From NCBI RefSeq assembly GCF_010122465.1, contig NZ_WLZY01000002.1:137076-201075 (forward strand): a DNA stretch of 64,000 nucleotides, in the 5' to 3' direction. Each line of letters begins with the position of its first letter. The first letter of the stretch is position 1. Below are positions 1-64,000 of the stretch, in pieces. The notes under the pieces are model-generated. The model made no database searches and was not told where the DNA came from. It was given only the letters and a program-made list of their open reading frames with translations. Source of the stretch: Phytoactinopolyspora mesophila (lineage in GTDB: Bacteria; Actinomycetota; Actinomycetes; Jiangellales; Jiangellaceae). Position numbers and translations under genes: made by a program.

Positions 1-674
1 CACGGCGACATCCAGCTGATGCTCCCGAAGAGATCGACAAAACCGGAGAGCCCGAAGATGACGTAGGTGATCGTGGCGAGTCCGGCGCCAGCGGCGATCG
101 CCGCCGCCTTGCTTCCGGTGGCGGCCCCGGCGGCGAAGGTCACCGAAGCGAACAGCAGCGCCATGAGGAAGGTCGCGACGCCGGTGGCAGCCAGATTCCC
201 GACGCCGAGGTCGTCGAGCTCGAACGGCGAACGTAGCGCCACCAGCACCGCCGTCCCGACGAACGTCAGCAGCGCCAGCAGGATGCCGGTTCCGGCGAAG
301 CGTTCGAGGGCGACCCGCCACCGGTGCACCGGATTGGCCAGCAGCGCCTCGAGGGTCCCCTCGCGCTCGGCACCGGCGATGCTCCAGGAGGCAACCCCGA
401 TACTGAACACCAGCAACAGGATCGGGAAGATGTTGGAGAAGAACTGGCTGTTCAGATATCCCGCCGGGGTGGTGATGCCGTCGGCGGCGCCCATCATCTG
501 GGTGACGCCTTCCGGCAGGGATTCCATGAACTCGTCGAAGCCCGCGCCGGCATCCTTGACCGCGGGATAGCTTGCGGCGGTGATCGCCGCGAGCGCGGCG
601 ACGGCCAGCGACCAGAACAGCGTGCCTCGGCGGCGCTCGCGCAACATCTGGCCGAGAATGGCGCCTCGAGCCAT
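1..674 (-). CDS. ABC-2 type transporter permease (3' end outside window)
   Basis: Membrane subunit of an ABC exporter; about 224 N-terminal residues are visible and the gene runs off the left edge. The protein begins MARGAILGQMLRERRRGT, followed by a first membrane segment, an extracytoplasmic stretch with TTPAGYLNSQFFSNIFP, then further hydrophobic segments. The sequence AGAEREGTLEALLANPVHRW is the cytoplasmic loop typical of ABC-2 permeases. The ATG overlaps the stop of the upstream ATPase gene by one base (TGATG), so the two are translationally coupled and form one transporter. Substrate cannot be told from sequence. Confidence 0.85.
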   Translation of the reverse strand, partial: MARGAILGQMLRERRRGTLFWSLAVAALAAITAASYPAVKDAGAGFDEFMESLPEGVTQMMGAADGITTPAGYLNSQFFSNIFPILLLVFSIGVASWSIAGAEREGTLEALLANPVHRWRVALERFAGTGILLALLTFVGTAVLVALRSPFELDDLGVGNLAATGVATFLMALLFASVTFAAGAATGSKAAAIAAGAGLATITYVIFGLSGFVDLFGSISWMSP

Positions 675-1576
675 CAGGTGTTCTCCTTCTCGCCGTCACG
701 GTAGTACTCGAAGAAGACGTCTTCGAGATCGTCGTCATGGCTGACGATCCGCTCGACCCGGTGCCCGGCCACCCGATCGACAAGAGCAGCGACGCTGCCG
801 TCGACCACCACTCGCGCGGTCCCGCCGTCGATGACGACTTCGGATACGCCTTCGACGTCGTCGAGCAGGCCGGCCGGAACGTCGTCAGCGAACCGAAGCT
901 CCAGCCGCTGCCTGGCGACGTCGCGGAGATTGAAGATAGTGTCCTCGTGGACCAGCACGCCACGCCGGAGAATGCCGATGCGATCGGCGATGTCTTCGAC
1001 CTCGGGAAGCGTGTGTGAGGAGTAGAGGACGCTTGCGCCGGCATCTCTTCGGGCCCGGACCAGCGAGAGCACGTCTCGCTGCAGCAGTGGATCGAGACCT
1101 GCGGTCGGCTCATCGAGGATCAGCACGTCCGGATCGTGCATGAACGCCTGCACGATCGCCACCTTGCGCCGGTTTCCGGTGGAGAGCTGGCCGATCTTGC
1201 GCGACGGATCGAGACTCAGCCGGTCACATAGATCCTGGATGGTCGGCCACGCCGGTCCGCCGCGCAGCTTGGCGTACCACGTGAGCAGGTTACGCACCCG
1301 AAGCCCGCGGTCGAGGGTGACATCGCCGCCGACGTAACCCACCCGGCTGCGAATGTCGAGTTCGCGAGCATGTCCGCCGAGCACTCCCACCCGTCCCTCG
1401 GTCGGATTGATGAAGCCCAGCAGGGCTCTGATGGTGGTGGTCTTGCCGGCCCCGTTGGGGCCCAGCAGCCCGTAAATCTCACCGGCGCTCACCTGCAGGT
1501 TCAGGTCCTTGACCGCAGTCAGGTTTCCGAACCGCTTGGTCAGCCCGTCGACAGAGACCAAGGTTCTCTCGGGCAC
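674..1576 (-). CDS. ABC transporter ATP-binding protein (ABC-2 exporter)
   Basis: Nucleotide-binding subunit of the exporter whose permease follows directly. It shows Walker A GPNGAGKTT, a signature region LSTGNRRKVAIVQAF, and Walker B LILDEPTAGLDP, followed by a C-terminal extension of about 80 residues as in CcmA/DrrA-type ATPases. I place the start at a GTG (1576) because AGAGGAG lies 5 bases upstream; the reading frame extends to another GTG at 1609, without a convincing ribosome site. About 300 residues. The signature loop reads STGNR rather than the usual SGGQ/SKGMR form. Substrate is unknown; such pairs often export drugs or lipids. Confidence 0.9.
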   Translation of the reverse strand: MPERTLVSVDGLTKRFGNLTAVKDLNLQVSAGEIYGLLGPNGAGKTTTIRALLGFINPTEGRVGVLGGHARELDIRSRVGYVGGDVTLDRGLRVRNLLTWYAKLRGGPAWPTIQDLCDRLSLDPSRKIGQLSTGNRRKVAIVQAFMHDPDVLILDEPTAGLDPLLQRDVLSLVRARRDAGASVLYSSHTLPEVEDIADRIGILRRGVLVHEDTIFNLRDVARQRLELRFADDVPAGLLDDVEGVSEVVIDGGTARVVVDGSVAALVDRVAGHRVERIVSHDDDLEDVFFEYYRDGEKENT

Positions 1577-1691
1577 ATGAGCTCCTCTCGTCATGATCGC
1601 GGTACCCACAATGCCGTATTTGCCACTCTCGTGAGCACTGGCAGCTCAGAGATTTTCGGAGCGGTCCATGCACCAGGGATAATGGGCGCCG

Positions 1692-2840
1692 ATGACCGAG
1701 CTGACAAGTACACCCGCACAGGCGCTAAGCCTCGGTGCCCTGAGCATCGATCCACCAGTGGTTCTCGCGCCGATGGCCGGTGTGACCAACGCGGCGTTCC
1801 GGCAGCTCTGCGCCGAGCAAGGCGCCGGCCTCTATGTCTGCGAGATGATCACCTCGCGGGGGATCGTGGAGCGCGACGAGAAGAGCCTCGGCATGCTCGT
1901 CTTCGCCGATGCCGAGGCGGTGCGCTCCGTGCAGTTGTACGGCGTCGACCCGCATTACGTGGGCGAGGCGGTGAAGATCCTGGCCGGCGACTACGGCGTG
2001 GCGCACGTCGACCTCAACTTCGGCTGCCCGGTGCCCAAGGTGACGCGCAAGGGCGGAGGAGCGGTACTGCCCTACAAGCGTGGCCTGCTCGACCGGATCC
2101 TCCGGGCGGCGGTCGGCTCGGCCGAGCCCTACGGCATCCCGGTCACCATGAAGACGCGAAAGGGTATTGACGACGACCACTTGACCTACCTCGACGCCGG
2201 CCGGATTGCCGAAGACGCCGGCTGTGCCGCGATCGCCCTGCACGGGCGCACGGCGGCACAGCACTACTCGGGGTCGGCCGACTGGGACGCCATCGCGCGG
2301 CTGAAACAGCACGTGGGCATCCCCGTGCTGGGTAACGGCGACATCTGGGAAGCGACCGACGCGGTGCGCATGATGGATCAGACCGGTGCGGACGGCGTCG
2401 TCGTGGGGCGCGGATGCCTGGGCAGGCCGTGGCTGTTCCGCGACCTCGCCGCGGTGCTGACCGGACGCCCGGCGCCGCCGCTGCCCACCCTGGGCGAAGT
2501 GGCCAGCATGATCCGGCGGCACGCGGAGTTGCTGGCCCAGTTGATGGGTGAGGACCGTGGCCTGCGCGACATGCGCAAGCACATGTCCTGGTATCTCAAA
2601 GGTTTCGTGGTGGGTGGCGAGATCCGTGCGGCGCTGGGCATGATCGACACCCTGGCACACCTCGACGACCTCCTGGCCGGGCTGGATCCGGACCAGCCTT
2701 TTCCGGTCAGTGAGATCGGCCTCGCGCGTGGACGGCAGGGCAGTCCACGCAAAGTGACATTGCCGGCCGGCTGGCTGGAAGACACCGACGGCGTGGACGA
2801 CGACGTCTCCGCGGCCGAGATCGGTATCTCGGGCGGCTGA
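1692..2840 (+). CDS. dusB: tRNA-dihydrouridine synthase (DusB family)
   Basis: FMN enzyme that reduces uridines in the tRNA D-loop to dihydrouridine, using NADPH. Family landmarks are in order: LAPMAGVTNAAFR near residue 25 (FMN-binding loop), NFGCPVPK with the catalytic cysteine, ALHGRTAAQHYSG with the FMN phosphate/substrate segment, then GNGDI and VGRGCLGRPW in the C-terminal half of the TIM barrel. At 382 residues it is the normal size for actinobacterial DusB. It is transcribed away from the ABC exporter and followed by a long intergenic region with palindromic repeats. Confidence 0.95.
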   Translation: MTELTSTPAQALSLGALSIDPPVVLAPMAGVTNAAFRQLCAEQGAGLYVCEMITSRGIVERDEKSLGMLVFADAEAVRSVQLYGVDPHYVGEAVKILAGDYGVAHVDLNFGCPVPKVTRKGGGAVLPYKRGLLDRILRAAVGSAEPYGIPVTMKTRKGIDDDHLTYLDAGRIAEDAGCAAIALHGRTAAQHYSGSADWDAIARLKQHVGIPVLGNGDIWEATDAVRMMDQTGADGVVVGRGCLGRPWLFRDLAAVLTGRPAPPLPTLGEVASMIRRHAELLAQLMGEDRGLRDMRKHMSWYLKGFVVGGEIRAALGMIDTLAHLDDLLAGLDPDQPFPVSEIGLARGRQGSPRKVTLPAGWLEDTDGVDDDVSAAEIGISGG

Positions 2841-2910
2841 GCTTTAGCTGAGGGCATTCGCCCGGCACCTGCAAGCCCGCCCCGCCCGCGGCCTCGCTCC
2901 TCCCCACCTC

Positions 2911-3028
2911 GTGGTGATCATGAGCAAGATCATGCCCTCCCCTCCGTGATCGTGATTCTGCCGCCATAGCGACGCGAAGCCGCTCATGATCACGTGGCTT
3001 GTGGGCAGGAATCGCCTCACGATCACGG
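2911..3028. repeat. compound palindromic repeat, family 2, copy 1
   Basis: Four related arms: GTGATCATGAGC (2914-2925), CCGTGATCGTGA (2944-2955), GCTCATGATCAC (2982-2993) and TCACGATCACGG (3017-3028). Arm 1 is the exact reverse complement of arm 3, and arm 2 of arm 4. The inner part (2955-2981, with GCCATAGCGAC and GCGAAGC) matches the reverse complement of the inner part of the repeat at 10782-10905, so these are two copies of one element in opposite orientation. Confidence 0.8.
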
Positions 3029-3084
3029 CCGCCCGCATTCGTGGCTGGCGATTGTGAACGCGAACATGACCGCATGCTGGAATG

Positions 3085-3111
3085 CCTGTCAGTGACATTG
3101 GTACTGACAGG
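3085..3111. promoter_or_regulatory. inverted repeat upstream of ppdK (possible operator)
   Basis: CCTGTCAGT (3085-3093) and ACTGACAGG (3103-3111) form a perfect 9-base inverted repeat with a 9-base centre. It overlaps the palindrome AGGTACGTACCT by three bases. It lies about 260 bases before the ppdK start. The symmetric form fits a dimeric repressor site, but a transcribed hairpin cannot be excluded. Confidence 0.4.
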
Positions 3112-3368
3112 TACGTACCTGATTCTGTGCCGTGGATCACGTGTGTAAGACCCTCGTTTTTCGCGTTCGGCACGGTCAGAGCCTTCAAGATCCAGTCAGT
3201 GAAAACAGCCGCCGACCATTTGGTCTAACAATGGCCTAATCGGCACTCCAGTCGGAAGCTGACCTCCGGTTATGCTCCGCGCAACATAGTGGTCATTTCG
3301 ACCTCTTATCCGTACTCAGCGTCGATGTACGCCAGATCCGACCGCAGTCACGACTGGAGGGCCGGCCC

Positions 3369-6092
3369 GTGCAGCAGTACGTATTCGACTTCTCACAAGG
3401 AAGCAAAGACGAAAAGGACCTTCTCGGTGGCAAGGGCGCCAACCTCGCCGAGATGACCAAGCTGGGACTGCCGGTGCCGCCGGGGTTCACCATCACCACC
3501 GCCGCCTGCCGGCACTACCTCGAGACCGGCACCGAGCCGGAGAGCCTCGCCGCGGAAGTCGGCGCTCACCTCGCCGCATTGCAAGAGAACATCGGGAAGC
3601 GGCTCGGCGACCCGGAGGATCCGCTGCTGGTATCGGTTCGCTCGGGTGCCAAGTTCTCGATGCCCGGGATGATGGAGACAGTTCTCAACGTCGGCCTCAC
3701 CGACATATCCGTCATCGGCCTGGCCGCACGTTCGGGCGACGAGCGCTTCGCCTGGGATTCGTATCGGCGGCTGATTCAGATGTTCGGTAGGACCGTGCTG
3801 GGCATCGATGGCGAGAGCTTCGACGAGCGCCTGGAGGCCCGCAAGAAGATCCGTGATGTCGACGCCGACGTGGATCTGGATGCCTCGGACCTGAAGGTGC
3901 TGGTGGAGGAGTACAAGGACATCGTCCTCGTCGAATCCGGACGGGAGTTCCCTCAAGATCCACGACAGCAGCTGGATTTGGCCATCCGCGCGGTGTTCGA
4001 TTCCTGGAACACCGAACGTGCCCGGATCTACCGCCGACAGGAACGCATCCCGGATGACCTGGGCACGGCGGTGAATGTCTGCGCGATGGTCTTCGGCAAC
4101 CTCGGCCCGGACTCGGGCACCGGTGTTGCGTTCACCCGTGATCCGGCCACCGGCGCGCAGGGTGTCTACGGCGATTACCTACCCAATGCGCAGGGTGAGG
4201 ACGTCGTGGCAGGTATCCGTAACACGTTGTCATTGGCTGACCTCGAACGACTCGATGCGGCGTCGTACCGGCAACTGCTCGGCATCATGGAGACCCTCGA
4301 ACGCCATTACCTCGACCTGTGCGACATCGAGTTCACCATTGAACGCGGCAAGCTCTGGATGCTGCAGACTCGGGTGGGCAAACGTACGGCGGCCGCGGCC
4401 TTCCGGATCGCCGCGCAGCTGGTCGACGAGGGCCTGATCGACGAGGATGAAGCGCTGTCGCGGGTGAGCGGCGCGCAGCTGGCCCAGCTGATGTTCCCCC
4501 AGTTCGACGCGTCGGCGCCGAGAGAACTGGTAGCCACCGGCATGGGGGCGAGCCCTGGGGCGGCGGTGGGGAAGGTCGCGTTCGACTCTGCCACCGCCGT
4601 GGCCTGGGCAGATGCGGGCGAAGACGTCATCCTTGTCCGCCGCGAGACCAACCCGGACGACCTGCGCGGCATGGTGGCCTCGCGGGGCGTGCTCACATCG
4701 CGGGGCGGCAAGACCAGTCACGCCGCTGTCGTGGCGCGTGGCATGGGGCGCACCTGTGTCGTCGGCGTAGATGCTTTGCGCGTCGACCACGGGCAGCGCT
4801 CGTTCTCCACGCCGGACGGGACCCGCGTCGTCGAAGGCCACGTGATCTCGATCGACGGCAGCACGGGTGAGGTCTTTCTCGGAGCCGTGCCGGTGGTTCC
4901 GTCGGCTGTTGTCGACGCCCTGCATGGCAACGGCGAGAGCGAGGCTCATGACGACGACGTGGTCGGTGCCGTGCTGCGGCTGATGAACCACGCTGACCAA
5001 CGACGGCGGCTTGGGGTCCGGGCCAATGCGGACACGCCCGAGGACGCCCGCCGCGCCCGCCAGCTCGGTGCTGCCGGGATCGGGCTGTGCCGTACCGAGC
5101 ACATGTTCCTGGGCCCGCGCCGGAAGATCGTCGAGCGGCTGATCCTGGCTCGCACCGCCGAGCAGCGCCACGCCGCGCTGGAAGAGCTGCGTCCGTTGCA
5201 GCGTACTGACTTCTCGGAGATCCTCGAGGCGATGGACGGGTTGCCGGTCACCATCCGGTTGCTGGATCCGCCGCTGCACGAGTTTCTGCCAGACCTCACC
5301 GACCTCGCGGTTCGGGTGGCTGTTGGGGAAGCCACCGGCAAGCCGGATGCCGAGGCGGCCGAACTGCTCGCTGAAGTGCAACGGCTCGACGAGACCAACC
5401 CAATGCTCGGGATGCGCGGCGTCCGGCTCGGACTGGTCATCCCGGAGCTGTTCGCCCTGCAAGTGCGTGCGATAGCGGAAGCGGCGGCCGAATTGCGGGG
5501 GCAAGGCCGCGATCCTCGCCCGGAGATCATGGTGCCGTTGGTCGCGGCCGTACAGGAGCTCGAGGCCGTACGGGAGATGGCGGAGCGGACCGTCGCCGAC
5601 GTCGCCCGTGCCGAGGGAGTGGAGCTGTCGATTCCCATCGGCACGATGATCGAACTGCCCAGGGCGGCCATGACCGCGCACCAGATCGCCGAGGCCGCCG
5701 AGTTCTTCTCCTTCGGGACCAACGACCTCACGCAGACGACGTGGGGTTTCTCCCGCGACGACGTGGAGGCGACCTTCTTCCCGGCGTACCTGGAGAAGGG
5801 GATCTTCGGGGTCAGCCCGTTCGAGTCGATCGATGCCGAGGGGGTCGGCAGGCTGGTGTCCATCGCGGCGTGGGAGGGCAAGGAGCAGCGGCCCGACCTG
5901 AAGATCGGCGTATGCGGCGAGCACGGCGGCGATCCCGAGTCGATCCACTTCTTCGAGTCGATCTTGCTGGATTATGTCTCTTGTTCGCCGTTCCGGGTGC
6001 CGGTGGCGCGCCTCGAAGCCGGCCGGGCCCGGGCGGGCGCCACGCACCCGAACGGGACCGGTGCGAGCAGCCGCGGCGGCTCGTCCGCCTGA
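3369..6092 (+). CDS. ppdK: pyruvate, phosphate dikinase
   Basis: Interconverts pyruvate, ATP and phosphate with PEP, AMP and pyrophosphate; it links glycolysis and gluconeogenesis in the cytoplasm. 907 residues, full length. The N-terminal ATP-grasp domain opens with LLGGKGANLAEMTKLGLPVPPGF. The swivelling phosphohistidine domain has GGKTSHAAVVARGMG with the phospho-acceptor His at residue 451. The C-terminal PEP/pyruvate barrel ends with GVCGEHGGDP, whose catalytic Cys is residue 849. Start is GTG with GGAGGG upstream. With malate synthase and isocitrate lyase nearby, it fits a gluconeogenic gene group, although it is a separate transcript. Confidence 0.96.
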   Translation: MQQYVFDFSQGSKDEKDLLGGKGANLAEMTKLGLPVPPGFTITTAACRHYLETGTEPESLAAEVGAHLAALQENIGKRLGDPEDPLLVSVRSGAKFSMPGMMETVLNVGLTDISVIGLAARSGDERFAWDSYRRLIQMFGRTVLGIDGESFDERLEARKKIRDVDADVDLDASDLKVLVEEYKDIVLVESGREFPQDPRQQLDLAIRAVFDSWNTERARIYRRQERIPDDLGTAVNVCAMVFGNLGPDSGTGVAFTRDPATGAQGVYGDYLPNAQGEDVVAGIRNTLSLADLERLDAASYRQLLGIMETLERHYLDLCDIEFTIERGKLWMLQTRVGKRTAAAAFRIAAQLVDEGLIDEDEALSRVSGAQLAQLMFPQFDASAPRELVATGMGASPGAAVGKVAFDSATAVAWADAGEDVILVRRETNPDDLRGMVASRGVLTSRGGKTSHAAVVARGMGRTCVVGVDALRVDHGQRSFSTPDGTRVVEGHVISIDGSTGEVFLGAVPVVPSAVVDALHGNGESEAHDDDVVGAVLRLMNHADQRRRLGVRANADTPEDARRARQLGAAGIGLCRTEHMFLGPRRKIVERLILARTAEQRHAALEELRPLQRTDFSEILEAMDGLPVTIRLLDPPLHEFLPDLTDLAVRVAVGEATGKPDAEAAELLAEVQRLDETNPMLGMRGVRLGLVIPELFALQVRAIAEAAAELRGQGRDPRPEIMVPLVAAVQELEAVREMAERTVADVARAEGVELSIPIGTMIELPRAAMTAHQIAEAAEFFSFGTNDLTQTTWGFSRDDVEATFFPAYLEKGIFGVSPFESIDAEGVGRLVSIAAWEGKEQRPDLKIGVCGEHGGDPESIHFFESILLDYVSCSPFRVPVARLEAGRARAGATHPNGTGASSRGGSSA

Positions 6093-6153
6093 GCGCCCCG
6101 CCGCCACCTGCGGCCACAGCCGCCCGCAGTACCACCGGCACTGCCGCCGGCAG

Positions 6154-6243
6154 CGGTGATCGTCAGTGGGTTCTGGCTGTGGTGAGGTGATCGTCAGTAC
6201 GTTGTGGTCGTGACGTCGCAACCACAACGTACTGACGATCACC
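6154..6243. repeat. palindromic repeat, family 2, copy 2; long hairpin after ppdK
   Basis: A perfect 23-base stem: left arm 6186-6208 (begins GGTGATCGTCAGTACG), right arm 6221-6243, 12-base loop. A further half-arm GGTGATCGTCAGT lies just upstream (6155-6167). It sits 60-150 bases after the ppdK stop and could end its transcript, but there is no U-tract. The arm sequence differs from the other family-2 copies (CGTCAGT in place of CGTGAGC). Confidence 0.8.
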
Positions 6244-6303
6244 GGGTCTGGCTTCCCCTTACTAGTGGAAGACCATGCCCTCTGGTAGATTTCGGGCGGA
6301 TTT

Positions 6304-7053
6304 ATGGAGAATTCCGCTGACGTCGGGGGCACGATGCGCGGTGCTGGGCGGGTAGGTGCGATCGTTGCCGCGCTCGTCGCCCTGCTGGTTTTGCCGGTTC
6401 AGCAGGCCGCCGGGCTCGGTTGCGCGGACGCCGGAGCCGTCGACATCACCGATGCGGTTCACGGCACCCTGTCCGCCGACTCGAAGACGTTGAGTGTCAG
6501 CGTGACCGACAGCTCCTACGTCCTCGCTGCGGTGGGCGTGAGAGGCGGCGGACAGTGGAAGCTGTACGTCGGTGGTCCGTACTCGGGCATGTCGGCTCCG
6601 CCGAATCGCGGTGGGCAGGCCCCGGCGATCAGCGACTGGTTCGCCTGTGGCCTGCGTGCCGACGAGCCGACTCCTACGCCCAGCCCGACCAGGACGCCGC
6701 GCATACCCACTCCGACGAACACAGCGCAGCCCACCGATACCCCGACTACCACCCCGACCGCTACGGACGACCCGACAGAGCAGCCGGACTCCACCCGGAC
6801 GCCCGAGCTGACCGGCACCCCGGAACCCACCGGCGAGCCCTCGGACCCGCCGGGCACGGACCGATCGCCGGAGCCGAGTGTTCCGCCGGACGCGACGCAG
6901 ACCCAGGTGCCCGTACCCACGACGATCCCGCTCGCCGGACCGCCGTCAGCTATTGGCACATCGACGAACAGCGTGCTGATCGTGCTCGGTGCCGGAGGGA
7001 TGACAGCTGGAGGGATAGCGCTGTTCATGTGGCGCCGGCACCGCCATGCCTAG
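6304..7053 (+). CDS. secreted Pro/Thr-stalk protein with C-terminal membrane anchor
   Basis: 249 residues from ATG 6304, or 239 from the second ATG at 6334 (MRGAGRVGAIVAALVALLVL), which gives a cleaner signal peptide. The mature part has a domain of about 85 residues bounded by two cysteines (GLGCAD and WFACGL) with KLYVGGPYSGM. Then comes about 85 residues of proline/threonine/acidic stalk, then a hydrophobic segment (SVLIVLGAGGMTAGGIALF) and an RRHRHA tail. This resembles a sortase substrate in outline, but there is no LPxTG; the nearest sequence is IPLAGPPSAIG. It overlaps the sortase-like gene by 8 bases, so the two are probably partners. Confidence 0.75.
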   Translation: MENSADVGGTMRGAGRVGAIVAALVALLVLPVQQAAGLGCADAGAVDITDAVHGTLSADSKTLSVSVTDSSYVLAAVGVRGGGQWKLYVGGPYSGMSAPPNRGGQAPAISDWFACGLRADEPTPTPSPTRTPRIPTPTNTAQPTDTPTTTPTATDDPTEQPDSTRTPELTGTPEPTGEPSDPPGTDRSPEPSVPPDATQTQVPVPTTIPLAGPPSAIGTSTNSVLIVLGAGGMTAGGIALFMWRRHRHA

Positions 7054-7678
7054 GTGGCTGCCCCGGCATCGGCGGGAGCGTCCGGCGCCGACGGTGTACA
7101 CGCTGCTCGTCGCCGCGGGAATCCTCGTCGTCGGTGCCGTGTGGGCGGTGAGCGTCATGATCGCGTCGGACGGTTCGTCGCCGACGGCGCATCGCGACGC
7201 CGATTCCGGGGAGAACGCCACGACGCCCGGGGGCACGAGGCCAGGAGGGGATGCGCCGTATCACCTGCGGATTCCGCGGTTCGGTGTCCATGCGCCGATG
7301 GTGGAGTCGGTCAGCGACGACAATCGGGTTCTCACGCCGCCGGACGACCCTCTGGTCGCGGGCTGGTGGGGACAAGGCGCCGCACCGGGCGACGACGTGG
7401 GCGCCGTGCTGGTGGTGGGTCATGCCGGAGAACCGGAGGATGCGGTATTCACGGCCGTTCCGTCGATGAGCGATGGTGACCTCATCATGGTGACCGGTTC
7501 AGCGTCGCTGACGTATCGCGTCACCGAGGTGTTCGAGCTGACGTCGGGCGAGCTCGCGGAGCGGGCCGATGAACTGTTCGATCAGGACGGTCCACCTCGG
7601 TTGGTGGTCATCACGTCGGGCGGCTGGGACGATGACGGCGATGAGATCTCCGTCGTCCTCCTGGCCGATCCCATCTGA
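7046..7678 (+). CDS. class E/F sortase-like protein lacking the catalytic cysteine
   Basis: 210 residues: an N-terminal membrane anchor (TVYTLLVAAGILVVGAVWAV), a short linker, then a sortase fold of class E/F type (LRIPRFGVHAPMV, PDDPLVAGWW, VLVVGHAGEP, LVVITSGGWD). The catalytic histidine is in place (His126). The position of the catalytic cysteine in the TC motif is serine (Ser191, codon TCG at 7616-7618). No arginine is present in the last strand DEISVVLLADPI, where the third active-site residue is expected. The family normally cleaves sorting signals on surface proteins. This one may be a pseudoenzyme or serine variant that works with the stalk protein encoded just before it. Confidence 0.8.
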   Translation: MPRWLPRHRRERPAPTVYTLLVAAGILVVGAVWAVSVMIASDGSSPTAHRDADSGENATTPGGTRPGGDAPYHLRIPRFGVHAPMVESVSDDNRVLTPPDDPLVAGWWGQGAAPGDDVGAVLVVGHAGEPEDAVFTAVPSMSDGDLIMVTGSASLTYRVTEVFELTSGELAERADELFDQDGPPRLVVITSGGWDDDGDEISVVLLADPI

Positions 7679-7692
7679 CCTGCACCTTCGCC

Positions 7693-7782
7693 CGGTGATC
7701 GTGAGCGGATTTCTGCTCCCATCGGCCGACCTTCAGGGCGATATGTCCCTTATGTGGAGCAGTAATCCGCTCACGATCACCG
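7693..7782. repeat. palindromic repeat, family 2, copy 3 (between convergent genes)
   Basis: CGGTGATCGTGAGCGGAT (7693-7710) pairs exactly with ATCCGCTCACGATCACCG (7765-7782). A second short stem inside pairs CTGCTCC (7713-7719) with GGAGCAG (7756-7762). It fills the space between the sortase-like gene and the convergently transcribed ramB, ending one base before the ramB stop codon, so it may terminate both transcripts. Confidence 0.85.
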
Positions 7783-7783
7783 A

Positions 7784-9250
7784 TCAGGGGCCCTGGGTGG
7801 AGGCGGTCGCCGAGTGGCGATCCAGGAAGGCGTAGACGTCGGTGTCGTCGACCCCGGGGAAGGTCCCTGGAGGGAGCGCGGCCAGCAGATGAGAGTGAAC
7901 GCGCGCGCTGGGCCAGGAGTGGTCCGCCCACCGCTCGGCCAGGCCGGCCGGGGGGCGGCGGCAGCACGTCGGGTCTGGGCACGTGGAGGTGACCCGATTC
8001 GTGGTCTCTCGCCCCTGGAACCACTTGACGTGGGCATACGGCACGCCCACATCGATGGCGAAGTCGCCGTCCGACGTGCGCTCGACGTGGGTGGTGCACC
8101 AGTACGTGCCGCGGCCCATGTCGGTGTACTGGTAATGCGAGGCGTAACGCTCGGGCGAGGCGAATACGGCGCGTGCGGCCCAGTAGCGGCAGACCAGCTG
8201 ACCCTCGATGGCGCCGGTGACATCGGTGGGAAACGTGACGTCGTCGTTCTCGTACGCCTTGTAGATGATGCCGTCCTCGCCGACGCGCATGAAATGCACC
8301 GGGATCCCCAGATGGTGGGTGGCGAGGTTGGTGAAACGGTGCGCCGCGGTTTCGTAGGACACCGCGAAGGTGTCTCTCAGATCCTCGATAGCCAAGGCCT
8401 TGGCCGCCTTGGCCCGCTGGAGGAAGTCGACGGCGGCGGATTCGGGCATCAGCAGTGCCGCGGCGAAATAGTTCGCTTCGACACGCTGGCGTAAGAAGTC
8501 GGCATAGTTCACCGGCTCCTGGTGATCCAGAGCGAAGTGGCCGAGGGCCTGCAGCACGATGGTGCGCGGATCATGGCTGGCGTGGCTCGGCAGCGGAAGG
8601 TAGATGCGGCGGTTGCGCAGGTCGGTGATGGAGCGGGTGGCACGTGGCAGGTCTGCCGTGCGGTGCAGGGTGAAACCGAGATGTGCGGTGAGATCGTTGA
8701 TGGCGCGCTCGGTGAGCGGGCCGGCCGTGTGCCCGATGGTGGCTGAGAACCCGGCCGCTGTTTTCTCGAGTTCGGTGAAGTAGTTGTCGCGGTCACGCAT
8801 GTGCTGACGCAGCTCCGCGTTCGCCCGGCGGGCTTCTTCCGGCGTAGCGGCTTGCTCGATGGCGCGTCGTTCCAGTTCAGCATGGAGGCCGACCAGCGCT
8901 TCGAGGGCTTCGGTCGGCATCTTGCTGCTGGCATTCACGTGCGGCAGGCCGAGGCCGGCGTACAGCGGGCTGTTCTGGGCGCGCACTAGGGCGATCTCTA
9001 GGGCCGCGCGGTGCGAGGGAGCCTCGGGCTTGATCAGCTCCGCTACCTCGACCCCGAGAGCCACGGCCAGCGACTGGAGCAGGGCCAGGCGCGGTTCGCG
9101 CTTGCCGTTTTCGATCTGCGAGAGCAGAGAGGGCGCGCGGTCGACGGTCGCGGCCAAGGCGCCCAGAGTCAATCCCTTGGCCCGGCGAGCATGCCGGATC
9201 CGCTGGCCCAATGTGACGAGGTCGAGGTCGTCGTGATCGGAAAGCGGCAT
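7784..9250 (-). CDS. ramB: RamB-like XRE-family regulator of acetate/glyoxylate metabolism
   Basis: Transcription factor of the RamB/ScfR type, which in mycobacteria and corynebacteria controls isocitrate lyase and other acetate genes. An N-terminal XRE helix-turn-helix (LGQRIRHARRAKGLTLGALA ... LSQIENGKREPRLALLQSLA) is followed by an IrrE-like region whose metal motif is degenerate (LQALGHFALDH) and a C-terminal domain with cysteines (CPDPTCCRRPPAG). ATG 9250 is chosen because GGGAGAAAG lies directly upstream; an earlier start at 9283 lacks a site. 488 residues. It is divergent from aceA, as in Mycobacterium, supporting the assignment. I could not find a clear RamB box in the 152-base gap. 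Confidence 0.85.
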   Translation of the reverse strand: MPLSDHDDLDLVTLGQRIRHARRAKGLTLGALAATVDRAPSLLSQIENGKREPRLALLQSLAVALGVEVAELIKPEAPSHRAALEIALVRAQNSPLYAGLGLPHVNASSKMPTEALEALVGLHAELERRAIEQAATPEEARRANAELRQHMRDRDNYFTELEKTAAGFSATIGHTAGPLTERAINDLTAHLGFTLHRTADLPRATRSITDLRNRRIYLPLPSHASHDPRTIVLQALGHFALDHQEPVNYADFLRQRVEANYFAAALLMPESAAVDFLQRAKAAKALAIEDLRDTFAVSYETAAHRFTNLATHHLGIPVHFMRVGEDGIIYKAYENDDVTFPTDVTGAIEGQLVCRYWAARAVFASPERYASHYQYTDMGRGTYWCTTHVERTSDGDFAIDVGVPYAHVKWFQGRETTNRVTSTCPDPTCCRRPPAGLAERWADHSWPSARVHSHLLAALPPGTFPGVDDTDVYAFLDRHSATASTQGP

Positions 9251-9402
9251 CTTTCTCCCTGGTGAAGAAATCAAAGAATTCACTCACTATAACCCTGGAA
9301 AGGCCTTCCTGGTGGGGTTCACAGTGTTGCCAATGACATTCTTCAACAGCAAGCCGTAGCCGGCGAGAAGCTGGCGTGCGGCTGGGAGCAAGGAGCACAG
9401 GC

Positions 9403-10776
<1,374 letters not shown>

Positions 10777-10781
10777 TCCGC

Positions 10782-10905
10782 GGTGATCGTGAGCAGGATT
10801 TCGCCCCGCACTCCGGTGATCGTGAGCGCTTCGCGGTCGCTATGGCGACCAGATTCCGCTCACGATCACCGATTGTCAGGGCGCGTTTCCGCTCACGATC
10901 ACCGG
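10782..10905. repeat. compound palindromic repeat, family 2, copy 4
   Basis: Four arms in the order forward, forward, reverse, reverse: GGTGATCGTGAGC (10782-10794), CCGGTGATCGTGAGC (10813-10827), GCTCACGATCACC (10858-10870) and GCTCACGATCACCGG (10891-10905). They can form nested or alternative hairpins. It starts 5 bases after the aceA stop. The 30-base centre has GCTTCGCGGTCGCTATGGCGACC, related by inversion to the repeat after dusB. Confidence 0.85.
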
Positions 10906-10931
10906 GGCAGGGGGAGCAAGAACGATGGACG

Positions 10932-10995
10932 GACGACGACGAGATGAGACGACGACGAGATGAGACGACGACGAGATGAGAGGACGACGATATGA
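10932..10995 (+). repeat. 16-base tandem repeat across the aceB leader and start codon
   Basis: GACGACGACGAGATGA is repeated exactly three times (10932-10947, 10948-10963, 10964-10979), and a degenerate fourth unit (10980-10995) contains the aceB ATG. Each unit has its own ATG, so short overlapping reading frames precede aceB; the frame from 10960 ends with a TGA overlapping the aceB start. The probable ribosome site GAGAGG (10978-10983) lies at the junction of units 3 and 4. Confidence 0.85.
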
Positions 10996-12674
10996 CCACT
11001 GAACTGATCACCGAGAGCGCCCCCAGGCAGCGAGACACCGCCCGTACGGCGCCACACCTGCGTGCCGAGGGGCAGCAGGCTCAGCTTCCGCGCGTCGAGC
11101 TCACTGGGCCGGACGTTGCGCGTCAGGACGAGATCCTCACGCCCGAGGCGCTGGACTTCCTGGCGGCGTTGCACGTCAGGTTCTCCGGGCGGCGCGGAGA
11201 CCTCCTGCGTCAGCGCCAGCTCTGCCGGGAACGTATCGCGGGTGGACAAGACCTCGACTTCCTGGCCGAGACCCGCCCGGTCAGGGAGGAACCGTCGTGG
11301 CGGGTGGCGCCTCCGGCCCCGGGTCTGGAAGACCGGCGGGTCGAGATCACCGGCCCGACCGACCGCAAGATGACCATCAACGCGATGAACTCCGGAGCGA
11401 AGGTCTGGCTCGCTGATTTCGAGGATGCCAACACGCCGCATTTCGACAACGTCGTGGGTGGTCAGGCGAACCTGTACGACGCGATCCGGCGCACCATCGA
11501 CTACACCAGCCCGGAAGGCAAACGATACGAACTCGGCGAGACCACCCCGACGATCATCGTCCGGCCACGGGGCTGGCATCTGACGGAGAAGCACCTGAAG
11601 ATCGACCGGGAGCCGGTGGCAGCCGCGCTGGTCGATTTCGGGCTGTACTTCTTTCACAACGCCCATGAGCTTGTGCGCCGCGGTGTGGGTCCGTACTTCT
11701 ACCTGCCCAAGCTCGAGAATCATCTCGAAGCGCGGCTCTGGAACGACGTCTTCGAGTTCGCGCAAGATGCCCTGGGGATGCCGCGCGGCACCGTCCGGGC
11801 CACCGTGCTGATCGAGACGATCACGGCGGCGTTCGAGATGGAGGAGATCCTGTTCGAGTTGCGTGAGCATTCGGCCGGGCTCAACGCCGGGCGATGGGAC
11901 TATATCTTCAGCCTGATCAAGAACTTCCGGACCCGGGGTGGGCGGTTCGTGCTGCCGGACCGCGCACAGGTGACCATGACGGTGCCGTTCATGCGCGCCT
12001 ACACCGAACTGCTCGTGCGCACATGCCACCGCCGCGGCGCGCACGCCATCGGCGGTATGTCGGCCTTCATCCCGTCGAAGGATCCCGAGGTCAACGCTGA
12101 GGTCTTCGAGAAGGTCAGGGACGACAAGCGCCGCGAGGCCTGGGACGGTTTCGACGGTTCATGGGTGGCGCACCCCGGTATGGTCGACACCGTGCGGGAG
12201 GTGTTCGACGAGGTCCTGGGGGAGCGCCCGCACCAGATCGAACGCCAGCGCGACGACGTCCAGGTCCGGGCCGCCGATCTGCTCCGGATCGAGGCCACGC
12301 CCGGGCGGATCACCGAGGAAGGGCTGCGTACCAACGTCGCGGTGGCGCTCCGGTACCTCGAGGCATGGCTGGGCGGCCGCGGCGCGGTGGGGATCTTCGG
12401 TTTGATGGAGGACGCAGCCACTGCCGAGATATCCCGCTCGCAGATCTGGCAATGGATCGACTCCGAGGCGGCCATCGAAGACGGCACGCTGATCACCCAC
12501 CAGCTGGTCGCGGATGTGGTGGCCCAGGAGACGGAGCGGTTGCGCGACGAAGTGGGCGACGACGCCGCGCGGGCGGCCCGGGTGGAGCAGGCGCGTGAGC
12601 TGTTCGAGCACGTCGCGCTCGGTCCCGACTACCCGACGTTCCTGACGGTCCCCGCCTACGCGTACTACGTCTGA
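10992..12674 (+). CDS. aceB: malate synthase A
   Basis: Condenses glyoxylate with acetyl-CoA to give malate, completing the glyoxylate shunt. 560 residues, typical of the A isoform (plants and enterics) and unlike the ~720-residue GlcB form of mycobacteria. Landmarks: [13 protein letters not shown] near the start, [28 protein letters not shown], the TIM-barrel segment [12 protein letters not shown], and GGMSAFIP in the later half. The start ATG overlaps a tandem-repeat leader. It follows aceA after 215 bases filled by repeats, and control by the nearby RamB is likely on family grounds. Confidence 0.95.
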
Positions 12675-12688
12675 CGCGCCCCCAACTC

Positions 12689-12746
12689 CCGGTGATCATT
12701 GGCTTTTCACCCCCGCATCCGGTGGTCAAGTGCCAATGATCATCGG
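12689..12746. repeat. palindromic repeat, family 2-like, copy 5
   Basis: CCGGTGATCATTGGC (12689-12703) pairs with GCCAATGATCATCGG (12732-12746) with one mismatch. The arm core GGTGATCAT is close to the GGTGATCGT of the other family-2 copies. It lies between convergent aceB and lhgO; its right arm supplies the lhgO stop codon (TGA read on the minus strand at 12742-12740). Confidence 0.75.
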
Positions 12747-13951
12747 GTGAGGGAGGCGAGGATGTCCTCGGCGATGGCCAGCGAGGCGGTAGCGGCCGGC
12801 GACGGCGCATTGCGCACGCAGAGAATCCGGCCCTGCCGGCTGATCCGGAGATCGTCAACGAGGGTTCCGTCGGCGTCCATCGCCTGGGCGCGGATCCCAG
12901 CCGGAGCGGGCACGACGTCGCCGACTGATAGCTCCGGGATGTAACGACGCGCCGCACGGGCCAGCGCTCCGCGGCTCACCGAACCGTGGACCTCCCGCAG
13001 GCCGGTCTGCCAGTGACGTCGCGCGAACCGCCGGAACCCCGGCCAGCCGGCCAGCTGCCGGAGCTCACGGAGGTCGACGTCGCGTTTGCGGTAGCCCTCG
13101 CGAGCCAGCGCAAGCACTGCGTTCGGACCCACCAGCACGTTCCCGTCGACGCGTTTGGTCAAGTGAACACCCAGGAACGGAAACCGGGGATCCGGCACCG
13201 GATAGACCAGGCCGTTGACGAGATGTTTCAAGTTTGGCCGCAGAGCGCCGAACTCACCGCGGAACGGTACGATCCGGGGGAACTCGCTGTCCCCGGCCAG
13301 CCGCGCGAGCCGATCCGCGTGCAGGCCGGCGCAGATGATCACTTGGTCGAAGGTGCCGAGATGCTCGGCCGACTCCCCGGTCCGGCCGTTGACACGCACT
13401 CCCGTAGCCGACTGCTCGAAGCCAGTCACCTGCACCCCGGTGCGGATCTCGGCGCCATCGGCCGCAGCATCGGCGAGCATGGCCTCGGTGATCGCACGGA
13501 AGTCGACGATGGCCGTGGTAGGCGAGTGCAGCCCGGCGATGCCGCGTACATGTGGCTCGACCGCACGCAACCCGGCCGGGCCGAGCAACCGGACCCCAGG
13601 CACGCCGTTGGCCTGGGCCCGCTCAACGATGTCGTCCAGGCGGTGGCGGTCCCGTTCGTCCAAGGCCACCAGGATCTTGCCGCATTCGACGTAGGCGAGG
13701 CCGTGCTGCTGGCAGAACTCCCGGAGGAGCCGGATGCCACGTCGCGCGAGCCGAGCCTTCGCCGAGCCGGGGGTGTAGTAGAGACCGGCGTGCACCACTC
13801 CGCTGTTGTGCCCGCTCTGGTGCCTGGCCGGCTCGGGTTCCTTCTCCAGGACGGTCACACTTGCGTGAGCGTTGGCCTGGGTCAACGCGCGGGCGACCGC
13901 GGAGCCGATGATGCCGGCGCCGACGACGGCGAAGCCCCCGGGGGAAGTCAT
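12740..13951 (-). CDS. lhgO: L-2-hydroxyglutarate oxidase (LhgO family)
   Basis: FAD enzyme that oxidises L-2-hydroxyglutarate to 2-oxoglutarate. The Rossmann motif VVGAGIIGSAVARAL is at the N-terminus. The family motif RHQSGHNSGVVHAGLYYTPGS follows, and ECGKILVALDE and GLVYPVPDPRFPFLGVH appear further on. ATG 13951 gives 403 residues, the normal length; an upstream in-frame start would add an unlikely arginine-rich tail. No strong ribosome site is visible. It is divergent from dgt with about 90 bases between them. The stop codon is contributed by a palindromic repeat. Confidence 0.88.
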   Translation of the reverse strand: MTSPGGFAVVGAGIIGSAVARALTQANAHASVTVLEKEPEPARHQSGHNSGVVHAGLYYTPGSAKARLARRGIRLLREFCQQHGLAYVECGKILVALDERDRHRLDDIVERAQANGVPGVRLLGPAGLRAVEPHVRGIAGLHSPTTAIVDFRAITEAMLADAAADGAEIRTGVQVTGFEQSATGVRVNGRTGESAEHLGTFDQVIICAGLHADRLARLAGDSEFPRIVPFRGEFGALRPNLKHLVNGLVYPVPDPRFPFLGVHLTKRVDGNVLVGPNAVLALAREGYRKRDVDLRELRQLAGWPGFRRFARRHWQTGLREVHGSVSRGALARAARRYIPELSVGDVVPAPAGIRAQAMDADGTLVDDLRISRQGRILCVRNAPSPAATASLAIAEDILASLTR

Positions 13952-14041
13952 GTCAGAGACACTAGTGCGACGCCGGCGTCCGGGGCCGGAACGGGAACCC
14001 ATGCGTGCTGTCCGCCCGCGTACTGGGTACTCTCAGGCTCG

Positions 14042-15280
14042 ATGGACGGGTACATGGAGTCCGACCGGGAACGGTGGGCGATCGAGCCGGAAAAGCGGTC
14101 GTCGCGCACTGATTTCGAGCGCGATCGGGCGCGGGTGCTGCACTCTGCCTCATTGCGGCGGCTGGCAGCCAAGACCCAGGTGGTCTCTCCCGGCAGCGAC
14201 GACTTTGTGCGCAACCGGCTGACCCACTCGCTCGAAGTAGCTCAGGTGGGACGGGAACTCGGCAAGGCACTCGGGTGCGATCCCGACATCGTCGACGCCG
14301 CGTGCCTGGCTCACGACATCGGCCATCCGCCCTTCGGTCACAATGGCGAGGCCGCGCTCAATCACATCGCGGCCCGGATCGGCGGATTCGAAGGAAACGC
14401 CCAGACGCTTCGCCTGCTGACCAGGCTGGAAGCGAAAGCGGTGCACCCCGACGGACGTTCCGCGGGCCTGAACCTCACCCGGGCCAGCCTGGACGCCGCT
14501 ACCAAGTATCCGTGGCCGCGCAGCCAGGCCCACCCGAAGAAGTTCGGTGTCTATGAGGATGACGCCGAGGTCTTCTTGTGGTTGCGTGCCGGGGCGCCCG
14601 ACGAGCGGCGATGCCTCGAGGCGCAGGTCATGGATTTCGCCGACGACGTGGCCTACAGCGTCCACGACGTCGAGGACGCGATTGTGGGGGGCCGACTCGA
14701 ACCGGCACGTGTCCTCGACGATCCGGGGGAGCGCCGGCGGTTCGCCGAGCTGACCCAGGCGTGGTACCTGCCTGACGCCGAACTCGACGAGATACTCGAG
14801 ACGCTGGATCAGATCCGGGCGATGGCTTTTTGGGTGGACAGCTACGACGGCCGGCGCTCGGCACTGGCCGCGCTGAAAGACATGACGAGCCAGTTCATCG
14901 GGCGGTTTGCCGAGCATGCCCAGCATGCGACCCATGAGGCCTACGGCGGCGGACGGCTGACCAGATATGCCGCCGACCTATGTGTGCCTCGCACCACACA
15001 TCTCGAGGTGAACATCCTGAAAGGGCTAGCCGCGACCTATGTGATGACGGCTCGCGACCGAGCCGAGACCTACGGCGACCAACGCTCCCTGGTGGAAGAG
15101 CTGGTCGAGCAGATGCTGGATCGGGCGCCCGATGCGCTCGAACCCACCTATCGGGTGGATTGGAACAACGCACCCGACGACGACGCACGACTACGCGTCG
15201 TGGTGGATCAGGTGGCGTCGTTGACCGATGCGTCGGCGTATTTGCTGCATGCACGCCTGCACTCGACGCCGGCGTCCTGA
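14042..15280 (+). CDS. dgt: deoxyguanosinetriphosphate triphosphohydrolase-like protein
   Basis: HD-domain nucleotidase that removes triphosphate from dGTP or other dNTPs. It has the metal-binding set RLTHSLEVAQ, ACLAHDIGHPPFGHNGE and, further on, MDFADDVAYSVHDVED. Start ATG 14042 (MDGYMESDRERW) gives 412 residues, the usual size; a second ATG at 14054 is possible. The open frame extends far upstream antisense to lhgO, but that extension has no family similarity. In many actinobacteria dgt lies close to dnaG, as here with ligD and others between them. Confidence 0.93.
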   Translation: MDGYMESDRERWAIEPEKRSSRTDFERDRARVLHSASLRRLAAKTQVVSPGSDDFVRNRLTHSLEVAQVGRELGKALGCDPDIVDAACLAHDIGHPPFGHNGEAALNHIAARIGGFEGNAQTLRLLTRLEAKAVHPDGRSAGLNLTRASLDAATKYPWPRSQAHPKKFGVYEDDAEVFLWLRAGAPDERRCLEAQVMDFADDVAYSVHDVEDAIVGGRLEPARVLDDPGERRRFAELTQAWYLPDAELDEILETLDQIRAMAFWVDSYDGRRSALAALKDMTSQFIGRFAEHAQHATHEAYGGGRLTRYAADLCVPRTTHLEVNILKGLAATYVMTARDRAETYGDQRSLVEELVEQMLDRAPDALEPTYRVDWNNAPDDDARLRVVVDQVASLTDASAYLLHARLHSTPAS

Positions 15281-15339
15281 TCGGTGTAGCCGGCCCGTCC
15301 CCGTACCTGGGCGGTAGCCCGGGTGGCTATTGACGGGGC

Positions 15340-15510
15340 TCAGCGCCGGGACTTGTCTTTGAGCTCCTCTGCCTCGCGTTTCACTCCGCTCGCGGTGCGG
15401 TGGCCCTTTGCCTCGGCCTCGAACAGTTCGTCGGGCCTTTCCTCGGCCGATTCCGCAGCCGAGCGGTCAGTGTTACCTGCGACGTGCCTGCCCTTGTACT
15501 TGCCGGCCAT
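15340..15510 (-). CDS. small basic/acidic hydrophilic protein
   Basis: 56 residues, MAGKYKGRHVAGNTDRSAAE and so on, ending AEELKDKSRR; highly charged and with no membrane segment or cysteine. GGGGAGG lies 8 bases upstream of ATG 15510, which supports translation and this start over an earlier ATG at 15618. I do not recognise a family. It is convergent with dgt. Confidence 0.5.
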   Translation of the reverse strand: MAGKYKGRHVAGNTDRSAAESAEERPDELFEAEAKGHRTASGVKREAEELKDKSRR

Positions 15511-15730
15511 GACATTCGCCTCCCCGTCGATGCGCTTGCTGGGCGTTGCGCTGTGCGTGTCGAGGTCCAGCGTTGCGAGGTGTACCGATACCCCGAACCG
15601 GAGATACAACACGTACAAGCGTACGACGCCACTGCGCTACATGACGGGATTTGGCGCAAATGCGCTGGTGGGCGGCGATTGCTGAAGGTTGTCCCGGGCG
15701 CCGGACCCCGGTTCACCGAGGAGATGCGGG
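15511..15730. other. intergenic stretch
   Basis: About 220 bases between the small gene and ligD. It is a little lower in GC than its surroundings. No gene, hairpin or repeat stands out. Confidence 0.4.
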
Positions 15731-18178
15731 TCAAATTCCGAGGTCGGGCAGCTCCTGCACACGGTCGAGGAGCGGCTGGAACAACTCCGCGCGCTCATCC
15801 AGCCGTTCCAGGACCTGAACGGCATCCAGCAGGAGCGTGCCGGGCTCGGCGGAGCCGTCGGCAACCGCCGACACCTCGTCCCAGGCGAGCGGCGTGGATA
15901 CCGTCGGATTCTCACCTGCGCGTAGCGAGAATGGCGCCACCGTGGTCTTGTGCCGGCTGTTCTGGCTCCAGTCGACGAACACCTTCCCGCGTCGTCGCGC
16001 CTTGGTCATGCGTGAGATCACGGTGTCGGGATGCTGCTGTTCGACGAGCTGGGCCACGGCGTGGGCGAACGGTTTGGTCTCGTCATACGTCACGGTGGTG
16101 TTGAGCGGCACGGCGAGGTGCAGGCCCTTCGAGCCGGACGACTTCACGAGTGCTTCGAGACCGACGTGCCCGAGCAGGTCGCGGATCCAGAGCGCGACTC
16201 GGGAGCATTCGGTCAGGCCGGCGCCTTCGCCGGGGTCGAGGTCGAACACGATCATGGTGGGCCGCTCGACGTCGTCGGCACGCGCGAGCATCGTGTGCAT
16301 CTCCAGATCGGCCAGGTTGGCTGCCCACATGAGCGTCGGCAAGCTGTCGATGACGACGTAGTTCACGGTGCGCTGGTTGCTCTCACTCCAGATCGGCGCG
16401 GTGGTGATCCAGTCCGGATGCCCCTGCGGAGCCTGTTTCTCGTAGAAGAACTCGCTGTCGACGCCGTTGGGGTAGCGCTTCATGGTCAGCGGGCGCCCGT
16501 CCAGATGCGGGATCAGGGCCGGGGCGAGCGCGCGGTAGTACTCGATGACCTCGCCCTTCGTCGTCCCGGTCTTCGGGTAGAGCACCTTGCCGAGATTGGA
16601 CAGCTTCAGCCTGCGGCCCTCGATGTCGACCTGTCCCTCGGTCAGTTCCTCCGGGGCCTCGTCCGCGGTATGGGATGGGGCGGCGTCGGCGGATTCCTCG
16701 GCGGCGGAGTCGTCCGCCTTGTCGGGAGCGGGTTCGGGAAGCTCCCGCACCACTTCGGTGGCGGGCTTGTCGTCCCGAAGTCCGCGGTAGGTGGGGTGCC
16801 GCATGGTCCCGGAGTCGGTCCATTCGGCGAAGCCGACCTCGCAGACGAGTTGCGGCTCGACGAAGACGGTGTCCTTCGTCTGCGGCTGCCGGCCGGTGAA
16901 CGGGCTGTCCGCGCGCCGCAGCGGTTCCAGCCGCTCCCGGAGCATCCGCAAGGTCTTGGCGTTGAAGCCGGTGCCGACCTTGCCGGCATAACGCAGCGTT
17001 GTGCCGTCGTCTTCGTAGTACCCGGTCAGCAGCGCCCCGAGCTCGCTCTTGCGTTGACCTTTGCCAGCGGTCCAGCCGCCGATCACTACCTCTTGGCGTC
17101 GCACGTTCTTCACCTTCAGCCAATCGCGGCTGCGCCGGCCGGGCTGGTACGTGCTGGTCAGCCGCTTGGCGATGATGCCTTCGAGGCCCTGCGCCCGGCT
17201 GGCCTCCAGCAAGACCGAGCCGTCACCTTGGTGAGTAGGCGGGACGTGCCAGCTGGCGCCTTCCAAACCGAGTGCTTCGAGCTCACGACGGCGCTCTTGG
17301 TAACTCAGCCGCATCAACGAACGCCCGTCCAGATACAGCAGGTCGAAGATCACGTAGGTGACCGGTATTTCGCGGCGGCGCTGGCGAATCACCGCCTCGT
17401 CAGTCAGCTGGAGGCGGGGCTGCAGCTTCTCGAAACTCGGCCGGTTGCCGTCGAAAGCGACCAGTTCACCGTCGAGCACCACGCGGTGCGCGCCGAGATG
17501 ACGGACCAGCGAGCCGATTTCGGGGTATTGCTGAGTGACGTCGCGGCCGTTGCGGTTCACTAGGCGCAGCTTGCCCGGCTCGCTGTAGGCCAGCGCGCGG
17601 ATGCCGTCCCACTTGATCTCGTAGCCCCACGCCTCGTCGTCGGGAGGAAGCTCGGACAGTGTCGCTTTCATCGGTTCGATCGCCTCGGGCGACGGATCCT
17701 GTCCGGCATCCGGCGGGTCCATCCGGTGGATCAGCCAGTCCTTGCTGTCGGCGTCCTTGCCGATGGGGAAGAGCGCGAACTTGCCCCGGGCGCGCTTGCC
17801 GTGTAGACGGACGATCACCTCGGAGTCTCTGAACTTCTCCGCTTCGTACGTGCCGTGGTCCCACACTGTCATGGTGCCGCCGCCGTACTCGCCGGCCGGG
17901 ATCTCGCCCTCGAAGGTGAGGTATTCGAGCGGATGGTCCTCGGTGTGAACCGCCAGCCGGTTCTGCTTGGGATCGTCTGGCAGCCCGCGTGGGAGCGCCC
18001 ACGACACAAGAACGCCGTCACGCTCGAGGCGCAGATCCCAATGCAGCCGCCGGGCATGGTGCTCCTGGATGACGAACCGGTTGCCGCCCTGCTCAGGTTC
18101 GTCGTCGCCGCGTGGCTCGGGGGTCTTGTCGAAAGAGCGCTTCCGGTTGTACTCGCTCAGCTTCTCGGGCGGAGGCAT
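15731..18178 (-). CDS. ligD: ATP-dependent DNA ligase D (PE-LIG-POL order)
   Basis: Multidomain end-joining enzyme of bacterial NHEJ, 815 residues. Domain order: 3'-phosphoesterase at about 30-150 (HHARRLHWDLRLERDG, with the active-site His and Asp); ATP-dependent ligase at about 165-470 with adenylated Lys189 in EIKWDGIRA and EGIIAKR, GYYEDDGTLRYAGKVGTGF in the OB part; an acidic linker; and primase/polymerase at about 520-815 (NLGKVLYPKTGTTKGEVIEYY, FDLDPGEGAG, SGSKGLHLAVPL). This order is the one in Pseudomonas LigD, unlike the POL-PE-LIG order of mycobacteria. No Ku gene is visible in the window. Confidence 0.95.
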   Translation of the reverse strand: MPPPEKLSEYNRKRSFDKTPEPRGDDEPEQGGNRFVIQEHHARRLHWDLRLERDGVLVSWALPRGLPDDPKQNRLAVHTEDHPLEYLTFEGEIPAGEYGGGTMTVWDHGTYEAEKFRDSEVIVRLHGKRARGKFALFPIGKDADSKDWLIHRMDPPDAGQDPSPEAIEPMKATLSELPPDDEAWGYEIKWDGIRALAYSEPGKLRLVNRNGRDVTQQYPEIGSLVRHLGAHRVVLDGELVAFDGNRPSFEKLQPRLQLTDEAVIRQRRREIPVTYVIFDLLYLDGRSLMRLSYQERRRELEALGLEGASWHVPPTHQGDGSVLLEASRAQGLEGIIAKRLTSTYQPGRRSRDWLKVKNVRRQEVVIGGWTAGKGQRKSELGALLTGYYEDDGTTLRYAGKVGTGFNAKTLRMLRERLEPLRRADSPFTGRQPQTKDTVFVEPQLVCEVGFAEWTDSGTMRHPTYRGLRDDKPATEVVRELPEPAPDKADDSAAEESADAAPSHTADEAPEELTEGQVDIEGRRLKLSNLGKVLYPKTGTTKGEVIEYYRALAPALIPHLDGRPLTMKRYPNGVDSEFFYEKQAPQGHPDWITTAPIWSESNQRTVNYVVIDSLPTLMWAANLADLEMHTMLARADDVERPTMIVFDLDPGEGAGLTECSRVALWIRDLLGHVGLEALVKSSGSKGLHLAVPLNTTVTYDETKPFAHAVAQLVEQQHPDTVISRMTKARRRGKVFVDWSQNSRHKTTVAPFSLRAGENPTVSTPLAWDEVSAVADGSAEPGTLLLDAVQVLERLDERAELFQPLLDRVQELPDLGI

Positions 18179-18349
18179 GCTCTAGTTCTTACCCGAAATC
18201 GCCGTGCGGCGTACGTCCAGCCGTTTCGCGGAGTGTCGGCCAGCACGTGTGACCACTGCGTATGAGGATGTCGTGAGCGTCGATTAGCCGTTGCGACAGT
18301 GGGTAAGCGGTGGCGAGAGGTGTTGAACAGACCGAGACGAGGAGGTGCC

Positions 18350-18778
18350 ATGGCTGCGAAGACCATCCGTGAGGTGATGACCGGCGGCCCGACGACGGTC
18401 GAGGCCGGTGCGCCGATCAGCCAGGTGGCGCAGATCATGCGTGACGAGGGTATCGGTGACGTGCTGGTGACCGATTCGACAGGCTTGATGGGTGTGGTCA
18501 CCGACCGCGACATCGTGGTGCGCGCTCTCGCGGGGGACGCCGGCGGTGACCCCAGAAACACCACTGTTGGCGATATATGTAGTCGTGAACTGGTGACTGT
18601 GAACGCGGACGCCGACATCGACGAAGCGATCCGGTTGATGCGTACCCACGCAATGCGGCGGCTACCCGTCGTGGATGGTGGGCAACTGACCGGGATCGTC
18701 TCTATCGGCGACCTTGCTGTGGATCAGGACCGGCGTTCCGCGCTGGCCGATATCAGTATGACGGCTCCGAACTCCTGA
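18350..18778 (+). CDS. CBS domain pair protein
   Basis: 142 residues containing two CBS motifs and little else: residues ~6-62 (IREVMTGGPTTVEAGAPISQ ... GVVTDRDIVVRAL) and ~70-128 (VGDICSRELVTVNADADIDEA ... GIVSIGDLA). Such stand-alone pairs bind adenine nucleotides and act as energy sensors or partners of other proteins. ATG 18350 follows GAGGAGGTGCC. It is divergent from ligD with ~170 bases between them. Target is unknown. Confidence 0.88.
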   Translation: MAAKTIREVMTGGPTTVEAGAPISQVAQIMRDEGIGDVLVTDSTGLMGVVTDRDIVVRALAGDAGGDPRNTTVGDICSRELVTVNADADIDEAIRLMRTHAMRRLPVVDGGQLTGIVSIGDLAVDQDRRSALADISMTAPNS

Positions 18779-19099
18779 GCTGCCTGGCCCTAGGCCCGCT
18801 CTGCCGGTGTCGGCCGGGCCTGGTGCCCCTACCAGCGGCCGGTTCGACGAAAGGCCGATCGCCGGTTGCCTCAGCTGTCATCGGCTGGGTGCGTGTCCCT
18901 CCGTGTCAGATGCTGCCCACAGGCAGTACCCGCCGGGCCGTCGCGCCAACACCCGGCGGGCATGGCCCGGTGCGCTGCACTGTTGTCAGCGCCTCGACCA
19001 CGGAGAGTTCCCTGTTGTCATTCGTCATGGTTTCGCCCGATTGCCGGTGTGAAGGGCTCAGCCGGGGGTATCGGAATGAGACAATAGGAGGTGGTCATC
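18779..19099 (+). other. intergenic region
   Basis: About 320 bases with no convincing gene. GGAGG just before 19100 is the ribosome site of the next gene. Several short frames exist but have no ribosome site or recognisable sequence. Confidence 0.4.
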
Positions 19100-19537
19100 A
19101 TGTCCCTGGGCAACCCACTCGACCGCGTCCCCTGGTGGGTCTGGGTTCCTCTGCTCGCGCCCCTCGCGCTCGTGTTCACGGTCATGCTCGGCTGGTTCCC
19201 CGTGGTCGCGGGTCTGATCGGGTGGCTGGTGGTGCGGCTACTGCGGCAGCAGCCGCGGCGGTTGAGCACACCTCAGGTGAACGAATTGGCGGGGCAGCCG
19301 GCGGAGGTCATTGAACCGATTCTGCACACAATGTCGAATGAGGATCTGTGCCGGCTCTGGGAGAACTCGAGCCGAGCTGTACGGTCCGCCTATCTTCCGG
19401 CGTCGATCAGTTCGCATGTGCGGCTGCGTCAGGCTTTGCTGGACGAAATGGAGCGACGTGACCCGGAAGCGATGGATCGGTGGCTTGCCGACCGCCCGGA
19501 TCAGTCCGACCCGAGAACCTACATCGACGAATCGTGA
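19100..19537 (+). CDS. small membrane-anchored protein of unknown function
   Basis: 145 residues. A strongly hydrophobic stretch at about 8-42 (WWVWVPLLAPLALVFTVMLG, then a second segment WFPVVAGLIGWLVVRLL) is enough for two short membrane spans, followed by a basic RQQPRR. The remaining ~95 residues are soluble, mostly helical in composition (NELAGQPAEVIEPILHTMSN, LRQALLDEMERRDPEAMDRW). ATG 19100 is preferred over GTG 19091 because AGGAGG lies directly upstream. I do not recognise a named family. It precedes an acyl-CoA ligase gene by about 65 bases and may share its transcript. Confidence 0.7.
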   Translation: MSLGNPLDRVPWWVWVPLLAPLALVFTVMLGWFPVVAGLIGWLVVRLLRQQPRRLSTPQVNELAGQPAEVIEPILHTMSNEDLCRLWENSSRAVRSAYLPASISSHVRLRQALLDEMERRDPEAMDRWLADRPDQSDPRTYIDES

Positions 19538-19602
19538 CCGGGACGGCCCGTTCTCGAACGAGCTCCCAGAATTCAGTTCGCGCAGCGGGGTAGGAGGACG
19601 TC

Positions 19603-21366
19603 ATGAGCCTCACGCATGTCAAAGGTCCGGAGCCGGCCGAGATCGGCTCGCGCGAGCACGCGTTGGCGAGACTGTGGGCGCAGGCCGAAGAGCGATCCGA
19701 TCAGGTCATCTTGAAGAGCCCGGCGGACCAGGGCTGGAACGAGATGACCTGGAGCGATCTCGTGGAGAACGTGCGCTCGCTGGCCGCCGGCCTGGTGGCT
19801 GCCGGGGTGGAGTCCGGCGATCGGGTCGGTTTGATGAGCCCCACCCGCGTGGAGTGGACACTCGCTGACCTCGGGATTCTGGCGGCCGGGGCCATCACCG
19901 TGCCGCTCTACGACACCAGCTCCGCCGACCAGGTCCGCGGCATCCTTTCCGACGCGGGCGCGCGGCTGGTGATCGTGGCGGACTCCGACCTGGCCGACCG
20001 CGTCCGGGAGGTGAGCGATGCCGAGATCGTCGTGATCGACGACGGCGATCTCGACGGGTTGCGCCGCCGCGGCGGGGCAGCCGAACACGATGAGGCCGAC
20101 CGCCGACGAGACGCCCTGACCACCGACGACGTCGCGACCATCGTGTACACATCCGGTACCACCGGCGATCCGAAGGGATGTGTGCTCACCCACGGAAACG
20201 TGGCGTGGACGATCCGGCAGACCCGTGATTACCTCGACGACGTGCTCGGCCAAGGCGGATCACTGCTGCAGTTCCTGCCGCTGGCGCACATCTTCGCGCG
20301 GCTGATCCAGTTCGTCTGTCTCGACTCGAACGTGACCGTCGGTTTCCCGGAATCGCCGCAGGATCCGCGCGACGACATTCGCTCCTTCCAGCCGACGCTG
20401 TTGCTCGGGGTGCCGCGAGTGTTCGAGAAGGTCTTCGAGGCGGCGCGCCGGCAGGCGAGTGGGCCGGTGAAGAAGGCGATGTTCAACGCCGCTGTCTCCA
20501 CCGCTCAGGCCACGTCGATGGCCGAACGACCGGGACCGGTGCTACGGGCCAGGCGGGCCGTGGCGGACCGCCTGGTCTACGCCAAGCTGCGCAACGCGCT
20601 CGGTGGGCACGTCCGATACTGTGTGTCGGGCGGAGCGCCGCTGTCGACTGATCTCGCCCACTTCTATCGCGGTGCCGGTGTTCCGATCTTCGAAGGGTAC
20701 GGGCTCACCGAGACGACCGCGCCGGCCACGGTGAATGTGCCGGATGCCGTCCGCGTCGGCTCGGTCGGCCGTCCGCTGCCCGGGGTCGAGGTCCGCATCG
20801 ACGACGGCGAGATCCTGGTCAAGGGCCGCAACGTCTTCGAACGGTACTTCCACGAGGACGGGCGCAACGACGAGGACTTCGATGGTGAGTGGTTCCGCAC
20901 CGGCGACCTGGGCGAACTGGACGACGATGGTTTCCTGTTCGTACGCGAACGGAAGAAGGAGCTTATTGTCACCGCATCCGGTAAGAACATCGCACCGGCT
21001 CCGCTGGAGAACGCCATTTCCAGCCATGAGCTCGTCTCCCAGGCGATGCTGGTGGGCGACCAGAAGCGGTTCGTCGCGGCGCTGGTCACCCTGGACGAGG
21101 ACGAGGCGCGTTCGTTCGCGAAGAAGCATGATCTGCCGGACGACACGTCCGCGCTGAAAGAAGACGAGACAGTGCGGGCCGAGGTGCAGCAGGCGATCGA
21201 CGAGGCCAACCAGAAGGTGTCGCGGGCTGAGTCGATCCGGGAGTTCGTGATTCTGGACCGGGAGTTCACCGAACGGGACGGCGAACTGACACCGACGATG
21301 AAACTACGCAGACGCGACATCGCCGAGCATTTCGCCGACGAGATCGACTCGATCTACGCTGCGTGA
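19603..21366 (+). CDS. long-chain fatty-acid--CoA ligase (AMP-forming)
   Basis: Activates fatty acids to acyl-CoA through an acyl-adenylate. 587 residues of the ANL superfamily: P-loop-like A3 motif IVYTSGTTGDPKGCVLTHGN, FLPLAHIFARLIQ, A5 motif EGYGLTETTAPATVN, A7 motif EWFRTGDLGELDDDGFLFV and the C-terminal KELIVTASGKNIAPAPLEN with the catalytic Lys region. It most resembles the FadD15-type ligases of actinobacteria. GGAGG precedes the ATG. It is convergent with dnaG (20-base gap). Confidence 0.93.
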   Translation: MSLTHVKGPEPAEIGSREHALARLWAQAEERSDQVILKSPADQGWNEMTWSDLVENVRSLAAGLVAAGVESGDRVGLMSPTRVEWTLADLGILAAGAITVPLYDTSSADQVRGILSDAGARLVIVADSDLADRVREVSDAEIVVIDDGDLDGLRRRGGAAEHDEADRRRDALTTDDVATIVYTSGTTGDPKGCVLTHGNVAWTIRQTRDYLDDVLGQGGSLLQFLPLAHIFARLIQFVCLDSNVTVGFPESPQDPRDDIRSFQPTLLLGVPRVFEKVFEAARRQASGPVKKAMFNAAVSTAQATSMAERPGPVLRARRAVADRLVYAKLRNALGGHVRYCVSGGAPLSTDLAHFYRGAGVPIFEGYGLTETTAPATVNVPDAVRVGSVGRPLPGVEVRIDDGEILVKGRNVFERYFHEDGRNDEDFDGEWFRTGDLGELDDDGFLFVRERKKELIVTASGKNIAPAPLENAISSHELVSQAMLVGDQKRFVAALVTLDEDEARSFAKKHDLPDDTSALKEDETVRAEVQQAIDEANQKVSRAESIREFVILDREFTERDGELTPTMKLRRRDIAEHFADEIDSIYAA

Positions 21367-21386
21367 GTCGCCGTGCGAGGCGTGGC

Positions 21387-23291
21387 TCAGGCGCCTCCGA
21401 CGCCGCGGTCGCGAAGGTCGCGGCGGTGCGCCTCTAGCGTCATTAGCTCACCGAAGAGTTTGTTGTACAGCTGGACCTCGCTGGAGGGGTCAGTGCGTTG
21501 GAGACGTGCTTTGAGACTGACCAGCCGGCGCGAGACCCAGATCTCGGTGAGGCGCAGCACCACTGACTCCACGTACCGCGGAACGCCGGCTTCGTCGGTC
21601 GGAATCGCCTCGACCGCGAGTTCGGAAAGGACATGCCGGGTGACATCGTCGGGAGCATTGCTGAGCAGTGCTTCCATCCAGGCTGCCCCACCGCCCTGGG
21701 TGGCGCACCCGCCGGCGGCCGCCAGCGTCTGCCGTATAGAACGGAACACCGGTGACAGGAAAGCCTCCGGCTCGATCGCGTCGAACGCGGGCCCGGCCAG
21801 GGCGGGCCGCTGCACCGCCACCCGTAGGACTTCGCGTTCCAGCGCGATGCTCTGCGGATCGGCGCTGCCGTGATCCGGCACACCGATCATCTGCTGGGCT
21901 TGCCGGGGTTCTTGAGCCACAGAAGGCCGCCGAGCCGGTTTGTCGGGTGCTCCGGCCGCGGCTCGGACGCGGCGCACAACCGATAGTTCGTCCGGTGCCC
22001 CGACCCATCCGGCGAGGCGCCGGGCGTACTCGTCACGCAACGCACGGTCGCGGATCCTGGCCACCTGGGGCACGGCTTTCTCGAGTGCCTGGGTGCGGCC
22101 CTCGGCGTGGTCGAGGTCGAACTCGTCCACCATGGTGCGGATAGCGAACTCGAACAGCGGGCGGTGCCGTGCGATGAGCTCGCGCACAGACGCATCACCC
22201 GACTGTTGCCGGAGATCACACGGGTCGAGGCCGTTGGGTTCGATCGCGACATAGGTCTGGCCGACGAAGCGCTGGTCACCCTCGAACGCCCGGATGGCGG
22301 CCTTCTTGCCGGCCTCGTCGCCGTCGAAGGTGAAGATGACCCGGCCGCGATACTCGTCCTGGTCGCGCAGGAGACGGCGCAGGATGCGCACGTGGTCTTC
22401 ACCGAATGCCGTGCCGCAGGTGGCGACGGCGGTCGGCACCCCGGCCAGGTGACAGGCCATGACATCGGTGTAGCCCTCGACGACGACGGCCTGTGAGCTG
22501 CGGGCGATGTCGCGCTTGGCGAAGTGGACACCGTAAAGCAGGTGGCTCTTCTTGTAGATGGTGGTCTCAGGCGTGTTCAAATACTTGGCTTCGATGCGGT
22601 CGTCGTCGAACAGCCTGCGTGCTCCGAACCCGACGACATCGCCCAGGAGATCGTGGATGGGCCACAGGAGACGGCCGCGAAACCGGTCGTAGGGCGTGCT
22701 GCGCCCTTGCGCGACCAACCCCGCGGTGACGAGCTCATGGTCGGTGAACCCCTTCTGCAGCAGGTGTTTGCGCAGCACCTCGCCGCCTTTCGGGGCATAG
22801 CCGACACCGAACTTCTCGGCCGCCTCGCGGTCGAAGCCGCGCTCGTCGAGAAACTGGCGCCCGGTGGCTGCTTCCGGTGAGGTGGTGAGTTGCTCGGCGT
22901 AGAACTCCGTGGCCAGGCGATGCGCCTCGATCAGCCGGGTGCGTTCCTCGCGGTTCTGCCGCGGGCCGGCCCGGCCGCTACCGGTTTCTTCGTACCGGAG
23001 CTGGACGCCGACCTTGTCGGCCAGGCGTTCGACGGCTTCGGTGAACGAGAGGTGCTCGTGTTTCTGCAAGAACGAGATGACGTCGCCGCCCTCACCGCAA
23101 CCGAAGCAGTGGAAGAGGTTGACCTGGGGGCGCACGTTGAACGACGGTGTCTTCTCGTCGTGGAACGGGCACAGGCCCTTGAGCGAGCCGCCTCCTGACG
23201 GACGGAGGGTGACGTACTGCGAGACGATCTCGTCGATACGCGCTCGTTCGCGTACCGCGGCGATGTCTTCGTCACGGATCCGGCCAGCCAC
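21387..23291 (-). CDS. dnaG: DNA primase
   Basis: Synthesises RNA primers at the replication fork. 634 residues, full length: an N-terminal CHC2 zinc finger (Cys41, His44, Cys62, Cys65 in LCPFHDEK and FHCFGCGEGGD), the RNA polymerase domain (FDREAAEKFGVGYAPKGGEV, GRLLWPIHDLLGDVVGFGAR), a TOPRIM fold with VVVEGYTDVMACH and FTFDGDEAGKKAA, and a C-terminal helicase-interaction region. GTG start. The usual rpsU and rpoD partners of the macromolecular-synthesis operon are not adjacent; a sigma factor occurs only 8 kb away. Confidence 0.97.
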   Translation of the reverse strand: MAGRIRDEDIAAVRERARIDEIVSQYVTLRPSGGGSLKGLCPFHDEKTPSFNVRPQVNLFHCFGCGEGGDVISFLQKHEHLSFTEAVERLADKVGVQLRYEETGSGRAGPRQNREERTRLIEAHRLATEFYAEQLTTSPEAATGRQFLDERGFDREAAEKFGVGYAPKGGEVLRKHLLQKGFTDHELVTAGLVAQGRSTPYDRFRGRLLWPIHDLLGDVVGFGARRLFDDDRIEAKYLNTPETTIYKKSHLLYGVHFAKRDIARSSQAVVVEGYTDVMACHLAGVPTAVATCGTAFGEDHVRILRRLLRDQDEYRGRVIFTFDGDEAGKKAAIRAFEGDQRFVGQTYVAIEPNGLDPCDLRQQSGDASVRELIARHRPLFEFAIRTMVDEFDLDHAEGRTQALEKAVPQVARIRDRALRDEYARRLAGWVGAPDELSVVRRVRAAAGAPDKPARRPSVAQEPRQAQQMIGVPDHGSADPQSIALEREVLRVAVQRPALAGPAFDAIEPEAFLSPVFRSIRQTLAAAGGCATQGGGAAWMEALLSNAPDDVTRHVLSELAVEAIPTDEAGVPRYVESVVLRLTEIWVSRRLVSLKARLQRTDPSSEVQLYNKLFGELMTLEAHRRDLRDRGVGGA

Positions 23292-23357
23292 GCGGCGAGT
23301 CTATTAGACGGCTCCGGTGCTCCGCCGTCGTCGCCCCTTCCCAATTCCCTGACGGAC

Positions 23358-23984
23358 TCAACTGAACAGGAGACCGGCGGCCAGGGCGAACATGACCGCG
23401 GCGATCAAGGCGTCGAGGACCCGCCACGATGCGGGTCTGGCGAAGAAGGTGCTGAGCCTTCCGGCGCCGTAGCCCAAGGCGAAGAACCACGCGAAGCTGC
23501 CGAGCACCGCGCCGATGCCGAACATCCACCGGCCGTCGCCGTGCTGGTTGCCGATCGATCCGAGTAGGACCACGGTGTCCAGATAGACATGCGGGTTGAG
23601 AAACGTGAACGCCAGGCAGGTCAGGAGCACTGCCTTGAGTGTGGCCGGTGCGTGGTCGCTCGGGGTCATGGCCTGCGGGCGCGCGGCCCGTCGCGCTGCC
23701 AGCACGCCGTATCCGGCGACGAAAGCGGCACCGGCGTACCGGGTGATGTCCACGGCAGCCGGGTATGCGCTGATGACGGCACCGAGCCCGGCGATGCCCG
23801 CACTGATCAGCGCGGCGTCGGCCGCCGCGCACACCAGGACGATGGGCAGAACATGTTCCCGGCGAAGTCCCTGCCGCAGGACGAACGCGTTCTGGGCACC
23901 GATGGCGATGATCAATGACACGCCGGTGACGAATCCGATAGCGATGCTCGACGCGGCCGTGGAGAGTCCAGTGGTTTCCAGCAC
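23358..23984 (-). CDS. LysE/ArgO-family amino-acid exporter
   Basis: 208-residue inner-membrane exporter for lysine, arginine or related amino acids. Six predicted hydrophobic segments and the family motif [15 protein letters not shown] near residue 27, with [15 protein letters not shown] in the central part. It is divergent from a LysG-type regulator, the standard arrangement in actinobacteria, in which the regulator turns the exporter on when lysine or arginine accumulates. Confidence 0.93.
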
Positions 23985-24082
23985 AACAGCCGACGCTAGG
24001 TCGGACTGTTTCCTGAGTCCAGCTAAACTTTCTTCATGAGGATTAGCGATACTTCATCGTCAGGCTCGATGCGGATCAGACC

Positions 24083-25012
24083 ATGAGGCTCGACGCCGAT
24101 CAGCTGGCGGCCTTTGCGGCGGTGGTCGACGAAGGCAGTTTCGAAGCGGCGGCGCGCCGCCTGCACGTCACGCCGTCGGCGGTGAGTCAGCGCATCAAAG
24201 CACTCGAGGCCAGTGTTGGTCAGGTCCTCGTGCAGCGCAGCCGGCCGAGCAGGCCGACCGAGGCGGGGCAGATTCTCGTCCGGCTGGCCGGTCAGGTCTC
24301 CGTGCTCGAGAGCGAGGCACTGAGTGAGCTCATGGGTGAGTTACCAGGCGCCCGGGCGCCCTTGCGGATGCCGGTGGCGGTTAATGCGGATTCGCTCGCC
24401 ACCTGGTTCTTGCCGGCGTTGGCCGATCTCCCTGCCGAACAGGCGATGACGTTCGACATCCGGCAGGAGGACCAGGACCATTCGATCGCCCTGCTGCGGG
24501 ACGGGACGGTGATGGCGGCAGTGACGGCCGAAGCGAAGGTGGTGCAAGGCTGCCGGGCCGAGGCACTGGGCGCGATGCGGTACCTGGCGGTGGCCTCACC
24601 GGAGTTCAGGCGTCGTCATCTGGAAAGCGAGAAGATGCCGGGGGCTTTGGCTTCGGCGCCGATGCTGGTGTTCAACCGCAAGGACGGTCTCCAGCACCGG
24701 TTTCTGCGCGGGCTGCTTCAGCGGAACGCCGACCCTCCGGTGACGTATCTGCCGTCCTCATGGGGCTTCGTGGAGGCCGCGCGGCTCGGCCTGGGGTGGG
24801 GCATGGTTCCGGAACAGATGGCCCGGCCCGCGATCGACGCGGGCGAGTTGATCGAGATCCGGCCGGGTCACCCGCTGGACGTGCCGCTCTATTGGCAGCG
24901 CTGGCGCCTCGAATCGGCCGCGTTGGCTGCCTTGACGGACGTGGTCAAAGCGCGCGGCTTGGGGCTCTTGAATCAGGACGCAAACAAAGAGCACGCGGGT
25001 CAAGGCCGTTGA
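24083..25012 (+). CDS. LysR-family regulator (LysG/ArgP type)
   Basis: 309 residues. N-terminal winged helix-turn-helix LAAFAAVVDEGSFEAAARRL and TPSAVSQRIKALEASVGQVL, followed by a substrate-binding domain with the ArgP/LysG-like segments NADSLATWFLPAL and WGFVEAARLGLGWGMVPEQ. It is divergent from the lysE exporter across 98 bases, so it very likely activates it. The C-terminus runs into a lower-GC region. Confidence 0.92.
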   Translation: MRLDADQLAAFAAVVDEGSFEAAARRLHVTPSAVSQRIKALEASVGQVLVQRSRPSRPTEAGQILVRLAGQVSVLESEALSELMGELPGARAPLRMPVAVNADSLATWFLPALADLPAEQAMTFDIRQEDQDHSIALLRDGTVMAAVTAEAKVVQGCRAEALGAMRYLAVASPEFRRRHLESEKMPGALASAPMLVFNRKDGLQHRFLRGLLQRNADPPVTYLPSSWGFVEAARLGLGWGMVPEQMARPAIDAGELIEIRPGHPLDVPLYWQRWRLESAALAALTDVVKARGLGLLNQDANKEHAGQGR

Positions 25013-25165
25013 CTGGATTGTTTTGCTGCGCTGGCGCGGCTTGTTCGAGGCGAGTGCCATGGCGGTCAGAATTATAGGCGCAAACGCCAATTCACCAACA
25101 CGAGCTCTTAGGTTATGTTGATCGTGTTCTTGAGTTGTTGGTATGGCTGCAGCGGAGGGATTGTC

Positions 25166-25561
25166 ATGCGGATAGGATTCGTCGCTAGATTCGTTGGCCG
25201 GGCTAGCGTGGCTGTAACGTGCGCTTCGTTGTTGCTGACAGGCAGTGCGCTTACTTCGAGTGCCGCGCAAGCAGACATCTCACCCGATCGAGTGCTCAAT
25301 TCAGGGCAGTCCAGAACTATTTCGGCCTCATGGGGAAATGTCGGTCCATACGCAGTGGCTTTCCGGTGCAACGTTCCTGGGTGTGTTGACTTTTCGTCAC
25401 GTTCAACAACGATCTCGAGTCTAAGCCGCTCAGTACAGCTGCATACATGCAGCGACTCCACTCGTACGCACACGATTTCTATCACCGAGAGCCCTGTTTC
25501 GGGCGGTAGTGCTTCGGCGAGGTCTAGGACCACCTGGCGAGGGGGAGCGGCGTGCATGTGA
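25166..25561 (+). CDS. small secreted four-cysteine protein
   Basis: 131 residues. A Sec signal peptide (MRIGFVARFVGRASVAVTCA ... SSAAQA) is probably cut after residue 36. The mature ~95 residues contain four cysteines (68, 73, 95, 130), enough for two disulfides, and are rich in Ser/Thr with alternating patterns suggesting a beta-sandwich (TISASWGNVGPYAVAFRCNV, HTISITESPVSGGSASARSR). GGAGGG lies before ATG 25166. A frameshifted paralogue is 620 bases downstream, followed by an FtsX-type ABC transporter. I do not recognise a family. Lower GC than neighbours suggests acquisition. A bacteriocin-like or signalling role is only a guess from context. Confidence 0.7.
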   Translation: MRIGFVARFVGRASVAVTCASLLLTGSALTSSAAQADISPDRVLNSGQSRTISASWGNVGPYAVAFRCNVPGCVDFSSRSTTISSLSRSVQLHTCSDSTRTHTISITESPVSGGSASARSRTTWRGGAACM

Positions 25562-25706
25562 GTCAACGTAAAGGCCCGCAAGCGTCGATCGAGTTAACGG
25601 CGCTGAGGAACATGCTGTGCCACATCGCCATTCGAAGGACAATCGATGCAGGTCAGAAGTGGAATAGCTGAGTGGGGGCGTATGCTGAGCGAACTGCGGC
25701 TGGCAG
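25562..25706 (+). other. low-GC spacer
   Basis: No gene seen. Lower GC than the rest of the window; it leads into the regulator remnant. Confidence 0.4.
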
Positions 25707-26096
25707 GTGGTGACAATGGTGACGGCCCCTTGTGAAGCGTTGACTGGTTTGTTAGTCTCCGCGGAAGTGAGGGGACGAGGGGCTGGTGGGTATCTGTTGA
25801 CACGATGTTTCGTATGCGCCAATACGGTGAGGGCCGCAGTAGGTGAGGGTGGAGACGTTCCTCCGATCGCGGAGCTGATCGACGCCCTCACTGCGCGTCA
25901 ACGTGAAGTGGCGCTTTAGCTCGCACTCGGTATGAGAAACAATGAGATTGCGAACATGTGGGTGATACGGGAGGGGACAGGTAGGGCTCACGTGGCTCAG
26001 GTTGTATCTATTTTTCGTGTGAAAGATCGTTGTCAGGCAGGGATAGTAGTCTCTTCTTGGCATGAGCGCTTCAGTCCAGAGATGGTCAAGTTTTGA
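25707..26096 (+). pseudogene. LuxR-type regulator remnant with an in-frame stop
   Basis: The C-terminal helix-turn-helix of a NarL/LuxR response regulator is recognisable across an amber codon: ALTARQREVAL, then TAG (25917-25919), then LALGMRNNEIANMWVIREGT, GRAHVAQVVSIFRVKDRCQA. The intact family pattern is LTxREREVLxLxAxGxSNxEIAxxLxxSxxTVKxHV, so the stop replaces a single residue and the frame then stays open to 26096. Upstream only ~35 residues (VRAAVGEGGDVPPIAELIDA) look related and no receiver domain remains. Decayed transferred regulator. Confidence 0.65.
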
Positions 26097-26185
26097 TTAC
26101 TGACCCACGGGCGTGAGTGCCGGACTGCAAGCAGGAATTCCGGCTTGCGACTTTCTAGATTCCCGGCCGGCGTGAAGGGAGTGTG

Positions 26186-26581
26186 ATGAGAAGACCTATC
26201 GTGCCTAGGTTTCTTGGTCGGATTGAGGCCATGTCGATATGCGCTTCGATATTCTTGATGGGTGGAGCTGTCAGTGTCGGCGCGGCGGCGTGACTATTTC
26301 TCCAGATGCCACTCTCAACTCAGGTCAGATGCGCGGAATCGGCGCAGCGTGGGGTGAACAGGGTCCATACCGTGTGGAGTTCCAGTGTCATGTGCCGGGT
26401 TGCGCCGACTTCGTGTCGAGTTCAACGACGGTCAAAAGTCTTGGCCGGTCTGTTTCGTCTTCATACGTGCAGGGACACGACCCGCAGGCACACGATCACC
26501 ATCACCGAACGGGCTGGCTCGGGTGGGAGCGCCTCGGCGTTCTCGAGGACAACATGGCGTGGAGCTTCAGCGTGCCGCTGA
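26186..26581 (+). pseudogene. frameshifted paralogue of the secreted four-cysteine protein
   Basis: Aligns end to end with the protein at 25166-25561 but needs two frame changes. Frame 1 from ATG 26186 (with GAAGGGAG upstream) gives MRRPIVPRFLGRIEAMSICA and a signal peptide, stopping at TGA inside a GCG-repeat near 26290. Frame 2 continues ISPDATLNSGQMRGIGAAWG ... CHVPGCADF to about 26450. Frame 3 gives LHTCRDTTRRHTITITERAG, GGSASAFSRTTWRGASACR and a stop at 26581. All four mature cysteines are conserved. If the frame changes are real, the gene is dead; if they are sequencing errors it would encode a second secreted protein. Confidence 0.75.
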
Positions 26582-26590
26582 TCGCGCCGG

Positions 26591-29308
26591 GTGCGACATC
26601 GACCGCCGAGGGTGAGGCCGCGCGTGTTGGCTAGCCGTGTCCGTGGACCCTTCCGCCGGGAGCGGATATTCGCGCTCGTATCTGTTGTTCTCGTTGTTGG
26701 CTTACTGGGGGCCACGCTTGCGCGCGAGCAGGTTGAAGCGCGTGTCGAGGCACTGCTGGACGAGAACTGGCGCGGTGCATACGACATCCTGGTGACGTCG
26801 GCGGAGAACGATTTCGGTGGAGACACGGACGGTTTCGTCGAGGCGAATTTTGTGTCCATGGCGGGCGAAAGTGCGATCGCGGCAGACGACCTCGAGTCAA
26901 TCCGCGCGATCGATGGAGTCGAGGTGGCGGCTCCAATCGGATTCGTCGGTTTACTGCGCGGCGTCTCAACGACGCCGACCCTCGAGGTCGCCGATGACCC
27001 CGCGGCTGGAGTGAGCGACATCGAGGACGGGGCGTTGCTTGCGCGCATCACCTCAACCCTCGTGCGTGATGAGCCGGGCGGGACAGTGGAGGTCTCGCGC
27101 TCGCGGGGTCATGTTTACTTGAGTGCTCGGGAGGATGTCGGTGAACCGGGCCAGGCTGATTACCTCGAATCGGCAGCAGGCGAGCCGCACGGCTTCAGCC
27201 CGATGATCACTGACAAAGGCTATCTTGTGCCGCTGGGGATGCTGCCAGAGTTCGGCTCGGGTGTGATTGCCGTCGATGCCGAGGCTGAGCAACAACTGCT
27301 TGGTGGCGCCGAGTTCCTCGACGCGCTGCGGAGCGTGCCGGAGAATCGAACGGCGGGTGCGGCCGAAGAGATACTCGAAAGCATCGACGCGGATAGGTAT
27401 CTCGTGCAATCGCTGGACATCCGTGTGGCAATGGACGATCCGGAGCTGAGCGGCCAGGATGTTGTTCCGCTGGTGGTCAACAGCAGTCCCCTTGGCGCCG
27501 CTTCGGCGTTGCGGATCGAAGTCGAAATCGAACTGGCGGAAGATGCGGCACTCGAGTCGCCCCCAGGCTCTGGCAGACTCAGGGAGCTGACTGAGGACTC
27601 GGCATTCAGTGCGTGGCGGGCTTGGTCAGAGGACGTCAGTGATCTCGTCGTGCCGTTCTCCACCCCGACGTTGAGCTTTACCTGGCCGGAGAGCGTGAAC
27701 GCCGACCCTGAAGAGTGGGCGGCGTCAGCTCCGGCGACACAGCTCCAGCCGGCGCTGGTCGGGAGACCGGCCTATAGGGCCCATGAAGTACCGGAGCCCT
27801 TGGACCAGACGCCGGGCTTTGTGGTGGAGCCTCAGGGCGCCGTCGGCCCCGACGGCTTGATCGATCGCCAATCCGAGCACGGAATCGACTCGGATGTCGG
27901 GCTGAGCCAGGCATATCGGCTGCCCCGAGAGGTGGATGGCGACGGATTCGACGGTGCTTTTCCCGGGCCGGTCGGTACGTTCTCCGAAGACGACCTCGTA
28001 GTCGACGACACGAGCGTGTCATATGTCCCTATGGGCGCCTACGACCCAGCGCGGACGAGGCTCATCAAGGGACCGGACGGTGACGCCGCCGACCAGCAAG
28101 TCGTGGCGAATCTGTCAGGGCTTGATTTCATCACCGGCCAGCCGGGAGCTTTCACCGATCTCGAGGGTGGTGCGGCCTTGCGCGGACATACACCCATCGA
28201 TGCCATCCGAGTCCGGGTAGGTAATGTCGATGGCTACACCGCTGCGGCGTACGCGGAGGTCACGGATGTCGCAGCGCAGATTACCGAGCTCGGGCTCACA
28301 GCCACGGTAGTTGCCGGCTCGTCGCCCCAGCCCGTGGCGATCTACGTGCCCGATTACCACGTCGATGGCGACGGCGCGGCTGTCAGTGATCTTGGTTGGG
28401 TGACCCAGGACTGGACCACTCTGGGCGCGACGATCTCGGTTCGCGATGCCATGACCGGAATTCAACGCTGGCTCCTGTTCGTAGGGCTTGGTGCGGCCAT
28501 GGCCGCTGCGCTGATCGCCGCTCTGCTCACTGCTCATTCCCGGCGCCGCGAAGTCGGCGTCTTGCAGGCCGTCGGGTGGTCCGACGCGCAGATCAGGCGC
28601 AAGCTCCTCACCCGGCTGGGTCCGGGGGTCGCCCTTGTCCTGACGGGGAGTCTGGTCACGTTCATGTCGCGGGGAGGCGATGGCGCGGTGCGTGTCTCAG
28701 CCGTCAGCGTGGCCATCGCGGCTGTTCTGGCTCTGTTCGTCAGTGTCCGCTTCTCGTTCTCGTTGCGGCTATGGCGTCGGGGGTGGCGCAGCCGGCCGCT
28801 CATGAGCGCGGCCGATCTCGCGTTGAGACGGGTGCTTCGAGCGCCGTTCGCCACAAGCGCCCAGCTGACGGGTTTCGCCGTGCTTGGAGCAAGCGCTGCC
28901 GGTGTTGTCGGTGCCTTCGTAGCTGCTCGTCATCGTGCCGGAGCCACTCGACTCGCCGGTGCGGTGCTCGATGAAACGCTGTTGGGGTCGGTCCTCTTGG
29001 GGGCTGTCGGGTGTTTCAGCGCAGGCTGCATGGCCGTCTTGGCGCGCCGCAGCCTGGTGGACTCCCGGTCCGCTGATCAAGATGTTCTCGAACGGATCGG
29101 CATATCGCGGGCGAGCATCAGGGCCGTGGATACGTGGGAGAACGTGATCATCGGCGGTGCGGCTGTGATCGTCACAACGGCCGTGGCCATCGGCGTCTCC
29201 GCGGCCACAGCCGTCGGGTTTGGCGGGCCCCTGGCCGCGGCCGCCGTTGTAGCTGCCGTGTTGGCCTTGATGTCGTCCCCGGTAGGGCAAGCGAGAGGTG
29301 GAAGATGA
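26591..29308 (+). CDS. FtsX-type ABC transporter permease with very large ectodomain
   Basis: About 905 residues. TM1 at ~27-47 (IFALVSVVLVVGLLGATL) is followed by an acidic extracytoplasmic domain of about 570 residues, then a FtsX/MacB-type core (VRDAMTGIQRWLLFVGLGAA, AAALIAALLTAHSRRREVGV, LQAVGWSDAQIRRKLLTRLG) and at least five more hydrophobic segments. Start is uncertain: GTG at 26591, 26612 or 26624, the last having GAGGGTGAGG upstream. Its stop overlaps the start of the ATPase gene (ATGA), so they form one transporter. FtsX-type systems act as mechanotransmitters or move lipoproteins and peptides from the outer leaflet. Adjacency to the secreted-protein genes suggests these as substrates or as a toxin to be resisted. 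Confidence 0.85.
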   Translation: MRHRPPRVRPRVLASRVRGPFRRERIFALVSVVLVVGLLGATLAREQVEARVEALLDENWRGAYDILVTSAENDFGGDTDGFVEANFVSMAGESAIAADDLESIRAIDGVEVAAPIGFVGLLRGVSTTPTLEVADDPAAGVSDIEDGALLARITSTLVRDEPGGTVEVSRSRGHVYLSAREDVGEPGQADYLESAAGEPHGFSPMITDKGYLVPLGMLPEFGSGVIAVDAEAEQQLLGGAEFLDALRSVPENRTAGAAEEILESIDADRYLVQSLDIRVAMDDPELSGQDVVPLVVNSSPLGAASALRIEVEIELAEDAALESPPGSGRLRELTEDSAFSAWRAWSEDVSDLVVPFSTPTLSFTWPESVNADPEEWAASAPATQLQPALVGRPAYRAHEVPEPLDQTPGFVVEPQGAVGPDGLIDRQSEHGIDSDVGLSQAYRLPREVDGDGFDGAFPGPVGTFSEDDLVVDDTSVSYVPMGAYDPARTRLIKGPDGDAADQQVVANLSGLDFITGQPGAFTDLEGGAALRGHTPIDAIRVRVGNVDGYTAAAYAEVTDVAAQITELGLTATVVAGSSPQPVAIYVPDYHVDGDGAAVSDLGWVTQDWTTLGATISVRDAMTGIQRWLLFVGLGAAMAAALIAALLTAHSRRREVGVLQAVGWSDAQIRRKLLTRLGPGVALVLTGSLVTFMSRGGDGAVRVSAVSVAIAAVLALFVSVRFSFSLRLWRRGWRSRPLMSAADLALRRVLRAPFATSAQLTGFAVLGASAAGVVGAFVAARHRAGATRLAGAVLDETLLGSVLLGAVGCFSAGCMAVLARRSLVDSRSADQDVLERIGISRASIRAVDTWENVIIGGAAVIVTTAVAIGVSAATAVGFGGPLAAAAVVAAVLALMSSPVGQARGGR

Positions 29309-30030
29309 ACCGGAGCGCGCGGGTGTCCAGTCGGGTCGATACGGCTGAAGGCAGGCGGGTCCGAACCGTCCCAGACATAGTGGCCGAACGGCTCACCATC
29401 GATTTCCGTGGAGCTGACGGGGCGAAGGTCACCATCGCTGAGGATCTCAGCTTCTCGTTGGGCGCTGGAGACGTCTGTTGCCTGCTCGGGCGGAGCGGTT
29501 CTGGAAAGACGAGTCTGCTTCGAGTCGCGGCCGCCATGGCCGCACCAGTCAGCGGCAGGGTGACCTGGTGGGGAGCCGATATCCAGAAGATGGGCGACGA
29601 CGAGCGCCGCATGATGCGCCGGACCAGAATCGGCTACATGGATCAAGCAGCGTCCATGGTGCGCGATCTGACTGTGCTCGAGAACGTGCTGATTCCTGTG
29701 ATGCCGGAGGGCCGGGCGGCCGTTGCCGCCCGGCTGGGAGCGGCGCGAGACTTGTTGGAAGGGTTCGCGTTGGGCGGCCATCTCGATGCCACCACCGCGA
29801 CGTTGTCAAGCGGAGAACGTCAACGCGTATGTCTGGCCCGTGCCATGATCAACGACCCTTCGGTGCTGATCTTGGATGAGCCGACCGCCAGTTTGGACCG
29901 AGGCCTCGCCGATTTGGTGATCGATATGTTGACCGAACATGCCTCGGCGGGCGGTGCGGTACTCGTCGCTAGCCACGACCCACATGTCGCGGAGTCCGCC
30001 ACGTCGGTCATCAGGCTCGAAACTGACTGA
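29305..30030 (+). CDS. ABC transporter ATP-binding protein (LolD/MacB type)
   Basis: 241 residues: Walker A LLGRSGSGKTSLL, Q-loop GYMDQAASMVRDLTVLENV, signature TLSSGERQRVCLARAM, Walker B VLILDEPTASLDRG and switch His in VLVASHDPHV. This is the LolD/MacB subclass that pairs with FtsX-type permeases. ATG 29305 overlaps the permease stop by 4 bases. The open frame reaches further upstream but lies inside the permease gene. Confidence 0.93.
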   Translation: MNRSARVSSRVDTAEGRRVRTVPDIVAERLTIDFRGADGAKVTIAEDLSFSLGAGDVCCLLGRSGSGKTSLLRVAAAMAAPVSGRVTWWGADIQKMGDDERRMMRRTRIGYMDQAASMVRDLTVLENVLIPVMPEGRAAVAARLGAARDLLEGFALGGHLDATTATLSSGERQRVCLARAMINDPSVLILDEPTASLDRGLADLVIDMLTEHASAGGAVLVASHDPHVAESATSVIRLETD

Positions 30031-30083
30031 CGTCCGGCATCGTGGGCTGGCTGCGAGGCGCTTCAGAACCGCCCCGCGACCGC

Positions 30084-30443
30084 TCAGGGGCTCGTCTCCG
30101 CCTCGGCGCTCTGGTCGAAGATGTGCACGACGTTCCCGGACGGGTCGACAAACGACGTCGACTTGCCGCCGGGCATATCGAAGGCCTCGCCGAGCCAGTG
30201 AATATCTGGGTGCTCCTTCATGAACGCCTGTACGTCCTTGACCGCGAAGAACGGCCCGGATGACCACCGCTTGTCACTATCCGGCCGGACGTCCAGCATC
30301 AGCTGGACCGATGTGCCCGGTAGCTCGAATGCGACGGTGCCCTCGCCCTCGCGCCATGCTTCGTCGAGACCCAGGACGTCGCGGTAGAAGGCGAGTGCGG
30401 CTGGGAGGTCGGTCACGGACTGGTAGATGAATGTCAGCTCCAT
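30084..30443 (-). CDS. VOC-fold protein (glyoxalase/bleomycin resistance type)
   Basis: 119 residues with the two beta-alpha-beta-beta-beta modules of the vicinal oxygen chelate fold: YQSVTDLPAALAFYRDVLGL at the start and SFVDPSGNVVHIFDQ at the end. Family members range from glyoxalases to drug-binding proteins; the ligand cannot be predicted. It is divergent from a TetR regulator, with a palindrome between them that is a probable operator. Confidence 0.88.
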   Translation of the reverse strand: MELTFIYQSVTDLPAALAFYRDVLGLDEAWREGEGTVAFELPGTSVQLMLDVRPDSDKRWSSGPFFAVKDVQAFMKEHPDIHWLGEAFDMPGGKSTSFVDPSGNVVHIFDQSAEAETSP

Positions 30444-30466
30444 GACCTGACCATAATCAGATTACG

Positions 30467-30488
30467 GCATAACGTCAATGGGTTATGC
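30467..30488. promoter_or_regulatory. candidate TetR operator between VOC gene and regulator
   Basis: GCATAAC (30467-30473) and GTTATGC (30482-30488) form a perfect inverted repeat with an 8-base centre, in the 53-base gap between divergent genes. It lies 9 bases before the tetR-type start. Position and symmetry fit an autorepressed TetR-family site controlling both genes. Confidence 0.6.
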
Positions 30489-30496
30489 TCTTGGGT

Positions 30497-31006
30497 ATGC
30501 GTGAGTGGATTCCGGTTCCGGGCTCGGCCAAGGCGCGTTTGGTCGAGTCGGCGCTGCATCATTTCGAGCGGTTCGGCTTCGAGACGGCCAGCGTCGGGGA
30601 GCTGGCGGCCAAGGCAGGTGTCACCACCGGATCGCTGTATCACCATTTCGGTTCGAAACTCGGCCTGTACCTGACTGTCCGAGACGACGTCGAGCGTCGC
30701 ATCGGCGATCGGATGGAGGGTGCTGCCGAAAGCGCCGGAGGCACCGGCCGCCCGGCTGTGCGGGCTGCGTTGACCGTCGCGTTCGACGCCGCCGTCCGGT
30801 TCGACGTGTGCCGCCTGGTGGGCGAGCCGCCGGTGGCGGAGCGCCCGGACCGTGTCGAGCTGACGGTGCGTGGGTTGCTTCCGGACCGAGCTGGACCCAC
30901 CGCGCTGGTGCTGGCGGCTGCTTGGCGGACAGCGTTGCTGAGTGTCGCCGACGGCGCCACGTCTACCTCGGCACGTGAGGCACTCGAGTTTGTGCTGGCC
31001 GACTAG
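30497..31006 (+). CDS. TetR-family regulator
   Basis: 169 residues from ATG 30497. N-terminal helix-turn-helix LVESALHHFERFGFETASVG and ELAAKAGVTTGSLYHHFGSK, with GLYLTVRDDV following; the C-terminal ligand domain is family-specific. I reject ATG 30485 as start because it lies within the palindrome and has no ribosome site; 30497 also lacks a strong site, so it may be leaderless. Likely represses itself and the divergent VOC gene. Confidence 0.88.
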   Translation: MREWIPVPGSAKARLVESALHHFERFGFETASVGELAAKAGVTTGSLYHHFGSKLGLYLTVRDDVERRIGDRMEGAAESAGGTGRPAVRAALTVAFDAAVRFDVCRLVGEPPVAERPDRVELTVRGLLPDRAGPTALVLAAAWRTALLSVADGATSTSAREALEFVLAD

Positions 31007-31140
31007 GGGCCTTCGGTGCGAGGGCACATCCTAAGTCTTGACGAACCAATATTCTACCGGTCAAGGGGTAGAAAGGTTGGGCGAATCACGGCAGACTAGG
31101 ACACGGCCTGGTGAGGCACGATCCCCCGGAGGTGGTGCCG

Positions 31141-32193
31141 GTGGCGTTCACGACCACGGTGCGTACAGCCTTTCCACACCAGAGAAAGCCCCTGGACGAG
31201 CAACACCAAGCGGCGCATCGACGAGCCTCGGCCGACGTTGACGGTGTCGTGATCAAAACAGTCGCCGAGGATGCTGGGGTTACAGCGGGCGGCCCTGATC
31301 TGGTGCGACGGTATCTCGACGAAATCGGCCGGGTGCCACTTCTGTCAGCAGTTGAAGAGGTTTCGCTGGCGCGTGCTATTGAGGCAGGTGTGCTAGCCGA
31401 GGAACGTATAGCGCGTTCCGGGCCAGCGGATCCCGACTACGACGATCTCGTCGAACTCGTGTACATCGGCCGAGCCGCGAAGCGGCGGCTGATCGAGTCG
31501 AACCTGCGGCTGGTGGTGTCGGTGGCGCGGCGGTATGCCCGACGCGGACTGTCGCTGCTGGATCTCGTGCAGGAGGGCAATGTCGGCCTCATGCGGGCGG
31601 TCGAACGGTTCGACTTCACCCGCGGCTTCAAATTCTCCACCTATGCCACGTGGTGGATCCGGCAAGCGATCGGGCGAGCCCTGGCGGAGCAGAGCCGGAC
31701 CATCCGGTTGCCCATCCACGTCGTCGACGAGCTGAACCGCATCCTTCGTGCGCGCCGGTCGATCGCCCAGTCTCAGGCTCGCGAGCCCACGTGTGACGAG
31801 GTTGCGCAGCTGGCAGGTGTGAGTGCTGAACGCGTCGCCGAACTGCTGGCCTTTGTCGACGAGCCGCTTAGTTTGCAGACGCCGGTGGGTGAGCGTTCCG
31901 AGCAGTCCTTCGGTGAACTGGTCGAGGACACCGACGAGCTCGCTCCCAGCGAGATCGTGGCGCAAGCCATGCTTCGAGACCAGGTCAGCTCAGTGCTCAG
32001 TTGCCTGACCGAACGCGAACGCTGGGTGGTGCGGTTGCGTTTCGGGCTTGACGACGGCCGTACTCGCACCCTCGAGGAGGTCGGCCGGGTGCTGGGTGTC
32101 ACCCGGGAACGTATCCGGCAGATCGAACGACGCACACTGAGCAAACTGCGCCGCGACGAAAGCACCGTCGAGCTCCGGGAGTATTTGCGTTAG
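31141..32193 (+). CDS. RNA polymerase sigma-70 factor, group 2 (HrdB/SigB-like)
   Basis: 350 residues, primary-like sigma factor without the long acidic N-terminus of the housekeeping factor. Region 1.2 is PDLVRRYLDEIGRVPLLSAV; region 2 has NLRLVVSVARRYARRGLSLL, DLVQEGNVGLMRAVERFDF and KFSTYATWWIRQAIGRAL; region 3 is RLPIHVVDELNRI; region 4 is RTLEEVGRVLGVTRERIRQI. Start GTG 31141 follows GGAGGTGG; an earlier start at 31111 lacks this. Group 2 factors serve stress or stationary phase. It stands alone with its own ~130-base upstream region; no anti-sigma gene is visible. Confidence 0.92.
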   Translation: MAFTTTVRTAFPHQRKPLDEQHQAAHRRASADVDGVVIKTVAEDAGVTAGGPDLVRRYLDEIGRVPLLSAVEEVSLARAIEAGVLAEERIARSGPADPDYDDLVELVYIGRAAKRRLIESNLRLVVSVARRYARRGLSLLDLVQEGNVGLMRAVERFDFTRGFKFSTYATWWIRQAIGRALAEQSRTIRLPIHVVDELNRILRARRSIAQSQAREPTCDEVAQLAGVSAERVAELLAFVDEPLSLQTPVGERSEQSFGELVEDTDELAPSEIVAQAMLRDQVSSVLSCLTERERWVVRLRFGLDDGRTRTLEEVGRVLGVTRERIRQIERRTLSKLRRDESTVELREYLR

Positions 32194-32344
32194 TGCCGCG
32201 CTGAGGCAGGGGCTGGCGCCGGTAACGGCGACCGGAGCCTCTGTCTCCGGACGTTACTGGTCCGCGACGCTAGACACCCGCGGCCGTGGCTGAACGCTGG
32301 AGGGCACACTGCCCTGAGTATTCGCGTACTCATAGGGTGGTGAT

Positions 32345-32818
32345 GTGCTGTTCAAAAGGACGTCAGGCGCCGATGTGCAAGGTCTCGAACAAGGTGAGCG
32401 GGTACTGGCTACCGCGGAGGGCCCGGACGGGCGGCTCGCGGCTACCGACCGGCGCCTGCTGTGGCCCGGCGGGTCGATCTACTGGCACGAGGTAGACCGG
32501 GCGACGTGGAAAAGCGACGAGAACGAGTTCGACGTGACCCCCGTGGCGACCTCTGACCACGCCAAGCGGTACCGGATCCCGCTGTCGGAGCCCGGCCGGT
32601 TGGTGGATGTGGTCCGGGAACAGGTGATCGCCAGTGTGGTGATCACCCGGCATGTCCCTCTGGACGGCCGGCGAGGCGTCCGGGTTACCGGCCGCCGCAA
32701 GGCCGATCGCAGTCTGGTGTGGCATGCCGTGCTCGACGCAGGTGTCGACGTCGAAGCGCCACAGATTCGCGAACGACTCGATGCCGCGGTCGCGCAGGTG
32801 CGCAGCGAGATCGAGTAA
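32345..32818 (+). CDS. conserved hypothetical protein (PH-like composition)
   Basis: 157 residues from GTG 32345. Opens LFKRTSGADVQGLEQGERVL, ATAEGPDGRLAATDRRLLWP, and has a WHEVDRATWKSD segment: a beta-rich N-terminal region that recalls small PH-like actinobacterial proteins annotated only as hypothetical. The C-terminal part (APQIRERLDAAVAQVRSEI) is helical. No signal peptide or membrane segment. Role unknown; convergent with a TreT-like gene. Confidence 0.75.
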   Translation: MLFKRTSGADVQGLEQGERVLATAEGPDGRLAATDRRLLWPGGSIYWHEVDRATWKSDENEFDVTPVATSDHAKRYRIPLSEPGRLVDVVREQVIASVVITRHVPLDGRRGVRVTGRRKADRSLVWHAVLDAGVDVEAPQIRERLDAAVAQVRSEIE

Positions 32819-32833
32819 CCGGGCCGAGCCCGG
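32819..32833. terminator. short hairpin between convergent genes
   Basis: CCGGGC-CGA-GCCCGG: a 6-base GC stem with a 3-base loop directly after the stop at 32818 and 8 bases before the end of the opposing gene. No U-tract. Confidence 0.5.
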
Positions 32834-32840
32834 CGAGGCG

Positions 32841-34310
32841 TCAATCGTTCACGGTGTCGGCGATCAGTTCCAGCCACCGGCGGATCTGGGTGAAGATCAG
32901 GAAGTCGTTGTGGACCCGCTGCTGAGCGCTGTGCCCGAGCGCTTCGCGCCGTTTCTGGTCGCCCAGCAGCATGCGGAGCACGTCGGCCACGTCGCCCGGC
33001 GCCTCCGGATCCCGGATCAGGTAGCCGTTGAGCCCGTCGCGAATCTGCTGGCGCAGCCCGGCGGCACGAGTTCCGACCGTGGCGAGCCGTTTCCACATCG
33101 CTTCGGTGGCGGTCAGCCCGAAACCTTCGCGCAGCGAGTTCTGAACGACGATGTCGGAACACCGGTGCAACGCGTTCACGATCAGTGCGTTCTCCTTGGG
33201 TGAAGCCATCGGAATCGAGATGATCGCGATGTCGTCCTGCAACTCGGCGGGCAGCTTCAGGTAGGCGTCACAGATTTCCCCCAAGACTTCCTGGGCTTCC
33301 GGATCGTCCTGAATGGAATCTGGATCAGGTCCGGCCAGTACGAGGCGGGTCAGGTCCAGGATGCGTTGCGGCAGATCGTCGTCGTCGAGGTCACCGGGCA
33401 AGCCGGCCTTGAGTTCGGCGAAGCCGTTGAGCAGCGGCACGTAACCCTTGAGCCGGTCCCACCGCGAGATCTGGGTCACTATTGGCCGGAACAGCAGACC
33501 GAAGTCCTCCGGTTGAGTGGCCGGCTCCCACGTTCCGTCGCGCTGGAACCGGCGGGCGGGGGCTGAGAACTCGGCGCCGGGCGTTGGGTGGGTGGGCTCC
33601 ACCAGTTCCGCGGCCGAGAGGATTCCGACCAGCTTGTGCACGTCGAGTTCACGATTCTTGTGACTCAGCGGATCGATGGCCGGATGGATGATCGTCGACT
33701 TCCTGGACAGGCAATCCGGGATGTACTCCGGCGCGGAGAAGACGGCGTGGTCGTACGGCTCCGCGTAGGTGCACAGGAACTGCCAGGCGGCCTCGGTCTC
33801 GGGTGTCTGTTCGTCGAGCCCGATGTGACAGCGCCAGATCGCGACGACGTCATGCGTCTGGCGGAGGAACGCGCCCGCCGCCATGGGCTGCGGATCGTGA
33901 ATGACGAGCACGTCGCCGGGGGAAAGGTACTCGGCGATTTCGTCGGCGGTTTGCCGGTTCACCTTCTCGTACAGTTCACGCTCCGCGTCGCCGAGTGTGG
34001 GGTCGCCTTGCCCTTGGACCAGGTTGTGCAGCCGTTTGGTGAGGCGGAAAAACTCGTCGTCGTCGGTGTCGAGCACCAGCCACCGGGTGTCGAGGCCGAG
34101 TTCGGACATGAGAGTCACCATGGGCGGCAGTAGTTCGGCGACGCCGCCGCCATGGGCGGTGCTGTTGACCATCCAGACCCGGCGTCCTTCAAACAGTGGA
34201 CCAAGTGTGCGCGCCTCTCGCTGGAGGTCGCGGACGGCCGTGCTGAGGTGCGTGAAAACCTCGTAGTCGTCGAGCCCGAGGTGGTGCTGTGGTTCGATCA
34301 ACCGGACCAT
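32841..34310 (-). CDS. GT4 glycosyltransferase, TreT-like trehalose synthase
   Basis: 489 residues. The start MVNSTAHGGGVAELLPPMV near residue 47 is typical of TreT-type enzymes, which join ADP- or UDP-glucose to glucose to make trehalose, and WRCHIGLDEQTPE is also typical of that group. The GT4 nucleotide-sugar segment is VQNSLREGFGLTATEAMWK near the C-terminus, with VTQISRWDRLKG before it. GAGGTGGGAC precedes the ATG. Cytosolic. Substrate assignment rests on resemblance only. Confidence 0.8.
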   Translation of the reverse strand: MVRLIEPQHHLGLDDYEVFTHLSTAVRDLQREARTLGPLFEGRRVWMVNSTAHGGGVAELLPPMVTLMSELGLDTRWLVLDTDDDEFFRLTKRLHNLVQGQGDPTLGDAERELYEKVNRQTADEIAEYLSPGDVLVIHDPQPMAAGAFLRQTHDVVAIWRCHIGLDEQTPETEAAWQFLCTYAEPYDHAVFSAPEYIPDCLSRKSTIIHPAIDPLSHKNRELDVHKLVGILSAAELVEPTHPTPGAEFSAPARRFQRDGTWEPATQPEDFGLLFRPIVTQISRWDRLKGYVPLLNGFAELKAGLPGDLDDDDLPQRILDLTRLVLAGPDPDSIQDDPEAQEVLGEICDAYLKLPAELQDDIAIISIPMASPKENALIVNALHRCSDIVVQNSLREGFGLTATEAMWKRLATVGTRAAGLRQQIRDGLNGYLIRDPEAPGDVADVLRMLLGDQKRREALGHSAQQRVHNDFLIFTQIRRWLELIADTVND

Positions 34311-34331
34311 GTCCCACCTCTACCCAAGAAC

Positions 34332-35531
34332 TCACGAAGCATCCACCGGCTTGGGGTGCCGTGCCGGATAGTCGTCGAGGGTGATGCCATCGGTCCTCGA
34401 GGCACTGGCCTTGAGCAGCATGTTCTTGACGAAGCCGGTGCGCATCAGCCGGTTGCGCATCCTGAGCCGGAATGGCGACGACGGCGCCAGAAACTGCCCG
34501 GCCCGGCGCCCGCCATCCTGGCAGCGGGTCGCGTAGCGGCGGAACTTCTCCTCGTACTGGACGAAGGCGCGGTGATGGTCGCCGCCGGCGTCGGCAAGCT
34601 CGCCCGCCAGGATGTAGGCGCCGACGATCGCTGAACCGGTGCCCATTCCGCCCAGGGTGGCGCCATGGGCGGCGTCGCCCAGCAGGGCGACGCGGCCGCG
34701 CGACCACGTCTCGATGTCCACCCGGCTGATGGAGTCGAAATACAGCTCAGGTGTGGTGTCCAGGCCGTCGAGGAGGGCGGGAACGTGCCAGCCCATGTCG
34801 GCGAACGTGGTGCGTAGGACCTGTTTCTGCGCTTCAGTGCCGAGGCGGTGGTCTTCGAGCTGCTGTGCGGCGAAGGCGAACAGGGTGCTGGCTCGAGAGG
34901 GGGTGCGGTGGTCGGCGGCTACGCTGGCGAGTTTCCCGGGAACGTTGCACATCAACGCCGTCGTCCCCACACCGATGTCGTTGGGAACGTCCCAGCCGGC
35001 CACGTAGTAGCCGAGAAAGCTGACGACATCCGGACGGCTGCCGAAGGTCAGCCGCCGGACGTTGGAACGCAGCCCGTCGGCGCCGATGACGAGGTCGAAG
35101 GTGCGAGGAGCGCCGTTCTCGAAGGTCACGCGGACGTCGTCGCCGGAGTCCTCCAGGGATGCGATGGAGTCACCGAATATGTACTCGGTCCGATGTTTGG
35201 TGTGTTCGTGGAGCACTGCCGACAGGTCGGCGCGGAGCACTTCCAGATCGCCGCCGGCGAACTCCGCGGGGAGATTGAAGCTCTCCCGGCCTGATTCGTC
35301 GATGAAGCTCATCGGGCTACCGCCGGTGTCCAGTCCGTTGAGTTCGTCCAGGATCCCCATGCGCTCCAGCACCGTGAGGTGGGTCGGGCCGCGGAAGTCC
35401 ACGGCATATCCGCCGCCGCGCAGCGTGCTTGCTCGCTCGACGACGGTGGTCGCGAAGCCGTAGCGGTTGAGCCAGTAGGCCGCTGCCGGCCCGGCAACGC
35501 TCGCGCCGGAGATCAAGATCCTTGTTGTCAT
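34332..35531 (-). CDS. FAD-dependent monooxygenase (PHBH/TetX class)
   Basis: 399 residues of the class A flavoprotein monooxygenase fold. It has the Rossmann motif ILISGASVAGPAAAYWLNRY, VVERASTLRGGGYAVDFRGP, the DG motif LVIGADGLRSNVRR, and the second FAD motif GRVALLGDAAHGATLGGMGT. These enzymes hydroxylate aromatic or polyketide-like compounds, some as resistance enzymes. It is divergent from a TetR-type regulator with two operator-like sites between them, so it is probably induced by its substrate or a related drug. Confidence 0.92.
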   Translation of the reverse strand: MTTRILISGASVAGPAAAYWLNRYGFATTVVERASTLRGGGYAVDFRGPTHLTVLERMGILDELNGLDTGGSPMSFIDESGRESFNLPAEFAGGDLEVLRADLSAVLHEHTKHRTEYIFGDSIASLEDSGDDVRVTFENGAPRTFDLVIGADGLRSNVRRLTFGSRPDVVSFLGYYVAGWDVPNDIGVGTTALMCNVPGKLASVAADHRTPSRASTLFAFAAQQLEDHRLGTEAQKQVLRTTFADMGWHVPALLDGLDTTPELYFDSISRVDIETWSRGRVALLGDAAHGATLGGMGTGSAIVGAYILAGELADAGGDHHRAFVQYEEKFRRYATRCQDGGRRAGQFLAPSSPFRLRMRNRLMRTGFVKNMLLKASASRTDGITLDDYPARHPKPVDAS

Positions 35532-35558
35532 GGGTCCACTTTCGTCGTCGGCACTAAC

Positions 35559-35601
35559 TGTGTCTCAGGGACACAATTATTATTTGTGTATCTTAGACGC
35601 A
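35559..35601. promoter_or_regulatory. two tandem operator-like sites in a divergent promoter
   Basis: TGTGTCTCAGGGACACA (35559-35575, perfect TGTGTC/GACACA repeat) and TGTGTATCTTAGACGCA (35585-35601, imperfect) match each other at 11-12 of 17 positions and are centred 26 bases apart. They lie in the 106-base gap between the monooxygenase and the TetR-type regulator. Confidence 0.65.
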
Positions 35602-35637
35602 GTTCTGTTGGACTGCCAATGCCGGAGGTAGATGGGG

Positions 35638-36423
35638 ATGCCTGAACCGGAACACGCGGCAACCGGGGACGGCACTGTTGCTGGCCGTGGAACTCAGTCC
35701 GTTGATCCGGCGGGCGTTCTCGAGTTGCTATGGGGGCAATCGCGGTCGCCGAAGCGGGGCCCCAAACCGGCGCTGACTCTGGAGCGCATCACCCGGGAAG
35801 CCATCGGCATCGCCGACGCCGAGGGCCTGCCGGCGGTCTCGATGCAGCGGGTGGCCGAAGAACTCGGCTTCACCAAGATGTCGCTCTATCGCTATGTGCC
35901 AGGCAAGGCCGAACTCATCGCATTGATGATCGACGCGGCGCTGCCGCCGCCTGAGATCGACGAAGCCGACGGGTGGTGCGCGCGGTTCCGGGCCTGGGGT
36001 TTGCAACTCTGGAACGGCCTGGAGCGGCATCCCTGGGTGTTGGAGGTGACCACCGGACGGCGCCCGATCGGGCCGAACGAACTGGCCTGGCTGGAAACCG
36101 GCGTAGCGGCGTTGTCGGGAGTGGGGCTGCGGGGCGGCGAGATGCTCGACGCGGTCGTCCTCATGAACGGCCACATCCGCAGCCTGGCCCAGCAGACAAT
36201 CGCCGCACCGGTCAGCCGGCGGATCCATAGTGAGCGGGACGCCACCGACATGATGGCGATGGCGTTGCGCGAACACGGCGAGCGTTACCCGGCCATCCTC
36301 GCGGCGATGGAACCGTCAGCGGAAGCTACGCCGGACAACGCGCTGGAGTTCGGTATCGAACGCATCCTGGACGGCCTCGAAACCTTCGTCGAGCGGCGTC
36401 GCCACGAGCGTGCCGAACGCTAA
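35638..36423 (+). CDS. TetR-family regulator with tetracycline-repressor-like C-terminus
   Basis: 261 residues. A ~45-residue leader precedes the helix-turn-helix LTLERITREAIGIADAEGLP, SMQRVAEELGFTKMSLYRYV, PGKAELIALMIDAAL. The C-terminal part (HPWVLEVTTGRRPIGPNELA) is of the TetR_C_1 type. ATG 35638 is chosen because GGAGG lies 9 bases upstream; ATG 35632 is too close to it. Probable repressor of the divergent flavin monooxygenase and of itself. Confidence 0.9.
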   Translation: MPEPEHAATGDGTVAGRGTQSVDPAGVLELLWGQSRSPKRGPKPALTLERITREAIGIADAEGLPAVSMQRVAEELGFTKMSLYRYVPGKAELIALMIDAALPPPEIDEADGWCARFRAWGLQLWNGLERHPWVLEVTTGRRPIGPNELAWLETGVAALSGVGLRGGEMLDAVVLMNGHIRSLAQQTIAAPVSRRIHSERDATDMMAMALREHGERYPAILAAMEPSAEATPDNALEFGIERILDGLETFVERRRHERAER

Positions 36424-36517
36424 GACCAGCGCGATCCACGAGCGAGGGTCGTGGAAAGCGTTGTGGAAGTTGCGCCGCCCCTCACTCGAGGTGCCCGGCA
36501 GCGACTTCGTCGCACTT

Positions 36518-37537
36518 CTACACGTCCTGACCGTCGACGACGGGCGACGAGAGCAGGATGGCCCTGGCCGTGAGCGCGACCCGCTGCTGCGCGTCCTGGG
36601 CGAGCTCGGTCAGGGCATGGTTGGCGGCCGGCCCGGGAAGCTCGGCGAGTGTATGCACCAGCCGCACCCGTGCCGGCTCATCGACACCGGCGTGCTCGAG
36701 CTGTCCGGTGACCGCCTGGGTGATCCGATCCGTGAGCCCATGGCGAAGGGCCAGCGTGCCCAACGTCTCCGATGCCTCGACGTCGTTGGTGCCGTCGACC
36801 ACCATCGCGATGAGCGACGGAACCGACTGGGATTCGCCGCGCACACCGAGCGCCAGGGCCGCTCGAGCGCGCACTGCCCCGTCCGAATCGTCGAGAGCCT
36901 CGATGAGCAACGTGGTTGTTTCATCCGAGGTGATGTCGGCGATGGCATCAACGGCACGCCGGCGCACCTCCGGGCTCGGCGCTTCCAGCGCGGGCCGCAA
37001 GGCGTCCAGTCCGTTCTCGTCCGAGCGGGCCAACGCCCAGCGCAGGGCTCCGGCCACGTTCGGATCGGACTCTGCCAGCAGCGCCTCCACGAGCAGCCTG
37101 GCCGGAGCCGTCACGCCCAGCGACGAGGCGAGCGCCGCTCGTTGTCGCCGGGATGCGTCCTCGGAGTCCAGCCCGCGCAGGAGCGCGATGGTGGGCAATA
37201 CGTCTGTCCAATCGGCTGGACTGGCCGAGCGGACCTGTTCGAGCCGGCTGAGGAGTTTCTCCTCGCGGGCGATGCGGTCTGTCGTAGCCGCGATGAGCTC
37301 ATCGATGAGGGCCGACGGCGTGAAGCCGGGGTCCTCCAGGACATGCCGGATATCACCCAGCGACAATCCCAGCGACCTCAGGCTCTCGATGTAGAGCAGC
37401 CGTCGGAGGTCGTCTGCGGAGTACACCCGGTAGCCGGCAGTGGTGCGCCCGCTGGGTGCGACGAGTCCCAGCGACTCGTAGTGCCGCAGCATCCGGGCGC
37501 TGACCCCCGACAGCCGTGCGACCTCACCGATGAGCAT
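36518..37537 (-). CDS. MerR-family regulator fused to HEAT repeats
   Basis: 339 residues. An N-terminal MerR helix-turn-helix (MLIGEVARLSGVSARMLRHY, ESLGLVAPSGRTTAGYRVYS) and dimerisation helix are followed from ~residue 115 by about 200 residues of HEAT-type helical repeats (ALEAPSPEVRRRAVDAIADI, ALDDSDGAVRARAALALGVR). HEAT repeats usually bind proteins or nucleic acid, so the sensor may be a protein partner instead of a small drug. It lies 5 bases after a second HEAT-repeat gene, in the same operon. Confidence 0.88.
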   Translation of the reverse strand: MLIGEVARLSGVSARMLRHYESLGLVAPSGRTTAGYRVYSADDLRRLLYIESLRSLGLSLGDIRHVLEDPGFTPSALIDELIAATTDRIAREEKLLSRLEQVRSASPADWTDVLPTIALLRGLDSEDASRRQRAALASSLGVTAPARLLVEALLAESDPNVAGALRWALARSDENGLDALRPALEAPSPEVRRRAVDAIADITSDETTTLLIEALDDSDGAVRARAALALGVRGESQSVPSLIAMVVDGTNDVEASETLGTLALRHGLTDRITQAVTGQLEHAGVDEPARVRLVHTLAELPGPAANHALTELAQDAQQRVALTARAILLSSPVVDGQDV

Positions 37538-37542
37538 CGCAG

Positions 37543-38211
37543 TCAGCTCTCGGAAGCCACGGATGCCAGGGCGTCGAGGCGTAGCGCCTCGGCGACCGCG
37601 AGATCGAACCCGGCGTCGGGATCCTCCCTGAACCGCTCGGTGGCCAGCGCGTGTGTGCGCACCCGAGGATCGGGATGCGCCGTGGCCTCGCGCAACGCCG
37701 GCGCCGCCGCATCGGCTAGCGCGACCAGTGCGCGGGTCAGGCTCAGCTGCACGTCTCGGTCGCCACGGCCGAGTTGTGCCACCAGCTCGTCCGCGAGCGC
37801 TGGCTCGTTTCCCGGCGGCACGAGGATGGCGGCTGCGCGCCAGGCGCTGCGCGCTACGTCGTCGTCACTATCTCGCAGCCGCGCGGGTGTGATCGCCGCC
37901 CACCCTCTGGGATCGCCGATCTTCGACAGGGTATGCAACGCCTGGCTCCGCGCCTGCGCCGCTGTGCTGCCAGCCTCGGTGAGAAGTCTCGGTACGGTCA
38001 GCGACGCAGGTAGCCGCGTCAACAACCAGGTGAGCATGTCGCGCACGAAAAACTCCGGCTCCACCGCGCATTGCTCCACGAGGACATCGAGATCGGCTGG
38101 GTCCGGGCGGGTGCCTGCGGCCATAGCAGCTTGCAAACGTACGGACGGCCGGGTGTCGTTCAGGGCTTCTCGCAGGCGCGCAGCGTACATCGGCTGCTGT
38201 GACGAGTTCAT
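37543..38211 (-). CDS. HEAT-repeat protein
   Basis: 222 residues made almost wholly of HEAT-like helical pairs (ALNDTRPSVRLQAAMAAGTR, LRDSDDDVARSAWRAAAILV, EATAHPDPRVRTHALATERF). ATG 38211 follows GGAGGTGG; a start at 38220 is less likely. First gene of a two-gene operon with the MerR-HEAT regulator, which it may bind through similar repeats. A MerR-type operator lies 27 bases upstream. Confidence 0.85.
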   Translation of the reverse strand: MNSSQQPMYAARLREALNDTRPSVRLQAAMAAGTRPDPADLDVLVEQCAVEPEFFVRDMLTWLLTRLPASLTVPRLLTEAGSTAAQARSQALHTLSKIGDPRGWAAITPARLRDSDDDVARSAWRAAAILVPPGNEPALADELVAQLGRGDRDVQLSLTRALVALADAAAPALREATAHPDPRVRTHALATERFREDPDAGFDLAVAEALRLDALASVASES

Positions 38212-38237
38212 GGGAACCACCTCCGCGCTCCACTCAA

Positions 38238-38260
38238 GACCTTCTCATCGTGTCAAGGTC
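38238..38260 (-). promoter_or_regulatory. MerR-type operator/promoter before the HEAT operon
   Basis: GACCTT (38238-38243) and AAGGTC (38255-38260) form a 6-base inverted repeat with an 11-base centre. On the minus strand it begins with TTGACC, which can serve as a -35 box inside the repeat, the typical form of promoters that MerR proteins twist into activity. Confidence 0.6.
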
Positions 38261-38329
38261 AAGTGGAATCGCAGCGTACTCATCCCGCGATCATGCGGCG
38301 CGTCTCATCGCGCAGCTGGGAGACGCGCC

Positions 38330-38716
38330 CTAGGCGCTGGCGAACTCATGCGCGGCCGGCGAGGCCGTCTTGTACCACTGGATCTTGTTGCGGATATACC
38401 GCTGTTGCGTGCGCAGATGGGCGATCTCTTCCTCGACCGCCTGATCATGCTGTTCGAGCAACTCGACGCGGGAAGTGATGGTCTCGTCGCCCTGGCGGCA
38501 GAGTTCGGCGAACTGGAGCATCTGGGCGATCGGCATCCCGGTGTCACGCAGGCACTTGAGGATGCCGAGCCAGCCGAGGTCGTCCTCGGTGAAGATGCGT
38601 TGCCCGCCAGACGTGCGGGCGATCCCGTGTAGTAGCCCGATCCGCTCGTAGTAGCGCAGCGTGTCATGGCTGAATCCGCTGTGTTCGACGACTTGCGCCG
38701 GGGTGTAGGTCTGCAC
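38330..38716 (-). CDS. MerR-family regulator, probably leaderless
   Basis: 128 residues from GTG 38716: YTPAQVVEHSGFSHDTLRYY, ERIGLLHGIARTSGGQRIFT, then a long helix (VELLEQHDQAVEEEIAHLRT) for dimerisation. ATG 38728 gives four more residues but overlaps the -10 box; GTG 38716 falls exactly at the expected transcription start. No metal-binding cysteines at the C-terminus. Self-regulated through the palindrome just upstream. No target gene is adjacent in the same direction. Confidence 0.87.
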   Translation of the reverse strand: MQTYTPAQVVEHSGFSHDTLRYYERIGLLHGIARTSGGQRIFTEDDLGWLGILKCLRDTGMPIAQMLQFAELCRQGDETITSRVELLEQHDQAVEEEIAHLRTQQRYIRNKIQWYKTASPAAHEFASA

Positions 38717-38754
38717 GCAGCTGAGCATGCCACCTGGAGTGCGCTCCAGGTCAA
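38716..38754 (-). promoter_or_regulatory. MerR-type promoter with embedded 20-base palindrome
   Basis: Minus strand: -35 TTGACC (38754-38749), 19-base spacer, -10 CATGCT (38729-38724), 7 bases, then the GTG start at 38716. The spacer contains most of the palindrome ACCTGGAG-N4-CTCCAGGT (38732-38751). The 19-base spacer is characteristic of MerR-activated promoters. Confidence 0.7.
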
Positions 38755-38893
38755 GGTTGCGGCCGCCACAATTTCTGCGGGCCCGGGCTTCAACCGGCCG
38801 GTAGAAAAATGACCCACGCTCGGATCCGGGCTGATGACCTGGTGCTGGCGTCGGTGCGTCGTGGGGGATGCGGCCCCACCGATGGCTGACTGG

Positions 38894-40759
38894 TCAGGTA
38901 TCCGGTGGCGGCGGCCGCGTTCTGTGTCGCCGAGTGCGTTGCCCGTCGCTTTCGCGTTGGTGTTCACCGGATGGCGGAGGCTGGTGGTCATGGCGGGGCC
39001 GGGTGTTCCGCCTGGCGGTCCGATCGGGATCTACCCATGGTGGTGGGACGAACACGGGGTGTCCGTCCGGTCCGATGTGTACCTCCCAGCCGCCGTGGTG
39101 GATCACCCGGTGGTGATGTGCGCACAACAGCACCATGTTTTCCAGATCGGTACCGCCGCCATCAGCCCAGTGCCGGATGTGGTGGGCGTGACACCAGGCG
39201 GGCGGCCGGGTGCAGGTGGGGAACGCGCAGCCGCGGTCGCGGGCTACGAGCGCGGTCCAGATCCCCGGCGTGACAATGCGCTCGGCGCGCCCGACCCGCA
39301 ACGGGACACCGTGCGGATCCACCAGCACCGGGGTGACGCTGGCGTCGCAGCTGATGCGCCGCAGCGTCTCGGTGGAGATCGGGCCACCCCAGCCGAGCTC
39401 CGCCGGCGCGACACCGAAGCGGTGGGCCCATGTGTCCCGCAACCACTGCCGCGCCGGTCTGGGCGAACGGGTGTGACCGGCGTGGGCAAAGGCTGGGTCG
39501 CGCCCGTATTGTCCGTCACGGAGGCCGGTGTCGATGCCGTCGCCGTTGGGACAGTCGCCCTTGTTGCCGCTGCGCAGCTTTCCGGCGCCGCGTGCGTTCC
39601 CGCCGCTGTGGGAGCTGTCGCCGTTGTGGGAGTTGTCGGCGCAACCGGGTTCCGTGGTGCGCGGGTCGCTGCGGTCCTTGTCGGCGCTGTGGGGCTGGTC
39701 GGCGCAGCTGGCTCTGGTGGTGCAGCTGGGTTCGGTGGTGCACGGCTCGCAGCGGTCCTTGCTATCGCAGTTGCCTTCCGTGGTCCGGCCGGCTTTGGGG
39801 CCGCGGCTGTTGTTGTGGCCGGTGGTATCACATGCGCGGGAGCTGGCGCCGGTGGTGCCGAGCAGGGTGGACAGCTCGGCGAGTAGGAGGAGTTGGGGTG
39901 CGTGTCCGTGGTTGGTGGGCAGGGTACCTGCTTGGAGGTGGCGTTGGCAGAGCTCGATGAGTGCGTCGGCGAGGCGTTGGTCGGGCGCACGGGAATCATG
40001 CTCGCCGTTCTCGCCCGGCTGGGGTGCTGCGAGCGGGTCGAGTGCGGTCCGGACGGTGGCGGCGCCCTCAGTGGAAAGCAGGCCGGTGATGCGGACCGTG
40101 CCATCGCCATTGTCGATCAGACGCAGGCGACGCTTGCGCTGGGCGCGTTCTTCACGGCCTTCGAGGCTTTCGGTCGACAACACATGCAGCAGGTGAGCGG
40201 CCAGGCGCTGCAGTGTGGCTGGGTCGTGCTCCTTGGCGAACGCGGCCAGATCGGCCTCGGCGCGGGCGGCGTCCTCGGTGCTGATATCCGCGGGAAGCTG
40301 GGCCATGGTCTTGGCGATGACGGTGGCGTGGTCCAGCGACACCTCACCGGCGGTGAGTCCCGCCCGGGTGGCCGGCATGGCCCCAGCCCACGCGCCGGCG
40401 TCAGGGGTAGCGGCGTAGTCTCCTGGCTCGGCTGGGGGCGTGAGCCGATGGGCCAGATCCACCAACGATTTCGCGACGCCGGGGCGGATGTTGAGGGCAT
40501 CGCGCATCCAGGCAGTGGTAGAGGACGCGCCTAGGCGGCGACCGAGATCCCGAGTGTCGGCATCGGCGAGGACCCGGAGGAACAGCTCGGCCTGGCGGGC
40601 AGCCAGGGCGTGGCATCGAGCGAGAACCTCCGGAAGGTCGTCGTCGCCCACGAGTGCGGCGTCTACGTCGAGGGCTTGGTCGAAGGCAGCCTCAGCTGCG
40701 TCCAGCACCCGGGCCAAGGCGTGGGCTGGGCGAGCTGCGGATTCATCACCTTCGATCAT
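38894..40759 (-). CDS. DUF222/13E12-type HNH endonuclease protein
   Basis: 621 residues from ATG 40759 (MIEGDESAARPAHALARVLD). The DUF222 helical region (~1-300: ARCHALAARQAELFLRVLAD, GLTAGEVSLDHATVIAKTMA) is followed by a ~130-residue low-complexity insert rich in Cys, Ser, Asp and Gly (CTTEPSCTTRASCADQPHSA), then a C-terminal HNH nuclease (CAFPTCTRPPAWCHAHHIRH, NMVLLCAHHHRVIHH). These proteins are multicopy in actinobacteria and of unknown biological role. The insert arises from imperfect short DNA repeats (about 39,520-39,830). No neighbouring gene suggests a partner. Confidence 0.88.
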   Translation of the reverse strand: MIEGDESAARPAHALARVLDAAEAAFDQALDVDAALVGDDDLPEVLARCHALAARQAELFLRVLADADTRDLGRRLGASSTTAWMRDALNIRPGVAKSLVDLAHRLTPPAEPGDYAATPDAGAWAGAMPATRAGLTAGEVSLDHATVIAKTMAQLPADISTEDAARAEADLAAFAKEHDPATLQRLAAHLLHVLSTESLEGREERAQRKRRLRLIDNGDGTVRITGLLSTEGAATVRTALDPLAAPQPGENGEHDSRAPDQRLADALIELCQRHLQAGTLPTNHGHAPQLLLLAELSTLLGTTGASSRACDTTGHNNSRGPKAGRTTEGNCDSKDRCEPCTTEPSCTTRASCADQPHSADKDRSDPRTTEPGCADNSHNGDSSHSGGNARGAGKLRSGNKGDCPNGDGIDTGLRDGQYGRDPAFAHAGHTRSPRPARQWLRDTWAHRFGVAPAELGWGGPISTETLRRISCDASVTPVLVDPHGVPLRVGRAERIVTPGIWTALVARDRGCAFPTCTRPPAWCHAHHIRHWADGGGTDLENMVLLCAHHHRVIHHGGWEVHIGPDGHPVFVPPPWVDPDRTARRNTRPRHDHQPPPSGEHQRESDGQRTRRHRTRPPPPDT

Positions 40760-41015
40760 GTGTTCGATTCTATTGGCTACCACCGACAGGGTCGCGAGGC
40801 AAAAGGAAGCTGTCATCCGCAAATCGGGTACTAACCAGCTCGAACAGGGATGTCAGATCGTCGTCATGGTTGAACAGGCAAATCGCGAGGCAGGAAAGGG
40901 AAATTCGCGGCATCGTCATCGGGTAAGCGGTTGCTGTGCCGGTGGCGACGTGCCGGGCGGCAGGCGTGATGTGTGCCGGCTTCTCAACTGCCTGGGCGGG
41001 CGAGGCTGGCGACTT

Positions 41016-41906
41016 CTATCGAAGCGGGTCTTCGGGGTCGTCCATGGCAGGCTGCCCGCGGCCGAGGGCCCGGTAGGCCGGGCGGAGAAGATCAACCAGG
41101 GAGATGTCCCGCACTGTCACGCCGATGGCGGGGAGTTGGTCGAGTACGGCGTCGCTGGGCGCCGGCACAGGCGTGCGGCGTGGGGCGGGGCGCGGGGCGG
41201 CGAAGAAGGAATCCAGGCACTCCGTGAGCGGCACGGCGCCTCCCGCCGCGGCACCTCCCGCGGCTGTACTTCCGGCGGTGGCGTCAGCGGCAGCGGTATC
41301 TCTGGCAGCGGCCGGGCCATTGCGCAGGGCGGACAACGCCTTCAGCAGGTCGTCGCGTTCGCGTCCGCGCCAGGCGAGGATGGCGAACGGATCGTCGTCG
41401 AATGCCTCGGCCAGCAGGTAGAACACAGCGGCCAGATGTTTACAGGGCACCGACCAGTCCGGGCAGCTGCAGGTCATCGAGAGATCGCCGGCGCTGGCCG
41501 GGAAGAGCGACATGCCCAGCGAGGTGAACACCTCTTCGATGTCCGCCGGCATCTCACCGGCCAGCAGCTTGGCGGTGTACCAGGCGTCGCCGGCCAGGAC
41601 CTCGTCCACCCGGGCCCACGCACCGGGCTCGAACGCGGCGAGTCCGACACGGGCCCGGTACGGCTCGGCCCTGCTGCCTTGGACCGTGGCCGTGACCTCG
41701 CCGGCGTCGATGGCCAGTTCGATGACCTGCCCCTTGCGGGCGTACGTCCGCCCGCGCTGTAGCCGTCCGCCGACGACGATCGATTCCAGCACCTGAATGA
41801 ACCGCTCTGACCACCAGGTTTGTGCGATGGCGCCGCGTTTGCTGCGTGCCTTGATCCCGTTCTCGACCGGCTTCGGCTTGGCCGCGGGCGGAAACCAGCT
41901 ATTCAC
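41016..41906 (-). CDS. SWIM zinc-finger protein
   Basis: 296 residues. The SWIM motif CxCxnCxH is CSCPDWSVPCKHLAAVFYLL near residue 150. The N-terminal half has WWSERFIQVLESIVVGGRLQ and RGRTYARKGQVI, typical of the partner of bacterial SNF2 ATPases, and the C-terminal part is Ala/Pro-rich. GTG start lies within the end of the SNF2 gene (8-base overlap, GGGGAGG upstream). It probably gives DNA or protein contacts to the SNF2 motor. Confidence 0.88.
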   Translation of the reverse strand: MNSWFPPAAKPKPVENGIKARSKRGAIAQTWWSERFIQVLESIVVGGRLQRGRTYARKGQVIELAIDAGEVTATVQGSRAEPYRARVGLAAFEPGAWARVDEVLAGDAWYTAKLLAGEMPADIEEVFTSLGMSLFPASAGDLSMTCSCPDWSVPCKHLAAVFYLLAEAFDDDPFAILAWRGRERDDLLKALSALRNGPAAARDTAAADATAGSTAAGGAAAGGAVPLTECLDSFFAAPRPAPRRTPVPAPSDAVLDQLPAIGVTVRDISLVDLLRPAYRALGRGQPAMDDPEDPLR

Positions 41907-44900
41907 CGACGGCCTCCCCGGACAGGGCGAAGACGTCGCGCAACGCGCTGGTGGACAGTTCGGTCAGCCAGCGTTCGCCATCGCTGACCACCATTTCCGC
42001 CAGGGCCTTCTTGTCCTCGATCATGTCGTCGATCTTCTCCTCGAGAGTGCCGACGCAGACGAACTTTCGCACCTGCACGTTGCGTTTCTGGCCGATCCGG
42101 AACGCGCGGTCGGTCGCCTGGTTCTCCACGGCGGGATTCCACCACCGGTCGAGATGGAGGACGTGGTTGGCCGCGGTGAGGTTCAGCCCGGTGCCTCCGG
42201 CTTTCAGCGAGAGCAGAAAGATGGCCGGGCCGTCGCCGGATTGGAACCGCTCGACCATCTCGTCGCGGCGTTTCTTCGGTGTGCCGCCGTGTAGATAGAG
42301 CACGTCCTGCTGGAACCGGGCGGACAGGTGGGGGAGGAGGAGTTCGGCGAACTCGGTGTATTGGGTGAAGCACAGGACGCGGTCACCCTCGGCGAGGATC
42401 TCGTCGAGAACCTCTTCCAGGCGGGTGACCTTGCCGGATCGCCGCCCGACCTCGGAGTGGTCGTGCAGTAGCTGCGCCGGATGGTTGCATACCTGTTTGA
42501 GTTTGGCCATCGTGGCGAGGACGTTGCCGCGTCGTTCGATGCCGTCGGTGTTCTCGATCTTGTCCATCATCTCGTCGACGACCGCCTGGTACAGCGACGC
42601 CTGTTCGCTGGTGAGCTGGTAGTACTGCTTGATCTCCAGCTTCTCCGGCAGATCGTCGATGATCTCCGGATCGGTCTTGAGCCGGCGCAGGATGTAGGGC
42701 CGGGTGATGGCACGTAGCCGTTCGGCCTGCTCCGCCTGGCCGTAGCGTTCCACCGGCACGGCGTACCGGGAACGGAACTGCTCGGCGGAGCCGAGCACTC
42801 CGGGGTTGAGAAAGTCCATCACCGACCAGAGTTCGGAGAGCCGGTTCTCCATGGGTGTCCCGGTGAGAGCCACCCGCTGGTGGGCCTGGAACTGGCGGAC
42901 GACGACGGCCGCCCGGGACCGGCTGTTCTTGATCGCCTGTGCTTCGTCGAGCACGACGCGCGCCCATCGCCGGGCATGCAGGTCCTCGGCATCGCGAACC
43001 GCCGTCTGATACGTGGTGACGACGAGATCCGCCGCCGCCAGCCGGGCGTCGAGTTCGGTGCCGCGCGGTCGTCCGGCTCCGTGGTGGGCGTAGACGGTCA
43101 GCGACGGCGCGAACCTGGCGGCCTCCCGTTGCCAGTTGCCCACCAAAGACATCGGGCAGACCAGCAACGTCGGCTCCATATCTGGATCCTCGGCCCGCTG
43201 AAGCGACTCCAGCGCCAGCAGTTGAATGGTCTTGCCGAGTCCCATGTCGTCCGCGAGGCAGGCGCCGAGCCCGAGTCCGGACAGGAAAGCCAGCCAGGAC
43301 AGGCCGCGTTCCTGATACGGACGCAGCTCGGCGTGGAACGTCTCCGGCGGGGCGACCGGCGCCAGCGTCCGTTCCGCGACGCCGGAGAGCAGATCACCCA
43401 CCCACCCATCGGCGTGGACCGACGTGACGGCGAGCGGAGTGTCGGCCGCAGCGGGGTCGCCGGCGGCGAGAGCGAGCACCTCAGTGACTGTTTTGTGTTG
43501 CGGCTCGGCAGGCTGGCGACCGAGAAACTCCAGCCCGCGCCTGAGCTGATCGGGATCGACGGCGACCCACTCCCCGCGCAGCTTGACCAGGGGCGCCTTG
43601 GCCGACGCCAGGGCAGCGAGCTCGTCCCCGGTGAGTGGGTCGTCGCCGACGGCCAGTTGCCACTCGAATTCCATGAGCTGGCCGCGGCCGAGCTGACCAG
43701 CGGCGACGACGCCGTCGGTCGGGGTGTGCGCGGAGGCACGCAACCCGACCCGCCGAGGTTTCGTCCACCACGACGGCAGCAGCACGCCGAACCCGGCTTG
43801 GGCCAGCACCCCGGCTTTCGTGGAGAGGAAGCTGTACGCGCCTTCGGCGTCGAGTTCGAGCGCCGACGGCCGGGCTCGGCGCAGCGCCCCGGACAGCTCC
43901 GGGTACATGGTGCTGGCCCGGCCCAGCTCACCCAGGAGCAGCTGATCGGCCCGGTCGAGCCAGCGGTGTAGTTCTTCGCCGCCGTCCCATACCTGTTCGG
44001 CGGGGACGAGCAGACTCGGGTCGTCGACCGACTGCAGGAAGAATTCCAGCCGCCAACGTTGGCCGTCCGCTCCTGCCTCGACGTTCTCTGGGTCGTGGCC
44101 GGGGGGATCTTCGTCCGCCTGGACCGTGGTGGCCTGCTCATCCGCGGCTTCGCCGTCGGCGGCTTGGTCGAACAGCGTGGGGCCGGATTGAGGTGCCTCG
44201 GTGAGCCGGAACGTCGCGCGTGCGGGGCCGCTCTGCCCGGTGCCGACGTCGGCCCAGCCGGCAAGTTCGCGCGTGAGCCAGGCGGCGTCGTCGGGATCGG
44301 CGGTGAATCTCCCGTCCGAACTGGTCAACGCGTCGAGCCAGGTCTCGACGATGGGGGTGCGCCGAGGGCGACGGCCACGCCGCGTCGCAAGCGGATCGAG
44401 TAACGACGTGCCGGTGGCGGCCAGCCGTTCGCGCACCGAAGCGTCGACCAGAGCCCTCAGCGCATCGTGGAGCAGTTCGGCCGGATCGTGCCCACCGGTC
44501 TCCGCAGGATCGTCGGTCTCGGCCCGCCACGCGGGAGGCATCGCCGCGGCTAGTGCGTGGACCGCGGCGATGTCCGGGCCCTGGATGACGGGCCGCCAGC
44601 GGGCCAGGTATCCGTCCGGGGCGTCAACGAGTTCGGGGAGAACGCGGCCGCGCTCGGTCAGTTCACCCGAAAAGGCGATGAGGTCGGCGAGATACGACAC
44701 CGATGCCCCGTAGCGGACGTCGTCAGCACGCTGGTCGAGCACGGACAGTGCTTCCGGGGGAGTGAAGCAGACCACCGGCACGGTCCAGCCGAGCAGACCG
44801 GGCGGGCGGCTGGAGGCGCGGCGAGGTGTGGCGCGCACCAGTTCGGGTGAGTCCAGCGGCGCGGTGCGCGTGGAGGGCAACACCAGCGTGGTGGTGGTCG

Positions 44901-45063
44901 GTTTGCCAGGGTGATGCCCGGCGAGCTGATCGGCCGAAGCGGCAAACGGGTGCGGCCGGGCACGACGTGTGGCCCGGCTCGCGCTGGTGACCGGATGCTC
45001 GCTGTTCTCGGCCCACAGACACAGGCCGAGCCGCGGAGACCAGAAGCCATGCACGGCAAGCAT
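41899..45063 (-). CDS. SNF2-family DEAD/DEAH helicase (HepA/RapA-like)
   Basis: 1054 residues. A long N-terminal region (~1-560) is specific to actinobacterial SNF2 proteins. The motor has motif I DDMGLGKTIQLLAL, motif II VLDEAQAIKN, motif III LTGTPMENRLSELWSVMDFL, motif V KAGGTGLNLTAANHVLHLDR and motif VI QATDRAFRIGQKRNV. ATG 45063 (MLAVHGFW) is chosen because GAAGGA lies 7 bases upstream; the open frame continues to 45174. Double-strand DNA translocase, probably in repair or transcription recycling, acting with the SWIM protein whose gene overlaps its end. Confidence 0.93.
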   Translation of the reverse strand: MLAVHGFWSPRLGLCLWAENSEHPVTSASRATRRARPHPFAASADQLAGHHPGKPTTTTLVLPSTRTAPLDSPELVRATPRRASSRPPGLLGWTVPVVCFTPPEALSVLDQRADDVRYGASVSYLADLIAFSGELTERGRVLPELVDAPDGYLARWRPVIQGPDIAAVHALAAAMPPAWRAETDDPAETGGHDPAELLHDALRALVDASVRERLAATGTSLLDPLATRRGRRPRRTPIVETWLDALTSSDGRFTADPDDAAWLTRELAGWADVGTGQSGPARATFRLTEAPQSGPTLFDQAADGEAADEQATTVQADEDPPGHDPENVEAGADGQRWRLEFFLQSVDDPSLLVPAEQVWDGGEELHRWLDRADQLLLGELGRASTMYPELSGALRRARPSALELDAEGAYSFLSTKAGVLAQAGFGVLLPSWWTKPRRVGLRASAHTPTDGVVAAGQLGRGQLMEFEWQLAVGDDPLTGDELAALASAKAPLVKLRGEWVAVDPDQLRRGLEFLGRQPAEPQHKTVTEVLALAAGDPAAADTPLAVTSVHADGWVGDLLSGVAERTLAPVAPPETFHAELRPYQERGLSWLAFLSGLGLGACLADDMGLGKTIQLLALESLQRAEDPDMEPTLLVCPMSLVGNWQREAARFAPSLTVYAHHGAGRPRGTELDARLAAADLVVTTYQTAVRDAEDLHARRWARVVLDEAQAIKNSRSRAAVVVRQFQAHQRVALTGTPMENRLSELWSVMDFLNPGVLGSAEQFRSRYAVPVERYGQAEQAERLRAITRPYILRRLKTDPEIIDDLPEKLEIKQYYQLTSEQASLYQAVVDEMMDKIENTDGIERRGNVLATMAKLKQVCNHPAQLLHDHSEVGRRSGKVTRLEEVLDEILAEGDRVLCFTQYTEFAELLLPHLSARFQQDVLYLHGGTPKKRRDEMVERFQSGDGPAIFLLSLKAGGTGLNLTAANHVLHLDRWWNPAVENQATDRAFRIGQKRNVQVRKFVCVGTLEEKIDDMIEDKKALAEMVVSDGERWLTELSTSALRDVFALSGEAVGE

Positions 45064-45199
45064 CTCGGGTCCTTCGCTCAGCTTGGCGGGTGTTGTGCCT
45101 AGTGGGCGGCAGCGACCGCCGCCTGACGCGACCGCCGGACGGCGCTCCACCCTATCGGGAGCGACGGATGCCACCGGCCGCAGGGACTTCGCGACCTCC

Positions 45200-45261
45200 G
45201 TTGATCATGGGCAGATGACACCTATTCGAAGCCGAACAGGTGCCATCTGCCCATGATCAAC
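45200..45261 (-). repeat. 62-bp palindromic element, family 1, copy A (inverted)
   Basis: Arms GTTGATCATGGGCAGATG (45200-45217) and CATCTGCCCATGATCAAC (45244-45261) are exact reverse complements. The 26-base centre (ACACCTATTCGAAGCCG...) is not symmetric, so it has a direction; this copy is in reverse orientation relative to the copies at 46918 and 56289. It lies between the SNF2 start and the truncated soxR. Confidence 0.92.
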
Positions 45262-45268
45262 TCGGTGA

Positions 45269-45640
45269 ATTACGGGCGGACGCCGGACCACCGGTAATCA
45301 ACGCCGGTACAAACGAGATACGCTGCGCCGGGTCGCCTTCATCAGAGTGGCTCAGCGGGTCGGTATCCCGTTGCGGATGGTGGCGGACGCGCTGGATTCC
45401 TTGCCTGAGGGTCGTACCCCGACACGTCAGGACTGGGCCGAGCGCTCGGCCTCCTGGCGGGCGGAGCTGACCGTACGGATCGATCAGATGACCCGGCTGC
45501 GCGACGATCTCTCGGACTGCATCGGCTGTGGCTGCCTGTCGCTCGACCGGTGCAAACTGCGCAATCTCGACGACAACCTGGGCGACGAGGGTGCCGGGCC
45601 GCGGCGGCTGCTCGTCGACGAACTGCGCGACGACGGCTGA
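45269..45640 (+). pseudogene. soxR: SoxR remnant lacking most of the DNA-binding domain
   Basis: The iron-sulfur motif CIGCGCLSLDRCKLRNLDDN (CX2CXCX5C) and PEGRTPTRQDWAERSASWR identify SoxR, the redox-sensing MerR-family activator. Before the GTG at 45347 the same frame still reads ITGGRRTTGNQRRYKRDTLR and RVAFIR, matching SoxR up to about residue 30-35, then hits a stop at 45266. The first helix-turn-helix is gone; the homology begins 7 bases after a 62-bp palindromic element. About 123 codons of the ~150 remain. A GTG-started 97-residue fragment might still be made, without a complete DNA-binding head. Confidence 0.85.
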
Positions 45641-45757
45641 CGTGCCGCACCGCGAATCCGCGACCTGCCCCGGTGTCCACGTGGATGCCTCGCTCATATC
45701 GCGAGACGCAGCCCCGAGGCGCCGCTGTGATCACGGGTGGCGTTCACCTGAGAGTTA

Positions 45758-45785
45758 TTGACACGTTACGTGAACGTGACATGAT
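45758..45785 (+). promoter_or_regulatory. promoter with embedded operator-like palindrome
   Basis: -35 TTGACA (45758-45763), 16-base spacer, -10 CATGAT (45780-45785), 7 bases, then ATG 45793. The spacer contains CACGTT-N5-AACGTG (45762-45778), a perfect 6-base inverted repeat. Suggests a repressible, leaderless transcript. Confidence 0.55.
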
Positions 45786-45792
45786 CATCATC

Positions 45793-46680
45793 ATGCGACT
45801 GACTCAGGTTCTCAGACTGGCCGCGGTCGCGGCCCTGGCGGCCGGCACTGCTCTTGGCACGGCCGCGACAGCTGTCACAACCACTGCGGATACGTCCGAT
45901 TCCTCGCCGTCGCAGGCGCCGGACCGTGCGGCGAGAGTGATGAGCTTCAACATCCAGCACGGCGTGGGCCTCGACGGCCGGCTCGACCTGCAGCGGATCG
46001 CTGATGTGATCGAGACCGAGGACGCCGACATCATCGGCCTGCAAGAGGTGGACCGGCACTGGTCGGAGCGCAGTGACTTCGTCGATCAGGCCGCCTGGCT
46101 GGCGCGCGAGCTGAACATGCACGTCGTCTATGGGGCCAACCTTGATCGTGACCCGTTCAATCCGGGTGAGCCGCGTCGTCAGTACGGCACGGCCATCCTG
46201 AGCAACGCCCCGATCCTCGAGTGGGACAACACCGATCTGCCGCGCTATGAAGGGCACGAGCAGCGAGGTTTGCTGCGCGCCCGCATCGTCGTCCGGGGTG
46301 TGCCACTACAGGTGTACAACACCCACCTGCAGCACAACGACGCCGACGAGCGCATGGAACAGGTCGAGGCGATCAAAGGGCTGATCGGCACGCCTGACGA
46401 CTCCGTCATCCTGCTCGGTGACCTCAATGCCAGGCCCGATGCGCCCGAGATCGCCGCGATACTGGAGAACCTGGTGGACACCTGGGAGGACGCGGGCCTG
46501 GGCGACGGGTACACGTACCCGAGCGACGGCCCCGACCGCCGCATCGATTATGTGCTCAGGTCCGACGACGTCATCACGCGTACCGCGGCGGTGGTCGCGA
46601 CCGACGCCTCGGATCACCTCCCGGTGTACGCCGACGTGCTGCTGCCCGGGTCGAAGGTCGGGGTCGGCAGGCGAGGTTAG
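45793..46680 (+). CDS. secreted endonuclease/exonuclease/phosphatase-family protein
   Basis: 295 residues from ATG 45793 (MRLTQVLRLAAVAALAAGTA), with a Sec signal peptide cut near residue 28-35. The mature protein is a full EEP domain: VMSFNIQHGVG, IIGLQEVDRHW (metal-binding Glu), YGTAILSNAP, LQVYNTHLQH, ILLGDLNARPD and DASDHLPVYADV (catalytic Asp-His). Family members hydrolyse nucleic acids, sphingomyelin or phosphoinositides; the substrate is not evident. ATG 45781 is another possible start, but it overlaps the -10 box. Confidence 0.85.
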   Translation: MRLTQVLRLAAVAALAAGTALGTAATAVTTTADTSDSSPSQAPDRAARVMSFNIQHGVGLDGRLDLQRIADVIETEDADIIGLQEVDRHWSERSDFVDQAAWLARELNMHVVYGANLDRDPFNPGEPRRQYGTAILSNAPILEWDNTDLPRYEGHEQRGLLRARIVVRGVPLQVYNTHLQHNDADERMEQVEAIKGLIGTPDDSVILLGDLNARPDAPEIAAILENLVDTWEDAGLGDGYTYPSDGPDRRIDYVLRSDDVITRTAAVVATDASDHLPVYADVLLPGSKVGVGRRG

Positions 46681-46703
46681 AAGCGGGGGAGGAGATCGGC
46701 CAC

Positions 46704-46922
46704 ATGCGGCGTGAGGCGGTGTCGTCGTCGGTGATCGCGTCGATCGGCTACGACGCGGACAGCCAGGTGCTCGAGGTCGAGTTCCACTCCGGTGAGCTCT
46801 ACCGCTATCTCGGTGTACCGGAGTTCGACGTCGCACGCCTCAAGCGTGCCGAGAGCATGGGCCGGTTCCTGAACGAATGGATCAAACCGCGCTACGAGTT
46901 CGTCTACGTCGCCCCGCGTTGA
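46704..46922 (+). CDS. KTSC-domain protein
   Basis: 72 residues, essentially a single KTSC domain: SSVIASIGYDADSQVLEVEF and SGELYRYLGVPEFDVARLKR, ending KPRYEFVYVAPR. Small domain of unknown role, sometimes fused to lysyl-tRNA synthetase-like or found near phage genes. It follows the EEP gene by 23 bases, so the two may be co-transcribed. Its stop codon (TGA 46920-46922) lies inside a 62-bp palindromic element, which therefore fixes the C-terminus. Confidence 0.85.
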   Translation: MRREAVSSSVIASIGYDADSQVLEVEFHSGELYRYLGVPEFDVARLKRAESMGRFLNEWIKPRYEFVYVAPR

Positions 46923-46979
46923 TCATGGGCAGATGGCACCTGTTCGGCTTCGAATAGGCGGCATATGCCCATGATCAAC
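46918..46979 (+). repeat. 62-bp palindromic element, family 1, copy B
   Basis: Arms GTTGATCATGGGCAGATG (46918-46935) and CATATGCCCATGATCAAC (46962-46979, one mismatch), centre GCACCTGTTCGGCTTCGA. Overlaps the 3' end of the KTSC gene. It matches the reverse complement of copy A at nearly all positions. Confidence 0.92.
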
Positions 46980-46999
46980 GGGGAGTTGTGGGGGTTGAT

Positions 47000-47078
47000 G
47001 GGCAGGCGGGCAGGTCGGGTAGGCGGGCAGATCGGGCAGATCGGGCAGATCGGGCAGATCGGGTAGGTCGGCCGCGTG
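47000..47078. repeat. 9-base tandem repeat (GGGCAGATC) between KTSC and PL8 genes
   Basis: Five perfect GGGCAGATC units (47025-47069), flanked by degenerate units (GGGCAGGCG, GGCAGGTC, GGGTAGGTC) on both sides. It ends at the PL8 stop codon. The 8-mer GGGCAGAT also occurs in the arm of the adjacent 62-bp palindrome. Not a CRISPR: no spacers. Confidence 0.85.
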
Positions 47079-50039
47079 TTACTGGAACTGCAGTTGCGGC
47101 CCGCTCCCGGATTCCCGGTCGCGGATGAACACAGCCAGGGTCCGGGCGTCGCCACCGGGACCGGCCAGGGCCACGGTCAGCTGCTCTTCTCCCGCTGCGA
47201 TGCGCTCCTGGAGCAGGTCCGACACGTCGATCCCGTACCACTCGGGAGTGTCCCCGGTCATCGTCACCGTGCCGACAGCATCGCCGAGCTCGGGCTTGGT
47301 GTTCCAGGTGAGCGTCTCTTCGTCCCAGGTGTTGTCGGGGACCTCGTAGAGGGTGTGGGTGGTGACGTTGCCGCCGTCGTCGGCCACGTTGCCGTAAAGC
47401 CGCAGTGTTGCCAGCCCGAAATCCTCCGGCATGTCGGTCAGGTCGAAACGCAGGAACGTCTGCCGGGCCCAGTCGAGCTCGGGCACCTGCTTGACCACCA
47501 GACCTTGGCCGTTGAAGCTCTGACCGGCGTAGGCGCCGCCACGGACGTAGGTGTCGGCCTGCACATCGAACGTGTCGCCCTGGCAGCCCGCTGCCGGCAG
47601 CTCCGGCCGGCTGTCCGGATCGACCCGCAGGCTCAGCTGGAACGACGCGCCCCTGCTCGCTTCGGTGTCCACGGCGAAACGCAGCGGGGACGTCGAGAGC
47701 ACGCTGATCCGGGGATCGGCCTCGATGACTTCGTCGGCGTCGCGGGCGACGTCGAACACGAGGCGCTGTTGCTGCTGGGTCGGATCGGAGACGGAGATGT
47801 CGAGCACGTCGCCGTCCTGACGGAGCACCATAGCCGACTGGTGGTAGCTGTGCACCAGATCGGCGGCCGTGGCGCAGGTCCAGTAGTTCGCCGCGAGCAG
47901 GGTGGTGCCGTCGTCGTCGCGGATCACGGACTGGACGTCGGCGGTGTTGCCGGTGATCTGGATACCCGTGCCCGCCGCCAGCGCTTCGGCGGCCTGCTCG
48001 GTCTGCCCGGCGGTGCGGCCTGGTAACAGGTAGTAGGCGTAGCTCGCATCGGTGGGTGCGTCGCCATGGTCGAACCAGAACGTCGCGTACTCGCGGGTGG
48101 CCTCGTCGTCCGGGTGGGCCGGCAGGTTCGCCCCGATGTCCGACCACCGGCCGGTCCGTGCTTCGCCGCGCACACGCAGGGCGTCGTCGCTGGGAAATAG
48201 GTACCCGCCCGCGCCGTCGAGATGGAGCCAGGACGGGTTGTCCAGGACGTCATCCATACCGGCAGTCGGCTTGGCGTCTCCGTCCACCGTGAGGGTTGTG
48301 CCGCCGTCGGGAACCATGCGGTTCTCGACGGTGGTTTGCGCGGCGACATTGGACGCCTCGATACCCGCGCCGAGCGCCACGATCGTGTCGCCCAGGGTGA
48401 ACCAGGACTTCTTCCCGGTCAGATCGATCGGCTGACCGGCTTCGTCACGCAGGGCGGTGAAGTGCATGCCGTAGGCGCCGTCGTCGCCGAGGACGGCGCC
48501 ACCGGCCGTGCCGGCGCCTCGAGGCTGGCGCCACCCGGTGTTGTCCGTGCGGGGATAGCTGTCCTCGGTGGCCACGGTGGTGCCGGCCAGGTGATAGGGG
48601 TCGACCGTGGGCCAGAATTCGTCGGCGTACTGGCGGTAGTCGTGATCGTAGACGTAGGTCATGCCCTCACCGGTGTACCAGCCACGTAGATTCTCCCCGT
48701 TGCCGGCCTCGTAGCCGGCGATCCGGCTGCTGCGCGCGGAGACGGTGAAGGCCCAGTCGCCCTGGAAATGCGCCTTCCGGTCCATGGCCGGGAACTGTTT
48801 GTGCATGGTGAGCGGACCGCGTGGTTCGACGCCGTCGATCGCGTCGCGGATCGCCAGAATGCGGGGGATCGACGTGCCGCCGGCGCGGGGGGCGTCGTAC
48901 GGGTCGTACCCCTGTTGCGCCATCTCGGCCAGATACGCGCGGATGCGGGGCTGCAGTTCGTCCGGGGCGGCCTCGACGAGGTTGGCGATGGAGTGGAACA
49001 GCCCGTGTCCGCCGGTGAGCGTGCTGCGTCCGATCCGGGAGATGTCCCGCCCCCGAGTGTGGTCGAACAACTGACCGGCGAACGTGATCGGCTCATACGA
49101 GTCGAAGATCCAGTTCCACACATTGGCCACGTTCGGGTCGGTGACCTCCCACGGGGTTCCGGCGAGCAGGTTCAGCGTCCGGGACAGTCCGCCCATCAGC
49201 ACCAGCCCGTATGAACCGGTGTAGGCGATGTCGTTGTGCTGGACGAACGAGCCGTCGCGGTAGAAACCATCACCACTGGTGACGTACTCGAATACCTGGC
49301 TGAGCGCGTCCCTTCCCTCGGCGATGCCGTCGCTGTCCTCGTCGAGCAGGCCCCATCGGATGACGATCCACGCCTTGTCGATCCGGTTGGCACCGGTCTC
49401 GATCACGCCGGGATGCCGGACCCGCTTGGTCGCGTCCGGAACGTGGTAGCGGACCGCGTCGAGCAGTCGCTGCCGCACGTCAGCAGGTGTCTCTTCGTAC
49501 ATCAGGGCCAGGGCGTCGGTGACGGCGGCTGGGGTGCCGATCTCCCACCACCACCAGTTGTCGTATTGCTGCGAGCCGACGTGGTAGTGCTGGCGCTCCA
49601 GCCAGTCGAGGCCGAAGACGATCGCATCGGCCAGCTGAGGGTCGCCCTCGAGCGCGGCTCCTTTGGTCTGGTAGACGATCGCCATGGTGCGCAGCCGCTG
49701 GGCGGAGTTGCCGAAATCCGACTCGGCGGTCTCCATGTCCGGCCACAGATACTCCGGATCACCCTCGGTATTCATGGTGTCCAGATGATCCTGGGCGTCG
49801 GCATTGAGGCTGTCGATGAGCGGCGCCAGCTGCGGATCATCGGGATGGAAGTCCCGGCCGCCGGTCAGAGACTCGACCAGCCGGTGACGCATATCGACGA
49901 ATGCCGGTTTTCCGGTCGAGACATGATCAGGCACCGGCGCGTTCGGGGGCGGGCTGGCCGAGCCAGGAGCCAACATCATCGGAGTGATCAGTGCGGCCGC
50001 GACCGTGGCGATGGCGGCGTGGAACAGACGTGATCGCAT
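47079..50039 (-). CDS. secreted polysaccharide lyase family 8 (hyaluronate/chondroitin/xanthan lyase type)
   Basis: 986 residues. Signal peptide MRSRLFHAAIATVAAALITP ... GSAS. An (alpha/alpha) toroid N-terminal domain has NWWWWEIGTP, GANRIDKAWI and SFVQHNDIAYTGSYG; Asn218, His268 and Tyr277 have the spacing (50 and 9 residues) of the catalytic triad of hyaluronate lyases. Beta-sandwich domains follow (NGENLRGWYTGEGMTYVYDH, GKKSWFTLGDTIVALGAGIE). The C-terminal ~165 residues (ADTYVRGGAYAGQSFNGQGL) form a DNRLRE/CBM-like module. AGGAGG precedes the ATG. Last gene of an ABC-importer operon; it degrades a uronic-acid polysaccharide outside the cell. Confidence 0.92.
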   Translation of the reverse strand: MRSRLFHAAIATVAAALITPMMLAPGSASPPPNAPVPDHVSTGKPAFVDMRHRLVESLTGGRDFHPDDPQLAPLIDSLNADAQDHLDTMNTEGDPEYLWPDMETAESDFGNSAQRLRTMAIVYQTKGAALEGDPQLADAIVFGLDWLERQHYHVGSQQYDNWWWWEIGTPAAVTDALALMYEETPADVRQRLLDAVRYHVPDATKRVRHPGVIETGANRIDKAWIVIRWGLLDEDSDGIAEGRDALSQVFEYVTSGDGFYRDGSFVQHNDIAYTGSYGLVLMGGLSRTLNLLAGTPWEVTDPNVANVWNWIFDSYEPITFAGQLFDHTRGRDISRIGRSTLTGGHGLFHSIANLVEAAPDELQPRIRAYLAEMAQQGYDPYDAPRAGGTSIPRILAIRDAIDGVEPRGPLTMHKQFPAMDRKAHFQGDWAFTVSARSSRIAGYEAGNGENLRGWYTGEGMTYVYDHDYRQYADEFWPTVDPYHLAGTTVATEDSYPRTDNTGWRQPRGAGTAGGAVLGDDGAYGMHFTALRDEAGQPIDLTGKKSWFTLGDTIVALGAGIEASNVAAQTTVENRMVPDGGTTLTVDGDAKPTAGMDDVLDNPSWLHLDGAGGYLFPSDDALRVRGEARTGRWSDIGANLPAHPDDEATREYATFWFDHGDAPTDASYAYYLLPGRTAGQTEQAAEALAAGTGIQITGNTADVQSVIRDDDGTTLLAANYWTCATAADLVHSYHQSAMVLRQDGDVLDISVSDPTQQQQRLVFDVARDADEVIEADPRISVLSTSPLRFAVDTEASRGASFQLSLRVDPDSRPELPAAGCQGDTFDVQADTYVRGGAYAGQSFNGQGLVVKQVPELDWARQTFLRFDLTDMPEDFGLATLRLYGNVADDGGNVTTHTLYEVPDNTWDEETLTWNTKPELGDAVGTVTMTGDTPEWYGIDVSDLLQERIAAGEEQLTVALAGPGGDARTLAVFIRDRESGSGPQLQFQ

Positions 50040-50079
50040 CAGTGAAACCTCCTCGGGCTGGGGTGGCGATGGGCGGGTT

Positions 50080-50976
50080 TTACTTGAGCGCGCCGACGGT
50101 CATGCCGACGTGGATACGGTTCTGGAAGATCAGGTAAACGGCGAGCAGGGGGAACATGGCGATCATCAGACCCGCGAACAGTGCGCTGTAGTCGGCCGCA
50201 TAGCCCTGGCTCACCGACAACGCGGCGAGTCCCTGTGTGAGGACGTACTTGTCCTGGTCGGAGACGAGCACCAGTGGAAGCAGGTACTGGTTCCACAGAC
50301 CGAGAAAGTTGAAGATGCCGATGCTGATGATTCCGGGCCGGGCCATCGGCAACATCACCCGGAAGAACACCCCGAACTGGGAGGCGCCGTCGATCAGCGC
50401 CGCTTCGGCGATAGCGGTGGGTAACGTGCGGAAGAAGCTGGTCAGGAAGAACACAGTGAACGGAAGCGCGTAGGCCGTGTAGACGAGTATCAGCCCGTGG
50501 TGCGTGTTGAGCATGCCCAGGTCGCGGACGACGAAGAACAGCGGCACCAGCGCCAGGAAGACCGGGAACATCATCCCGGCGATGAACAGGTAGAACAGCA
50601 GCCGGTTACCGGGGAAGTCGAACCTGGCCAGGACATACGCCGTCATGGAACCCAGCAGCATGGTCAGCACGAGCGCACCGCCCACGACGATCAGCGTGTT
50701 GATGAAGTAGCTGCCGATCTGGGCGGTGGTCCACGCGCGGACATAGTTGTCGAGGTTCAGTGCCGCGGGCAGGGCCCACGGCGAGCTGAATATCTCGGCG
50801 TCGGTCTTGAACGACGTCATCAGCGCCCAGACGAGTGGGATCCCGACGACGGCCGCCCAGGAGATCAGGAACACATGCGAGACGCCCCTGGTCACTCGCC
50901 GGGAGGCGGCGCGCGCAGGCGCTGGCGGGGAAGTCGGCGGGGCTGTCAGTCTGCTGGTGGATGGTGCGAGTGTCAT
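50080..50976 (-). CDS. carbohydrate ABC transporter permease (MalG type)
   Basis: 298 residues with six hydrophobic segments; the EAA loop EAALIDGASQFGVFFRVMLP contacts the ATPase. N-terminal cytosolic tail is Ser/Pro-rich. Forms the importer channel with the MalF-type protein encoded 12 bases upstream. No ATPase gene is in this operon, so a shared MsiK-type ATPase is probably used, as is common in actinobacteria. Confidence 0.92.
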   Translation of the reverse strand: MTLAPSTSRLTAPPTSPPAPARAASRRVTRGVSHVFLISWAAVVGIPLVWALMTSFKTDAEIFSSPWALPAALNLDNYVRAWTTAQIGSYFINTLIVVGGALVLTMLLGSMTAYVLARFDFPGNRLLFYLFIAGMMFPVFLALVPLFFVVRDLGMLNTHHGLILVYTAYALPFTVFFLTSFFRTLPTAIAEAALIDGASQFGVFFRVMLPMARPGIISIGIFNFLGLWNQYLLPLVLVSDQDKYVLTQGLAALSVSQGYAADYSALFAGLMIAMFPLLAVYLIFQNRIHVGMTVGALK

Positions 50977-50988
50977 CGCCCGTGCTCC

Positions 50989-51894
50989 TCAGTACTCGAT
51001 CCGTTCGCGGCGGGACAGCCGGAACGCCACTGCCGCGAACACGACGGTGATCAGGCACAATGCCACGCCAATGGCGGATGCGTAGCCGAACTCGCCGCGC
51101 TCGAACGCGGTCCGGTACAGGTAGGTCGCGACTACTTCGGTGGATCCGTCCGGCCCGCCTCGTGGGGTGAGCACTGCGGCGATGGCGAACAGATCGAGCG
51201 CGGCCATCCCGAGGTAGACATAGGCGACCTGGACCGTCCCCCACATCATCGGCAGCGTCACCTTCCAGAACGTGCGGAAGGCGCCGGCACCATCCAACTG
51301 CGCGGCCTCGAAGTACTCGTGCGGGATGGCGGACATCGCCGCGCTGAACAGCACCACGTAGAAGCCCACCGCGCCCCAGACGACCACCCCCATGATCGCC
51401 CACAGCGCGGTGTCCGGATTGCCCAGCCACGAGCGTTGCAGCGCGCCCAGGCCCACCGCATCCAGTGTCCCGTTCAGGATGCCCATGCGGGGATTGAAGA
51501 CGAACTGCCAGAGCACAGCCGCCATGACGGCCGGCAGGATGTGCGGGAAGAAGTACACGATCCGGTAGAAACCCGCTCCTCGGATGCCCCCGATGCCGCG
51601 GCTTCCCCCGGAGATGTTCAAGATCGACGCGAAGAACAGCGCGAGCGTCATGACGATGAGCGGCCAGACGATCAGGAAGATCATGTTGTGGCTCAGCGCC
51701 CGCCACCACACCGGATCGGAGAGCAGCCGGACGAAGTTGTCCAGCCCCACGAAGTTGCGCTCCGCGCTCAGCCCGCCCCAGTCGGTCATGGATACCCGGA
51801 ATGCCTGCAGGTACGGCCACAACACGAACACCGCGTAGAACAACAGCGGTGCGGCGAGGAAGGTGCCGATCAACCGGTACTTTCCCGTGTGCAT
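50989..51894 (-). CDS. carbohydrate ABC transporter permease (MalF type)
   Basis: 301 residues, six hydrophobic segments, EAA loop EAAQLDGAGAFRTFWKVTLP. First segment LIGTFLAAPLLFYAVFVLWP. Its ATG follows the stop of the binding-protein gene by 3 bases, so the genes are co-translated. Partner of the MalG-type protein. Confidence 0.92.
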   Translation of the reverse strand: MHTGKYRLIGTFLAAPLLFYAVFVLWPYLQAFRVSMTDWGGLSAERNFVGLDNFVRLLSDPVWWRALSHNMIFLIVWPLIVMTLALFFASILNISGGSRGIGGIRGAGFYRIVYFFPHILPAVMAAVLWQFVFNPRMGILNGTLDAVGLGALQRSWLGNPDTALWAIMGVVVWGAVGFYVVLFSAAMSAIPHEYFEAAQLDGAGAFRTFWKVTLPMMWGTVQVAYVYLGMAALDLFAIAAVLTPRGGPDGSTEVVATYLYRTAFERGEFGYASAIGVALCLITVVFAAVAFRLSRRERIEY

Positions 51895-51897
51895 CGA

Positions 51898-53325
51898 CTA
51901 TTCCCTGGTGAACTTCTCGATGCTGTCGTCGGCAGCTACCCGGTCGGCCGCCTCCTGCATCGCATCGGCGAATTCTTCCGGGGTGACCCGCCCGGTGAGG
52001 AGGTTGCCGAGCTGCGGGCCCGACACTTCGCGCAGGTCCGGGTACCAGTTGGCGTATTGGTAGTAGAGGCGGGTTTCGGAAGCGTTCTCCATGGCCTCGT
52101 TGATCGACGCCAGCGCCGTGCTGCCGTCCGAGGCTCCGTCCAGCGCGCCACGGACGACGGTGGGCGCCCCGGTCAGCTCGGAGAACTTCTGCGCTCCCTC
52201 GGTCGAGAGCATGATGCGCAGGTACTCCAATGCCCCCGGCACGTTGTCGGCATGGGCCGGAACGATGAATTGCTCACCGGCGCTGACCTGAATCGCGGAG
52301 AAGTCGAGCTGGTCGTCGTCGGTGAGGTTGGGCACCGGCGCTACCACCATGTCGAACCCGTCCGGTGTGATGCCGGCCATCTCGTTCTCGATCCACGAGC
52401 CGGAGGCGTAGAAGAGCGCCTCGCCGAGGACCCACTCCGTCTGGGCCTGAGTGTGCTCCAGACCGTCGGAGCCTGGCAGCATCAGATCCTCGGCATTGAG
52501 CCGGTAGACAGCCTCAAGTGCGGCGAGCACGCTGTCCTGCCGCCAAGCCTCCGGCTCGAGGTTGTCGATGCGGGCCAGTGCCTCGACACCGCCGTTCTTG
52601 GCGGCCAGGTGCATGATCACTCGGCCGAGGTAGTCAGCGGCGTTGGTGCCTCCGTACGTCCAGCCGTAGATCCCCTCCGAACGGGCTTCCCGGCACAGGT
52701 CCAGCATCTCGTCCCAGGTGCGGGGGTATTCCCAGCCCTTCTCTTCGAAGAGTGATCGTGAATACCAGACCCCGTACACCGTGGCGACGTAGTTCAGGGC
52801 GTAGACATCTGACCCGAAGGTGCCTTCTTCGATCACACCGGGGATGAGCAGGTCTCGTACCGGAGTGTCCGGGTCGTCGATCGACGGTGCGTCCAGCAGC
52901 GGCTGCAGGCTCGCCAGCTGGTTCTCGGCGATCAGTGCGGTCATCTCCAGCCGGTTGGCGCCGGAGTTGTCGATGACGTCCGGCACATCTCCGCTGACGA
53001 AACGCGGCTGTAGCGTTTGGGTGAGCTCCTGAATGGCTGAGCCGTCCACCGTAGCCTCGGGGAACTTCGCCGAGTACAGCTGCTGATGAAAGTCGGCGTA
53101 CTCGCTGCCGTAGCCGCCGTCGAAGATCACGACGTCGAGATCCGCTGCCGCGTCGACGCCGAAGGGATTGTCGGCGTCGTCGCTGACCTGCACGGCTGCG
53201 TTGCCGTCAGGGTCGGTGCCGGTGCTGGAGCCGTTGCTCCCGCACGCGGTGAGCAATCCGGCCGCCGGCACGGTGAGCAGCCCGGTTCGGAGCAGATGGC
53301 GGCGGGACAAGGGACGGGGCGTCAT
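51898..53325 (-). CDS. sugar ABC transporter substrate-binding lipoprotein
   Basis: 475 residues. The start combines a twin-arginine signal (RRHLLRTGLLTVPAAG) with a lipobox LLTAC, so it is exported by Tat and lipid-anchored. The remainder is a family 1 extracellular solute-binding protein (VIFDGGYGSEYADFHQQLYS, WDEMLDLCREARSEGIYGWT, ALFYASGSWIENEMAG). GAGGAGG precedes the ATG. Probably binds the unsaturated oligosaccharides released by the PL8 lyase. Confidence 0.92.
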   Translation of the reverse strand: MTPRPLSRRHLLRTGLLTVPAAGLLTACGSNGSSTGTDPDGNAAVQVSDDADNPFGVDAAADLDVVIFDGGYGSEYADFHQQLYSAKFPEATVDGSAIQELTQTLQPRFVSGDVPDVIDNSGANRLEMTALIAENQLASLQPLLDAPSIDDPDTPVRDLLIPGVIEEGTFGSDVYALNYVATVYGVWYSRSLFEEKGWEYPRTWDEMLDLCREARSEGIYGWTYGGTNAADYLGRVIMHLAAKNGGVEALARIDNLEPEAWRQDSVLAALEAVYRLNAEDLMLPGSDGLEHTQAQTEWVLGEALFYASGSWIENEMAGITPDGFDMVVAPVPNLTDDDQLDFSAIQVSAGEQFIVPAHADNVPGALEYLRIMLSTEGAQKFSELTGAPTVVRGALDGASDGSTALASINEAMENASETRLYYQYANWYPDLREVSGPQLGNLLTGRVTPEEFADAMQEAADRVAADDSIEKFTRE

Positions 53326-53341
53326 GGGTCCTCCTCGATGG

Positions 53342-54130
53342 TCAGGCGGTACGCCGGATGCGACCGCTGTATTTCGCTTCGAGTGCCTCGTTGTGCTCGT
53401 CGCCCCCGGGCATGTTGGCCGACAGATAAACCGGTGGCTGTTGCCCGGACTCCAGGAGCAGCCGGACGACCTCCGCCCCGATCATCTGGACGAGGAAGGC
53501 GCCGGTGATGCTGGAGACGGCGCAGGCCGTGCCGCCGTCGGGCAACGTGAGCAGTGAGTCTCCGTAGGGGGCGCCGTTGTCGATGACGACGTCGGCGATC
53601 TCGCTGAGCCGTCGGCCGGACGGGTGCCGAGGCGTGACCTGGGCCGTATGGTTCATCGAGGTGACGGCGATGACGTCGTGGCCGTTGTGCTTGGCCAGTA
53701 GCGCCATCTCGACGATGCTGCCGTTGACGCCGGAGTTGGAGGCGATCACGAAGATGTCGCGTGGGTCGGGAGCCGCCAGCGTATAGAGGCGGTGCGCCAC
53801 CGAAAGATCGCGCTCGAGGATGCCGTCCGAAATGGTGGAGACGGGTTCGCCGCCGAACAAGACGACGTCGCGTAGGGCGATCCTGTTGCTGGGGATCAAC
53901 CCGCCGGCGCGCCCGGCGATCTCGAGTGCGAGCGCCTCGGAGTGTCCCGTGCCGAACGCCTGGACGACGCCTCCAGCCCGCACCGAAGCGGCGATGTGCT
54001 CCGCCGCCAACGCGATGGCCGCGGGCTGGCCGTCGATGACGGTGTCGAGGACGGACTGGGCGGCGGCTCTGAAGGCCGACGCGCTGACCGTGTCCGGCGC
54101 CGCGGGTGGTGTTGGGTGGGACCCAGGCAT
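53342..54130 (-). CDS. SIS-domain sugar-phosphate-binding protein
   Basis: 262 residues with a SIS fold: VVQAFGTGHSEALALEIAGR, FVIASNSGVNGSIVEMALLA, DVIAVTSMNH. It resembles the UPF0309-type group associated with amino-sugar catabolism, although the catalytic role (isomerase or etherase) is unproven. ATG 54130 follows CAGGAG. First gene of the lyase-transporter operon, 16 bases before the binding-protein gene, and divergent from the RpiR regulator. Confidence 0.85.
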   Translation of the reverse strand: MPGSHPTPPAAPDTVSASAFRAAAQSVLDTVIDGQPAAIALAAEHIAASVRAGGVVQAFGTGHSEALALEIAGRAGGLIPSNRIALRDVVLFGGEPVSTISDGILERDLSVAHRLYTLAAPDPRDIFVIASNSGVNGSIVEMALLAKHNGHDVIAVTSMNHTAQVTPRHPSGRRLSEIADVVIDNGAPYGDSLLTLPDGGTACAVSSITGAFLVQMIGAEVVRLLLESGQQPPVYLSANMPGGDEHNEALEAKYSGRIRRTA

Positions 54131-54154
54131 GAGAACTCCTGTCGATCTGAGATA

Positions 54155-54380
54155 GCGAACAATTCGCTGCAGTGACGGCAACATTGCCCGAATCTGGCCG
54201 GACCGTCAATAGTGATGGCGAAGAATTCGTCGTTCAGGATCCTGCAGCAACCCTATTGAAGGTGCCGTTTCTGCAGCGAAGAGTCGGTAAGGTAGGGATT
54301 TGCCGATGGATCCGGTCCCGATTTCCTGCATCTGCCGAGTTGACAGGCGTCATCGGTCCGGATAGAGAATAATTGTTCAC
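54155..54380. promoter_or_regulatory. three operator-like sites in the SIS/RpiR divergent promoter
   Basis: GCGAACAATTCGC (54155-54167) and GCGAAGAATTCGT (54218-54230) differ at 2 of 13 positions and are palindromic; a third, GTGAACAATTATTC read on the minus strand (54380-54367), shares the core GAACAATT and lies 17 bases before the RpiR start. They are likely sites for the RpiR regulator. Confidence 0.6.
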
Positions 54381-54396
54381 AGTGGGGAGTGCTTTG

Positions 54397-55302
54397 ATGC
54401 GGGATGTGCCCGAACAGCGGGAGCTGAGCGTCACCGAGCGGGTCCGCGAGATGCTGCCCGAGCTGCCGGCGGCGCAACGCACCGTCGCTGAGCTGATCAT
54501 GGCCGACCCCGGGCGCGTAGCTCAGCTGAACGTCCTGGACCTGGCCGAGGTCTGCGGCGTCTCCACCGGCAGTATCGCGCGGCTTTGCCGGGCGCTGGGA
54601 CTGGACGGGTACGCCTCGCTGCGGATCTCGCTGGCTGCTGATAGCGGGAGGTCCGAACGCGAGGCCTGGGACAGCGACATCGGTCCGGACATCGCCGCCG
54701 AGGACGATCTCCAGCGGGTGGCGACGGTCATCTCGACCGCCATCACAGGAACCGTGTCCAACACGCTGAACCAGGTGGATCTTCCGGAGGTCGACCGCGC
54801 GGCCGACGCGCTGGTCGGAGCCGGCCGGGTGCACCTGGTCGGATTCGGAGGCAGCGGTGCGAGCGCCACCGAGTGTATGGGCCGCCTACACCGGGTCGGC
54901 ATCCCTACCTGGGCCATCACCGATGTGCACACCGCGATGTCCGGCATGGCCGTGCTCGGGGCGGGGGATGTCGTCGTGGCTATCTCACACAGCGGCCGTA
55001 CGCGTGAGGTCTTGGACCTGATCGCTGAGGCCGCTGCCCGCGGCGCCATTGTCGTCGCGGTGACCAACGACCCCAGCTCGCCCATCGCCCGCCACGCCGA
55101 CATCGTCCTGCGGACCAGTGCCGGCCTGGACGGCTTCCGTAGCGAAGGCGTCCTGGCCAGGCATGCTCAGCTGGCGGTGCTCGATCTGCTGTATGTCGCG
55201 GTGGTCCAACGCACGTCGGCGCAGAGCGCCGAGGCGCTGACCGCCACTCGAGAGGCCGTGCGTGCCTATTTGGGCCGCGAGTCGGATGGAGACGATGAGT
55301 GA
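54397..55302 (+). CDS. MurR/RpiR-family regulator
   Basis: 301 residues from ATG 54397 (GGGGAG upstream). N-terminal RpiR helix-turn-helix (ELPAAQRTVAELIMADPGRV, LDLAEVCGVSTGSIARLCRA) and C-terminal SIS domain (VHLVGFGGSGASATECMGRL, DVVVAISHSGRTREVLDLIA) that binds a phosphosugar. Members control amino-sugar or sugar-acid catabolism. It overlaps the kinase gene by 4 bases (GTGA) and is divergent from the lyase operon, so it probably responds to a phosphosugar made by that kinase. Confidence 0.92.
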   Translation: MRDVPEQRELSVTERVREMLPELPAAQRTVAELIMADPGRVAQLNVLDLAEVCGVSTGSIARLCRALGLDGYASLRISLAADSGRSEREAWDSDIGPDIAAEDDLQRVATVISTAITGTVSNTLNQVDLPEVDRAADALVGAGRVHLVGFGGSGASATECMGRLHRVGIPTWAITDVHTAMSGMAVLGAGDVVVAISHSGRTREVLDLIAEAAARGAIVVAVTNDPSSPIARHADIVLRTSAGLDGFRSEGVLARHAQLAVLDLLYVAVVQRTSAQSAEALTATREAVRAYLGRESDGDDE

Positions 55303-56249
55303 CCACACTAGTCGCGGTCGGCATCGACGCCGGGGGTACCGGAACGCGCGCGGTGGCGGTCACCGCCGACGGCGTCCGGGTGGGCGCGGGCAAGGCCGGT
55401 GGTGGCAATCCGCTGGCCAACGGACTGGATGCCGCTGTCACGAATCTCGCCGACGCCGTCCGTGCCGCGCTGGGGCCCACGGACCCACGTTCCGTCACCT
55501 CGGTGGTGCTGGGGCTGGCCGGGCGCTGCGCGCTGGAACAGCCCCAGGTACGCCAGGCCTATGACGATGCGCTGCGCGCCCTGGGTATCGGTGCCGAGCT
55601 CCACGTGATCAGTGACCACCTGGTCGCTTTCACCGCCGGCACGCATGAGCCGGCCGGCACCGTGCTCAGCGCCGGTACGGGTGCGGTGGCGGCTCATTTC
55701 ATCGACCGGCGGGCCGTGGGCGTGGCCGACGGGCTGGGCTGGCAGCTTGGGGACAAAGGCTCAGGATTCTGGATCGGCCGGGCCGCGGCGAAGGCGACCG
55801 CACGGCAGCTGTCCCGGGCGGCGGAACTCGGTCCCCTGACCGCCGCCGTCAGCCGGCACATCCTGGGCTCGGCCACCGGCGGCGCGCCCGCGGGCGGCGC
55901 CACGACGTGGGCAGAACCATTCGTCGGACGCGTTCAGGAACGCGATCCGATCTACCTGGCTGAACTGGCTCCTTTGGTCAGTGCCGCGGCGGTCGATGGC
56001 GATCCGGTCGCGGTCAGGATCGTCCGGGCGGCGGCCAAGCGCTTGGCCAAGACCGTCGCCGAGATCCGCCCGCCCGGATGTTCCTCACCCATTGTGCTCG
56101 CCGGCAGTGTGCTCACGGCGTCGGCGCCGGTCCGGGTCACCCTGCAACGGCGCTTGCGTCGCCGGTGGGAAGCGCCGGTGCTGATGGCTGGTGATACTGG
56201 CGAAGCCGCCGCCTGGCTCGCGGCTGAACGGCTCGCCGGCGGCGGCTAG
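55299..56249 (+). CDS. N-acetylglucosamine kinase-like protein (BadF/BcrA ATPase family)
   Basis: 316 residues of the ASKHA fold: phosphate 1 motif VGIDAGGTGTRAVAVTADGV, a central SDHLVAFTAGTHEPAGTVL with SAGTGAVA (phosphate 2), GLGWQLGDKGSGFWIGRAA and the adenosine motif IVLAGSVLTASAPV. These features fit GlcNAc kinases. In this setting it would phosphorylate amino sugars released from the polysaccharide. GTG start overlaps the regulator's stop. Confidence 0.88.
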   Translation: MTTLVAVGIDAGGTGTRAVAVTADGVRVGAGKAGGGNPLANGLDAAVTNLADAVRAALGPTDPRSVTSVVLGLAGRCALEQPQVRQAYDDALRALGIGAELHVISDHLVAFTAGTHEPAGTVLSAGTGAVAAHFIDRRAVGVADGLGWQLGDKGSGFWIGRAAAKATARQLSRAAELGPLTAAVSRHILGSATGGAPAGGATTWAEPFVGRVQERDPIYLAELAPLVSAAAVDGDPVAVRIVRAAAKRLAKTVAEIRPPGCSSPIVLAGSVLTASAPVRVTLQRRLRRRWEAPVLMAGDTGEAAAWLAAERLAGGG

Positions 56250-56288
56250 GTGGCTGAACCCATCCGGGCGAGCAGCCCCCGCGCCCAC

Positions 56289-56350
56289 GTTGATCATGGG
56301 CAGATGACACCTGTTCGGCTTCGAATAGGCGGCATCTGACCATGATCAAC
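56289..56350 (+). repeat. 62-bp palindromic element, family 1, copy C
   Basis: Arms GTTGATCATGGGCAGATG (56289-56306) and CATCTGACCATGATCAAC (56333-56350, one mismatch); centre ACACCTGTTCGGCTTCGA. It lies 40 bases after the kinase stop and 36 bases before the end of the convergent atoE-type gene. Confidence 0.92.
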
Positions 56351-56385
56351 TCGGTTGGTGGGGCCGCCGAGGTCGCGGGTTGACG

Positions 56386-57795
56386 CTAGCTGAGGAACGT
56401 GATGCTCAGCGCGGCGGTCGCGAACGCGAAGAGCATCACCACAGCGGTGTACCCCAGAACTTGGCCGGCTCGCAGCTTGGTGAGTGCGAGCAACGGTAGC
56501 GCCCAGAACGGCTGGATGCCGTTGGTCAGCTGATCACCCATGGCGATGGCCATCACGCCGATGGACGGGTCGACACCGAGAGACTCCGCGGCGTTCGTGA
56601 CCAGCGGGCCCTGTACAGCCCACTGGCCTCCGCCGGACGGCACGGCCAGGTTGACGACCGCGGCGCCCAGGAGCGCGAAGAACGGGAACGTGGTGGCCGT
56701 GGAGAATGACACGAACCAGTCGGCGATGATCTCCAAGAGCCCGGAATGCTCCATGATGCCCATGATCCCGGCATACAAAGGGAACTGAATGATGACCGCG
56801 GCGGCGCTCTTGGCGCCCTCGGTCGCCGCCGTGGCGTAGTTCTTGAGGGTGCCGTGCAGTGCCAACCCGGCGATCAGGAAGGTGAAGTTCAGGAGGTTCA
56901 GATCAAGTCCGACGATGCCGTCGCGTACCAGTTCCGGAATGAGATAGAGCAGACCGGCGATGACGACCACGGCTACCGGGATGCGGCTGTGCATGAGCCG
57001 TTCGGCGGGACTGTGCTGGGCGGTGACCGCCTGCGTCTGGGTGGCCGTCGTGCCCTCGGACGGGCTGCCGCTGGACGTGGTGTGCCCGGAGCCGGAGCTG
57101 CCGGTCGTGTCCGTGGCCGACGAGTCAGTGGGGTCGAGTTCGATCTCCTGAGTCTCGCTGGGCTTCGGATGCATGCTCATGATCAGCAGCGGTGCGCCGA
57201 CGAGCATCACGGTGAGGAAGACCAGGTTGAACGGCTGGAAGATCGTTTCGCTGAGAGGGATCAGGCCGATTTGGTCTTCGAGGAAGTGTCCCGAGGTGTT
57301 CACCAGCAGCGGTGCGGACCCGGACAGCCCACTGTGCCAAACCATCAGGCCCAGATATCCAGCAGCGGCGAGCAGCGGGAAATGGACCTTGATGCCACGC
57401 GCCTTGCAAGACTTCGAGACCTCGATGGCCAGGAGTGCACCAGCGATCAGCCCGAGCCCCCAGTGCACCATGCCGAACAACGTGGTGCCGACGGCGGTGA
57501 GCAGGCACGCGGACTTCGGTCCTTTCGGCAAGGCGGCGAGCCGGGCGATGCCGCGTTTCGCCGGGGCTGAGCTGGCGAGCGCGTAACCGGTGACTAGTAC
57601 CAGCGTCATCTGCATGCCGAATTCGAGAAGTCCCCAGAAGCCGGTGTACCAGTCGTCGACGAGGTCCATCGGCCCCTGGTCGGTCAGGAACAGCGCCATC
57701 CCGAAGACGATCACTGAAAGTGCGATCGCGAGGACGAACGCGTCAGGTAACCAGCGGGTCGTGAAGGCCGCGAGGGCGTTGCCGATTCGGCGCAT
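56386..57795 (-). CDS. AtoE-family short-chain fatty-acid transporter
   Basis: 469 residues with about ten hydrophobic segments. Family segments are MVHWGLGLIAGALLAIEVSK, PLLAAAGYLGLMVWHSGLSG and AVPSGGGQWAVQGPLVTNAA. Imports short-chain fatty acids such as acetoacetate/butyrate in the type member. A ~45-residue Ser/Thr-rich insert lies in a cytoplasmic loop. ATG 57795 has GGAG 9 bases upstream. The MarR-type gene is 36 bases upstream in the same direction and could control it. Confidence 0.9.
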   Translation of the reverse strand: MRRIGNALAAFTTRWLPDAFVLAIALSVIVFGMALFLTDQGPMDLVDDWYTGFWGLLEFGMQMTLVLVTGYALASSAPAKRGIARLAALPKGPKSACLLTAVGTTLFGMVHWGLGLIAGALLAIEVSKSCKARGIKVHFPLLAAAGYLGLMVWHSGLSGSAPLLVNTSGHFLEDQIGLIPLSETIFQPFNLVFLTVMLVGAPLLIMSMHPKPSETQEIELDPTDSSATDTTGSSGSGHTTSSGSPSEGTTATQTQAVTAQHSPAERLMHSRIPVAVVVIAGLLYLIPELVRDGIVGLDLNLLNFTFLIAGLALHGTLKNYATAATEGAKSAAAVIIQFPLYAGIMGIMEHSGLLEIIADWFVSFSTATTFPFFALLGAAVVNLAVPSGGGQWAVQGPLVTNAAESLGVDPSIGVMAIAMGDQLTNGIQPFWALPLLALTKLRAGQVLGYTAVVMLFAFATAALSITFLS

Positions 57796-57831
57796 GGCTC
57801 GTGACTCCAATCGGGTGACGGTCTCCGTCTG

Positions 57832-58296
57832 TCAAGGACTTTCGGGGCACTCGTGGGCCGGGACTTCGGGGGCCGCGTTGTCCCGGAGTTTGGCCAGCGT
57901 CTCGCGCAGCTGTGCGATCTCCGTGTCGGGTATGCCCCGGCGCAGTTGCCGGTCGAAGGTGAGCGCGACGTCGCGCAGATGCAGGAACGCCGTCTCCCCC
58001 TCCTCGGTCAGCTCGACCAGATGAACGCGGCGATTGTCTGGATCGCGGCGGCGCACGATGAGGCCGTCCTGCTCCATCGCGCTGAGGTGGTGCGTCAGGG
58101 TAGCGCCCTGAATCCCCACTTCGGCCGCGAGTTCACGCTGGTTGGCCACCGTTCTCGACTTGAGTGACAGCATGATGAACCAGATTGCGCGGGAGCCGCC
58201 CGCGAGGCCGAGGGCTTCATCGAAGGCACGGGCGATGTCGTGTGTCGCGCCCCAGAGAACCTTCGCGATGGGCGGCTTGCCGGAGGGGTCGGGCAT
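57832..58296 (-). CDS. MarR-family regulator
   Basis: 154 residues: winged helix NQRELAAEVGIQGATLTHHL, SAMEQDGLIVRRRDPDNRRV, HLVELTEEGETAFLHLRDVA. ATG 58296 has no ribosome site and may be leaderless; an upstream start at 58314 is weaker. Lies between the AtoE gene (same direction) and a divergent FAD oxidoreductase, with an operator-like palindrome in the gap. Confidence 0.9.
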   Translation of the reverse strand: MPDPSGKPPIAKVLWGATHDIARAFDEALGLAGGSRAIWFIMLSLKSRTVANQRELAAEVGIQGATLTHHLSAMEQDGLIVRRRDPDNRRVHLVELTEEGETAFLHLRDVALTFDRQLRRGIPDTEIAQLRETLAKLRDNAAPEVPAHECPESP

Positions 58297-58340
58297 GGCG
58301 TGAGAGTAGCGCACAAGTGATCCGCGAATTCGTTTGATAC

Positions 58341-58351
58341 CTAACGCTTAG
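58341..58351. promoter_or_regulatory. candidate MarR operator
   Basis: CTAA-CGC-TTAG (58341-58351) in the 118-base gap between the MarR gene and the divergent oxidoreductase; the flanks (ATAC on the left, ATGT on the right) extend it imperfectly. MarR sites commonly have such short AT-rich palindromes. Confidence 0.45.
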
Positions 58352-58414
58352 ATGTCTATCGTTTGTTCTAGCCGTGGGGGAAGTCACGGCTATACATCGC
58401 GAAGGAGCAGTCGC

Positions 58415-59794
58415 ATGACCACATCCATAGACCACGCCAGCCCAGCGCTGGCACAGCTCCGAGCCGAGTTCGACGGCCAGGTGATCGGCGCGGATCACCC
58501 CGATTACGACGAAGCGCGCACCGTGATTTCCGGGTTGGTCGACCGGCGCCCGGCCATGATCGTGCGCCCGCGCGACGCCGCGCAGGTCGCTCGGGTCGTG
58601 GCTGTGGCTGCGGAGTCCGGGCTCGAACTCGCGGTTCGCGGTGGCGGGCACAGTGCGGCCGGTCACGGCGTGTCCGAGGGCGGCCTCGTGCTCGATCTGC
58701 GCGACATGCGGGCATTCGACATCGACGTAGAACAGCGCACGGCATCGGCTCAAGCCGGCCTGACAGCAGGCGAGTACACGGCGCTGGCCGGTGAGCACGG
58801 GCTGGCCACAGGGTTCGGAGACACAGCGTCGGTAGGAATCGGCGGGATCACTCTGGGCGGCGGGGTCGGCTTCCTCAGCCGGCGATTCGGCTTGACGATC
58901 GACGATCTACTCGCCGCCGAGGTGGTGACCGCCGACGGTCAGATCCTCGAGGTCGACGCGGCCCATCATCCAGACCTGTTCTGGGCCATCCGGGGCGGAG
59001 GTGGAAACTTTGGCGTGGTGACCCGGTTCACCTTCCGGGTGCATGAGGTATCGGACGTGGTCGGCGGCATGCTGATCCTGCCGGTCACGCCAGAGATCAT
59101 CGTCTCGGCCATTGCCGCGGCCGACGCCGCGCCCGAGCAACTGTCGGGAATGTTCAACGTCATGACCGCACCTCCGATGCCGTTCGTCCCGGAGGAGTAC
59201 CACGGCAAGCCAGTCATGATGGCTCTGCTCTGCTACGCGGGCGGCGCTGAAGAGGGCGAGCGCGCCATGGCGCCCTTCCGGGAACTGGCTACGCCCCTCG
59301 CCGACATGATCAAACCGATGACTTACCCCGAGCTTTTCCCGCCCGACCCGCCGCACCGGCCGGTGGCCGCGGGCCGGACGCTGTTCGTCGACGGTGTGGA
59401 TCTCGACGCGGCCAAGCTCATCATGGACCGGCTACACGCTTCGACGGCTGCCATGACGGTGGCCCAGTTCCGCGTTCTCGGCGGTGCGGTCGCCCGGGTT
59501 CCGTCTGACGCCACCGCCTTCGCCCACCGCGACCGCCGGGTGATGGCGATGGTGGCCGCCATGTTCCAGGATCCTGTCGAGCTGCCCGTCTACGAAGCCT
59601 GGGTGTCGGAGTTCGCCGCCGAGCTCAGCGATGGTTCGCCGGGTGCCTACGTGAACTTCGTCGGCGATGAGGGCGCGGCCCGGGTGCGGGACGCATATCC
59701 AGGTACCACCTGGGACCGGCTGCGGGAGGTCAAGAAGCGTTACGACCCGGGCAACCTGTTCCGGCTCAACCAGAACATCCCGCCGGCCGAGTAG
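58415..59794 (+). CDS. FAD-binding oxidoreductase (berberine-bridge/6-HDNO type)
   Basis: 459 residues of the VAO/PCMH family: IVRPRDAAQVARVVAVAAES, AVRGGGHSAAGHGV with the histidine that usually carries covalent FAD, GIGGITLGGGVGFLSRRFGL, and the C-terminal BBE segment VKKRYDPGNLFRLNQNIPP. GAAGGAG precedes ATG 58415. Oxidises sugars, alkaloids or phenolics in other members; the substrate here is unknown. Divergent from the MarR gene, which probably represses it. Confidence 0.9.
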   Translation: MTTSIDHASPALAQLRAEFDGQVIGADHPDYDEARTVISGLVDRRPAMIVRPRDAAQVARVVAVAAESGLELAVRGGGHSAAGHGVSEGGLVLDLRDMRAFDIDVEQRTASAQAGLTAGEYTALAGEHGLATGFGDTASVGIGGITLGGGVGFLSRRFGLTIDDLLAAEVVTADGQILEVDAAHHPDLFWAIRGGGGNFGVVTRFTFRVHEVSDVVGGMLILPVTPEIIVSAIAAADAAPEQLSGMFNVMTAPPMPFVPEEYHGKPVMMALLCYAGGAEEGERAMAPFRELATPLADMIKPMTYPELFPPDPPHRPVAAGRTLFVDGVDLDAAKLIMDRLHASTAAMTVAQFRVLGGAVARVPSDATAFAHRDRRVMAMVAAMFQDPVELPVYEAWVSEFAAELSDGSPGAYVNFVGDEGAARVRDAYPGTTWDRLREVKKRYDPGNLFRLNQNIPPAE

Positions 59795-59840
59795 CCGCAT
59801 GCGATGACGGCGGCCGGGCTCGGCCGGTACGGTCGGGGCC

Positions 59841-60389
59841 ATGAGCGAGATCGCAGATCGGCACCGCCGGCTCGCCGCCGCATTCACCGAGCGGGTCGAA
59901 GCAATCCCGGAGCAGCGTTGGGAGAACCCGTCGCCCTGTCCGGGCTGGACCGCACGGGACGTCGTCGGCCATGTGATCGAAGCCGGGCAGTCCTATTTCA
60001 CTCTCATCGGACAGGAGCCACCGAGCGGGCCACCGGTGGACCGCGATCCGGTGGCCGCCTGGGTTGCCGTCCGCGACGGCGTCCAGGCCGCGCTGGAAGA
60101 TCCAGACACGGCAACAACCGAATACGACGGTGTGTTCGGGCGGATGACGTTCGAGAACGGCATCAACCAGCTGTTCTGCTTCGACCTGCTCGTCCACGCG
60201 TGGGATCTGGCCCGCGCCACCGGTCTTGACGAGCGTCTCGATCCGCACGAGGTCTACGCGGCATTCGAGATGGTCAAGCCGATGGACGACATGCTGCGTG
60301 GATCGGGCGCCTTCGGCCCCAAGGTCAGGCCGCCCCGAGAGGCTGACCAGCAGACCCGCTTCCTGGCATTTCTCGGGCGCACGGTGTAA
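59841..60389 (+). CDS. DinB-fold TIGR03086-type protein
   Basis: 182 residues of the maleylpyruvate isomerase/DinB-like helical-bundle group: NPSPCPGWTARDVVGHVIEA (metal-binding His at the end of the CPGWT helix) and FDLLVHAWDLARATGLDERL. Metal-dependent thiol or mycothiol roles are known for relatives. It follows the FAD oxidoreductase by 46 bases and may be in its operon. Confidence 0.85.
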   Translation: MSEIADRHRRLAAAFTERVEAIPEQRWENPSPCPGWTARDVVGHVIEAGQSYFTLIGQEPPSGPPVDRDPVAAWVAVRDGVQAALEDPDTATTEYDGVFGRMTFENGINQLFCFDLLVHAWDLARATGLDERLDPHEVYAAFEMVKPMDDMLRGSGAFGPKVRPPREADQQTRFLAFLGRTV

Positions 60390-60390
60390 T

Positions 60391-60424
60391 CGCGCGGGTC
60401 GTGGCCGGTGCCACGACCCGCGCG
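60391..60424. terminator. 15-bp hairpin between convergent genes
   Basis: CGCGCGGGTCGTGGC (60391-60405), loop CGGT, and the exact complement GCCACGACCCGCGCG (60410-60424). It begins just after the stop at 60389 and ends 19 bases before the end of the opposing ABC gene. Perfect GC stem, no U-tract; a probable bidirectional terminator. Confidence 0.75.
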
Positions 60425-60443
60425 ACCATCTACTCCGTCTGTT

Positions 60444-61244
60444 TCAGGCGGCTCGTGCTCCGGTGATGTAGCCGACCACCTCATCCGGCGTAGTCTCGTT
60501 GCGCTTCAGGTCAGCGACGAGTTGCCCCTGGCGGAAGACGACGATCCGGGTGGCGATTCTGAACACGTGTTCAATGTTGTGACTGACCACAATGAGCGGA
60601 ATCTTCTTGGCGGCGACGTCCTCGATGAGCTTGAGCGTCTCCTCCGACTCCTTGACCCCCAGCGCGGCCGTCGGCTCGTCGAGGATGAGCAGTTTGTTGC
60701 CCCACATCGCGGTCCGTGCGATCGCGGTGGCCTGGCGCTGCCCGCCCGACATCGTCCCGACCGGAGCCGTGACCGACGGAACGGTGACCTTCAGCTCCTT
60801 GAGAGAAGTCTCCGCCTGCTTGGACATGGCCGGCAGGTCGAGGACACCGAACAGCCTGCCGAGTAACCCGCCCCGGGTCGGCTCGCGCCCGAGGAAAAGG
60901 TTGCCGCCAACATCGATATGCCCGACGAGGGCCAGGTCTTGATAGACCGTCTCGATGCCTCGCTCCCGCGCGTCGGCGGGGCTGGCGAAGTGGACCGGCT
61001 CGCCGTCGATGTGAATCTCGCCCGACGTCGGTTCGATCGCGCCGGAGAGCATCTTGACGAATGTCGACTTGCCGGCTCCGTTGTCACCGACGAGGGTGAC
61101 CACTTCACCTGGGTGGATCTCGAAGTTGACATCGGCCAGGGCACGCACCGGCCCGTACCATTTGCTCAAGTTGGTCGCACGCGCAGCTGGCTGTCGGCCC
61201 TTAGCTTCGGCTGCTGCCGGTTCCGCTACCGATCGTTCAGACAT
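60444..61244 (-). CDS. sugar ABC transporter ATP-binding protein (single-domain, FrcA type)
   Basis: 266 residues: Walker A LVGDNGAGKSTFVKMLSGAI, Q-loop ETVYQDLALVGHIDVGGNLF, signature TMSGGQRQATAIARTAM, Walker B LLILDEPTAALGVKESEE. The sequence is of the ribose/xylose importer class, but it has one nucleotide-binding domain where RbsA has two, as in FrcA. GAAAGGGGCGAAA precedes ATG 61244; the open frame extends into the upstream gene. Powers the importer with the two genes upstream. Confidence 0.93.
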   Translation of the reverse strand: MSERSVAEPAAAEAKGRQPAARATNLSKWYGPVRALADVNFEIHPGEVVTLVGDNGAGKSTFVKMLSGAIEPTSGEIHIDGEPVHFASPADARERGIETVYQDLALVGHIDVGGNLFLGREPTRGGLLGRLFGVLDLPAMSKQAETSLKELKVTVPSVTAPVGTMSGGQRQATAIARTAMWGNKLLILDEPTAALGVKESEETLKLIEDVAAKKIPLIVVSHNIEHVFRIATRIVVFRQGQLVADLKRNETTPDEVVGYITGARAA

Positions 61245-61255
61245 TTTCGCCCCTT

Positions 61256-62401
61256 TCAGCCGGCGTACTCGTCCCACATCTCGTCGGGAATGTTGCTGCG
61301 GAAACCGTCCAGTTCCAGCATCTCGATGGGTGCATGCTCGAATACCGTCGCGCAGTCGTGAGTGACGGGCAGATCGGTGAGGGTGATCTCGGGAATCTCG
61401 TCGGAGCGGCCTTCCCAATGCGCCATCACCGCGGAGGCCATCTCGGCGCCCATCAGCTGCGAATCGCGGAATCCCGCCGCGGCGATACCGCCGGTGCAGA
61501 TCGCGGCCAGTTCGTCGAGTTGGCCACCGTTGCCGATGATGTCGATGTCGTCCATACGTCCTTGTGTGATCAGGGACTCCATGACTCCGAGCGCGGTGTT
61601 GCTGTTGGCGCCGATGATCAGATCGAGGTCCGGGTGAGCTGTGCCGATCGACTCGGCATAATTGAATGCCAGCTCTTGATCGAAATCGGCGAAGACCTCG
61701 TCTATTTGTTCGTAGCTGAGACCACACTCGCTGAGTACGTCGTCGAGCGCGTCGAGAGCCCCTCCGACGCGGTTCTGGGAGATCTCGGAGGCGGCCGGAC
61801 CCCAGAATGGAACCACGGTGATGTCCTCGCCGGCCTCGCAGTACTCGTGCGCCATGTGCTCGGCGCCGACGTAGCCCATCTGGTAGTGGTCGGTCACCAC
61901 CCAGGTCAGGGGGTCGGCCTCTGGTTCTTCTTCGAGGTTGCTCGGATCGATGTCGCCGACGATGACGACGGTGCCCGCTTCTTCGATCTCGACGATCCGG
62001 TCGTCGACCAGCGCGTATGAGGACGGGTTGATGATCGCGTAGTCCGGTGCCAGCGTGGCGATGTCCTCGAGGATGCGGTCCATACCCTCATGGTCCTCGG
62101 CGCCGGCAGGAGCGGCCGTGCTCAGTGTGTAGGTGAAACCGGCCCGTTCGAACGCGGCTTCGAGACCGATCAGCTGCTGGCCGGCCATCTCGGTGATGTC
62201 CTGGGTGAACGAGACGAAGGTGACCAGCGGCCCGTCACCGTCGGCCTCCAGATCCGTATCGACCTCGTCGGAGTCTTCGTTGTCGCCGTCCTGGGCGGTG
62301 GGGACTTCGTCGGCGTCGTCGTCGATCTCGGCGCCACACGCGGCGACGATGAACAGAGCGGCGGCAGCGGTGAGCGCCCCTAGCCTTCTGCGGTATCGCA
62401 T
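61256..62401 (-). CDS. sugar ABC transporter substrate-binding lipoprotein (RbsB type)
   Basis: 381 residues. Lipoprotein signal MRYRRRLGALTAAAALFIVA with AACGA lipobox, then ~35 very acidic residues, then a type 1 periplasmic-binding fold (VTFVSFTQDITEMAGQQLIG, IIGANSNTALGVMESLITQG). Binds a monosaccharide in the family; which one is unknown. It is 98 bases after the permease gene and 11 before the ATPase gene. Confidence 0.92.
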   Translation of the reverse strand: MRYRRRLGALTAAAALFIVAACGAEIDDDADEVPTAQDGDNEDSDEVDTDLEADGDGPLVTFVSFTQDITEMAGQQLIGLEAAFERAGFTYTLSTAAPAGAEDHEGMDRILEDIATLAPDYAIINPSSYALVDDRIVEIEEAGTVVIVGDIDPSNLEEEPEADPLTWVVTDHYQMGYVGAEHMAHEYCEAGEDITVVPFWGPAASEISQNRVGGALDALDDVLSECGLSYEQIDEVFADFDQELAFNYAESIGTAHPDLDLIIGANSNTALGVMESLITQGRMDDIDIIGNGGQLDELAAICTGGIAAAGFRDSQLMGAEMASAVMAHWEGRSDEIPEITLTDLPVTHDCATVFEHAPIEMLELDGFRSNIPDEMWDEYAG

Positions 62402-62499
62402 GATTGTCTCCTGGTGTCAGTGATCTTGGTGCGTTCGTTCAGCACGAGTGGATGTGAAACGAATTCGAGTGAAACCTGTGCGATGCCACCCAACGGCGG

Positions 62500-63522
62500 T
62501 CAATATCGGCCCTGAAGGCGGACCCGCAACATCTGTGAGGCGACGGCCAGCACGATGAGGATGCCGAGGAAGATCTGTTGCCAGTAGAAGCCGGCGCCGG
62601 CCAACAGCAACCCGTTCTCCAGCGTGCCGATGAACAGCATGCCGAGCACGGTTCCGAGAATGGTCCCGATCCCGCCGAACAGCAAGGTGCCGCCGAGCAC
62701 CACGCCGGCGATGACGTGCAGCTCGTTCATCTCACCCATGTTCGGGTTGGCCGCGTTCATGCGGCCCATGAGCACCAGAGCGGCGATGCCCACCATGGCT
62801 CCCTGGAAGGCGAACACGGCGATCTTCCAGCGATCGACCCGGATTCCGGCCCGTCGCGCCGCTTCCTCGTTGGAGCCGATGGCGATGGTGTAGCGGCCGA
62901 ACCGGGTGTATTTGAACAGCAGCCAGCCGAGCAGCGCACAGACGGCGGCGATGGCCACCGGGACCGGAACCGGGCCCCAGGATCCGCGTCCCATGATGAG
63001 GATCTCCTCGGGGAAGCCGCGGTACTGCCCGCCGTACATGAACTCCTGTACGGCGCCTCTGTAGGCGATCAGGCCGCCGAGCGTGGCCAGTAGGGCCGGC
63101 ACCTTGAGCTTGGTGACGACGACGCCGTTGAGGACCCCGAGCGCAGAGCCCATCAACATGGCGAACGGCAGTGCCAGCATGACCGGCATCCCGTGCAACA
63201 TGATCAGCTCGGCCGTTACGCACATGACCAGCGCCATCATCGAGCCGATGGACAGGTCGATGTTCTTGGACGTGATAACGAAGGTCTGCCCCACTCCGAG
63301 GATCACGAAGATCGCCGCGGTGCGGAGGATGTTCGTCAGGTTGTTGCCGGTGAGAAACGCGTCGCTGAAGAACGACAGCCCGATGACGAGCACAATGGTG
63401 GGCAAGATCAGCAGGTTTGCTTCCCGGAAGAAACGTCCGACCAGGCTGCTCGCCGAGCTCATTCGAGACTTGCCAGGCGGGGCATTGGTGCTGGGTGAGC
63501 GTTGTACCTCAGTTGTCGACAC
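62500..63522 (-). CDS. sugar ABC transporter permease (RbsC type)
   Basis: 340 residues with 8-10 hydrophobic segments. Family parts are NLTNILRTAAIFVILGVGQT, FVITSKNIDLSIGSMMALVM and AIGSNEEAARRAGIRVDRWK. GTG 63522 follows AGGAGG by 5 bases. First gene of the three-gene importer operon; the DeoR regulator gene is upstream in the same direction. Confidence 0.93.
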   Translation of the reverse strand: MSTTEVQRSPSTNAPPGKSRMSSASSLVGRFFREANLLILPTIVLVIGLSFFSDAFLTGNNLTNILRTAAIFVILGVGQTFVITSKNIDLSIGSMMALVMCVTAELIMLHGMPVMLALPFAMLMGSALGVLNGVVVTKLKVPALLATLGGLIAYRGAVQEFMYGGQYRGFPEEILIMGRGSWGPVPVPVAIAAVCALLGWLLFKYTRFGRYTIAIGSNEEAARRAGIRVDRWKIAVFAFQGAMVGIAALVLMGRMNAANPNMGEMNELHVIAGVVLGGTLLFGGIGTILGTVLGMLFIGTLENGLLLAGAGFYWQQIFLGILIVLAVASQMLRVRLQGRY

Positions 63523-63659
63523 TGCGCCTCCTGTCACGGATGTCGGGCTCGCGCCCGTGCGATCTCACCCGCACCGCTCACTCTGACGCGCGTGGCGCGG
63601 GTGGATGTTACCGCTCACATTCACGAGCGTGGTTGTTCGGTTGGTGGTCTGCTGATGGT

Positions 63660-64000
63660 TTATGCGAGGACGATCTCTACGCCGTGTTCGGCCACCTTGC
63701 AGAGCGTCGGATCGCGGGGGTCGGCTGTGGTTACGAGGGTGTCGATGGCATTGAAGTCGGCGAGTGAAGAGAAGGCCACAACGCCGAGTTTGGAGGCGTC
63801 GGCCACGGCGATGACGTGGCGGACGCTGGAGATCATCGCTTGCTTGACGGCGATCTCGTCGATGTTGAAATCGGTCAGGCCCCGGTCGGCGTCGATGCCA
63901 CCGCTGCCGATGATGGCTTTGTCGACGAAATGCCGCTCGAAGGTGCGCTCGGTGTCGCGTCCGGTGAGCATCAGCTCGCCGGGCCGGAGCACTCCGCCGG
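63660..64000 (-). CDS. DeoR-family regulator (5' part outside window)
   Basis: Only the C-terminal ~113 residues are visible: GGVLRPGELMLTGRDTERTF, FVDKAIIGSGGIDADRGLTD, VKQAMISSVRHVIAVADASK. This is the phosphosugar-sensing DeoRC domain. The DNA-binding part lies beyond the right edge. It lies 137 bases upstream of the sugar importer operon, which it probably controls. Confidence 0.9.
   Translation of the reverse strand, partial: GGVLRPGELMLTGRDTERTFERHFVDKAIIGSGGIDADRGLTDFNIDEIAVKQAMISSVRHVIAVADASKLGVVAFSSLADFNAIDTLVTTADPRDPTLCKVAEHGVEIVLA

Follow-up and report, generated by a model that had tools for sequence, protein, structure and literature searches.

The window, a stretch of 64,000 nucleotides from the genome of Phytoactinopolyspora mesophila, contains a class F-type sortase homologue in which serine occupies the position of the catalytic cysteine, preceded by the gene for a stalk protein whose pre-membrane motif is also altered. 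The explanation preferred here, with belief and doubt about evenly balanced, is that in one lineage a sortase lost the transpeptidase chemistry it exerted on its cognate substrate; what remains would be a folded pseudo-sortase and a stalk, both held in the membrane. Judged from sequence, transpeptidation itself has very probably been lost in this genome, since the Cys-to-Ser change, for which the S. aureus C184S mutant is a precedent, is accompanied by the loss of neighbouring residues. The genome is 6.5 Mb in size, belongs to the Phytoactinopolyspora group of the family Jiangellaceae and has a completeness score of 99.5%. The features of the locus are collected in the table.

Features of the stalk/sortase locus and its flanking genes (positions are those of the window)
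Feature	Positions	Strand	Description
ppdK	3369-6092		gene on one side of the stalk/sortase pair
Stalk gene (presumed former substrate)	6304-7053	+	249 aa; signal segment, head domain, Pro/Thr-rich stalk, C-terminal membrane segment and basic tail
Stalk head domain	6409-6663	+	85 aa, small beta domain
Stalk pre-membrane motif VPVPTTIPLAG	6907-6939	+	altered form of the VP(V)PTxIPAG of the other ten orthologues
Stalk C-terminal membrane segment and basic tail RRHRHA	6973-7050	+	membrane segment itself at 6973-7032
Sortase-fold gene	7046-7678	+	ATG start, 210 aa; class F-type homologue with Ser replacing the catalytic Cys
Sortase N-terminal membrane helix, residues 15-41	7088-7168	+	helix in the AlphaFold2 model; hydrophobic by sequence
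His126 codon (CAT)	7421-7423	+	conserved in all orthologues
beta7/beta8 active-site segment, residues 186-210	7601-7675	+	holds 6 of the 7 private losses
Ser191 codon (TCG)	7616-7618	+	position of the catalytic Cys
ramB-like regulator	7784-9283	minus	other side of the pair, followed by aceA and aceB

The assignment of the protein to the sortases rests on several lines of evidence. It matches the Pfam Sortase model PF04203 with an E-value of 1.6e-11 (44.5 bits against a cut-off of 26.6), and its best NCBIfam match is the class F model NF033748, at 62.2 bits, below that model's cut-off of 166; the protein is thus a divergent class F-type sortase homologue. Its AlphaFold2 model is a sortase barrel with a mean pLDDT of 84, and comparison of residues 68-210 with PDB sortases by VIA gives a Z-score of 15.6, with an rmsd of 2.1 over 125 residues for 7s53. 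His126, which is invariant across the orthologue alignment, and Thr190 are both kept. Residue 191, at the end of beta7, is encoded by TCG, where the relatives have TGC or TGT, Ser202 stands where the N-V-V-V motif of class F sortases, located before the last strand, has Asn, and there is no Arg from residue 191 to the C-terminus. The first-pass annotation, which had proposed a sortase fold with His126 and with Ser191 in place of Cys, is thus borne out by the Pfam match, the structural model and the orthologue alignment.

The replacement of the cysteine is confined to this genome. A search of the genome contigs with a single protein as query gave no match, and an alignment query gave 17 loci; the 22 family genomes yielded 13 orthologues, every one with Cys at position 191. 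Cys is likewise present in all 36 class F sortases parsed from a class-wide sample, in which regular expressions left a quarter to two fifths of the loci unparsed. The Asn of the N-V-V-V motif is equally constant (36/36 and 13/13, respectively), and the three other sortases of the window genome, two of them class E-like (TTCWPR) and one of class F (TCGG), all retain Cys. Ser191 is therefore private to the window genome among the genomes searched, and its combination with the altered stalk motif is known from one genome of the species. A loose parse had given a TS reading at loci L060 and L071, where the matched text was not the sortase strand; a stricter script read Cys at L071 and left L060 unparsed. 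A family-level class of Ser-sortases is thus ruled out, and the suggestion that Ser and the loss of Arg are conserved together with the stalk protein fails for the family, as all 13 homologues collected carry Cys, an outcome that the first-pass annotation had itself named as refuting. The view of the operon as one built to work without transpeptidation falls as well, except as a hypothesis on this one lineage, for the close homologues possess both Cys and the motif; a binding-module role for the sortase fold is possible at most in the window species, and not in the family.

The absence of the active-site Arg expected on beta8 had been taken as a further sign of inactivity. Its absence downstream of residue 191 is correct, yet it adds no evidence: the position in question is R in P. 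endophytica and in most members of the Jiangella-type genus, and is A, T, D and E in P. limicola, P. halotolerans, P. alkaliphila and P. halophila, all of which bear Cys. The sole class F-model match of the P. halophila-type genome is weak (E 4e-19) and is most likely its Cys-bearing orthologue. Two residues ahead of the invariant Asn, Arg occurs in just 11 of the 36 class F sortases, and the last-strand alignments were unclear when the class F Arg position was sought by profile comparison with the class E-like sortases of the genome. As a sign of inactivity the missing Arg is non-diagnostic, given that several Cys-bearing relatives lack it.

The genomic context supports the orthology of these proteins. 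The order ppdK-stalk-sortase-ramB-aceA-aceB is common to the window, P. endophytica, P. limicola, P. halotolerans and P. halophila, and the sortases of these four relatives are therefore positional orthologues. In P. alkaliphila the pair lies on the same contig as ppdK, about 16 kb apart, and a stalk orthologue is found directly upstream of the sortase in those relatives whose contigs extend that far. In the window the end of the stalk gene and the start of the sortase gene share 8 nt (ATGCCTAG), forming a two-gene operon; no sigma-70 promoter or terminator pattern was found near the pair. The surrounding DNA has features of its own. An 88-bp palindromic unit (GGTGATCGTGAGCGG...CCGCTCACGATCACC) is located at positions 7694-7781 and again at about 10782-10903, and a related hairpin occurs at about 6158-6243. 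Its half-site has 123 genome-wide matches with up to 1 mismatch, against 0 for the reversed control, and the unit is a dispersed REP- or MITE-like repeat of intergenic gaps. Among the relatives, the isocitrate lyase gene of P. alkaliphila (G001:C32:300441-301818, L117) was matched in two pieces with one TGA, and is apparently frameshifted or mis-assembled.

The stalk protein has the typical tail of an anchored substrate, with a spacer, a membrane segment and basic residues. The LPXTG_anchor model TIGR01167 scores 14.5 bits on the protein and 18.4 bits in a genome search, around a cut-off of 15.9, and the match covers model positions 6-33 only, leaving out the motif. That the partner has its own membrane segment and basic tail, as the first-pass annotation had stated, agrees with both the sequence and this match. 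The accompanying claim that it lacks an LPxTG-like signal was half right: there is no canonical LPxTG, but the orthologues carry PTxIPAG, of which the window copy is an altered form. PTxIPAG precedes the membrane segment in 10 of the 10 other stalk orthologues read, and PTTIPLAG occurs in the window only. PTxIPAG is a putative cleavage site and likely the sorting motif of the Jiangellaceae sortase/stalk family.

A comparable arrangement is seen among the neighbours of other class F sortases (loci L046-L095 and L002). Most of 26 such neighbours carry P-x-G-x-V-x-[TA]-G-x-G-G, a motif unlike LPxTG, immediately ahead of a membrane segment and basic tail at the C-terminus; Pro is found at -6 in 24 of the 26, and many of them are related Streptomyces-type proteins. 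As a candidate signal for class F sorting, this motif was not found described in the open papers searched. The window family, these class F neighbours and the intact class F pair of the window genome (VPTRIDAG) share a Pro followed by [VIA]-x-[TA]-G before the membrane segment, and because of this similarity the stalk is better regarded as a onetime class F substrate with an altered motif than as a protein that always lacked a signal. The head of the stalk is a small beta domain not described before, which is conserved across Jiangellaceae and bears two conserved cysteines. It is modelled by AlphaFold2 with a pLDDT of 91.7; neither a confident PDB match (best Foldseek E 0.58, best VIA Z 4.0) nor a Pfam match was found for it.

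The changes in the window sortase are concentrated around the active site. Of 36 positions that are invariant in all other orthologues, the window protein breaks 7, and 6 of these fall within residues 189-206 (hypergeometric p 0.0014), namely V189I, C191S, G196D, N202S, V205L and T206L in beta7/beta8. P. alkaliphila, whose branch is of similar length, loses 4 invariant positions, none of them in this interval. On the species topology, taken from ppdK, the sortase-domain branch is 0.68 for the window and 0.40 for its sister P. limicola, and becomes 0.46 and 0.42, respectively, when residues 186-210 are removed. Changes exclusive to the window and to P. limicola stand at 9:1 within residues 186-210 and at 10:9 elsewhere. 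This excess in the segment is modest (Fisher p 0.03 to 0.11 with outgroups from the Phytoactinopolyspora group) and disappears with Jiangella-type outgroups. In P. limicola the sortase domain (L005, L031) clusters with that of the Jiangella type at 80% support, although the flanking genes follow the genus, a placement for which gene exchange or uneven rates are possible reasons. Owing to the outgroup effect and to this clustering, the contrast between the window and P. limicola in the active-site segment is suggestive rather than firm.

None of the 16 invariant positions of the stalk head is broken in the window, and both reading frames are open. The GC content at the third codon position is 80% in the sortase gene and 88% in its last 25 codons, compared to 83% in the flanking genes and about 60% in intergenic DNA. 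Third-position GC, the 8-nt overlap and the open frames point to continuing coding constraint, and it is from this retained constraint alone that a continued function of the pair may be argued.

Under the preferred explanation of a lost transpeptidase chemistry, the ancestral sortase, like the present orthologues, would have cut the neighbouring stalk at PTxIPAG and presumably joined it to the cell wall. In the window lineage the nucleophile Cys191 would then have become Ser, the strand behind residue 191 would have degenerated and the stalk motif would have changed to PTTIPLAG. At present the stalk would likely remain unprocessed, its C-terminal segment keeping it in the membrane, next to a sortase domain that is folded but inactive, the two genes still being in frame and overlapping. 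The sequences themselves show the replacement of Cys by Ser, its confinement to this genome among those searched, the altered motif, the clustering of losses at the active site and the open frames, whereas we infer the past cleavage at IPAG, the loss of activity, the membrane retention and a remaining role, for example the binding of the stalk tail. One extension of this account, which we regard as rather unlikely, holds that the inactive domain may have been kept as a membrane-bound, non-covalent holder of the stalk tail; joint selection for the loss of Cys and of the cleavage motif would then have kept the stalk in the membrane and out of the wall.

The same losses could also mean that the sortase and the stalk motif have simply gone out of use in this lineage, the operon being early in decay and having no present function, which is a real if lesser possibility. 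The locus is dispensable in the family, as 8 of the 22 genomes have no match to it at E 1e-12, and it evolves fast, with about 45-54% identity between species against 78-88% for the neighbouring genes; the losses, moreover, strike those residues on which catalysis depends most. What class F sortases do physiologically is described as unknown, and the deletion of four of them together in Actinoplanes missouriensis produced no phenotype (PMC13251363), so that such a loss may be cheap. Yet decay would have to be reconciled with the preservation of the open frames, the gene overlap and the codon bias, with a sortase domain that is otherwise no faster than that of the sister, and with a fully conserved stalk head. 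It is improbable that a different sortase of the genome now anchors the stalk after a shift of its motif to an LPxTG-like IPLAG, the local sortase having become redundant and died. PTTIPLAG can indeed be read as containing IPLAG, a pentapeptide of the [LI]Px[TA]G type (I/L-P-x-A/T-G), and besides the local enzyme the genome encodes two class E-like sortases and an intact one of class F; the clear anchor proteins listed for this genome, however, nearly all carry LPDTG, with one LARTG, and not IPxAG, and the partner of the intact class F sortase uses VPTRIDAG.

Retention of His126, Thr190 and the barrel might suggest that the protein still works as a transpeptidase or hydrolase, operating through Ser191 and His126. 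This is very improbable, since the Asn that is invariant in class F has also gone, Arg is missing from the vicinity, and S. aureus SrtA carrying the equivalent replacement (C184S) reportedly shows a dramatic fall in activity, with most of it lost (PMC4827206). An error of sequencing or assembly at codon 191, for which the restriction of the change to a single genome might be invoked, is barely credible: TCG is two bases away from TGC, five more invariant positions around it differ too, and the completeness of the genome also argues against it.

In their barrel, N-terminal membrane helix, His and TC-type strand, the class F sortases of the NF033748 type and the Jiangellaceae orthologues resemble the window protein, and they too have a partner directly upstream with a pre-membrane motif and a basic tail; four relatives share the gene neighbourhood as well. 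The window pair departs from them in the changes of Cys to Ser and of the invariant Asn to Ser, and in the altered motif of the partner. The laboratory mutants S. aureus C184S, S. pyogenes C208A and C. perfringens SrtB C232S (5yfk) have had the same residue removed with the fold kept, and according to their structure titles the S. pyogenes C208A forms (8t8g, 7s51) were crystallised with bound sorting peptides. These mutants were engineered, whereas the change in the window is natural, and neighbouring residues and the motif of the partner have been lost along with it. As in pseudoenzymes in general, the fold is kept and a catalytic residue is lost in one lineage; the open literature searched yielded neither a natural sortase pseudoenzyme nor a description of natural sortases lacking Cys. 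With nucleophile and substrate motif both altered within one lineage, and with orthologues that retain Cys at the corresponding genomic place in sister species, the pair offers a clean natural experiment on what class F sortases do.
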